Source: Bacilli bacterium
GTDB taxonomy: Bacteria > Bacillota_I > Bacilli_A > RFN20 > CAG-826
Direction of reading: 5' to 3'
Assembly: GCA_017447305.1 (NCBI GenBank)
Contig: JAFSNY010000063.1
Coordinates: 1-38,600 of the forward strand
Length of the DNA: 38,600 nucleotides
Shown: one piece after another, positions 1-38,600 of the stretch
Numbering within the stretch: position 1 is the first letter of the stretch
Layout: every line of letters starts with the position of its first letter
The notes under the pieces: generated by a model
The model's database searches: none
Told to the model about the DNA's origin: nothing
What the model saw: only the letters and a program-made list of their open reading frames with translations
Made by a program: the position numbers and the translations under genes

Positions 1-140
1 GGGTTGGAAAGCAAACTAAATCGTTTATTTGAAGAGCCGTATGCAGGAAAACTGCACGTACGGTTCCGTGAGGGGTGTTAGGCGGACCTTTCACTGAAAA
101 TCAAACTCTATGAAAGGAGAAACTGAGATGCCTACTCGAC
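1..140 (+). mobile_element. 3' end of a group II intron (domains V and VI)
   Basis: Positions 34-66 fold into a group II intron domain V: GAGCCGT at 34-40 pairs with ACGGTTC at 60-66, and an inner GCAG/CTGC stem carries an A-rich loop. A domain VI-like hairpin follows, with TAGGC 79-83 pairing GCCTA 130-134 and CCTTTCA 87-93 pairing TGAAAGG 111-117. The segment ends in CTACTCGAC, resembling the 3' ends of many bacterial group II introns. The inner domain V hairpin is one base shorter than the usual form. The intron body and any reverse transcriptase lie outside the window. The exact 3' boundary (about 140) and the branch-point A are not certain. Confidence 0.8.
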
Positions 141-151
141 AGATTAAAAAA

Positions 152-1090
152 ATGAAAAAATATATTTTATTATTAAGCACAGTTATCGCTCTTGGAGCGC
201 TTACATCTTGCAATAAAAAAACAGAGATCAGTTTAAACATTGCTTGCCCATCAGGCGCACCTGCAGTAGCGCTTTATAACATGTATAAAAACGCCAATGT
301 TGAAATTAACGCTGATGCAAATAACGTAATTGGATACTTATCCACCGACAGCAACAAAGATATCGTTATCGCGCCAACAAATGCTTTGGTTGCAGTTGTT
401 AAAAAGAATGCGCCATTTAAGATTGCAGCAACTGTCACATTTGGAAACTTCTATATTGCCTCAACTGGTAATGATGATAATGGGACTATGGATAAAAGCG
501 ACTATGTTGTTTTGTTCCAACAAAATGGTCTTCCAGACAAGATATTTAAATATGTCTATGGAACTGATTTTGATAACCTACACTATGTCACTGCGGCCAG
601 TGATGCGAACAAGTGTTTAATCTCAGGAATTAACGCCTCTGATAATAACAATATAGTCGATTATGTTTTAGTGCCACAACCAGCTTTAACAACCGGTTTA
701 TCAAAGAATGCAAATGCATCTTTATATGCGGATGTTCAAAGCGATTATAAGATCAAATCTAACGGCCTTGAAATCACACAAGCTTCGATTTTCGTTCGCG
801 ATTCCGCAGATAAAACTCAAGTAAACGCCTTCTTAAACCAAATAGAAGAAGATATAAAGAATTTACTTAAAAAACCTTCTTTAATTGAAGATGCTTTAAA
901 GGGTTTAGAGGACGAACAAGCTCAAGCTAAATTTGGCGCCAACGCCACCATGCTTAAAACTGTATTAAGTAACAATTCATTAGGTCTTGGATTTAAGTAC
1001 GCTTTAACCAACAAAGCCTCAATTGATAACTTCTTAATTTCCCTTAATTTTAGCAATGAAGAAACTAGTGAAAACGTTTACTACCAATAA
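152..1090 (+). CDS. ABC transporter substrate-binding lipoprotein (SsuA/ThiY-like)
   Basis: This is the extracytoplasmic solute-binding component of an importer, tethered to the membrane by lipid. The N-terminus has KK, a hydrophobic stretch and the lipobox LTSC, and the mature part (about 290 residues) has the NMT1/ThiY/SsuA look, with GAPAVALYNMY near the start and a second-lobe segment around VPQPALTTGL. The substrate cannot be read; sulfonates, thiamine precursors and nitrate are used by relatives. It overlaps the permease gene by 35 bases. Start 152 gives a textbook signal peptide but lacks its own Shine-Dalgarno sequence. An upstream in-frame ATG at 128 has an AAAGGAG at 113-119, but both lie inside the intron end, so translation may start there in unspliced RNA, adding eight residues. 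Confidence 0.75.
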   Translation: MKKYILLLSTVIALGALTSCNKKTEISLNIACPSGAPAVALYNMYKNANVEINADANNVIGYLSTDSNKDIVIAPTNALVAVVKKNAPFKIAATVTFGNFYIASTGNDDNGTMDKSDYVVLFQQNGLPDKIFKYVYGTDFDNLHYVTAASDANKCLISGINASDNNNIVDYVLVPQPALTTGLSKNANASLYADVQSDYKIKSNGLEITQASIFVRDSADKTQVNAFLNQIEEDIKNLLKKPSLIEDALKGLEDEQAQAKFGANATMLKTVLSNNSLGLGFKYALTNKASIDNFLISLNFSNEETSENVYYQ

Positions 1091-1829
1091 TTATTTTATC
1101 TTCTCATTAGGAATCATTTTTGTCTTCTTAATGTGGTTTGTTTTCTCATTTTCTCTTAAGGAAGGAAACCTCTTTTTCCCATCCCCTATCGAGACCTTTA
1201 AGAGTCTTGGATTACTTCTTAGTAAGCCGTTTATCTATGCCTCTATTGGATGGACTCTTCTTAGAACTTTTATTGGTTTTATCATTTCTTTCCTTTTAGC
1301 GATGATTCTTGGCATACTTGCTGGAAATATCCATTGGTTAGAAGTATTCTTAAAACCATTGATTACTGTTTTAAAGAGTATTCCAACTGCAGCGTTAGTG
1401 TTTCTATTCTTAGTAATGTCAGGAAGTAAATACGCACCTATCTATATTGTTTTTCTTCTTTCATTTCCGATTCTTTATGAATCTGTTGTAGGAGGAATGA
1501 ATAGCATTACCAAAGAGATTAACGACGCGATTAGAATTGATTCAAAGAAATCTTTATATCCTATTTTTAAAGTAAAAATACCTTTATCCCTGCCATATGT
1601 GATCGTTGGTTTAGCTTCTAGCTTTGCTCTTTCATTAAAGACTGAGGTTATGGCAGAAATCATTACTGGCAGCACTGATGAAGGACTTGGATGTGCGATA
1701 TCTTTGTATCGTAACTCTGATCCGACAAATCTTTCTCCAATCTTCGCGATTGCATTAATTATCATTGTCTTCGTGTTGATTGTGGATTTAATCGGGCTAT
1801 TTATTAAAAAGCGATTTGATATGGAATAA
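1056..1829 (+). CDS. ABC transporter permease (SsuC/ThiX/TauC family)
   Basis: This 257-residue protein is the membrane-spanning subunit partnering the preceding lipoprotein. It shows about six hydrophobic segments: an N-terminal helix, then LPSIPTA-like sequence (LKSIPTAALVFLFL) and the cytoplasmic EAA loop (DAIRIDSKKSLYPIFKVKIPLSLP), which contacts the ATPase in BPD-type importers. Length is normal for the SsuC family. The start overlaps the end of the lipoprotein gene, implying translational coupling. No ATPase gene follows; a strong terminator comes nine bases after the stop, so the ATPase may lie upstream of the intron or elsewhere. Confidence 0.85.
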   Translation: MKKLVKTFTTNNYFIFSLGIIFVFLMWFVFSFSLKEGNLFFPSPIETFKSLGLLLSKPFIYASIGWTLLRTFIGFIISFLLAMILGILAGNIHWLEVFLKPLITVLKSIPTAALVFLFLVMSGSKYAPIYIVFLLSFPILYESVVGGMNSITKEINDAIRIDSKKSLYPIFKVKIPLSLPYVIVGLASSFALSLKTEVMAEIITGSTDEGLGCAISLYRNSDPTNLSPIFAIALIIIVFVLIVDLIGLFIKKRFDME

Positions 1830-1837
1830 CGCAATTT

Positions 1838-1866
1838 AAAAGACGGCATCGCCGTCTTTTTGTTTG
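1838..1866. terminator. Bidirectional rho-independent terminator
   Basis: A perfect ten-base-pair stem (AAAAGACGGC / GCCGTCTTTT) with a three-base loop separates the ABC permease gene from the convergent minus-strand gene. The flanking A and T runs make it functional in both directions. Confidence 0.9.
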
Positions 1867-1881
1867 TTTGTATGATTAGAT

Positions 1882-2412
1882 TTATTCAGCTTTATCTTCA
1901 GCTGCTTCTTCTTTTACACCATCTGTAGCTTCTTCGGCAGCAACTTCTTCAACTACTTCTTCTTTAGTTTCTTCAACAGCTTCTTCTTTGACTTCTTCGG
2001 TTTTAGTTTCTTCGACAACTTCAGCTTCGACGACTGTTTCTTTTACTGTGGTTTCTTCGTCACTAACACCCATGGATTTTCTAGCGCTGGCGCGTAAGGC
2101 TGCTCTTCTTTGTTCTTTTTCATATTCACGGTCGCTTTTCTTTGAGAAAAGAAGTAAAACGACGAGCGCTAATAACCAAGCAACACCAACGTGGATTAAG
2201 CCATATTCAAAGAATCCCATCTTGAATACTTTAGCGTAAGCGTTTGAAGCTTTTAAAACTTCGTTATTGTCACTAGATAATGGGGCGAACTTCGCAACGA
2301 GACCTAAAACGATATAGGTAAGTCCCCATAAGAACACGAGGAGGCATAAGACATACCAAACGAGTTCAAAGAGTGTTAAGTTTAAAAATAATTTTTGGCT
2401 TTTCTTGTTCAT
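1882..2412 (-). CDS. Two-TM membrane protein with a long acidic tail
   Basis: Unrecognised 176-residue protein. Two hydrophobic segments are visible (about residues 9-41 and 68-90), followed by a short basic stretch (KKSDREYEKEQRRAALRASARK) and then roughly 60 residues composed almost only of Glu, Val, Ala, Thr and Lys, probably disordered and cytoplasmic. A Shine-Dalgarno GAAGGA sits eight bases before the start. It is last in a three-gene minus-strand unit after the HAD phosphatase and another uncharacterised gene, ending at the shared terminator. The acidic tail is low complexity, so any similarity-based name would be unreliable. Confidence 0.7.
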   Translation of the reverse strand: MNKKSQKLFLNLTLFELVWYVLCLLVFLWGLTYIVLGLVAKFAPLSSDNNEVLKASNAYAKVFKMGFFEYGLIHVGVAWLLALVVLLLFSKKSDREYEKEQRRAALRASARKSMGVSDEETTVKETVVEAEVVEETKTEEVKEEAVEETKEEVVEEVAAEEATDGVKEEAAEDKAE

Positions 2413-2433
2413 AAATCTAATCCTTCTTCCTTA

Positions 2434-3273
2434 TTAGGCTTTTTTGATGTTTTCTGCTTGAGAAGCAAGAACGTCTTTGACGACTTTATCAAATTGTTCT
2501 TTCCAAGCAATTTCAGTAACACGAACGGCTTCTACCGCTTCTTTATTCATAATTTCAAAGAGCTCTTTGAATGATTTTCCATCACGTCTATCTCTCTTGC
2601 CTTCGGTCATCTCTAAGATGGCGTTAGTGCGATCAAGCATATCAAGTGTTTCATTATCAGTGCAGTGTGCATGAGCGCGGGAGAAGCGAATTAAACTGGA
2701 TAATTTCACAAGTTCATTTTGAACGATGAAGTTAGATTGTGGAGTTGGTTGTCCTTTGGATTCGCTCATAACCTTTTGGAATTCTCCAAATGATTTTTGG
2801 AATTCTTGCATGACGAGCATGTTAACGATGGAACGATATAATTTTTCATCTTTCTTCACGAGGTCAGCGATGAGAGGATCTAATTCCTTGGTTCCTCTTG
2901 CGTGATTGACGTAGGCATAGAGAATATCTCTTAGAGATTCAGCAATTTGAATGGTTGATTCAAAGATTTTGATGTTTTGGGTGTAATCAACGCGAACTTT
3001 ATCTCCTGCGACCATAAGAACGGTGCTTTGATCAGAATAGAAATCTTCGATGAATTCTTTAAGATTAGTGATAATCTTTTCTGTTTGTTCTTTGTTATTT
3101 AAAACAAAGTTTCCGAAATACGAACCTTCTTCATTGACATTATGGAGGATGATTTTCTTTCTTTCTTCATAGGTGCGGAGATCATGATCACGATTGATTG
3201 TGTATTCCAAGGTGTCTCTTACGTTTAAGAGGAATTGGTATAGACCGAAGATGTATTGACTTTGTTTATTCAT
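2434..3273 (-). CDS. Hypothetical cytoplasmic, largely helical protein
   Basis: A 279-residue protein I do not recognise. It has no signal peptide or membrane segment and is rich in Glu, Lys and Leu with long stretches of apparent helix, suggesting an all-alpha cytoplasmic fold. The start at 3273 is chosen because AGGAG lies about 11 bases upstream; a longer reading from 3300 has no ribosome binding site. The start overlaps the stop of the HAD gene by eight bases (ATGAATAA), so the two are translationally coupled. No function can be assigned. Confidence 0.7.
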   Translation of the reverse strand: MNKQSQYIFGLYQFLLNVRDTLEYTINRDHDLRTYEERKKIILHNVNEEGSYFGNFVLNNKEQTEKIITNLKEFIEDFYSDQSTVLMVAGDKVRVDYTQNIKIFESTIQIAESLRDILYAYVNHARGTKELDPLIADLVKKDEKLYRSIVNMLVMQEFQKSFGEFQKVMSESKGQPTPQSNFIVQNELVKLSSLIRFSRAHAHCTDNETLDMLDRTNAILEMTEGKRDRRDGKSFKELFEIMNKEAVEAVRVTEIAWKEQFDKVVKDVLASQAENIKKA

Positions 3274-4123
3274 GTTTGTTTGTTTCTCCTTCCAATACAT
3301 ATTTTCTTAGTTTGAAGACTCTAGTTACGATATATTTAGCGTATTTCTTCACACTCGGATAGGCATGCGCCATAACGTAGCTGTTCTCATGGAATTTATT
3401 GAACATCGAGATATCATTTCCACTATCACCGATGACGATGACATCTTTTTTATCGATACCATTATACTTACAATAATATTCTAGTCCAGTAGCTTTATTG
3501 CAATCTTTTGGGGTTAACTCATTAACAATGAGGGTCCAAGATGATTCGATATTTGGATGTTTTTCTCTTAAGAGTTTATTTAACTCACGAGTAACTTTCT
3601 TCTTATTTCTTCCTAGTCCGAAGAAGACCATCAATTTATAAATTGGGTTATTTTCAATTTCACTAGCGAATAATTCATTATCTAGTACATATGGTTCACG
3701 GTAGCAGAATTGAAAATGCCAATATATTTTATAAATCCAGAGGAAGAACTTTGGAATCCTTACATTTTGTTTGATGATGCAAGGATAATCTTTACTCGTC
3801 ATCAAGTAGGCAAGGGGACGATGCTCCTTGTCAAGGAAGTTAAGAACTTCTTTTAAATCATCAGGATTCATCGATTCGTTACGGATACATTTTCCGTTAG
3901 AGAAGATTTGTGTGCTCGTGCAGTTCATGATGTCATAATCACGATTAATCTCCTCTTTTAACTTATCGGTAAACTGTGTCGATCTTGAAGTGACAAGAAC
4001 AACTTTGTTTCCAGCATCGATAAAATCTTGAAGGAACTTAACGTTTTTTTTGGAGATACATCTCTTTTTTCCTCTCGGATAGAAGAGGGTTCCATCTAAG
4101 TCAACGGCGAGTAATTTATTCAT
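3266..4123 (-). CDS. HAD-superfamily hydrolase, Cof type
   Basis: Predicted cytoplasmic phosphatase of the Cof/HAD-IIB group, 285 residues. Motif I is DLDGT at residues 8-12 (nucleophile Asp8, acid/base Asp10), motif II is the Thr/Ser in LVTSRS, and motif IV is GDSGND near residue 233 for magnesium binding; the cap domain lies between motifs II and III. The substrate is unknown, as for most Cof proteins, which dephosphorylate sugar phosphates, nucleotides or flavin precursors. It is first of a three-gene unit. No clear Shine-Dalgarno precedes the ATG, while a TATAAA lies only a few bases before it, so the transcript may be nearly leaderless (inference). Confidence 0.85.
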   Translation of the reverse strand: MNKLLAVDLDGTLFYPRGKKRCISKKNVKFLQDFIDAGNKVVLVTSRSTQFTDKLKEEINRDYDIMNCTSTQIFSNGKCIRNESMNPDDLKEVLNFLDKEHRPLAYLMTSKDYPCIIKQNVRIPKFFLWIYKIYWHFQFCYREPYVLDNELFASEIENNPIYKLMVFFGLGRNKKKVTRELNKLLREKHPNIESSWTLIVNELTPKDCNKATGLEYYCKYNGIDKKDVIVIGDSGNDISMFNKFHENSYVMAHAYPSVKKYAKYIVTRVFKLRKYVLEGETNKHE

Positions 4124-4180
4124 AGCGTTTATAAAAATAACACATATGCACGCGAAAAGAAAGTAAAAAGAACTTGATAT

Positions 4181-4215
4181 AAAAAGAAAACCCGGGAGTT
4201 ATATCCTTCCGGGCT
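4181..4215 (-). terminator. Rho-independent terminator downstream of hpf
   Basis: On the minus strand a GC-rich stem (AGCCCGG / CCGGGTT, one wobble) is followed by TTTTCTTTTT. It lies 20 bases past the hpf stop and before the HAD gene. Confidence 0.75.
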
Positions 4216-4234
4216 ATTATTTGTGTTTATAAAT

Positions 4235-4783
4235 TTATTTGATTGGGTTTTCCGCTTGGATAACACCATATCCGCCATCACGACGGTTATAGACAACAGA
4301 GATGCGGTCATCTTCCTTATCGAGATAGAGGAAGAAATCGTGGCCGATTGCTTCCATACGCGCAATAGCTTCGTCGATGGTCATTTCCTTTAAATAGTAA
4401 GATTTTAATCTGACGATAATATCTTTTTCTGGGATTGGTTCTTCTTCGATGCTTTCTAAATCAAGAGCGCGGCCAATGGAAATTTTTCCATTACTCCTAT
4501 CCATTCTTGTTTTAAGTTTTCTAATTTGTCCTTCTAGTTTTTCAACAGCGGTGTCAATCGCGCAGTAAAGGTCACGGTCTGAGACTTCCGCGCGGAGTGT
4601 GACTTGTGGAAGGAAGATGGTGATTTCAATCTTCTGTGAATCACGATGCGCTGAAACAACAACGCGGCATTCAATCTCTTCATGGTTGACTAAATGCTTT
4701 TCAATTTTTCCGAGCTTCTTTTCGACAGCTTCAGAAATTCCATCAGTGATGGAAACATTTTTTCCAATGATTTGGTACTTCAT
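4235..4783 (-). CDS. hpf: Ribosome hibernation-promoting factor, long form
   Basis: Long-form HPF (182 residues), which binds the 30S subunit and dimerises ribosomes into inactive 100S particles in slow growth. The N-terminal S30AE/YfiA-type domain spans about residues 1-100 (start MKYQIIGKNVSITDGI, conserved basic helices KKLGKIEKH and KLEGQIRKLKTRM). The C-terminal dimerisation domain spans about 122-182 and carries the family pattern IVRLKSYYLKEMTIDEAI and GHDFFLYLDKEDDRISVVYNRRDGGYGVI. Length matches the family. GAAAGGAG lies nine bases before the start. It stands as its own unit with a candidate promoter upstream and a terminator downstream. Confidence 0.96.
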   Translation of the reverse strand: MKYQIIGKNVSITDGISEAVEKKLGKIEKHLVNHEEIECRVVVSAHRDSQKIEITIFLPQVTLRAEVSDRDLYCAIDTAVEKLEGQIRKLKTRMDRSNGKISIGRALDLESIEEEPIPEKDIIVRLKSYYLKEMTIDEAIARMEAIGHDFFLYLDKEDDRISVVYNRRDGGYGVIQAENPIK

Positions 4784-4806
4784 ATAAATAGACTCCTTTC
4801 TTTAGT

Positions 4807-4835
4807 TCTATATTCAATATGAATTTTTTGGACAA
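4807..4835 (-). promoter_or_regulatory. Candidate sigma-A promoter for hpf
   Basis: On the minus strand TTGTCC (-35) and TATAGA (-10) are separated by exactly 17 bases, just upstream of the hpf ribosome binding site. Both hexamers match consensus at four of six positions. Confidence 0.5.
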
Positions 4836-4837
4836 TT

Positions 4838-4905
4838 TTAAACAAAAAACACAAACGCGTTCATAACTATTTTCACTGGAGTGTTCAAATAAAGCGTTTG
4901 TGTTT
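4838..4905 (-). terminator. Long inverted repeat with U-tract between metK and hpf
   Basis: A perfect 12-base inverted repeat (AAACACAAACGC at 4847-4858, its complement at 4894-4905) encloses a 35-base loop. On the minus strand the second arm runs into T-rich sequence, so it probably terminates metK transcription. The arm is purely GT/CA-rich and the loop is unusually long, so a structured leader or small RNA remains possible. Confidence 0.6.
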
Positions 4906-4981
4906 AATCATAATACTATACCTAGAATCCCTCTCGAGATTTCCCTACTTTAATTATAGCAAATGAGTATCTGTTTGTTTA

Positions 4982-6151
4982 TTAAATTTTATTTAAAAGT
5001 GCTTTTATTTCTTCTACTTTATCAATCTTCTCCCAAGGAAGATCTAAATCCGGTCTTCCAAAATGACCATAAACCGCTAAATCACGATATCTAAATGTTG
5101 GCTTGGTGAGTGAGAATTTTTTGATGATCATTCCTGGTCTGCAGTCGAAAACTTTCTTAATAACACTTAATATTTCAGACTTAGAATATTTGCTGCTTCC
5201 GAATGTTTTTACCGAAATGGAAAGAGGTTCTGCAATACCAATAGCGTAGGATAATTGAATGAGGATTCTTTCCGCGACTTCTGCGGCCACTAAATTCTTC
5301 GCGATATACCTCGCCATATAGGCCGCGGAACGATCGACTTTCGTTGGGTCTTTCCCTGAGAAAGCTCCACCTCCATGTTCAGCGTATCCACCATATGTAT
5401 CGACGATGATTTTTCTTCCTGTTAATCCTGTATCTCCAGCGGGACCACCAATGACGAAACGACCAGTCGGGTTAATGAGATATTTAAAGTCAGTATTAAG
5501 TCCGAAAGATTTAACAACTTTGACCATGATGGAGTCATGAATGTATTTCTCAAACTTTTCTAAATCGATGTCTGGGTCATGCTGAACAGACATTAAAACC
5601 GTATCAACTCTTGGGTGAGATGGGTCGGTGTAATCGATGGTGACTTGTGACTTCATGTCAGGACGAGAATGCTTAAATTCTCCATTCTTTCTTAATCTTG
5701 TCGCTTCTCTTAATAACTTATGAGCGATAACGATAGCAAGAGGCATGTATCCTTCGTTTTCTTTGCAAGCATAACCAAACATGATTCCTTGGTCACCAGC
5801 TCCTGTATCTTCAATCTTTCCACGGCTGACACCTTGATTGATATCAGGAGATTGTTGATGAATACGATTAACAATTTCCACAGTGTGATAATCGGTGATT
5901 AAGTCTGAGGAATTATATCCGACATGTCTTAAAACATCTTTGACGATTTCTTCAACATTAATTTTACTTGTCGTGGTGATTTCTCCTCCGACTAAAACGA
6001 AGTTATCACTTGTAAATACTTCGCAGGCAACATGGGAGTTTGGATCATCTTTTAGGCATGCATCTAAAATCGCATCAGAAATCTGATCGCATAATTTATC
6101 AGGATGTCCTTCAGAGACAGATTCTGAGGTAAAAAGAATTTTTTCTTCCAT
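4982..6151 (-). CDS. metK: S-adenosylmethionine synthetase
   Basis: Makes S-adenosylmethionine from methionine and ATP, releasing phosphate and pyrophosphate; cytoplasmic. The 389-residue product is full length for MetK. Visible signatures are the N-terminal FTSESVSEGHPDKLCDQISDAI, the GAGDQGIMFGYA motif and the glycine-rich GGGAFSGKDPTKVDRSAAY loop with catalytic Lys and Asp residues. Start 6151 is chosen because AAAGGAG lies nine bases before it; the longer in-frame start at 6187 falls in the riboswitch terminator. Expression is probably controlled by the SAM-binding leader immediately upstream, closing a feedback loop on its own product. Monocistronic between two terminators. Confidence 0.98.
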   Translation of the reverse strand: MEEKILFTSESVSEGHPDKLCDQISDAILDACLKDDPNSHVACEVFTSDNFVLVGGEITTTSKINVEEIVKDVLRHVGYNSSDLITDYHTVEIVNRIHQQSPDINQGVSRGKIEDTGAGDQGIMFGYACKENEGYMPLAIVIAHKLLREATRLRKNGEFKHSRPDMKSQVTIDYTDPSHPRVDTVLMSVQHDPDIDLEKFEKYIHDSIMVKVVKSFGLNTDFKYLINPTGRFVIGGPAGDTGLTGRKIIVDTYGGYAEHGGGAFSGKDPTKVDRSAAYMARYIAKNLVAAEVAERILIQLSYAIGIAEPLSISVKTFGSSKYSKSEILSVIKKVFDCRPGMIIKKFSLTKPTFRYRDLAVYGHFGRPDLDLPWEKIDKVEEIKALLNKI

Positions 6152-6171
6152 TTTAAATTCTCCTTTGATAT

Positions 6172-6200
6172 AAAAAACCTCTCCCACAAGAAGGGAAAGG
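6172..6200 (-). terminator. Riboswitch-controlled intrinsic terminator in the metK leader
   Basis: On the minus strand CCTTTCCC pairs with GGGAGAGG (one U-G) and is followed by six T. The upstream GGAAAG next to the 3' side of the riboswitch P1 helix can pair with CTTTCC of this stem, giving a competing antiterminator. Confidence 0.85.
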
Positions 6201-6219
6201 CATATTTTTTTCTTTCCTA

Positions 6220-6321
6220 CTTATCGTTCGAGGTGTGGGACCTCGCTTGAGAAGAGCACTTACTTTTCTTAAAGAGTTGCTATCGCGATTTTTCATCTCA
6301 GTTTTCGCGATTCTTGATAAG
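6220..6321 (-). promoter_or_regulatory. S-box (SAM-I-like) riboswitch controlling metK
   Basis: Read on the minus strand, helix P1 is CTTATC (6321-6316) with GATAAG (6225-6220). After P1 comes AAGA, then a P2 stem ATCGCGA/TCGCGAT whose loop contains CTGAGATGAAA, then GCAAC, a short P3, AAGTGCT, and a P4 hairpin CGAGGT/ACCTCG. The order and the conserved ATGAAA, GCAAC and GTGCT elements match the S-box layout. TGAG of the P2 loop can pair with CTCA between P3 and P4, as the S-box pseudoknot does. P2 is shorter than in typical SAM-I, so this is a divergent member. SAM binding should favour the downstream terminator. Confidence 0.85.
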
Positions 6322-6328
6322 CATATGT

Positions 6329-6357
6329 ATTTTATATACTTTATAAAAAGTTTGCAA
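6329..6357 (-). promoter_or_regulatory. Sigma-A-type promoter for metK
   Basis: TTGCAA and TAAAAT on the minus strand, 17 bases apart. Transcription would begin about at the first base of the riboswitch. Confidence 0.65.
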
Positions 6358-6359
6358 TG

Positions 6360-6381
6360 AAAAAGCGCTTGAAGCGCCTTT
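6360..6381 (-). terminator. Terminator after the pduL-TSCPD unit
   Basis: AAAGGCGCT and AGCGCTTTTT on the minus strand form a stem with one G-U pair and a tight loop ending in T, three bases past the stop codon. Confidence 0.85.
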
Positions 6382-6384
6382 ACA

Positions 6385-6630
6385 TTATTTGATAGTTTTA
6401 AGAGCCTGTGCTAATTGATCAGGACAAGATGTTGGTTTATACCCGCATTTTATTCCATCTAGACGGGCGATGACATCTTCAATTTTCATTCCTTTAATTA
6501 AAGAACAAATGCCTTGAAGATTGCCATGACATCCTCCGATAACCTTGGCGTCTTTCACGATTCCATCTTCGTATTCGATAATCATTTCTCTAGAGCAGAC
6601 ACCTTGAGGTTTGTAGTTTAAAATTGGCAT
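6385..6630 (-). CDS. TSCPD domain-containing small Cys-rich protein
   Basis: An 81-residue protein matching the TIGR03905-type family of stand-alone TSCPD proteins. Cysteines fall at residues 12, 35, 43, 63 and 70, with the name-giving TSCPDQLA near the C-terminus; the same motif occurs at the C-terminus of some ribonucleotide reductases, and metal binding by the cysteines is plausible. The biochemical role of the stand-alone form is not established. Its ATG overlaps the pduL stop by one base (TAATG), so it is translated by coupling. It is followed directly by a terminator. Confidence 0.88.
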   Translation of the reverse strand: MPILNYKPQGVCSREMIIEYEDGIVKDAKVIGGCHGNLQGICSLIKGMKIEDVIARLDGIKCGYKPTSCPDQLAQALKTIK

Positions 6631-7232
6631 TATTTAACAATCCTTCCGTAGACGGTTCCAGCGCATCCAGCAGCGTTGCTTTCATCAGTGTCGATATGGC
6701 AAGCGAGAGCGAAGTCATCTCTCACTCTGATGACGACATCACCAAAGATTAAATGACGGCCTTCTGTTAAAACTTCCAAATTAACGATTTCACCATTACT
6801 GACACCAAATTCTTTAGCGTCTTCTGGGGTCATATGAATGTGACGTTTGGCAACGATAACACCTTCACTAAGTTCAACTTCACCAGCTGGGCCAACGAGT
6901 TTGCATGGTCCACTTCCAGCGATATCTCCACTTTCTCTAACAGGAGCGTTGATACCGAGGGTTCTTGCATCAGTTAAACTGATTTCAACTTGGTTTGCTT
7001 TTCTGACTGGTCCTAAGATGGAAACATTTTTAATTCTTGTTTCAACTTTTTCACCAGTGGCTTTATTGATTTTATATCCAACGATGTCCACTCTTGAATT
7101 AGAAACGAATTGTCCTGGTTGGCTGAGCATAGCTCTAACGGATAATTCAAAACCTTTTCCAAATAATACTTCTAATGTTTCTTGGGTAACATGGACGTGA
7201 CGAGCGCTGGTTTCAACTAAGATATCTCTCAT
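6630..7232 (-). CDS. pduL: PduL-type phosphate propanoyltransferase / phosphotransacylase
   Basis: PduL enzymes interconvert acyl-CoA (acetyl or propanoyl) and acyl phosphate, an alternative to Pta. The 200-residue product has the paired beta-barrel organisation of the family, with zinc-site His residues in ARHVHVT (about residues 11-17) and AKRHIHMTPEDA (about 130), and the QVEISLTDARTLG segment. Start 7232 has GAAGGA eight bases upstream; a longer reading to 7295 overlaps the promoter. No microcompartment genes and no obvious encapsulation peptide are seen, so it probably serves acetate fermentation in the cytoplasm (inference). It forms a two-gene unit with the TSCPD gene. Confidence 0.92.
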   Translation of the reverse strand: MRDILVETSARHVHVTQETLEVLFGKGFELSVRAMLSQPGQFVSNSRVDIVGYKINKATGEKVETRIKNVSILGPVRKANQVEISLTDARTLGINAPVRESGDIAGSGPCKLVGPAGEVELSEGVIVAKRHIHMTPEDAKEFGVSNGEIVNLEVLTEGRHLIFGDVVIRVRDDFALACHIDTDESNAAGCAGTVYGRIVK

Positions 7233-7263
7233 TAAAAAAATCCTTCTTTCTTTTCCGTTAATT

Positions 7264-7292
7264 ATTATAGCAACGGAATTTATGACTTTCAT
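7264..7292 (-). promoter_or_regulatory. Promoter for pduL, extended -10
   Basis: On the minus strand TGCTATAAT is a perfect extended -10; ATGAAA lies 17 bases upstream as a weak -35. It is divergent from the mgtE promoter. Confidence 0.7.
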
Positions 7293-7329
7293 CATTTTTG
7301 CAAAAAAAATATTTCTTAGAAATATATTG

Positions 7330-7338
7330 TGTTATACT
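7330..7338 (+). promoter_or_regulatory. Extended -10 promoter element for mgtE
   Basis: TGTTATACT fits the TGnTATAAT extended -10 pattern. No convincing -35 is visible. The resulting leader is only about 20 bases, too short for a magnesium riboswitch. Confidence 0.5.
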
Positions 7339-7366
7339 ATCGGATAGTGATAAGGAGGAAAGAAAC

Positions 7367-8821
7367 ATGTCTGAAGAAAATGAAATGACTTTGACTGAAC
7401 AAATCTTGGATTGTTATAACACGAAGAATGTTTCTAAACTCCGAGAAATCTTTGATACTGTCCCAAATATCGATATCGCTGAAGCGCTTGAAGAAGTTGA
7501 TGATGTTGCAGTGTTTTTATTCATCTTTAGAGCGATTAATGATGAATACGCTGCCGAAGTTTTTGCTGAACTTTCCAGCGAAAAACAAGAGATGATTATT
7601 AACGCTTTTGGTGATAAGCAACTCGTTGAACTTTTAAATAACTTGTTCACCGATGATATCGTTGATACTTTGGAAGATATGCCGGCGAATATCGTTAATC
7701 GTATTTTAAGAGTCGTTCCGAAAGAACTAAGAAACGACATTAACCGCTTATTAAATTATAAGGAAAATACCGCTGGGTCAGTGATGACCACTGAATATAT
7801 TGAAATGACCGACACAACGACCGTTGGTGAAGCGATTAAACAAATTAGGAAAAAAGGTCGCGATGCGGAGACCATCTACACTATCTTCGTGAGAGATAAG
7901 ATGAGAACGATGGTTGGCACAGTCGACTTAGATGATTTGATTTTTGCTGATGAAGATGTAGAGATTAGTGAGATTATGAATCGTGACTTTGTTACTTGCA
8001 ATGTCAACGATGACCAAGAAACAGTTGCGAACATGTTCTCTCGTTACGACTTAACCGCGATGGCGGTTGTCAATAAAGATATGAAAATCTGCGGTATCAT
8101 CACCATCGATGACGCGGTCGATATCTTAATGGAAGAAGCTAATGAAGACGTCGCGGCTTTAGGACACGTCGCTCCTTTGGAAGATTCATATTTAAACACT
8201 ACTGCATTTCAAGTTGCAAAGAAATGTATTCCTTGGATTATTGTTTTATTAGTTTTAGGAACATTTACCACTTTGGTGTTAGACAGAATCGAAGGACAGC
8301 CAGTTTTCCAACTTATTTCCGTTCTCATTTGCTTTGTTCCCGCTTTGATGGATACAGGTGGTAACTCTGGAGGCCAGACTATCGCATTGATGATTCGTGG
8401 CTTGGCCACGAAGGAATTTGAACCGAAAGATTTCTTGAAAGTAATTGGAAAAGAAGCAAAGACTGCGATTATTGTTTCATCTATTGTCGCAGTGTTTGCC
8501 TTCGTTTGGTTCACTATTGAACAATACACAGGGATTGTTGAAATAGAAATAGATGGGGTTGCTTGTTCCGTTTGGAAAGGGAATTGTTGGACGAGTGAAT
8601 TTTTCCTCTATGCCTTACGTATTTCCCTTACTGTAGCTGGAACTCTTCTCCTTTCATCTTTCATCGCAAAAATGATTGCGGTCTCCCTTCCTTTAGGAGT
8701 TGCTGCATTAAAGAAAGATCCAGCGATTATTGCCCAGCCATTATTAACTACTTTCATTGATGTTATATCTTTGTTAATATATTTGGGTGTTGCTACATTA
8801 ATTTTTAACATTGTCGGATAG
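7367..8821 (+). CDS. mgtE: Magnesium transporter MgtE
   Basis: MgtE is a homodimeric magnesium channel gated by intracellular Mg2+. The 484-residue protein has the full layout: an acidic superhelical N domain (about residues 8-130), two CBS domains (about 140-260; MTTEYIEMTDTTTVGEA and MNRDFVTCNVNDD) and a five-helix membrane domain (about 290-484) with the pore signature PALMDTGGNSGGQ and the C-terminal DPAIIAQPLLTTFID. Start 7367 is fixed by AAGGAGG nine bases upstream. It heads a four-gene operon with the GtrA-like gene eight bases downstream. As the leader is short, control is likely post-translational through the N and CBS domains. Confidence 0.96.
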   Translation: MSEENEMTLTEQILDCYNTKNVSKLREIFDTVPNIDIAEALEEVDDVAVFLFIFRAINDEYAAEVFAELSSEKQEMIINAFGDKQLVELLNNLFTDDIVDTLEDMPANIVNRILRVVPKELRNDINRLLNYKENTAGSVMTTEYIEMTDTTTVGEAIKQIRKKGRDAETIYTIFVRDKMRTMVGTVDLDDLIFADEDVEISEIMNRDFVTCNVNDDQETVANMFSRYDLTAMAVVNKDMKICGIITIDDAVDILMEEANEDVAALGHVAPLEDSYLNTTAFQVAKKCIPWIIVLLVLGTFTTLVLDRIEGQPVFQLISVLICFVPALMDTGGNSGGQTIALMIRGLATKEFEPKDFLKVIGKEAKTAIIVSSIVAVFAFVWFTIEQYTGIVEIEIDGVACSVWKGNCWTSEFFLYALRISLTVAGTLLLSSFIAKMIAVSLPLGVAALKKDPAIIAQPLLTTFIDVISLLIYLGVATLIFNIVG

Positions 8822-8829
8822 GTATTTTT

Positions 8830-9396
8830 ATGTCGGATCAAGAAAAAGATAAAAAGATTTCATTAGAAATAATTCGTTTCACTATCACAGGAGTTGTTTG
8901 CGCAGTTTTAGATTTTATCACGATGTATCTCATCGCGATGGTTTTAAAGAACACTGGGATGAACGAAACTCTTGTTACCGCTTTATCAACTTTAGCGGGA
9001 TTTATTGTTGGTGTTATCGCTAATTACATTCTCTCAACCATTTGGGTCTTTAAGAATGTTAAAGATAAAAACAAATCGAAAACCCCTCTCTTTATTATTT
9101 TATTTGTCATTTTATCGGCAATTGGATGGGGTTTATCATTTGGAACAATGGAGTTATGCCGTATTTCTTGTAATGCCTGGTGGGGTATTGAGATTACTCC
9201 AGATAGCATTAGTTTCTCTTCTTTAGCCACAGCGGAATTCTGGCTCTATGCGGTTGCCTTTGGTTTAAAGACATTAATCGGTATGGTTTGGAACTATTTA
9301 ACAAGAAAATTCATTCTCTATAAAGCTCCAAAAGAAGAAAAGAACATTGAAAATGAGGATGTAGAAGAGGAAGTTGATGGTGAAGAACATGAGTAA
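8830..9396 (+). CDS. GtrA-like four-TM membrane protein
   Basis: A GtrA/DPMS-type family protein (188 residues) with four membrane helices: about residues 12-38, 45-72, 85-108 and 135-162. The family hallmarks [11 protein letters not shown] after helix 2 and [11 protein letters not shown] after helix 4 are clear, and an acidic tail follows. GtrA proteins are thought to move or present polyprenyl-phosphate-linked sugars for surface glycosylation. The two following genes, an FAD enzyme and a GT-C transferase, fit such a role (inference). Its last eight bases overlap the next start (ATGAGTAA). Confidence 0.9.
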
Positions 9397-10963
9397 AAAA
9401 GATGTCGTCATTATTGGTGCGGGTCCTGCTGGACTTACCGCAGCATACCAATTATTAAAAGCAAAGAAAGATTTCCATCCAATCATTTTGGAGGCAAGTG
9501 ATGAAATCGGTGGTATTTCCAAAACCGTTTCATATAAAGGAAATCGTATGGATATCGGTGGTCACCGCTTTTTTTCAAAGAATGAACAAGTGACTTCTTT
9601 ATGGTATGAAGTGATGCCTCTACAAGGAAAACCAGCGAAGGATGATATCATTTTAAATCGTGAAGTCCCATTAGCGGAAAATGGTCCAGATCCAGAAAAA
9701 GAAGATATCGTCATGCTTACTCGTCATAGAGTGTCACGTATTCTCTATCTCCATAAATTCTTCGATTATCCAATTTCTTTAAAATTCGCAACATTTAAGA
9801 ATATGGGATTTGCTAGAACGATGAAAGCTGGCTTTGGCTATATTGGTTCCTGTTTCCATAAAAGAAAAGAAACAAGCTTAGAAAACTTCTATATCAATAG
9901 ATTTGGCAAACCTTTATATCGTATGTTCTTTGAGAAATACACCGAGAAGGTTTGGGGAAGACACCCATCCGTCATCGATGCTTCTTGGGGTGCGCAAAGA
10001 GTTAAGGGATTATCACTTTGGAAGAGCATTGGAAACGCGATTGCCCGTCCATTTAGAAAGAAAAATTCCAAGAAAGTTGAAACATCATTAATCGAACAAT
10101 TCTACTATCCAAAGAAAGGACCAGGTCAACTCTATGAAGAGATGGCTAGACTCGTTCAAGAGATGGGTGGAGAAGTTATCATGAACGCTCCTGTCACCAA
10201 GGTTCTTTTGAAAGATGGAAAGATTGATGGATTAGTGACAAAAGATGGAAAAACATATACGGGTATCGCTTATATTTCATCCATGCCACTTAAAGATTTA
10301 GTGGAAGCCATGGGTAAAGATAATGTCCCAGAAGATCCATATCGCATTGCGAGCGGACTCGTTTATCGTGACTTTATCACTGTCGGTGTTATCGTCAACG
10401 AATTAGCCATCAAAAACAAAACTAAGATTAAAACTATCAACAACTTAGTTCCTGATACTTGGATTTACGTTCAAGAAGAAGCGGTTAAAGTTGGAAGATT
10501 ACAAATCTTTAATAACTGGTCACCATACATGGTTGATGACTTTGAACACAAAGTCTTCGTCGGTATGGAATATTTCGCTAACGAAGGCGATGAACTTTGG
10601 GAAATGGATGAAGAAGCCTTCAAGAAGATGGCCATTTCCGAATTAGCGCAAATCAAAGTTATTGAAAAAGAGGAAGACGTCCTCGACACCTGCCTCTTCA
10701 AAGTTAAGAAAGCCTATCCAGGATATTTCGATACATATTCTGAGATTGATACTTTAAAGACATACCTTTTAGGTATTGATAATTTATTCTGCGTTGGTAG
10801 AAACGGACAACATCGTTATAACAATATGGATCACTCCATGTTAACCGCGATGAAAACCGCAGAATATTTATTAGATCCAACTGACAAATCACGTGAAGAG
10901 ATTTGGAATGTTAACACGGAGAAGGAATATCACGAAAGCAAAGATGAAAAAGCTGCTAAGTAA
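9389..10963 (+). CDS. FAD-dependent oxidoreductase (amine-oxidase / UDP-galactopyranose-mutase-like)
   Basis: A 524-residue flavoprotein. The N-terminal dinucleotide-binding motif is [17 protein letters not shown], followed by the Glu of [10 protein letters not shown] that holds the ribose, then [11 protein letters not shown]. The C-terminal flavin-contact segment is [21 protein letters not shown]. This pattern is that of the uncharacterised oxidoreductase group often named protoporphyrinogen-oxidase-like or UGM-like. A heme role is unlikely, as no heme genes are near. Lying between a GtrA protein and a membrane glycosyltransferase, a sugar-nucleotide or lipid-sugar oxidoreduction or mutase role is more plausible (inference). 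Start 9389 is preferred because [12 protein letters not shown] places the motif correctly. Confidence 0.85.
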
Positions 10964-12845
10964 TGTAGGTAATCATTTAAAAAAACAATTTAACTATATT
11001 CTTGCCCATGAATGGATGAGCTGGTTGTTTGTCGTTTTGGGTGCTTTTTTAATTTCGTTTATCGCTTATCTTATTTTTAATTCACCTTGGAGAGTTGGGA
11101 ATCCTGAATTAAATCTATACCAGCCAGGAGTTTCAAGAACGGAAATTAATAACATCGCCTCAAAAGGACGCGCGTTTGTTAACTCTCTTGATTACACTGG
11201 TTTATATGTTACTGGGTGGATTTTGTTCATTGCGCTTTTGGTGTTAACCATCATCCTTTTAGCAAGAAGAAAAATGAAATGGAGATATGCATTCCTCATT
11301 CTTTTTGCTATTTCGACCATTGCAAAGATTGTTTACACAAACGCGACCGATAACATTTTTACACGTCAATATGATGTTTGGTCCTCTAGCTACTACGGCC
11401 ATTACAGCATCACGATGCATATCTTTGAAAATGGATTCAAACTTCCAGAATTATCCTCAACTGGCAAAACTCTTGCGGATCGTTTAGGTAATTCGTATCA
11501 AATGTATCATCCAAAGTTTGCACATTATACATATGCGATTGTCATGAAGATTAATTCGATTTTATTTATCGGAGCGAATTCTCGTGCAGATTATACATTA
11601 TACGAATCCGTTCGTATCTTTACTTGTGCGTTAACGATAATTAACGTTTATATCTCCTATTTAATCTTTAAAGAGATTCTCCGCACGACTAGAGGTGTCT
11701 TTATTGGAACAACATTTGTGGCTTTAGCTCCAGCATTAATTAGACTTTCAGCGGGAAGCAATAATGACCCAATGCTTTATTTCTTCATGTTCCTCGCAAT
11801 TTTATTCGCTATCAGATTCTATAAGAGAAATGGATGGATCAATATCATCGGATGCGCATTAAGTATTGGCATTTCCATGGGAAGTAAGATTTCTGGTGCT
11901 TTAATCGCTATCCCTATCGGAGCGTTATTCGTTTATAAATTCATTCGTATCTTTATTGAAAATAAAGGCCAAGATCTTAAGAAACCACTTCTTCAAATCT
12001 TTGGTTATTATATTGTTTTCGCGATTATTTGCATGCCTCTTGGTCTCTTCTGGCCTTTATATAACTATAAGAACTATGGACAACCTCTTAGTTATGTTTG
12101 GCATAACCTTAACCACTTACTTCTTATTAATGAACCAAGTGAGAGAGAAGGCGTTGAAGTATATAGTTACGCTTCAATGTATCTCTTCTTCTCCTTTAGA
12201 ACATTCTTCGCTTCGATGTTTCATGTTGGATTTTATAATGCAAAAACCGCTCCTATGATCGATTTCAACATGTACACGAACGCCTTTAAAACATCAATCT
12301 TTGGTGAATATTCATATCAAAGTGGAGCGCTTTTCTTCTGTGTCTTATTATACGGAACAGCCTTCATTATTGCCTTTGGTTGTTTAGGCATCGGACTATA
12401 TTACATTCTTAAGGGAATTATCAAAAAACAATTTGATATTCCTATTCTTTTATCGATGCCGATGCTTATTTATTTATCATATGTCTTCATAAAATCTAAG
12501 GATGCATTTGCCTATATTCTCGCTATTTTAGCCTTCGCTGTTTTAGCGTTTGAGGCTTTCTACGTCATTAAGAATTATAAGAAAATGCACGATAACTATC
12601 TCATCATCTTCTTCATGATGCTCATTTTCATTACCTTTATGATTTCTTTCTTTGACTTCCAAGTCCAATACCCATATACCTGCACTTCTGACTTTAGATA
12701 TATCGTTATCTTACTTGTGCCAGGTGGATATGTCATCGCTAGATTATTTGAAAAACAAAAGGATAATAAGAATTTCTATATCCCAGCGATTATCGTCCTC
12801 GCTATCTATTTCTTTGGTAGCATTGGACTCAATATGGTTATCTAA
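10944..12845 (+). CDS. Polytopic GT-C-type glycosyltransferase (GT39/ArnT-like)
   Basis: A 633-residue integral membrane protein with about 11-13 hydrophobic helices. After the first helices comes a periplasm-side loop with acidic residues ([16 protein letters not shown] and, later, the [13 protein letters not shown] segment), as in GT-C enzymes that use polyprenyl-phosphate sugar donors. Such proteins add sugars to proteins or lipids outside the cytoplasm. The start chosen overlaps the upstream gene by 20 bases; a start at 10893 would be longer but lacks a better ribosome site. It ends the mgtE operon and follows the GtrA and FAD genes, supporting a joint glycan pathway. The acceptor is unknown. 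Confidence 0.8.
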
Positions 12846-12887
12846 TAAAATATTTTAATATTTAGTTGTATTTTAATATTTTTTTGT
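12846..12887 (+). other. AT-only spacer with a repeated 13-mer; possible weak terminator
   Basis: TATTTTAATATTT occurs twice with a 20-base offset and is followed by a T7 run. AAAATATT can pair with AATATTTT to give an A-T-only hairpin, which may weakly terminate the mgtE operon just before the tRNA-Leu promoter. Confidence 0.35.
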
Positions 12888-12893
12888 TAGAAT
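12866..12893 (+). promoter_or_regulatory. Candidate promoter for tRNA-Leu(GAG)
   Basis: TTGTAT and TAGAAT separated by 16 bases, ending 24 bases before the tRNA. Confidence 0.5.
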
Positions 12894-12917
12894 AAACGAG
12901 CGAGTAAAATCGCAAAT

Positions 12918-13002
12918 GCGCGAATGGCGGAACTGGTAGACGCGTACGTTTGAGGGGCGTATAGGGCAACCTGTGTGAGTTCGATTCTCATTTCGCGCAC
13001 CA
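12918..13002 (+). tRNA. tRNA-Leu (GAG)
   Basis: An 85-base class II tRNA. The acceptor GCGCGAA pairs with TTCGCGC, A is the discriminator and CCA is encoded. The anticodon stem TACGT/GCGTA holds the loop TTGAGGG with anticodon GAG, reading CUY leucine codons. The long variable arm expected of tRNA-Leu is present. Confidence 0.95.
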
Positions 13003-13017
13003 ATACTTGAGAAAAAT

Positions 13018-13042
13018 GGCAGTTAAGATAGACTGCCTTTTT
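13018..13042 (+). terminator. Terminator after tRNA-Leu
   Basis: GGCAGT / ACTGCC stem with an eight-base loop, followed by TTTTT. Confidence 0.85.
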
Positions 13043-13105
13043 ATTTATAAAAAGATTATAATTTATATTTCGCAAATTTAAAAATTGTTTATAATTGCGA
13101 AACAT

Positions 13106-13127
13106 AAAAAAGAGAGCCGAGGCTCTC
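13106..13127 (-). terminator. Terminator of the M3 peptidase gene
   Basis: GAGAGC and GCTCTC on the minus strand enclose a four-base loop and are followed by six T, five bases after the stop codon. Confidence 0.9.
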
Positions 13128-13131
13128 AATG

Positions 13132-14844
13132 TTATTCGTATTTAGAGATATCGATTTCTTTGATAATCTTTTGACATCCCTTAATGGCTTTAGCAACATT
13201 TCCATCGATGAATGGGTTTCTAAGGTGATTAACTTCAAGCATCTTCACGAATGGATATTTGCCGCCCATCTTGCATAATTTGACATATTTCTTCCATGTT
13301 CTTTCGTAATTCTTTCTAGAAGAAATAAGGAATTCAAAGGCCACGACTTGCGCTAATGTGTAATCGATGTAATAAAATGGGGCAGTAAAAATGTGTGATT
13401 GTCTTAACCAATAGGCACCATGATTCATTGTTGGACAATAATCATATTTCTTATGTGGAGTGTTTTTCATTTCAATTTCTCTCCACTTTTTGCATCTTTC
13501 CTCATGACTTGCTTCTGGATGTGCGTAAACCCAATGTTGGAATTCATCAACGGTTATTCCATATGGGAGGAATTCAATCGCATCCACTAAGTGATTATAA
13601 CGATATTTATCCGCTTCATCTTCGAAGAATCCTTCCATATGAGGCCATGTTAAGAATTCCATACTCATGGAGTGGATTTCTGCAGTTTCCATTCCTGGAT
13701 CTCTATATTCAGGAACTTTAATGACACGTGAAGAATACATTTGGAATCCATGACCCATTTCATGGGTGAGGACGTTAACGTCATCGAGAGTGCCGTTAAA
13801 ATTAGAGAAGACGAATGGGGTTTGATATTTGGAAAAATAAGTGCAATATCCACCAGGTGCTTTTCCTGGTTTAGCTACTAAATCAACAAGATGTAAATCG
13901 ATCATATGACGGAAGAAAACGCTTGTTTCCTTACTCATTTTGTCATACATTTCCATCGCTACTTTGACTAAATGGTCACTATCACCTCTTGGGGTTGGGT
14001 TTCCACTTTTGAACATTAAGTTATAGTCAAATGATTGAGGATTTCTAATCCCTAATCTCTTAGCTTGTTCTTTATAAAGCTTATTGCATAAAGGTGTGAC
14101 CGCTTTGGTGATTTGATCACGATATCCTTTAACCATTTCTGGATTATAATCGGTTCTACCCATTCTGAGATAGGCAAGTTCAGTGAAGCTATCAAACCCT
14201 AATGTTTTAGCGATTCTTGTTCTAATAGTTACAAGATTACCATAAAGCTCTCCGAGAGCCTGTTCGTGTTCTCCGAGCCATTTATCCATCGCCATCGCTG
14301 CTTCTTTTCTTTCTTCGCGGTCATCGCTTTTCATATGCTTTCCTAATTGAGAAAGATTAAGGGTTTCTCCTCTGAATTCAATTTGAGCGCTTCCCATGAT
14401 TTCGTCATATTTGGAAGATAATTTGTTTTCTTCAATGACATCTGGAATGACTTTCTCATTAAATGTCTTTAAGGAGTTCTCATACATAACGAAGAGATAT
14501 TCTCCATATTTCTTTTCTAATTCTGGACGATATGGGGCGTGCACTAAAACTTTAGAAATCTCTGTCGCGTAATTAGAAATGACTGGCCCGATTTCATCGA
14601 CCACTCCAATGGCTTTAACATATTCAGGTTTTCTTGTATCGATGGAATAAAGTACATAGATTAAATTCATCTCTGTTGAGATTTCTTCCATGTATTTTCC
14701 AAAGCGTTTCATGAATTTATCCGCTTCTAAAGCGGTTTTACAATCTTTAATTTCTTGAAGAAAAGCGTCAAGCTTTTTTGAAACCTTTTTGATGTTAGGT
14801 ACTTTAAATGGATAATCTTCAAATTTAATATTGATATCTTTCAT
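13132..14844 (-). CDS. M3-family oligoendopeptidase
   Basis: Zinc metallopeptidase cleaving short peptides in the cytoplasm. The 570-residue protein carries the M3 active site THEMGHGFQ (HEMGH near residues 358-362: two zinc His and the catalytic Glu), with the third zinc ligand Glu in METAEIHSMSMEF about 25 residues later. Length and sequence style fit the M3 subgroup related to but distinct from PepF. AAGGA lies seven bases before the start. It is transcribed alone, with its own terminator and no transporter or signal peptide, so it likely degrades peptides from import or protein turnover. Confidence 0.95.
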   Translation of the reverse strand: MKDINIKFEDYPFKVPNIKKVSKKLDAFLQEIKDCKTALEADKFMKRFGKYMEEISTEMNLIYVLYSIDTRKPEYVKAIGVVDEIGPVISNYATEISKVLVHAPYRPELEKKYGEYLFVMYENSLKTFNEKVIPDVIEENKLSSKYDEIMGSAQIEFRGETLNLSQLGKHMKSDDREERKEAAMAMDKWLGEHEQALGELYGNLVTIRTRIAKTLGFDSFTELAYLRMGRTDYNPEMVKGYRDQITKAVTPLCNKLYKEQAKRLGIRNPQSFDYNLMFKSGNPTPRGDSDHLVKVAMEMYDKMSKETSVFFRHMIDLHLVDLVAKPGKAPGGYCTYFSKYQTPFVFSNFNGTLDDVNVLTHEMGHGFQMYSSRVIKVPEYRDPGMETAEIHSMSMEFLTWPHMEGFFEDEADKYRYNHLVDAIEFLPYGITVDEFQHWVYAHPEASHEERCKKWREIEMKNTPHKKYDYCPTMNHGAYWLRQSHIFTAPFYYIDYTLAQVVAFEFLISSRKNYERTWKKYVKLCKMGGKYPFVKMLEVNHLRNPFIDGNVAKAIKGCQKIIKEIDISKYE

Positions 14845-14895
14845 CCTATTTTCCTTCTTTCTGGTGATGGTAATTATATCAATTAGATAATAAAG

Positions 14896-14930
14896 AAAAA
14901 AGGTTTTGCATCAAGAGATGAAACCTTTTT
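14896..14930 (-). terminator. Terminator overlapping the stop codon of the LemA-like gene
   Basis: On the minus strand AAAAAGGTTT and AAAACCTTTTTT plus CATC/GATG form a long hairpin. Its 5' arm contains the last codons of the upstream gene. Confidence 0.75.
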
Positions 14931-15432
14931 GTTTAATTCTTATTAATAGCCAGAAGTATCTAAATGGTAAGAACCTGACCCAGTAGTTATATCCGAGAAC
15001 ATCCGCATTATGCATGATGACGTTGCTACGATAGACACTATCGAGTTGATCAATATTTTCAACGATGAGAATATAATCATCATTATTTTTAACTTCTTCT
15101 ACCTCATCACACACACTCGTAAGATTTGTTTTGATGTAGGATAGCTTCTTCTTTGTTTCGTCACAAGTTAAGATGAAGTCTTTATTCTTAAGTTCTTTTG
15201 ATGTTTCATCTAAAAGATGGATACTTTCTTCATCAACAATTAAGTTCCATGAAGATTTCATTAATTTCACTAAACTCGATAAGGAGTCATGTTTAGATTT
15301 GAGGATAATTCTAATGGCCTTTTCGTGCTTCTTCATAATCGTATAGAAAGACAATACGAAAATGACATTAGCGATGATAATTAAGACATACACTCCTAAG
15401 ACGATAATTAAGACAATCAACCATGTTGGCAT
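14911..15432 (-). CDS. LemA-like single-pass membrane protein
   Basis: A 173-residue protein with one strong N-terminal membrane helix (about residues 2-30) and a helical remainder ending in SVYRSNVIMHNADVLGYNYWVRFLPFRYFWLLIRIKQ. That end resembles the LemA pattern of an Arg-rich helix, N-x-YN and a Pro-containing segment, but the match is weak and the usual NxxxxxFP spacing differs. Function of LemA proteins is not settled. Start 15432 is preferred over 15471 because it places the membrane helix at the N-terminus; no strong ribosome site is seen. The stop codon is TGA, embedded in a terminator stem. Confidence 0.55.
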   Translation of the reverse strand: MPTWLIVLIIVLGVYVLIIIANVIFVLSFYTIMKKHEKAIRIILKSKHDSLSSLVKLMKSSWNLIVDEESIHLLDETSKELKNKDFILTCDETKKKLSYIKTNLTSVCDEVEEVKNNDDYILIVENIDQLDSVYRSNVIMHNADVLGYNYWVRFLPFRYFWLLIRIKQKGFIS

Positions 15433-15515
15433 AATAATTTTCCGTTCGAAGTAAATATACCACATACCCACTTTGAAATCGATATATTTTTTAACCCATC
15501 ACTAGTGTATAAAAG

Positions 15516-15543
15516 TTGACTGATATTATCCTTGAGTGATAAT
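15516..15543 (+). promoter_or_regulatory. Promoter for the HAD-S1-pgi operon
   Basis: TTGACT and GATAAT are 16 bases apart; a TATAAT three bases further downstream is an alternative -10. Confidence 0.6.
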
Positions 15544-15565
15544 ATAATCACGAGGTAATTAACGT

Positions 15566-16402
15566 ATGGCAAAACCAATTGTTGCATTGATGTACGACTT
15601 TGATAAAACATTATCGACGACAGATATGCAAAACTATTCCTTCATTCCTAATCTTGGGATGACACCTGAACAATTTTGGCAATCCACGACTGAATTTTCA
15701 CAAAGAGAGGGAGTTGAAAAAATCCTTTCTTATATGTATGTGATGATTGTGACCGCGAAGAAAAAAGGGATTAAAATCACCAAAGAATATCTCATGGAAT
15801 GCGGTAAGAATATTAAGTACTTCCCAGGTGTTACCACATGGTTTAAACGTATTAATGAATACGGAAAAGAGAAAGGTGTTAAAGTAGAACACTATCTCGT
15901 TTCTAGTGGCACGAAAGAAATATTGATGGGTGCATCAATCTTTAATGAATTCACTGAAGCGTGGGGATGTGAATATTATTTTGACCGTGAAACTGGGGAA
16001 CCAGTTTGGCCAAAGCTTGCGATTAACTACACTCAAAAAACACAGTTCTTTTTTAGAATTGCTAAAGGTGCAACTAATGCGACAGATGACGCTGGTGTAA
16101 ATAAGAAAAAGAAAGATTTACGTATTCCATATCGTAACATCATCTATTTAGGTGATGGAATGACCGATATTCCAGCGATGACCTTAGTCAAACATAACGG
16201 AGGAAGATCTATCGCTCTTTATCCTGGAGATAACATTCAAAAAGTTAAAGAGATTTATACGGATGAAAGATGTAACTTCGTTTGTAAAGCTGATTATAGT
16301 TCAGGATCAGATTTAGATAAGGTTGTTAAATTAATTATCGATTCCATCGCGATTAGTGAAGCGCTTTATAAGAAAGAAAAGACATTAGCGAATAAAGGAT
16401 AA
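15566..16402 (+). CDS. HAD-family phosphatase (phosphoserine-phosphatase-like)
   Basis: A 278-residue cytoplasmic hydrolase. Motif I is DFDKT at residues 11-15, motif II is the Ser in VSSGTKE, and motif IV is LGDGMTDIPAM with the magnesium-binding Asp pair. The DFDKT/GDGMTD set is that of PSP-like HAD enzymes. The basic insert with KKKK before the C-terminal core is unusual. The substrate is unknown. GAGGT precedes the ATG by nine bases. It is first in an operon with an S1-domain protein (two bases apart) and pgi, so a sugar-phosphate substrate is possible (inference). Confidence 0.88.
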   Translation: MAKPIVALMYDFDKTLSTTDMQNYSFIPNLGMTPEQFWQSTTEFSQREGVEKILSYMYVMIVTAKKKGIKITKEYLMECGKNIKYFPGVTTWFKRINEYGKEKGVKVEHYLVSSGTKEILMGASIFNEFTEAWGCEYYFDRETGEPVWPKLAINYTQKTQFFFRIAKGATNATDDAGVNKKKKDLRIPYRNIIYLGDGMTDIPAMTLVKHNGGRSIALYPGDNIQKVKEIYTDERCNFVCKADYSSGSDLDKVVKLIIDSIAISEALYKKEKTLANKG

Positions 16403-16404
16403 TC

Positions 16405-16788
16405 ATGGAAGAATTTGTCATCGGATCTCTTGTCATTGGAAAAGTTGAAGCCATAAGACCTTATGCGGTTTTTATGTCCTTTTCTGATGGAAGAAATGGT
16501 TTATTACATATTTCAGAGATTAGCGATGCTTATATACGTGATATTGAAAAGTTCGCCTCTGTCGGCGATGAAATAAAAGTTAAAATAATTGATATTGATC
16601 CAAACAATGGATTTTTAAGAGTTTCTCTTAAACAAGTTCCTGAAGAAGAAGCTTTTTCCACTCATCAAAACAATCGTCGTGACAAGGTTGATGCAACAAG
16701 TGATGAATTTAAAACTTTAGCGGAAAAACTCCCAAATTGGATTGAGGAAGCATATCAAAAAGCAAAGGAAGATGAAAACAATGATTAA
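16405..16788 (+). CDS. S1 RNA-binding domain protein (YugI / general stress protein 13 type)
   Basis: A 127-residue protein with a single S1/OB-fold domain at about residues 5-75, recognised by the opening IGSLVIGKVEAIRPYAVFMSF, GLLHISEIS in the middle and VKIIDIDPNNGFLRVSLKQV at the end. A charged tail of about 45 residues follows. Proteins of this shape bind RNA or ribosomes and affect translation or stress responses in Bacillota. AAAGGA precedes the start within the end of the HAD gene. Its last eight bases overlap pgi (ATGATTAA), indicating coupling. Confidence 0.9.
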   Translation: MEEFVIGSLVIGKVEAIRPYAVFMSFSDGRNGLLHISEISDAYIRDIEKFASVGDEIKVKIIDIDPNNGFLRVSLKQVPEEEAFSTHQNNRRDKVDATSDEFKTLAEKLPNWIEEAYQKAKEDENND

Positions 16789-18061
16789 ACTTGATTTATC
16801 TCATTCATTAGATAAGGAAGTCTTTAAGGACTATCAAAGCAAAGTTACCATTATTAATCAGATGATTAATGAAAAGACTGGTTTAGGTAACGACTTCTTA
16901 GGTTGGGCAGATTGGCCAATCAACTATGATAAAGAAGAAGTTGAAAGAATGCTTAAAGGCGCGAAATATATCCGCGATAATTACGATATCTTAGTCGTAT
17001 GCGGTATCGGTGGATCATATCTAGGTGCAAGATGCGCATTAGAAGCCCTCAAGGGTTTATATCCTGATGATAAACTTCAAATCATCTTCATGGGCCAAAC
17101 ATTCTCACCAAATTATGTTGCCCAAGTTTTAAATTATTTAAAGGGTAAGAGATTCGCGATTAATGTTATCTCTAAGAGCGGCACCACGACCGAAACAAGT
17201 ATTTCCTTTAGGCTCTTAAAAGATTTACTTGAAAAACAAGTCGGTAAGGAAGAAGCAAGAAAAGCTATCTATGCAACAACTGATAAAGAAAAAGGTGCAT
17301 TAAAAACACTCGCTACCAAGGAAGGATATGAAACATTTACTCTTCCAAGCAATATCGGTGGTAGATTCTCCGTTTTAACCGCGGTTGGATTATTCCCTCT
17401 TGCCTGCGCAAATATTGATATTAAAGCGATGCTTGAAGGCGCAAAAGAAGCACGTGATTTATATATGAATGACCATCTCGATACGAATATTTGTTATCAA
17501 TATGCGATTACAAGAGATTACATGTATCGTCATGGAAAATCTTCCGAAATGTTTGTCACTTATGAACCTTCAATGTCTCAACTTTCCGAATGGTTGAAAC
17601 AATTATTTGGAGAAAGTGAAGGAAAAGAAAGAAAAGCTCTTCTTCCAACTAGTGTGACATTCTCTACAGACCTCCACTCCTTAGGTCAATTCATTCAAGA
17701 TGGCACTCACGTTTTATTTGAAACGATTATTAACGTTGTTAAACCAAACCAAGATATCGTTATTCCTCATGATAATGAAGACTTAGATGGCCTTAATTAT
17801 CTTGAAGGTAAAGGTTTAGCCTTCGTTAACCAAAAGGCTTTTGAAGGAACATTAAAGGCCCACGTCGAAGATGGTGGTGTTCCATGTAATATCATTTATA
17901 TTGATGAGATGAACGAAAAGAATTTAGGTCACCTCTTCTACTTCTTCATGAGAGCTTGTGCGATGAGCGCATATCTCCTTGGAATCAATCCATTTAATCA
18001 ACCAGGTGTTGAAATTTATAAGAGAAATATGTTCCACCTCCTTGGAAAAAAGGGATACTAA
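16781..18061 (+). CDS. pgi: Glucose-6-phosphate isomerase
   Basis: Interconverts glucose-6-phosphate and fructose-6-phosphate in glycolysis. The 426-residue product is the size of short bacterial Pgi. Signatures are GGSYLGARCALEAL, the phosphate-binding ISKSGTTTETSISFR, GGRFSVLTAVGLFPLA, and the C-terminal GVEIYKRNMFHLLG with the catalytic Lys. Start 16781 is supported by AAAGGAAG about nine bases upstream. It is the last gene of the HAD-S1-pgi operon and would carry glucose-6-phosphate derived from the GH94 pathway of the same window into glycolysis. Confidence 0.97.
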   Translation: MIKLDLSHSLDKEVFKDYQSKVTIINQMINEKTGLGNDFLGWADWPINYDKEEVERMLKGAKYIRDNYDILVVCGIGGSYLGARCALEALKGLYPDDKLQIIFMGQTFSPNYVAQVLNYLKGKRFAINVISKSGTTTETSISFRLLKDLLEKQVGKEEARKAIYATTDKEKGALKTLATKEGYETFTLPSNIGGRFSVLTAVGLFPLACANIDIKAMLEGAKEARDLYMNDHLDTNICYQYAITRDYMYRHGKSSEMFVTYEPSMSQLSEWLKQLFGESEGKERKALLPTSVTFSTDLHSLGQFIQDGTHVLFETIINVVKPNQDIVIPHDNEDLDGLNYLEGKGLAFVNQKAFEGTLKAHVEDGGVPCNIIYIDEMNEKNLGHLFYFFMRACAMSAYLLGINPFNQPGVEIYKRNMFHLLGKKGY

Positions 18062-18083
18062 ACTTCTAGTTTAAAGAAAAAAA

Positions 18084-18111
18084 TGTCGCCCATGAAAAAG
18101 GCGATTTTTTT
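18084..18111 (+). terminator. Terminator of the pgi operon
   Basis: GTCGCC / GGCGAT stem with a nine-base loop followed by a run of T. Confidence 0.8.
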
Positions 18112-18113
18112 CG

Positions 18114-18142
18114 TTGACTTGCTTATATCATAATGATATATT
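18114..18142 (+). promoter_or_regulatory. Promoter for the five-tRNA array
   Basis: TTGACT and TATATT with a 17-base spacer, ending 28 bases before the first tRNA. This is one of the strongest promoter-like sequences in the window. Confidence 0.8.
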
Positions 18143-18170
18143 TAATTAGCGCATATTGAGACCCTAAGTC

Positions 18171-18246
18171 GGATGCTTAGCTCAGCTGGGAGAGCATCGC
18201 CTTTACACGGCGGAGGTCGTGGGTTCGAGTCCCTCAGCATCCACCA
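18171..18246 (+). tRNA. tRNA-Val (TAC)
   Basis: 76 bases. Acceptor GGATGCT pairs with AGCATCC; the anticodon loop TTTACAC gives TAC; the CCA end is encoded. First of five tRNAs in one transcript. Confidence 0.96.
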
Positions 18247-18266
18247 TATGCGTAATATACCCTTGT

Positions 18267-18351
18267 GGGAGGGTAGCGAAGTGGCTAAACGCGGCAGACT
18301 GTAAATCTGTTACCTCCGGTTTCGGCAGTTCGAATCTGCCCCCTCCCACCA
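18267..18351 (+). tRNA. tRNA-Tyr (GTA)
   Basis: 85 bases, class II with a long variable arm. Acceptor GGGAGGG pairs with CCCTCCC; loop CTGTAAA gives GTA; CCA encoded. Confidence 0.96.
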
Positions 18352-18364
18352 CTCCTTTCGAGAA

Positions 18365-18440
18365 TGGGGTGTAGCCAAGCGGTAAGGCAACAGACTTTGA
18401 CTCTGTCATCTCGCTGGTTCGATCCCAGCCACCCCAGCCA
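18365..18440 (+). tRNA. tRNA-Gln (TTG)
   Basis: 76 bases. Acceptor TGGGGTG pairs with CACCCCA; loop CTTTGAC gives TTG; discriminator G; CCA encoded. It closely resembles the tRNA-Gln(CTG) at 20197. Confidence 0.96.
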
Positions 18441-18447
18441 CTCATTT

Positions 18448-18523
18448 CACTCTCTAGCTCAGTCGGTAGAGCACTTGACTTTTAATCAAGGGGTCTGGAG
18501 TTCGAATCTCCAGAGAGTGACCA
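18448..18523 (+). tRNA. tRNA-Lys (TTT)
   Basis: 76 bases. Acceptor CACTCTC pairs with GAGAGTG; loop CTTTTAA gives TTT; CCA encoded. Confidence 0.96.
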
Positions 18524-18529
18524 TCCAAT

Positions 18530-18617
18530 GCCCAGGTGGCGAAATAGGTAGACGCACAGGACTTAAAATCCTGCGGATTAACACTCCGTACCGGTTCGAT
18601 TCCGGTCCCGGGCACCA
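18530..18617 (+). tRNA. tRNA-Leu (TAA)
   Basis: 88 bases, class II. Loop CTTAAAA gives TAA; CCA encoded. The acceptor GCCCAGG against CCCGGGC leaves one A-C mismatch at the fifth pair. Confidence 0.95.
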
Positions 18618-18630
18618 GCTAAAATGAAAT

Positions 18631-18673
18631 GCTCCTTAATTCAAGTCTAATTGACACGATAAAGGAGCTTTTT
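18631..18673 (+). terminator. Terminator of the tRNA array
   Basis: GCTCCTT / AAGGAGC stem with a 24-base loop, followed by T5. A TTGACA in the loop and TATTAT in the T tract (16 apart) also resemble a promoter. Confidence 0.75.
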
Positions 18674-18687
18674 ATTATATTTTTTCA

Positions 18688-18716
18688 TTGATTACTACCT
18701 ACTCTTTTTTTATAAT
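18688..18716 (+). promoter_or_regulatory. Promoter for the AAA-type ATPase gene
   Basis: TTGATT and a perfect TATAAT separated by 17 bases. Transcription would begin within the first copy of the adjacent direct repeat. Confidence 0.7.
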
Positions 18717-18766
18717 AAATCTAACAAACCTAACAAAAAACTAAATCTAACAAACCTAACAAAAAA
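18717..18766 (+). repeat. Tandem direct repeat in the leader of the ATPase gene
   Basis: A 24-base unit occurs twice at a 26-base period. Each copy holds two CTAACAAA motifs nine bases apart, giving four in all. The tract contains no G on the plus strand and runs straight into the Shine-Dalgarno sequence TGGAGG. It is placed where an operator or an RNA-binding site would act. Confidence 0.85.
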
Positions 18767-18776
18767 TGGAGGTATT

Positions 18777-19802
18777 ATGAACAACGTATTCACAGTGACC
18801 TTTGGTCAATTGCCGTCTAGTTATATTAATAGAGAGCATGTCTCTGAAAAAATATGTGGTGATTTTTGTCTTGATTTCCCTTTGTCACATATTTATATCA
18901 TTAGCGGTGTAAGAGGATCTGGCAAAACAGTTTTACTGACAAATGTTTCTAAAACAATAGAAAAAAAGAAAGATTGGTTAGTTGTTGATGTCAATCCAAA
19001 CAGAGAAATACTAGAGCAAATTGCATCTGGAATATACGAAAATGCTCATGTTAAACACTTGTTTATTTCAAAATCATTCTCATTTTCCTTCCATGGTATA
19101 GGTTTTTCAATTGAAGGCGACACACCTGTTTCAAATGTAAAAACTATCTTGGAAAAAATGTTGAATGTATTAAAAAAACACAACCAAAAATTGTTGATAA
19201 CAGTCGATGAGGCGTCTAACAACACACATATGCGCTCATTCGCTCACGACTTCCAAAGTCTTTTAAGAAATGACTATCCAGTATTCACGTTAATGACTGG
19301 GTTATATGAAAACGTTAATTCTTTACAAAATAATAAAAACCTAACATTTCTTTATCGCGCTCCTAAAATTGATTTGGGTCCATTAGATAAAAAACTAATT
19401 GAAAAAGAGTACTCCTCAGTTTTCAATGAAGAAAAAGAAGAAACAATTAGTGTTTTAGCAGAATTAACAAAGGGTTATGCATTTGCCTATCAGGTTGTCG
19501 GCTATTTGTTTTCTAAATATAAAAAAATCGATAAAATTTATGACGAACTAGATCAGTACTTATCAATTTATGTTTATGATAAGATTTGGTCCAGATTACC
19601 AGTTAATGAAAAAATCTATTTGAAATGTTTCCAAACAGATTTAACCTCAACCGAGAATATTATTTCAAGAGTGCCATACGATGAGAAGTCTTGCTCTGTT
19701 TACCGAGATAGGCTAATTAAACGTGGTCTCATAGCTGCAAACGCATATGGTATTGTTTCTTTGACGCTTCCTAGATTCGAAATTTTTATTAGTAAACAGT
19801 AA
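18777..19802 (+). CDS. AAA-type P-loop ATPase of unknown role
   Basis: A 341-residue protein. The Walker A motif is GVRGSGKT at residues 44-51 and Walker B is LLITVDEAS at about 139-147; a sensor-like TLMTGLYEN follows, and the C-terminal third looks like a winged-helix (residues about 255-341), as in Orc/Cdc6-like or STAND-related archaeal-type ATPases common in mobile or defence contexts. No partner gene is adjacent. GGAGG lies only four bases before the ATG. It sits alone between a tRNA array and a NifU gene, with its own promoter, leader repeats and terminator, and is more AT-rich than its neighbours, all of which suggests acquisition. Function not assignable. Confidence 0.8.
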   Translation: MNNVFTVTFGQLPSSYINREHVSEKICGDFCLDFPLSHIYIISGVRGSGKTVLLTNVSKTIEKKKDWLVVDVNPNREILEQIASGIYENAHVKHLFISKSFSFSFHGIGFSIEGDTPVSNVKTILEKMLNVLKKHNQKLLITVDEASNNTHMRSFAHDFQSLLRNDYPVFTLMTGLYENVNSLQNNKNLTFLYRAPKIDLGPLDKKLIEKEYSSVFNEEKEETISVLAELTKGYAFAYQVVGYLFSKYKKIDKIYDELDQYLSIYVYDKIWSRLPVNEKIYLKCFQTDLTSTENIISRVPYDEKSCSVYRDRLIKRGLIAANAYGIVSLTLPRFEIFISKQ

Positions 19803-19866
19803 TTAGTTTTTTATAGAAAACAACATTTATTTCGCATCACAACACACATCCAACTCTATAATAACG

Positions 19867-19890
19867 ATACCGATTCATCGGTATTTTTAT
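19867..19890 (+). terminator. Terminator after the ATPase gene
   Basis: ATACCGA / TCGGTAT stem with loop TTCA and a T-rich tail. Confidence 0.88.
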
Positions 19891-19913
19891 TTTTTCTTTT
19901 TAAGCATATTGTT

Positions 19914-19942
19914 TTAACATTTGTTTATTAATGTGCTAATAT
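19914..19942 (+). promoter_or_regulatory. Promoter for the NifU-like gene and tRNA-Gln
   Basis: TTAACA (five of six) and TAATAT are 17 bases apart, with TG one base before the -10. Confidence 0.7.
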
Positions 19943-19958
19943 TTTCTAGGTGAATAAA

Positions 19959-20186
19959 ATGACTGAAACAGAAAAACAAATCATTGCGACATTAGATAAG
20001 ATTAGACACTTCCTTCAAAGAGATGGAGGAGATGTTCAATTTGTTAAATTTGAAGATGGCATTGTTTATGTTACCTTACATGGAGCGTGCCAAGACTGTA
20101 TGTTAGCAAGCGATGAAATCAAAGGATTCGTCGAAGTTATCTTACAAGAGGAAGTTCCAGGAGTTATTGATATAAGATTAGTTTAA
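19959..20186 (+). CDS. NifU C-terminal-domain iron-sulfur protein
   Basis: A 75-residue stand-alone NifU C-terminal domain, the type that carries or transfers iron-sulfur clusters. The signature GGDVQFVKFEDGIVYVTLHG is followed by CQDC (Cys44 and Cys47), the cluster ligands. Length is normal for the short Nfu form of Bacillota. Start 19959 is preferred: AGGTGA lies seven bases upstream, although a GTG at 19950 is in frame. The gene is followed 10 bases later by tRNA-Gln, likely on the same transcript. Confidence 0.93.
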   Translation: MTETEKQIIATLDKIRHFLQRDGGDVQFVKFEDGIVYVTLHGACQDCMLASDEIKGFVEVILQEEVPGVIDIRLV

Positions 20187-20196
20187 TCCTAGACAC

Positions 20197-20271
20197 TGGG
20201 GTGTAGCCAAGCGGTAAGGCAGCGGACTCTGAATTCGCCACTCACTGGTTCGATCCCAGTCACCCCAGCCA
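20197..20271 (+). tRNA. tRNA-Gln (CTG)
   Basis: 75 bases. Acceptor TGGGGTG pairs with CACCCCA; the loop CTCTGAA gives CTG; discriminator G and CCA encoded. The variable loop has four bases, one fewer than the TTG isoacceptor at 18365. The anticodon stem contains a G-T pair. Confidence 0.9.
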
Positions 20272-20288
20272 AAACTTTATCGAATATT

Positions 20289-20320
20289 AAAAAGCAGATT
20301 CACGAGGAACCTGCTTTTTT
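20289..20320. terminator. Bidirectional terminator between tRNA-Gln and the glycan locus
   Basis: AAAAAGCAG / CTGCTTTTTT with a 13-base loop; A and T runs on both sides allow use by both converging transcripts. Confidence 0.85.
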
Positions 20321-20339
20321 GTTAATTATGTTTGTTTAA

Positions 20340-22781
20340 TTAATTTGCTGGAGTGAGAGTAATATGGCTATTTCCACTTGATTCAATATAGAAATTAACG
20401 ATATATTCTCCTGCTGATTCGACTACAAAGTTGTCTCCATTTGCATCGCCATACCAAGCATTAATACTTGAGACGACTTTGATTTGACATGCTTCTGTGA
20501 ATGTATAAACGATAGTGTAGTGATTGCTATCTTCTGAATCAACGGTCATAAGGCAATTTTCATCATTTGTTGTCCAGCCATTGAATGAACCAGTGAGATA
20601 ATATGTAACTTCAACTGGATCAAGATTGTCGGTTTTTTCTAAAACGATAACATCGGCTTCGTTTAATGCATCAAGATGTAAATGAACTGTGTAAACACCA
20701 GGTTCAGCGGCAACTTCATTATTGCCCATTCCATCTGGATACCAAGTGTTTTCACTAGACATGCACTTTAATTCTTGTCCGGCTTGTAATTCAAGGCCTG
20801 CGAATGTGTAGTGATTGGCATCTTCTGAATCAACAGTCATGGCGTAGTTAGAGTCTAATTGGCCCCAGCTGTTGAATGAACCAACAACATAATAAGTAAG
20901 GGATGGTGTATCTTCTACGACAGTGAACCAAACCCAACGAACAACAGCGTTATAATTGTCGTCTTCGGTGACATGGACGTGATATGCATAAGTTCCGCCG
21001 GCAACCATATCTGCTTTGGCAACTTTTGCTTCAGTGTCATTGTTCATGTAGAATTCTTCGACTGTTGCGTCATTAACATCAATTTCATAGTTGAAATCTG
21101 GAATGCTAGAGACTTCAAAGCTTCCTGCTCCACCATTTGCTGTGTTGGTTTCTTCACCATATTTAATGGTGATGACTGGGGTAACTTTTTCACCAGAAAT
21201 GACAGTAAACCAAACCCAACGGACGACTGCGTTATATTTGGCATCTTCAGTAACGATGACACGGTAAGCATAAGTTCCACCAGCAACCATATTTGCTTTT
21301 TCAACTTGTGCATCAGTGTCATTGTTCACATAGTATGCTTCGACTGTTGCATCGTTGACATCGATTTCATAGGTGAAATCTGGGATAGCGTTATCTTTAA
21401 AGCTTCCTGCTCCACCATTTTCGGTATTATTGACTTCACCATACTTGATAGTGATAACAGGGGTAGTTTTTTCTACTGGTGTAGCTTCGGTAACTGTGAA
21501 CCAAACCCAACGAACAACAGCGTTATAATTGTCGTCTTCGGTGACATGGACGTGATATGCATAAGTTCCGCCGGCAACCATATCTGCTTTGGCAACTTTT
21601 GCTTCAGTGTCATTGTTCACATAGTATGCTTCGACTGTTGCATCGTTGACATCGATTTCATAGGTGAAATCTGGGATAGCGTCGGCTGGGAAAGATCCTA
21701 TTCCAGTGTTTGTTGTGTTAACTTCTTCACCATACTTAATGGTGATGACTGGGTCGGTTTTCGCACTAGAAATGACATTGAACCAAACCCAACGGGCAAC
21801 TGCGTTATAATCATCATCTTCTAATACGTTGACATGGTAGGAATAGGTGTATCCAGCTTCCATTTCATCTTTATCAACTCGACCATAATCATCGAATTCT
21901 TTTTGATAGAATTCTTCGACTGTTGCATCGTTGACATCAATTTCATAGGTGAAATCTGGGATAGCGTTATCTTTAAAGCTTCCTACTCCACCATTTGCTG
22001 TGTTGGTTTCTTCACCATATTTAATGGTGATGACTGGGGTAACTTTTTCACCAGAAATAACTGTGAACCAAACCCAACGGACTACTTGATTATATTTAGC
22101 GTCTTCAGTAACGATGACACGGTAAGCATAAGTGCCACCAGCAACCATTTCTGCTTTTTCAATTTCGGTTTCTGTAGAATTATCGACATAGCAAGCTTCA
22201 ACTGTTGCGTCATCGACGTCGATTTCATAAGTGAAATCTGGGATAGCATTATCTGCGAATGATCCAGCGCCACCATTTTCTGTATTGACTACATGAAGAT
22301 ACTTAATGGTTACAACTGGTGTAATTTTTGCTGGAAGAGATTCTTCGGATTCTGCTGGTTCAGATTCAGGTGGTAATTCTTCACTACTTGGTTCTGATTC
22401 AGGTGGTAATACTTCAGAGCCTGGTTCTGATTCTTCAGTAGGAACACTTTCTTCTGCAGGTTCTGATTCTGCTGGAACTGATTCTTCAGCAGGTTCTGAT
22501 TCTGCTGGGGTAGATTCTGCTGGAACTGATTCTTCAGCAGGTTCACTTTCGGCTGGTTCGCTTTCTTCAGGAACGGATGTCTCTGAAGGGATAACTGATT
22601 CTTCTTCGGATTCAACTGGTTCTTCTGAAGATTCAATTACTGGAGTGCTTTCGCTCACTTGTGATGTTTCGCTGATAGATGATTCTTCACTCTTGTTACT
22701 ATCTCCGCCTTTTTTACGGACGGAACAAGCAGTGAGCATCATGGCAGCAGATAACAATAATATCAATGGTTTTTTGCTCAT
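20340..22781 (-). CDS. Repeat-rich surface lipoprotein with GSFNGW carbohydrate-binding-like domains
   Basis: An 813-residue lipoprotein (lipobox LTAC). After the lipidated Cys comes a disordered Ser/Glu/Pro linker (to about residue 147), then five near-identical repeats of about 95 residues (148-618), each running from TPVITIKYGE through IPDFTYEIDVNDATVE to VVRWVWFTV. The C-terminus has two related domains (622-813) starting YYVVGSFNSW and YYLTGSFNGW, resembling starch/glycogen-binding CBM folds. I infer a stalk displaying glycan-binding tips. The repeat itself I do not recognise. ATG at 22781 is preferred over a TTG at 22787. It is last in the ABC operon, its Shine-Dalgarno lying inside the ATPase gene end. 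Confidence 0.8.
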   Translation of the reverse strand: MSKKPLILLLSAAMMLTACSVRKKGGDSNKSEESSISETSQVSESTPVIESSEEPVESEEESVIPSETSVPEESEPAESEPAEESVPAESTPAESEPAEESVPAESEPAEESVPTEESEPGSEVLPPESEPSSEELPPESEPAESEESLPAKITPVVTIKYLHVVNTENGGAGSFADNAIPDFTYEIDVDDATVEACYVDNSTETEIEKAEMVAGGTYAYRVIVTEDAKYNQVVRWVWFTVISGEKVTPVITIKYGEETNTANGGVGSFKDNAIPDFTYEIDVNDATVEEFYQKEFDDYGRVDKDEMEAGYTYSYHVNVLEDDDYNAVARWVWFNVISSAKTDPVITIKYGEEVNTTNTGIGSFPADAIPDFTYEIDVNDATVEAYYVNNDTEAKVAKADMVAGGTYAYHVHVTEDDNYNAVVRWVWFTVTEATPVEKTTPVITIKYGEVNNTENGGAGSFKDNAIPDFTYEIDVNDATVEAYYVNNDTDAQVEKANMVAGGTYAYRVIVTEDAKYNAVVRWVWFTVISGEKVTPVITIKYGEETNTANGGAGSFEVSSIPDFNYEIDVNDATVEEFYMNNDTEAKVAKADMVAGGTYAYHVHVTEDDNYNAVVRWVWFTVVEDTPSLTYYVVGSFNSWGQLDSNYAMTVDSEDANHYTFAGLELQAGQELKCMSSENTWYPDGMGNNEVAAEPGVYTVHLHLDALNEADVIVLEKTDNLDPVEVTYYLTGSFNGWTTNDENCLMTVDSEDSNHYTIVYTFTEACQIKVVSSINAWYGDANGDNFVVESAGEYIVNFYIESSGNSHITLTPAN
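20920..22335 (-). repeat. Five tandem about 285-base coding repeats
   Basis: The marker AACCAAACCCAACG recurs at 20926, 21208, 21499, 21781 and 22066, giving periods of 282, 291, 282 and 285 bases. Long stretches are identical between copies, for example around 20926-21020 and 21499-21610, pointing to recent duplication or gene conversion. Confidence 0.95.
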
Positions 22782-22787
22782 AAGCAA

Positions 22788-24275
22788 CTAATCCTCCTTT
22801 TTTAGAATTGACTTTTCACCATTAAAATCTTCAAATAAATGAATTTTAATATTGTTAAACTTTAGATATATTATATCTCCTTTCTGATAATTTAATCTAT
22901 CTTGAACTTTGATAACAAAGCTTGTGCTTGATTCATGGATTGTATCATTATCCTTAAAAAAGTCTGTATATATCAGTGTTTCGCTTCCTAAAGTCTCACA
23001 TAATTTCACGTATACAGGAATACCTTTTTTATCTTCTGAAAGAGTAACATCTTCGCTTCTGATTCCGAAAATTATTTGTTTTTCTTCTTCACTTAGATAT
23101 TCTTCATCAACCTTTCTTATTTCCTTAAGAGGGACTTTGTAGTCATTATCGTTAGGGAGTTTAAGCAAGAGGTGATCTTTTTCTTTTTTCATCATAATTT
23201 CTAAGAAATTCATTTGTGGAGTTCCTAAAAATCCTGCGACAAAGCGGTTAGCAGGGTAGTCGTAAAGGTTAGTTGGAGTATCGATTTGTTGGACCACTCC
23301 ACCTCTCATGACGACGATTCTTGTTCCCATTGTCATCGCTTCAACTTGGTCGTGAGTAACGTAGATGAATGGGACATCGAGTTTATTATAAAGATTAGTT
23401 ATTTCCACACGCATCTGAGCGCGTAGTTTAGCGTCCAGATTGGATAATGGTTCATCGAGAAGGAAGATTTTTGGAGTTCTAACAATCGCACGACCTAGGG
23501 CCACTCTTTGACGTTGGCCACCACTCATGGCTTTCGGGCGACGGTTAAGTAATTCTTCGATATCGAGAATCTTCGCAGCGTCTTTCACTCTTTTATCAAT
23601 TTCTTCCTTTGGAAGATGTTTATCTACGAACAAAGGAACCTCGGTTATAGAGTAATAGTCATAGTCCTTTTTAATCTCTTCAATGCGTTGATTATAAGTA
23701 TCAAGATTCTTTTGATCGAAACGATTCTCAAGTTTTTCTAATTTGAGTTTTTTCTTTTCTAACTCTTTTTCATCACTTGTTTGTTCAATTTCAAGTTTTA
23801 AAGCTTCAATTTGCTCTTTGAGTTTATTAAGTCGAATGATGGCTTTAATGGTTTTTCTTTCTTCTTGTTTAATCGCTCTTAAAAGCTTCTTATCAATTCC
23901 CATCTTTGGTGTTCCATCAGGATTTAACAAAGGTGTAGGTACCTTGATATTTTTTAAACCAAAGGACATATTTTCATATGCGGTCATATGTGGGTATAGG
24001 GCGTAATTTTGGAAAACCATCGCGATATTACGGTATTTAGGTTCAACGCGATTCATTAATTCATCATCGATATAAATATTACCTTTAGAGATATCTTCAA
24101 GTCCGGCAATCATCCTTAGTGTTGTAGATTTACCACATCCAGAAGGTCCGACAAAGACGACGAATTCTTTGTCCTTTATTTCAAGAGAAAAATCGGAGAC
24201 AGCGAGAACATCGGGATTCTTTTTATTTTTTCCCGGATAGATTTTACTTACTGATTCAAGTTTAAGTTTGGACAT
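22788..24275 (-). CDS. ugpC: Sugar ABC transporter ATPase (MalK/UgpC/MsmX family) with coiled-coil insertion
   Basis: The energy-coupling ATPase of the carbohydrate importer. Walker A is GPSGCGKST (residues 43-51), the Q-loop [10 protein letters not shown] follows, the signature MSGGQ starts at residue 250, Walker B is [13 protein letters not shown] and the switch His is in [10 protein letters not shown]; a C-terminal MalK-type regulatory domain covers about 355-495. The helical domain carries about 115 extra residues (about 112-226), Lys/Glu-rich with heptad-like Leu spacing, between YENMSFGLK and [16 protein letters not shown]. Mollicutes UgpC proteins are known for similar expansions. The gene sits in the operon, 14 bases after the ROK gene. 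Confidence 0.95.
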
Positions 24276-24289
24276 AAATAATCTCTCCT

Positions 24290-25438
24290 TTATTCAGCGG
24301 ACTTATTGATAATCTTCTTTAACACTTTATCCATTCCAACATAGGAAGCACCTAAGATTTCGATATCACTATCGAAAAGACTGAAGGTCACTTCTGGCTG
24401 GTTGATTAAATCTTTTAATTCTTCATTTACTGCGAAAAGATATTCATCTTTAAAGAATGTCACTCTTCCTGATAAGACGTATTTTGCGATATCCATGACT
24501 TCGATGAATTCTCTCAATGATTTGCCTAAGATATGGGCGGAATTTATAACTAATTGATGGATATCCTTGTTATTTTCATATAATTTGAATAATTCATCGC
24601 GGTTAATTTTCTTATCTAACATCTTGCTAGCTTGGTCGCATAGACTTCTTAAAGAGATGAATTCGTCGATAGGGAGATATTGATTATCTTTATGATATTT
24701 AATTAATCCAAATTCGCCAGCGTATCCTAAATCTCCGGTGAAGAGTTTAGAATTGATAAAGATTGCTCCTCCAACACCATAATCAATAGAGAGATAGCAA
24801 GCATTATTGACGTCTTTTAGATTTCCAGAGTATTGCTCTCCGATAGCTTGGAGATTGATATCATTAATGAGGGTGATATCAACATTTGGGAATTCTCCTA
24901 AGAAGGCATTTTGGATATAGTTCTTTTCTTTAAATAGTTCGGAATCAAATTGCTTGGATAACGCAAGTTCTCCAGTCTTTAAATTAACTCTTCCTGGGAC
25001 GGAGATAACGATATGAAGTATCGTTTGTTTTTGAATATCTTCACCGATTAATTTTTTGGTTTCATCGACGATATAGTGAATGGCTTCCGCGTCATATTTT
25101 TCAATTGGGATATCGCTCTTTTTGATGATTTGATGATGTAAATCACTGATAGCGATAACCGCATGTAAATTGGAAATATTAATAGAAAGGATATATCCAT
25201 AGGTTGGATTAATCTCATAGAGCACTCTTTTACGGCCATATCCACTTATTGAGGTGGATTCTTTAATACGAATAATTCCTAATTTCTCTAAGGATTTGAT
25301 AATCGAAGAAATTGTCGCGTTGCTTAAAGAGAGTTCGTCGGCTAGTTCAGTTCCAGAATATGGACCTTCACTAAGCATTTGAAGCACTAATGAGCTATTG
25401 AGTTCGCGTGAATAAGTTTGATCTTTTCCGATTTTCAT
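24290..25438 (-). CDS. ROK-family transcriptional regulator
   Basis: A 382-residue regulator. The N-terminal winged helix-turn-helix (about residues 12-75) contains [29 protein letters not shown], and a ROK sugar-kinase-like domain follows (about 80-375) with the phosphate-binding [26 protein letters not shown]. The usual cysteine zinc motif of ROK proteins after that segment is absent; [14 protein letters not shown] takes its place. It probably senses an imported sugar and controls the surrounding operon (inference). It lies inside that operon, five bases after the GLUG lipoprotein gene and 14 before the ATPase gene. Confidence 0.92.
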
Positions 25439-25443
25439 TTTGA

Positions 25444-28400
25444 TTATCCTATTAATCCAAATCTACTTCCATTATATGTACAGGCGATGAGGGTTCCACC
25501 TTCATTAGCTGCGGCAAATCTACCTGTTCTTAATCCATCTTTAGTGGAATATGAAACCTCATCACCGTTAAGAACAACGCATGATTTAAAGGTGATGTTT
25601 TCTAGATATGCATTCGCTCTTAACGTTCCAGCGAAGCATCCGTTCCATGAATTAGCGGTAACTTTGATGTTTTCAAATGTTACATCGTAGATTTCTCCGT
25701 TAAATGATGAGAAGAAACCAACCGCATATTTTGAGACACGATAGTTATCTTCTTTTTGTTGATCAGTTAATGTGAGATATCTTTCGTTATCGTTAATGAC
25801 AGCGTTTTTAATCGTATGACCAAAGCCATAAATCTTTCCATTAAAGACGTATTCAATGATGTTATCTCCAACAACACCGATGGAATAGATTTCTTCTCCG
25901 TTAAAGTCAATATCATCGGTTAATACGTAGGTTTTACTATAGTTTTCATATCTTGAAGCATCATATGTTTGGATGTTGAAATATGTTTTGAAGTCTTCTG
26001 CGCTACTAAGAGCGATATAGTTAGTGACATCACTTTCTTTAATTCTTTCATGAGTTAGGTAGACAGAAGAGAAACGATAATAGTCACCATTCTTTAAATT
26101 GACAACAAAGTTAAGCTCAACATCAGGTTTAGCTTCCATGATTGATTGAGGGATGGTGATAACGTGTTCAGTGATGTCGACGTTAATCTCTTCGTTTTCA
26201 CAAAGGACCACCGCATCAGTTAAATTAACTTTATCTGGGAAGGTGATAACAAAGTCTTTATTTGTTTCTCCTTGATAGATAACATGCATACCAATACTTA
26301 AATATTTAGGTTGAACAACGGATACGTTTTTCATCTTTGTTTTATTTGTCGCAGTCACTCTGACACCGAAGTTATAGACACCATAGGCTTCAACTTCATC
26401 AGAGACTCTTAAGATATCTCCATCGATTGATACACCACCGACATCGCTTGTAAGTGTCCAGACCTTCTTTTGATTAGCTGTTTCTGGGAGAATGGTGGCG
26501 TTTAATTTATATGAATGTCCAGCATATACTTTCATTGGGAAATCACTATCAATAGATAAGGATTCGATTTCATCGTAAAGATGGAATTCTTTTTCATCTT
26601 CGAGAGTTACATTATCAATAGTTAAGGATAAACGGACTTTAAATGATTTACTTAATGCATCTTTAGTTATTAAAGTGAAGCCATCAGCCACCACTCCTAA
26701 ATCATCACATGTGAGGACGAGCAAATCTTCGTATCTTTCCGTGAGATAATCTGGAAGAAGAATATAGGTGATTTCGATATCTTCACCAAGCGTGCAATCG
26801 GTGGTTTCATTACTAATTTTTAGAGAATAAGGATAGAAGAATTCAATTGATGGTTTTAAGCTTGGAAGAGCTTCTAAACTTAAGTTCCATGCCTCTTCAC
26901 TGAAGTTAAGATTATATGAGTCGGCAATGAATTCAGCGAGGCTATCATACAGTTTACAGTGATCTCCATCAATTCCAGTGGATAAAACTGGCCAAACGGT
27001 TGAGATGGCGTAGCAATTACTCATTCTGCCTTCATTAAATCCAACAAAGGCTCCGGTATCATCGCCTTCTCCATCAACTTTTCCAATGGCGTAGCAGTTC
27101 TCAACAGTGCCGAGGTTTCTGCCGATGAATCCACCAATCATATGGTAGGTGTTTTCACCAATGTTATTGGAGATATTAACATTAGCCCAACAGTTGGTGA
27201 TTTCTCCTTCACTAACTCCGACGAATCCACCAGCGAAGGAACAGACATTACTTTGTGTTAAACCAACAACACCAAGGTTTTTGATTGTCGCGAGATTATG
27301 GACATATCCGAATAATCCAGCGTTAAATCCTTGTTCATCGTGACGATTGATATATAAGCCACTGATGGTGTAACCATTTCCATCAAATGTTCCTTTGAAG
27401 GCAAAGTTATAAGCTGTGCCATCTAAAACATCACGATATGTTCCAATTGGGTTCCATCCTTTTCCATCGTTATATCCTTCTCCACCTTCGGATAGATATG
27501 TTGTTAAATCGATATCGTTTCCTAGGACATAATATCCGCCTAAGGAGACTTCATCATTGTTGATGGAGGCTAAATCTTTCGCGGTTTTAACAATCTTTGT
27601 TGCTTTAATTAAGTTTAGATAAACGTTGTTACGAGGAGTGACGACTGTTAAAGTGTTTTCTCCAACATTGCATTCGTTCACTAAAGAAGCGCGAATAGAT
27701 AATTGATGTGTTTCTTCGTTATATGTGTATTGACCCGCGCCGATTTCTTTACGATTCTTAAGAATGCGTAAGACTTTGTGTGGAAATTCATTTGAATTAA
27801 CATCTGAGAAATCAAGGAAATAAATAAGGGATTGGGTCGCATCATCTTCTGATACTTGCTTTGCGGTTAAGGTCTTAGCAAGATGAGTTTTTGCAACTTT
27901 AAAGACTTTAGAAGCACTCGCTCCATTAGAAGATGCGATAACTTCAAAAGATAAGTTTTCTTCGGCAGCGTGCGTATAAGAAATCATTCCATTTGATGAA
28001 TCGATGGTAATGCCGCGATATGTTTCCTTTAAAGAATATGTGATGGATGAATTCGTGCTGGAATTAGCGATGACATAATCTCCATCGCAAAGGTAATCAC
28101 TTATTTCAACAAAGGTGATAGTTGGGGTCGGGATAACTTGAAGTAAATTAATGACAACAGGGTTAGAAGTTAGCTCACCTTTTTTAGCTTGGTAAAGAAC
28201 TTGAGAATAGTTAGGAACATCCTCAGAATAGGTGATGACTCCACTATTTTCGTTTAAAGAGACATTATCGGGGATTTTTCCAAGGAAGGAATAAACGACA
28301 TCTTTGGAATGTTGTTTAACCACCACTTTGTCACCTGAATAAATGGAATATTCATCTTGAGCGAATGTTAAGCCATCCTCTTTAGATGAGCATCCACTTA

Positions 28401-28452
28401 GCAAAGATGCTGAAAAGATAAGAGTTGATAAGAGATAAAGAAGTTTTTTCAT
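25444..28452 (-). CDS. Large surface lipoprotein with GLUG-type repeats
   Basis: A 1002-residue lipoprotein (lipobox LSGC). Two N-terminal cadherin/Ig-like domains with TYSEDVPNYSQ-style sequence come first. GLUG-motif repeats follow at about 365-490 (GGFVGVSEGEITNCWANV, GGFIGRNLGTVENCYAIG, GAFVGFNEGRMSNCYAI), a fold seen in beta-helical adhesins and glycan-binding proteins. Further Ig-like domains occupy the centre, and a second GLUG-like patch lies near the C-terminus (FFSSFNGEIYDVTFENI). I infer a cell-surface binding role. Its ATG overlaps the stop of the upstream permease (ATGA), so it belongs to the transporter operon. Confidence 0.82.
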   Translation of the reverse strand: MKKLLYLLSTLIFSASLLSGCSSKEDGLTFAQDEYSIYSGDKVVVKQHSKDVVYSFLGKIPDNVSLNENSGVITYSEDVPNYSQVLYQAKKGELTSNPVVINLLQVIPTPTITFVEISDYLCDGDYVIANSSTNSSITYSLKETYRGITIDSSNGMISYTHAAEENLSFEVIASSNGASASKVFKVAKTHLAKTLTAKQVSEDDATQSLIYFLDFSDVNSNEFPHKVLRILKNRKEIGAGQYTYNEETHQLSIRASLVNECNVGENTLTVVTPRNNVYLNLIKATKIVKTAKDLASINNDEVSLGGYYVLGNDIDLTTYLSEGGEGYNDGKGWNPIGTYRDVLDGTAYNFAFKGTFDGNGYTISGLYINRHDEQGFNAGLFGYVHNLATIKNLGVVGLTQSNVCSFAGGFVGVSEGEITNCWANVNISNNIGENTYHMIGGFIGRNLGTVENCYAIGKVDGEGDDTGAFVGFNEGRMSNCYAISTVWPVLSTGIDGDHCKLYDSLAEFIADSYNLNFSEEAWNLSLEALPSLKPSIEFFYPYSLKISNETTDCTLGEDIEITYILLPDYLTERYEDLLVLTCDDLGVVADGFTLITKDALSKSFKVRLSLTIDNVTLEDEKEFHLYDEIESLSIDSDFPMKVYAGHSYKLNATILPETANQKKVWTLTSDVGGVSIDGDILRVSDEVEAYGVYNFGVRVTATNKTKMKNVSVVQPKYLSIGMHVIYQGETNKDFVITFPDKVNLTDAVVLCENEEINVDITEHVITIPQSIMEAKPDVELNFVVNLKNGDYYRFSSVYLTHERIKESDVTNYIALSSAEDFKTYFNIQTYDASRYENYSKTYVLTDDIDFNGEEIYSIGVVGDNIIEYVFNGKIYGFGHTIKNAVINDNERYLTLTDQQKEDNYRVSKYAVGFFSSFNGEIYDVTFENIKVTANSWNGCFAGTLRANAYLENITFKSCVVLNGDEVSYSTKDGLRTGRFAAANEGGTLIACTYNGSRFGLIG

Positions 28453-29342
28453 CCTTTGAGTCCCCCTGCATTTGTTGATTCGATAATCTTCTTTTGGAAG
28501 ATGAGATATAAGACGAGGATTGGGAAAACCGCAATCATCATAGAAGCAAAGATTTGTGGGTAGTTACCGCTGTTCGCGGTCTGAAGTGATTGAAGACCAA
28601 CGGCTAAGGTGACATGTCCTCTTGGGAGATATAGTCTTGGAGTCGCATAGTCATTCCAATAAGCAATACTTTGTAAAACCGAGCAGGCGATTAATGATCC
28701 ACGACACTGCGGCAAGACGACACGGACAAAGGTTTTAAACCTTCCGCAGCCATCTATTGATGCAGCTTCTAAGTAAGAATTAGAAACTGATGAGAACGAA
28801 GAATATAGCAAGATAAAGTTAAAGCCAAACGCTCCAGAATATAAGAAGAGGATGCCCATAAAGGCATTATCTCCATCCAGATGGAGTTTTTGCATCATTT
28901 GGACCTGAGCTGGTAAGGTACCAACAATTGGGACAATCATCGTGAAGATAGCAACACCATAGATGATTCCTCTACCTTTGAACTTAAATTTAGCTAGGAC
29001 ATAAGCAGCGCAAGATGAGAAAAATAAATTAATTATTGTTCCTAGGACAGTAAGTAGAACACTCATAAGAATCATGTTAGCGATACTTTGTCCATCAATC
29101 GTGAATTTTAAGATTTCAATAAAGTTCATCCCGTAAAATTCTTTAGGAAAACCGAAGATGTTAAGATCGAATTCTTCGCCTTTCTTAAAGGAAGATATGA
29201 GCATCCAAATAAATGGGAATAGTAATGAAGCGGCGTAAATAAAGAAGATAGCGAAAACAACCCATTTGGTGACATGATAGGCGATATCCCTCTTCTTTTT
29301 AATGTAGTGAATCCCTTGATAGGCGCGACTTAAATCTTCCAT
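28449..29342 (-). CDS. Carbohydrate ABC transporter permease (MalG/UgpE-like)
   Basis: The 297-residue membrane subunit of a CUT1-type sugar importer. Six membrane segments are visible, and the EAA loop YLEAASIDGCGRFKTFVRVVLP (about residues 195-215) is the ATPase contact. The N-terminal cytoplasmic stretch is typical of MalG-type subunits. It pairs with the upstream permease, whose stop it overlaps by one base (TAATG), and with the solute-binding lipoprotein encoded divergently at 31912. Substrate is inferred to be a beta-glucan oligosaccharide from the neighbouring GH16 and GH94 genes. Confidence 0.95.
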   Translation of the reverse strand: MEDLSRAYQGIHYIKKKRDIAYHVTKWVVFAIFFIYAASLLFPFIWMLISSFKKGEEFDLNIFGFPKEFYGMNFIEILKFTIDGQSIANMILMSVLLTVLGTIINLFFSSCAAYVLAKFKFKGRGIIYGVAIFTMIVPIVGTLPAQVQMMQKLHLDGDNAFMGILFLYSGAFGFNFILLYSSFSSVSNSYLEAASIDGCGRFKTFVRVVLPQCRGSLIACSVLQSIAYWNDYATPRLYLPRGHVTLAVGLQSLQTANSGNYPQIFASMMIAVFPILVLYLIFQKKIIESTNAGGLKG

Positions 29343-30328
29343 TAGAAATCCACTCCTTCATATTTTTTCGATAAATAGTGCCTAGTTAAAAGAATAACTG
29401 GCGCCCAAATCATTGACATCATTAAGCCAAAGGCCGAGGCACGACCAAACGATGAGCCATCTCCTGCTGCATCAAGGAAGATTGACATCGAGATGGTATA
29501 GGCTGCAGCGGTATTTTCACTAGTGAGTAATAATGGTTGGAGATATAAAGTTAAGACATTAGTCATTCCAAGGACAACTAAGGTAACAACGGTTGGCCAA
29601 ATACAAGGGATAACGACGTGAATGAATTCTTTAAAATATCCAGCGTTATCAAGCTGTGCAGATTCAAATAATTCCTTTGGAATTCTTCCAATCGCACCTG
29701 AGATAAGGATGATGTTATATCCTAGACCCGCCCAGATGAGATAGAGGATAACCATGAAGGAACAATATGGGGCGTTAGCGAAGAATCCAGCGGGGAATCC
29801 TAAGAAACGCATAAAGCCATATAAATATCCATAGTTTCCATCAAACGTTGTTTTAAAGGCAAATGTTAAGGCGACAACAGGAATGATGTTAGGAAGGAAG
29901 AATATCGCTCTAAAGACATTAGCGAACGCCATCTTCTTATGAAGGAAATATGAGAAGATTAATGATAATGGTAAAGAGATAAAGACGGTAATAATACCAA
30001 TTGATAAGGAATTTAGTAGAACTAAACCAGTATCATTAATCCATGTCACACCCGAGTCATGTTTCGTGCTATGGAAGAGATCATCAAAATATTGGGTAAA
30101 GTTAGCAAATCCCCATGAAGTATTGTTGTAGATATCTGTTACTCTAAAGGCATTTAAGATGGACTGAATATTGACAAAAGACCACGTTAAGACAAATTGA
30201 GCGACTGGATAAAGAAGCATGAGAATAATGAAAATATAATCTCTTTTTCTTCGAGACATATGATGATTAACATATTTCGGTCTTTCTCTAACGATAGAAT
30301 CTATATGAACACTACTCAGGTTTTCCAT
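29342..30328 (-). CDS. Carbohydrate ABC transporter permease (MalF/UgpA-like)
   Basis: The 328-residue partner permease, with six membrane segments and an EAA-type loop ELFESAQLDNAGYFKEFIHVVIP. The N-terminal basic segment SRRKRDYIF leads into the first helix. Only one base separates it from the GH16 gene before it, and it overlaps the MalG-type gene after it. Together with that permease and the UgpC-type ATPase it completes the membrane part of the importer. No gene for the binding protein sits within this operon; the only candidate in the window is the divergent lipoprotein. Confidence 0.95.
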   Translation of the reverse strand: MENLSSVHIDSIVRERPKYVNHHMSRRKRDYIFIILMLLYPVAQFVLTWSFVNIQSILNAFRVTDIYNNTSWGFANFTQYFDDLFHSTKHDSGVTWINDTGLVLLNSLSIGIITVFISLPLSLIFSYFLHKKMAFANVFRAIFFLPNIIPVVALTFAFKTTFDGNYGYLYGFMRFLGFPAGFFANAPYCSFMVILYLIWAGLGYNIILISGAIGRIPKELFESAQLDNAGYFKEFIHVVIPCIWPTVVTLVVLGMTNVLTLYLQPLLLTSENTAAAYTISMSIFLDAAGDGSSFGRASAFGLMMSMIWAPVILLTRHYLSKKYEGVDF

Positions 30329-30329
30329 T

Positions 30330-31766
30330 TTAGATCCTTTCGAGATAGAAATTATCGATGTTAATTACGGTATCAGCTTCTTGATTATAAACTTGAATTA
30401 AAATGCTATAGCAAGTTTCAGGAGCGGTGATTTCTTTGCTGATTCTTTGATAATCACTTGAGGTGATTTCAATATTATCACTTGAAATCGATGAATCAGA
30501 ATTATCACGATATCTAACAATGACTTTTGAAGATGAACCACTACTTTTAGCATCTAGTGATAGTCTAAAGTTTTGGCCAGCATAGACGGAATCGACACTA
30601 GCGGAAAGATATCCGCCTTCTTTAATAGTTGCGCCTGCTGATTCTTCATTACCATCAGTTAATGTTGGGAAACATACATCACTGATTTCAACATTCTTAT
30701 AACCAGCGAGTTTCGCGTAGCTCCATCCATATCCATCAACAACACCTTTTCTTGTGAAATATTCAAAGTCACCATTGGCGACTAAGTTAGCCTTAGGAAG
30801 GGTGATTGGTGAAGTTGGATATAAGGATTTGTTAGCAGTAGCGACAGTAACATCCGCATTCCAAGTAACGTATGGCTGGTTAAGGAATGGGAGATAAGAA
30901 ATATAATCTACGACCATGTAGTCTGTTTCAAACTGAGACATACCAACGAAGGCTGAGTTATTTGGGAACCAGTTACCAAGCCATAATTTTGATTCGAGTG
31001 ATGGGACATATGTATCACTAACTGCGGAGACATAGCCATCGATGAAATAAACGACGAGTTCAGGATCGGTGTACCAATCAAAACCAAAGGTATGGAATTT
31101 GCCATCGTTTAAATTGATAACTTTTCCGTGCGTAACGTTTTCTAAAACGACATCTTGGGAGATGGCTTTAGCTTCTGTTACATAATTAGTATTTAATATA
31201 TTTTTAAAGGATATAGAGCCACTTTGGTTTCCACCTGGTAGTTCGATATCGATTTCGTGATTATCGCGTTCTTCGCTTTCGGGGTTTTCCCTATTCGTGT
31301 ATGTCCATAAAGCGGTACACGCACCTTTTCTTAATAATGGTTTCATTTTCACTTCATAGTGGCCTGGACGGCAGTTAAATTTAGAGATGATAACCGCGCC
31401 TGTATTACGTCCGTCTTTAAGGGTTCCCACGCCTTTGACATCATTTTTGGAATAATACATGCCATTACCTCTAAGTAAGAGATAACCATCTTCTGTGTAG
31501 AAGACATTATCAGGGACAACGCCTCCGTTGCCACTTCCCCAAGCTCCACTTCCGATGAACCAATAATCGTAATTGACTCCGGTGGTGAAATCATCGAAAA
31601 CGACATTATCTTCATCGATTTGAACGCTTGAGAGTCGATAATACTCATCGCCTTGAGAAGGAGCAACGCTCTTATCAATTGGCTTTGAGTTCGTGCAGCT
31701 AAATAAAGTTAAATTGAGAATGGCAAGCAAAAAAGTGCTCGCAAAAGGTTTAAAAGTCGTTTTCAT
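30330..31766 (-). CDS. GH16-family glucanase lipoprotein
   Basis: A 478-residue surface lipoprotein (lipobox LFSC). The GH16 domain occupies about residues 45-300: the catalytic motif HEIDIELPG gives nucleophile Glu171, Asp173 and acid/base Glu175, and RPGHYEVKMKP, KFHTFGFDWY and LWLGNWFPNN are typical beta-jelly-roll strands. A C-terminal beta-sandwich (about 325-478, NLVANGDFEY to NIDNFYLERI) looks like a CBM4/CBM22-type module. GH16 covers laminarinases, lichenases and other endo-beta-glucanases; which one is not determinable here. GGAG lies five bases before the ATG. It heads the importer operon, so oligosaccharides it releases would be taken up at once. Confidence 0.93.
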   Translation of the reverse strand: MKTTFKPFASTFLLAILNLTLFSCTNSKPIDKSVAPSQGDEYYRLSSVQIDEDNVVFDDFTTGVNYDYWFIGSGAWGSGNGGVVPDNVFYTEDGYLLLRGNGMYYSKNDVKGVGTLKDGRNTGAVIISKFNCRPGHYEVKMKPLLRKGACTALWTYTNRENPESEERDNHEIDIELPGGNQSGSISFKNILNTNYVTEAKAISQDVVLENVTHGKVINLNDGKFHTFGFDWYTDPELVVYFIDGYVSAVSDTYVPSLESKLWLGNWFPNNSAFVGMSQFETDYMVVDYISYLPFLNQPYVTWNADVTVATANKSLYPTSPITLPKANLVANGDFEYFTRKGVVDGYGWSYAKLAGYKNVEISDVCFPTLTDGNEESAGATIKEGGYLSASVDSVYAGQNFRLSLDAKSSGSSSKVIVRYRDNSDSSISSDNIEITSSDYQRISKEITAPETCYSILIQVYNQEADTVINIDNFYLERI

Positions 31767-31842
31767 CTTAACTCCATTATATTGCTTATGAAATAAATAA
31801 GAAATATATTTTTTTACAAACTGAAAAAATATTAAATTACTC

Positions 31843-31871
31843 TTTCAATAACCTCGCTATTATTTTATAAT
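31843..31871 (+). promoter_or_regulatory. Candidate promoter for the solute-binding protein-GH94 operon
   Basis: A perfect TATAAT with TTTCAA 17 bases upstream, about 40 bases before the start codon. No convincing minus-strand promoter for the GH16 operon was found in this 145-base gap, nor a clear catabolite-repression site. Confidence 0.6.
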
Positions 31872-31911
31872 ATTTCTAGACATTTTTATCTTGTTTGTAA
31901 AGGAGTCAAAA

Positions 31912-33339
31912 ATGAAAAAATCTATATTATTTCTTTTGCCTTTTGTTGTTGGAGCAACAACGCTTCTCACCTCTTGTGGTAGCACCAAAAACGATGAAAA
32001 CACCCTTAATGTAATCTGCTTAAACGCTGGTTGGGGTGCAGAATGGATTCAAGAAGCCGTCAAGATTTGGGAAAAACAAAACCCAGATTATAAGGTCAAT
32101 CTCAATGCGACAAGAGACGCTAAATCACTTATTACCGGAAACATCTATAAGAGCGGAAACGTCGATGATGTTTATATTTCCATAGGAAGCGATTGGAAGA
32201 GATACGCTGGCGGTGGAAGGCTTCTCGAACTCGATGATTTAATGAATGAAACCATTGATGGCGTTTTAGTTAAAGATAAAATTAACAATGAATATAAGAA
32301 CTCCATCTACTTCAAGAATCAAGCTGGAGAAACCCATACTTATCGTCTCCCATGGACATCAGGTATTGGTGGAATCTATTACAACAAGAAAATGTTTAGA
32401 GACAATAACTGGGAAGTTCCTACCACCTATGAGGAACTTGTCGATTTATGTGAACAAATTATCGATGAAGCAGTAATGGTTGGAGATGATCCTTCTGAGA
32501 CTGTTTATCCATTCTCTTATACAGGTGCAAATACCGACTACTTTGATTACACAGTCTTTACTTGGTGGTCACAGATTTCTGGTGTTGACGCAATTACAGA
32601 ATTTAAGAAATACACAAAAGAAAGCAAAGATAACTTTAGAGCGGATAATCCAACATACGCTGGTCTTAAGAAAGCAACTGAAATGTGGAATGATTTATTC
32701 GGTAAGAACGGAATCCACGGAAAAGTTGCCGATCAAGAAGATATTAGTAGAGATAACCACACCGCACAAAAGAACTTCCTCAACGGAAAGGCGGCGATGA
32801 TGTTTAATGGTGACTGGGTTTATAACGAAATGTTACAATACTCCACCACTCACACTCTTCCAGCTAATTTCGAACTCGGAATTATGGACACTCCAGCCTT
32901 AAGTACAGCGCAATATAAAGGTTCTGGTTATATCATTGGTGAAGACCAATATATCGCTATTCCAAAATCCACGATTAAACCTGAACTTGCTAAATCATTT
33001 GTGAAGACTTTAATGAGTGACCAAGTCATTAAGACTTTCAGCGAAAAAGCCCACGGCTTACTCGCATTCAAACTTTCCAATGATCAAAAATTCACAACAT
33101 CTGATCCATTTGTTAATTCATTACTTGAATATCGTAGTAAATTAACATCCACTTTCACAAACTTCTCTTCTTCCCCACTTTTCCTTAACGGATATGTTGA
33201 TTTCTGGGGAGCAAGCAATGGTCGTCCATTCCTCTCACTTATTAACGGAACAAGTGCGACTGTTGATAAAGCTTTTGAAAGTATCACTGCAGAAGTAAAT
33301 AGACAATGGAGTACTTGGTGTAACAATTCCGGCATGTAA
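31912..33339 (+). CDS. Sugar ABC transporter solute-binding lipoprotein
   Basis: A 475-residue CUT1-type binding protein (lipobox LTSC). It opens the mature region with ENTLNVICLNAGWGAEWIQEAVKIWEKQNPDYKVN, the SBP_bac_1 layout, with a second-lobe hallmark FLNGKAAMMFNGDWVYNEM near residue 295 and the hinge segment GSGYIIGEDQYIAIPKST. AAAGGAG is seven bases before the start at 31912. It is transcribed divergently from the permease operon and precedes the GH94 gene by two bases, so the oligosaccharide it captures is likely the substrate of that phosphorylase (inference). Confidence 0.95.
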   Translation: MKKSILFLLPFVVGATTLLTSCGSTKNDENTLNVICLNAGWGAEWIQEAVKIWEKQNPDYKVNLNATRDAKSLITGNIYKSGNVDDVYISIGSDWKRYAGGGRLLELDDLMNETIDGVLVKDKINNEYKNSIYFKNQAGETHTYRLPWTSGIGGIYYNKKMFRDNNWEVPTTYEELVDLCEQIIDEAVMVGDDPSETVYPFSYTGANTDYFDYTVFTWWSQISGVDAITEFKKYTKESKDNFRADNPTYAGLKKATEMWNDLFGKNGIHGKVADQEDISRDNHTAQKNFLNGKAAMMFNGDWVYNEMLQYSTTHTLPANFELGIMDTPALSTAQYKGSGYIIGEDQYIAIPKSTIKPELAKSFVKTLMSDQVIKTFSEKAHGLLAFKLSNDQKFTTSDPFVNSLLEYRSKLTSTFTNFSSSPLFLNGYVDFWGASNGRPFLSLINGTSATVDKAFESITAEVNRQWSTWCNNSGM

Positions 33340-33341
33340 TC

Positions 33342-35801
33342 ATGAATAAAGAAAAAACTTTACGTTTATATCAAGAAGTAAAAAGAGCATTAAAAAATAG
33401 GGAAAGCAGTTTTTCATCAACTTGCTTTTTCCTCAAGAATGACAAAGTTCTTTGTTTAGATAAGGAATATGGGGATAGTCGTCATCCATATTCTTTTGAT
33501 GGTTTAACTTTATGGGCCTATGCCTCTGGATATATCACGATTAATGAAGCGGCCTTTTATGTTATTCCGACAACACTCGAAGGAAAAGAACCTTATCTTG
33601 CTTTCTTTGGAGGAATCAAAGATAAGAAGGGATATCGTTATTTATCTATCACTGGAGTAAGCGATACCGAATATGGGAATAAAGCGGAGAAATATTGTGT
33701 CTTTACCCCTGAGTATGCACTTTATCTAAGGAAGATTGATAATGTTTTATTCTCCTTGCAAATCAGTATCAATAATAAGAAAGAAATTATCTATTCTCTA
33801 GACGCTTGGAACTTAGGAAAAAATAAAAAAACGATATACGTCTCCTCATATATTAATCCTTTACTCACACATTCTAACTATGAAAGCGAAGAGACAAAAT
33901 GGTTTAGAAAAGCTGTCATTAGCGATGATGGCGCGCTTCTTTCATGTGTCGAAGATTTATCTAGATCAATTCATCTCCATAATTATTTATTAATCAGAAG
34001 AGTGAGTGACCAAAAAGATATCCAATGTACCTCTTCGAGAATGTATTATGTCGGGAACAAGAACACGCAGCTTTCAAATTCATCATGTTTAAGAGATGGT
34101 GAATTTAAAAATCATCGTTCCACCACTCAGTTTATCGATATGGCGTGTTATGGTGATTTGATAAAAACAAGCGGGGATGTACATGCTTTTTATAAATTAT
34201 CCATCGCTTATAGTAATGAAGAACTTAAATTATTAGACCATAGTAAATTATCTCTTGAGGACGATGAGTTTGATATTAAAAAAGATAATCCAAACGATAA
34301 ATTAAAAATTAGATTTAATAACTTCAAGAATAGTGATTTATCGTCCGATTTATTTAATCAATTTATCCGTCATGTTAATTACCAAGTTGATTATTGCTCA
34401 AAAGCAAAGAATTCTTCTTTGATGCTTCTTGGAGTGAGAGATATTTCTCAAATGATTGAAGCATCTTTGATATGGAACAAGGAATTAGCGAGAGAAAAGA
34501 TTAAATATATCCTTGATTACATTGATATGAATGGACGAGCATCCAGACAGTTCTCCCCTTCTAATGAACAAGGATTATCTAAACTTGATACGAGAGAATT
34601 TATCGACCAAGGACAATGGATTATTTCGCTTGTTTATAAATATTTATGCTATACAGGGGACGTTAAAATCCTTAAAGAGAAGTGTTCTTTCTGCCATATC
34701 TTTGGTGAGCAAAAAGGATATAAATATGAAGAAAGAACTTCGGTTTATGATCACCTTAAGAGAATCATTAATTATCTAGTGTCACATATCGATAAGGATA
34801 ATGGATGTCTTCATATTTTATACGGAGATTGGAACGATGCGGTTGATGGACTAGGAAAAGGAGAGAACACCACGGATAAATTCTCTAATGGTGTTTCTTC
34901 TATGGCAACTTTCCACCTCTATAAGAATTTAGAGGAATTCATTGAGATTGCTTCTTTAGTGAACGAAGACACAAGTAATTATCTAAAGATAAAAGAAGAT
35001 TTATATCAATCAATTATCAAACATCTTTTCGTTAGAAAAGGTGATGAAGTTAAGATTGTTCATGGTTGGGGGGAAGATAAGTCTTTCTATGTTGGCTCAT
35101 TTGATGATGTTGACCATAAAGACCGCGACTCCGCAGCGTCAAATGCATTCTATGTCTTATCAGGTATTTATCAAAGAAATCCAGAATATAAGCCATATGT
35201 CTTAAAAGCTTTTAAGCGTTTAGATAGCAAATACGGAATTAGAACATTCGATGTCCCGTTTTATCCTGAAGATGCTTCAAGAGTCGGAAGAATTGTCAAC
35301 CTTCCACCTGGAACAGCAGAAAACGCAGCAACATATATTCACGCATCGCTTTTCTCCATTAAGGCTCTTTTGGAAATGAATGAAGGTGAGTTTGCCTTTG
35401 ATCAATTATATAAGGTCATACCTCTCACTCACGAGTTCATTTCCACTTCTCCTTATGTTATGCCTAACTCCTATGGATATAATCCTGATTTAGGAGTGGA
35501 CGGACAATCGATGAACGATTGGTATACAGGAAGTTCTAATACATTAATCAAAGCGATTGTGGATGATATCTTTGGAATAAAAGTGAATATTCGTGGGGAA
35601 TTAACGATTAATCCATGTGCATTCCCTGTTGAAAGTGCATCAATCACTCTTCCAATTAGAAGCAAGATAATCGAAGTTAAATATTCTAATCACGACTTAG
35701 GCCACAGAGAAATATATATTGATGGACTTAAGAGTGATAATAATCTCATTAATTTGAAAGATTACACAAAGAAAAAGATTGTTGTCGAAGTTAAAGAATA
35801 G
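33342..35801 (+). CDS. GH94-family beta-glycoside phosphorylase
   Basis: An 819-residue cytoplasmic enzyme predicted to split a beta-linked gluco-disaccharide or oligosaccharide with phosphate, giving glucose-1-phosphate. The (alpha/alpha)6-barrel domain has the general-acid motif YGDWNDAVD (residues 494-502) and PPGTAENAATYIHA, equivalent to the phosphate-site segment of cellobiose phosphorylase, then MNDWYTGSSNTLIKAIVDDIFGI near the end; the first 300 residues form the family's beta-sandwich. Cellobiose, cellodextrin and laminaribiose phosphorylases all belong here, so specificity is open. It follows the binding-protein gene by two bases and is ended by a strong terminator. Confidence 0.93.
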   Translation: MNKEKTLRLYQEVKRALKNRESSFSSTCFFLKNDKVLCLDKEYGDSRHPYSFDGLTLWAYASGYITINEAAFYVIPTTLEGKEPYLAFFGGIKDKKGYRYLSITGVSDTEYGNKAEKYCVFTPEYALYLRKIDNVLFSLQISINNKKEIIYSLDAWNLGKNKKTIYVSSYINPLLTHSNYESEETKWFRKAVISDDGALLSCVEDLSRSIHLHNYLLIRRVSDQKDIQCTSSRMYYVGNKNTQLSNSSCLRDGEFKNHRSTTQFIDMACYGDLIKTSGDVHAFYKLSIAYSNEELKLLDHSKLSLEDDEFDIKKDNPNDKLKIRFNNFKNSDLSSDLFNQFIRHVNYQVDYCSKAKNSSLMLLGVRDISQMIEASLIWNKELAREKIKYILDYIDMNGRASRQFSPSNEQGLSKLDTREFIDQGQWIISLVYKYLCYTGDVKILKEKCSFCHIFGEQKGYKYEERTSVYDHLKRIINYLVSHIDKDNGCLHILYGDWNDAVDGLGKGENTTDKFSNGVSSMATFHLYKNLEEFIEIASLVNEDTSNYLKIKEDLYQSIIKHLFVRKGDEVKIVHGWGEDKSFYVGSFDDVDHKDRDSAASNAFYVLSGIYQRNPEYKPYVLKAFKRLDSKYGIRTFDVPFYPEDASRVGRIVNLPPGTAENAATYIHASLFSIKALLEMNEGEFAFDQLYKVIPLTHEFISTSPYVMPNSYGYNPDLGVDGQSMNDWYTGSSNTLIKAIVDDIFGIKVNIRGELTINPCAFPVESASITLPIRSKIIEVKYSNHDLGHREIYIDGLKSDNNLINLKDYTKKKIVVEVKE

Positions 35802-35805
35802 ACAT

Positions 35806-35849
35806 AAAAAACCTCGTCGAGAGATTAACTCCAAGACGAGGATTTTTTT
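35806..35849. terminator. Bidirectional terminator after the GH94 gene
   Basis: CCTCGTC / GACGAGG stem with a 16-base loop and A/T runs on both sides, placed between converging genes. Confidence 0.9.
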
Positions 35850-35871
35850 ATTTAACTATATGATATCCCGC

Positions 35872-36993
35872 TTATTTTACGATTTTCTTTCTTCTAATGA
35901 ACATCACACTGATGGAAGAAATAGCAATAAGAGAAATGATGGTGATAATAAGGAATTTGTTTGAATCAGGATCAATGATCGCGAATATAGTATTTGAACT
36001 TAATGGATTAGAAATACTAATTGAATATTGATTGCAAACATATTCGAAAAATTGATAGTAATTATCACAGTGAGTTGCTGCTGCAAATGTTGGGTTGGTA
36101 ATTGCGATATTACTTAATATGGTGTTTTGAGCGGTAGATAAGTGATTATTTAAAACTTCTAATGTTGTTTTATAAGTTCCACCCTTAGAACACCAAGCAT
36201 CCTCTGACATCTTATCAAGATATCCTTTAGTGGCTTTATCTGTATTAACAGAGATTAAATTTAGTTTAGCGTTTAAAGTGTAATTATATGTCCAATAGAC
36301 AAAAGCAATCATTGCTCTTGGAGAGCCTTCTTCATTATCAGCAAGAATAAACTTAAAACTCCAGTTAAATGAATCATATCCTCCAGACCACACTCCATGA
36401 GATCCAACTTCCAATTCTCCCGAAAGAGCAAAAGTATTCTCGCCATCTATTGTTTTAATGAGGTTCCACGCTCCATCGTCATCGGTTGGAAGATGATATA
36501 AAACGTATAAATATCCAGCTTCAGCGTTCATAGAGAAATGTAAATCATTGATACCTTCAATATAATCTGCGGATTGAATGGCAAAGCCATATCCACTTGA
36601 TTGATTAGTTGCAGTGACCATTCCAGCAAAGTCATCATCAGATGCGGAAAGAGTTAATAAACCTCTCGCTTCGACTTCGCTTGCAGTTTTTCCATCAAGA
36701 TATCCGCCTAAATAGAATGAATCATCACTTCCTCTAAATCCAGAAGATACCTTCCATTCAAGGTTTGTTTGAGCGTCTTGTGTAAAAGTACTTCCCACGG
36801 TGTTTAAAGTCCATGCGGATGGATAAGCAGATTGAATTCCAGCGTTTCTCTTAAAATCGACAAATCCGTATGACACTCCTTCTGATGCTGATGCCTTAGC
36901 GATGTGACCACTATTTCTAGAAAGAACGATTCCTCCAGCAAGCGCAAGGGTTAGCGCGCTAGCTAGGAGAGTTATTTTTGTCTTATTTTTCAT
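35872..36993 (-). CDS. Secreted membrane-anchored protein with a recurrent C-terminal module
   Basis: A 373-residue surface protein I do not recognise. It has a signal peptide (KNKTK then a hydrophobic stretch, probable cleavage near AKASAS), an all-beta middle part with jelly-roll or discoidin-like texture (about 40-250), then a helical segment of about 90 residues and a C-terminal membrane helix ending in RRKK. The last 117 residues are arranged like those of the neighbouring GH16 protein. GGAGG lies eight bases before the chosen start. It follows that gene closely in the same operon, so both are probably surface partners. No catalytic motif is visible. Confidence 0.75.
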   Translation of the reverse strand: MKNKTKITLLASALTLALAGGIVLSRNSGHIAKASASEGVSYGFVDFKRNAGIQSAYPSAWTLNTVGSTFTQDAQTNLEWKVSSGFRGSDDSFYLGGYLDGKTASEVEARGLLTLSASDDDFAGMVTATNQSSGYGFAIQSADYIEGINDLHFSMNAEAGYLYVLYHLPTDDDGAWNLIKTIDGENTFALSGELEVGSHGVWSGGYDSFNWSFKFILADNEEGSPRAMIAFVYWTYNYTLNAKLNLISVNTDKATKGYLDKMSEDAWCSKGGTYKTTLEVLNNHLSTAQNTILSNIAITNPTFAAATHCDNYYQFFEYVCNQYSISISNPLSSNTIFAIIDPDSNKFLIITIISLIAISSISVMFIRRKKIVK

Positions 36994-37011
36994 TTCTAAT
37001 ACCTCCAAGAA

Positions 37012-38600
37012 TTATTGACGTTTAAAGACCATATGATAGACAAAGGACACTAGTCCAAGAACAAATACCGAGATGATAATAAGGAGGAGAATGGTTGATG
37101 AATCTTGATTAATTACCAAGTTCAAGCTTGATAAAGTAGGATTCTCGCTCCAATAATCAACTAGATACTCATATCCTTCGATATATGTTTTTGCGTAATG
37201 TTTCATGCTAGTTGCGCTTAGATAAGTGATATCTGAAGCAGAGAGATTATCATATTCAAGTTCTAATAAATCTCTTTCGCCTTGATTATATGAGCATGTC
37301 ACTCCTCCATCAAGTCTATTCATGAAATCAACTTTATTATTGATGATAATGCCGTTTAAACGATGTTCATTTACTCCATTAGTCCAAACAGTTAATGTAA
37401 AGGCAAAACGAATATATTCATATTCAAGTGCGCCTAAATCTGAGGAAGATGCACGGAAAACATATTGATCATACGTTCCGTGATTATCATTGTTAAGAAG
37501 CGCGCCCATATTCGATTGTTTTAAATTAACCCAACTTGAGCCATGATCAATGGAGTATAGAATTCTAATTTGTTGAGAGGTTGGTTCTCCATAGCAAAGT
37601 AAAGAGAAATATAGTGAGATATCAACAAATTCTTCGATATCAAACTCCATGTACATCGCTTGAGTAACATGGGTTTCACTTTCACCTATTAAAACATCGG
37701 CGATGTTATCAAAGATGTCTCCTTTACTCTTATCAATAATGGTGTCAGCAGTGGTTACTTGGCCCATAGTTACAGTGTTGTTATATTTCCTAATATGAGA
37801 TCCTCTCCAAGACATATTTTCATCGTCATATGGACTAAAGGATGCTTCATTAAAAGAGGAAGATAGGGCGGATACACCACTATTATTGTGAGTTAGGAAC
37901 CCGCATCCATCACTAACTGGATATTCTTCTGGTTCAGGAGGAATAACTTCTTCTCTACCAACATAGATGTTATCAAGTTTTAATGAAGTATCGCTGATGA
38001 AACGAACTTTGACATAGAAGCTATTGTTTGGAGCGGTAAATACTGTGTTATATGTCATATATGTATCTGAATCTAGTAAGACATCATCATGAGATAATAG
38101 TGAATCAGATTCATTATAATAGTCCACTCTTGCTGTTCCTTTTCCTTGATAATTGAAGGAGAAGTTATATGAATGATTTTTGTAAATGGAATCAATCTTA
38201 GCGTTTATTTCTGAAGAAGATGACAAAAGCGCTCCTCCAGAAGTATTTGATCCAGCGTAATCATATGATTTATTTAAAGAAACAGTGCCGGATTTATTGA
38301 TTCCAAAATTAAAATATTCCGCTTCGTTTCTATTATTGATGTAATTGAAAGTTCCGTTTGGGAAATAGTTACGTTGTTCATTTAAACCTGAGGAAGGATA
38401 TTCTTCCGCGCTTGCGGCGCCACCAGGTGAACCAGCGCTTCCTGCATCGTGGACTTGACTAAGGAATGGAGAATATTTGACATAGTCAATATCCATATAA
38501 GACTTATCAAAATCTGGAAGTCCAACAAAATCGACATTGTTAGGAATCCAGCATCCAAGCCAAAGTCTAGAAGTGATGTGTGGCATTTTGCTTGCGTCAC
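37012..38600 (-). CDS. Membrane-anchored GH16 protein, 5' part outside the window
   Basis: The reading frame stays open to the window edge; the catalytic motif lies outside. The first visible residues, SRLWLGCWIPNNVDFVGLPDFDKSYMDIDYVKYSPF, align with the end of the GH16 domain of the lipoprotein at 30330 (SKLWLGNWFPNN...DYMVVDYISYLPF). A Gly/Ala/Ser/Pro linker, a carbohydrate-binding-like beta-sandwich (NYFPNGTFNY to LKLDNIYVGR), a second beta domain with WVNLKQSNMG, and a helical module with C-terminal membrane helix and FKRQ end follow. The ATG at 38586 is internal, not the real start. It is the second GH16 in the locus, anchored by a helix rather than by lipid. Confidence 0.82.
   Translation of the reverse strand, partial: DASKMPHITSRLWLGCWIPNNVDFVGLPDFDKSYMDIDYVKYSPFLSQVHDAGSAGSPGGAASAEEYPSSGLNEQRNYFPNGTFNYINNRNEAEYFNFGINKSGTVSLNKSYDYAGSNTSGGALLSSSSEINAKIDSIYKNHSYNFSFNYQGKGTARVDYYNESDSLLSHDDVLLDSDTYMTYNTVFTAPNNSFYVKVRFISDTSLKLDNIYVGREEVIPPEPEEYPVSDGCGFLTHNNSGVSALSSSFNEASFSPYDDENMSWRGSHIRKYNNTVTMGQVTTADTIIDKSKGDIFDNIADVLIGESETHVTQAMYMEFDIEEFVDISLYFSLLCYGEPTSQQIRILYSIDHGSSWVNLKQSNMGALLNNDNHGTYDQYVFRASSSDLGALEYEYIRFAFTLTVWTNGVNEHRLNGIIINNKVDFMNRLDGGVTCSYNQGERDLLELEYDNLSASDITYLSATSMKHYAKTYIEGYEYLVDYWSENPTLSSLNLVINQDSSTILLLIIISVFVLGLVSFVYHMVFKRQ

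Follow-up and report, generated by a model that had tools for sequence, protein, structure and literature searches.

The window analysed in this study is the whole stretch of 38,600 nucleotides, which corresponds to one whole contig of a Bacilli genome of 1.59 Mb. Positions 20340-38598 hold a conserved gene set encoding a ROK regulator, an ABC transporter, a GH94 family phosphorylase and two GH16 proteins, and a lipoprotein with GLUG repeats is also encoded there (25444-28452). Two ABC permease-like genes (28449..30328, minus strand) lie next to the gene of the second GH16 protein (30330..31766, minus strand), which carries a lipobox (LFSC) and lacks the anchor module described below. The genes of an ABC sugar-binding lipoprotein (31891..33339) and of the GH94 family phosphorylase (33342..35801) are located on the plus strand. 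Two further genes on the minus strand encode the proteins under study. Protein 1 (35872..37008, minus strand) is a predicted exported protein of 378 aa, which is composed of a signal peptide, an ectodomain without Pfam match and the C-terminal anchor module. Its probable signal peptide MKNKTKITLLASALTLALAGGIVLSRNSGHIAKASA occupies 36886..36993 (minus strand), with the putative start and cleavage site set by reading for the A.A rule, and no lipobox Cys is found at its end. Protein 2 (37012..38598, minus strand) is partial, since its gene runs past the end of the contig, which is also the end of the window, and its 5' end is missing. What remains is 528 C-terminal aa of a GH16-type beta-glucanase, including the anchor module and further C-terminal domains. 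The orthologues of protein 2 have the hydrophobic N-terminus that the window copy lacks. The sequence-only reading had described two adjacent proteins with a common C-terminal module; the adjacency of the genes and the shared tail stood, but the second protein is represented by its C-terminal part only.

The same gene set was found in four other genomes, where a module-bearing GH16 gene, a phosphohexomutase-like gene (so assigned from reading its sequence) and an orthologue of protein 1 are followed by GH94, the sugar-binding lipoprotein, the lipoprotein GH16 and the permease. The gene at 29342-30328 stays adjacent to the lipoprotein GH16 in relatives. Orthologues of both window proteins retain the module, and the GH16 orthologue with the module has matches among solved 1,3-1,4-beta-glucanase structures. 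This match and the gene content therefore make the locus look like one for beta-glucan use, and its two GH16 enzymes look, judged from their sequences, to be anchored differently, one by lipid and the other by the module. The companion gene, i.e., the orthologue of protein 1, is interrupted before or within the module in G032 and G079 (L147:12311-13700, L148:12482-13800) and is whole in G065 and G086.

Likeness of the two tails and anatomy of the module

The anchor module is formed by the last 117 aa of protein 1 (tail 1; 35875..36225, minus strand) and the last 105 aa of protein 2 (tail 2; 37015..37329, minus strand), and the coordinates and motifs given for both in the sequence-only reading were confirmed. 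Each tail shows LE..(LNN/YDN)..LS, a second LS, a Tyr-rich helix, a spacer containing DS, a hydrophobic stretch of 19 residues (KD 2.65 and 2.98) and a basic tail. The conserved Cys is position 12 in both tails (36190..36192 and 37294..37296, minus strand), and the alignment column of the Cys in tail 1 is 97% Cys. The predicted membrane helix of tail 1, LIITIISLIAISSISVMFI (35896..35952, minus strand), is followed by RRKKIVK, and that of tail 2, TILLLIIISVFVLGLVSFV (37039..37095, minus strand), by YHMVFKRQ. As had been claimed, neither tail contains an LPXTG motif.

Pairwise BLASTP of tail 1 against tail 2 gave E=2e-6 over 108 columns with the membrane helix included, and the comparison was redone without this helix because membrane helices inflate such scores. 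The tail-1 family (the window tail and its orthologues) and the tail-2 family (six sequences from five genera) were then matched by hhalign with a score of 23.0 and E=7e-4; in 100 column-shuffled controls the maximum was 15.6 (mean 10.0, sd 2.0). The families match above all shuffles without the helix, therefore the likeness exceeds hydrophobic composition. A single-sequence search with tail 2 returned only tail 2 itself, so profiles were needed for finding relatives. A profile of three tails matched in 35 of 146 genomes of the window's family, many times on other proteins, and many of these matches were of a more regular form (hereafter canonical), from which profiles A4 and A6 were made. With the helix removed, the tail-2 family matched the canonical module at E=2.2e-4 with a score of 25.3, the best of 100 shuffles reaching 19.9; the value obtained with the helix (E=1.1e-9) overstated the match and was rejected as a measure of the evidence. 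The direct score of tail 1 against the canonical soluble domain was 11.8, which is within the shuffled range, and on these alignments tail 1 is tied to the canonical module indirectly, with the tail-2 family as the sole bridge. HMMs whose alignments left out tail 1 recovered it in the window (i-E of 1.2e-4 for A6 and 1e-4 for A5). By these sequence comparisons, the two window tails are divergent members of one large C-terminal module family.

The canonical module is composed of a helix, a near-invariant Cys, a W..L..YN.LS helix, a short helix, a RYDYI..KYG..NF..R helix, a linker, a membrane helix and a K/R tail, and it was single and reached the C-terminus in 104 of 104 proteins recovered from the fetched loci. 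Conserved columns run across the folded part: Phe/Tyr, Cys (97%), Gly (80%), Trp (89%), Tyr/Phe, Leu, Arg-Tyr(94%)-Asp-Tyr, Lys-Tyr, Asn/Asp-Phe and Arg. The juxtamembrane linker lacks conservation, and the least conserved residues of the module directly precede the membrane helix, which is itself conserved in composition only and is followed by a K/R-rich end. The mean net charge is -0.77 before the helix versus +3.79 after it, and it is greater after the helix in 102 of 103 tails. AlphaFold modelled a canonical tail with helices at residues 9-19, 38-46, 50-58 and 67-82, a core pLDDT mostly of 95-97 and the membrane helix at 105-134; the same helix order was predicted for window tail 2 with poor confidence (pLDDT 68). 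No resembling structure was found by fold searches in the PDB and BFVD (best E of 1.9 and 3.3), and no model of Pfam or NCBIfam describes the folded part. The proposal that the tails belong to no existing named domain thus held against Pfam, NCBIfam and PDB families. LPXTG models touch the module tails solely via the helix and the basic end.

Exactly one Cys is present in the module of 40 of the 46 complete proteins. A disulfide between this Cys and the ectodomain was considered as a general rule and was ruled out, since 10 of the 46 have no other Cys in the ectodomain. Further tail subtypes follow the same plan, namely an ARLxAWAxANGE type (L034, L073, L074, L075) and a TIxxTIxYLxxL type (L143, L149, L150, L154, L155, L158); the former matched the tail-2 family without the helix at E=0.0013.

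Distribution, cargo and the sortase-less background

Profile searches for further members, as the sequence-only reading had suggested, found many across the window's family and supported its view of a module common in the lineage, with about 11 copies in the window's own genome, at most 12 canonical matches in others and near confinement to the family. Among 196 genomes of the order, canonical profile A4 found the module in 78, of which 76 belong to the window's family; a genome had at most 12 matches, and the best match reached E=2.8e-47. When A6 was run on 392 genomes drawn evenly across the phylum, 27 were matched, all from the window's family. In the window's genome the module proteins are located on contigs C76, C74, C41 (two adjacent), C2, C11, C37, C56 and C68, in addition to the two in the window (C58); this count comes from profile searches and may be an undercount, and some of the copies match mainly via the helix and tail and belong to the subtypes. 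The named relatives are uncultured Bacilli from rumen and gut, 'Erysipelotrichaceae', 'Bacillales' and Candidatus Alloenteromonas. The module is not universal in the family, because genus g26 and most of g24 gave no canonical match with the A4 profile, though they are also sortase-less.

The proteins that carry the module are mostly equipped for export, since an N-terminal hydrophobic segment, usually with an A.A site, is present in 43 of the 46 complete ORFs. Their ectodomains are unrelated and include Big_2 and Big_3 Ig-like domains, Listeria-Bacteroides repeats (Flg_new), Endonuclease_1, an OB fold, CBM26, a hyaluronate lyase-like domain, the solute-binding SBP_bac_1 and, in window protein 2, GH16. 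The endonuclease I domain occurs in 7 of 39 module proteins (L079-L106 and the own genome), and such nucleases, if held at the surface, may contribute to nucleotide uptake by these bacteria with reduced genomes. The signal peptides of module proteins show a signature, a hydrophobic stretch ending in GVGVxxG, about 8 polar residues and then AKA, which is unusually alike across unrelated cargo; it was seen in L092, L093, L097, L099, L100 and L103 and, in the own genome, in L136, L137 and L139. This signature may direct the module proteins to one export route or site.

No sortase (PF04203) was found in 146 genomes of the family, the window's included, with the control positive in 3 of 14, and no exosortase (PF09721) in 96 genomes of the family, with a positive control. 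The suggestion that the display is sortase-independent agrees with this result. Among 57 genomes, MraY was found in 1 and the PBP transpeptidase in 3, and neither was found in the window's genome, which is 92% complete. RFN20 families without sortase and peptidoglycan have been published (PMC10868615; see also PMC7301438). The relatives suggest that the window's family is among these wall-less, sortase-less families, and most of its gut bacteria appear to have no cell wall. A single genus, g6, clearly keeps MraY and PBPs, yet has divergent tails of another subtype. The idea that the module occurs only where the wall is gone was therefore ruled out, and wall loss alone does not explain the module.

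Against the curated LPXTG model, which has a cut-off of 15.9 bits, window protein 1 scored 10.8 bits and protein 2 gave no match. Two other tails (L022 and L025) just pass this cut-off with 16.1 and 16.4 bits, via the helix; as no sortase was found in the family, such tails are a likely source of wrong LPXTG annotation.

Proposed anchoring and its alternatives

We consider it likely that the tails are divergent members of a lineage-specific C-terminal module, one that fixes exported proteins in the cytoplasmic membrane independently of sortase, which largely agrees with the sequence-only reading. The shared module, its strict C-terminal place, the varied cargo, the lack of sortase and exosortase in the family and that of wall-synthesis markers in most of it are all read from the sequences. 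In the proposed mechanism, the signal peptide would export the module protein, and about 70-90 residues would fold into a small helical domain just outside the membrane. A variable linker would then lead to a single stop-transfer membrane helix with a short K/R-rich tail inside, as in a type-I membrane protein, and the unrelated upstream enzymes and binding domains would thereby be held at the cell surface. From these features we infer the topology, the surface location and the membrane retention of the module proteins. In the window, the cargo would be the GH16 beta-glucanase and its companion protein of the beta-glucan locus; the ABC transporter would take up the products, which the GH94 phosphorylase would split.

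That the tails resemble each other only in membrane-helix and basic-tail composition, with the rest due to chance, is highly improbable. In favour of this reading, the helix contributes part of the pairwise score, and tail 1 by itself, when compared directly, does not match the canonical soluble domain significantly. Against it, none of the 100 shuffles reached the score between the soluble parts of the two tail families, the tails share the helix order and the Cys, and the module is retained in the orthologues of both proteins. We also regard as unlikely, if somewhat less so, that the module is a sorting signal for some membrane transpeptidase or protease, similar to LPXTG or PEP-CTERM, whose helix would be removed after export. 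The overall plan of a C-terminal helix and basic tail is alike, the helix by itself brings some tails up to or close to the LPXTG model, and a permissive pattern containing P lies before the helix in 12 of 103 tails, where 5.3 were expected and the maximum in 200 shuffles was 11. However, strict LPXTG occurs in 0 of 103 tails, conservation within the module is lowest in the residues directly preceding the helix, and the family gave neither sortase (0 of 146 genomes) nor exosortase (0 of 96).

A plain membrane helix would suffice to anchor a protein, which implies a further task for the conserved folded domain. Most likely this domain is a compact pedestal, with a docking role as the main alternative. 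In the latter case the anchor would be retained and its folded domain would serve as a docking or cross-linking site, either for a common partner or through an interchain disulfide via the single Cys. This is possible but doubtful in our view; it refines the membrane-anchor reading, and the confidence given to the two overlaps. The near-invariance of the Cys, mostly the only one in the module and in 10 of 46 proteins without a second in the ectodomain, is consistent with docking, and the conserved Trp, Tyr and Arg exceed the needs of a plain stalk. The aromatics and the Cys may on the other hand be simple core residues, and disulfides are unlikely in a strict anaerobe. A still wider proposal is put forward tentatively and with limited confidence, namely that an undescribed superfamily of folded juxtamembrane anchors with at least four sequence subtypes could be the general surface display of this sortase-less, largely wall-less family of gut Bacilli, and that its invariant Cys domain could dock the many different ectodomains to one another or to a partner they have in common.

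As compared to known systems, the membrane anchor proposed here shares with the LPXTG/sortase anchor (PF00746, TIGR01167) its C-terminal place, the membrane helix with basic tail and its use by many unrelated exported proteins. It differs in that LPXTG is absent, a folded domain replaces the short motif, no sortase is found in the 146 genomes of the family and the wall-synthesis markers are missing from most of it (MraY from 56 of 57 genomes and the PBP transpeptidase from 54 of 57). PEP-CTERM and related CTERM signals, which work with exosortase or archaeosortase, likewise have a C-terminal helix, a basic tail and lineage-wide use, but the 96 genomes have no exosortase and the module has no conserved motif adjoining the helix. 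Bacterial lipoproteins also anchor surface enzymes to the membrane, which is the mode of the other GH16 protein in the locus; their lipid is on an N-terminal Cys, unlike the module, and lipobox and module were never seen together, as none of 9 lipobox ORFs carries the module. Simple C-terminal type-I anchors, e.g., Listeria ActA, use Sec export, a stop-transfer helix and a basic cytoplasmic end without cleavage. Module proteins resemble them in the predicted signal peptide, the single C-terminal helix and the positive inside, and are distinguished by a conserved folded domain common to many proteins family-wide. Anchoring by a C-terminal membrane helix is already known; a conserved folded domain within the anchor, used across a whole lineage, was not found in the domain libraries or literature searched.

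The module profile is a simple tool for cataloguing surface proteins in uncultured gut bacteria, and it flags possible LPXTG mis-annotation. Up to about a dozen exported module proteins per genome argue against the published idea that few surface proteins are displayed. If the window's family belongs to the wall-less RFN20 families, the module would be another anchoring route, and it poses the question of what replaces wall anchoring once a Gram-positive lineage loses its wall.
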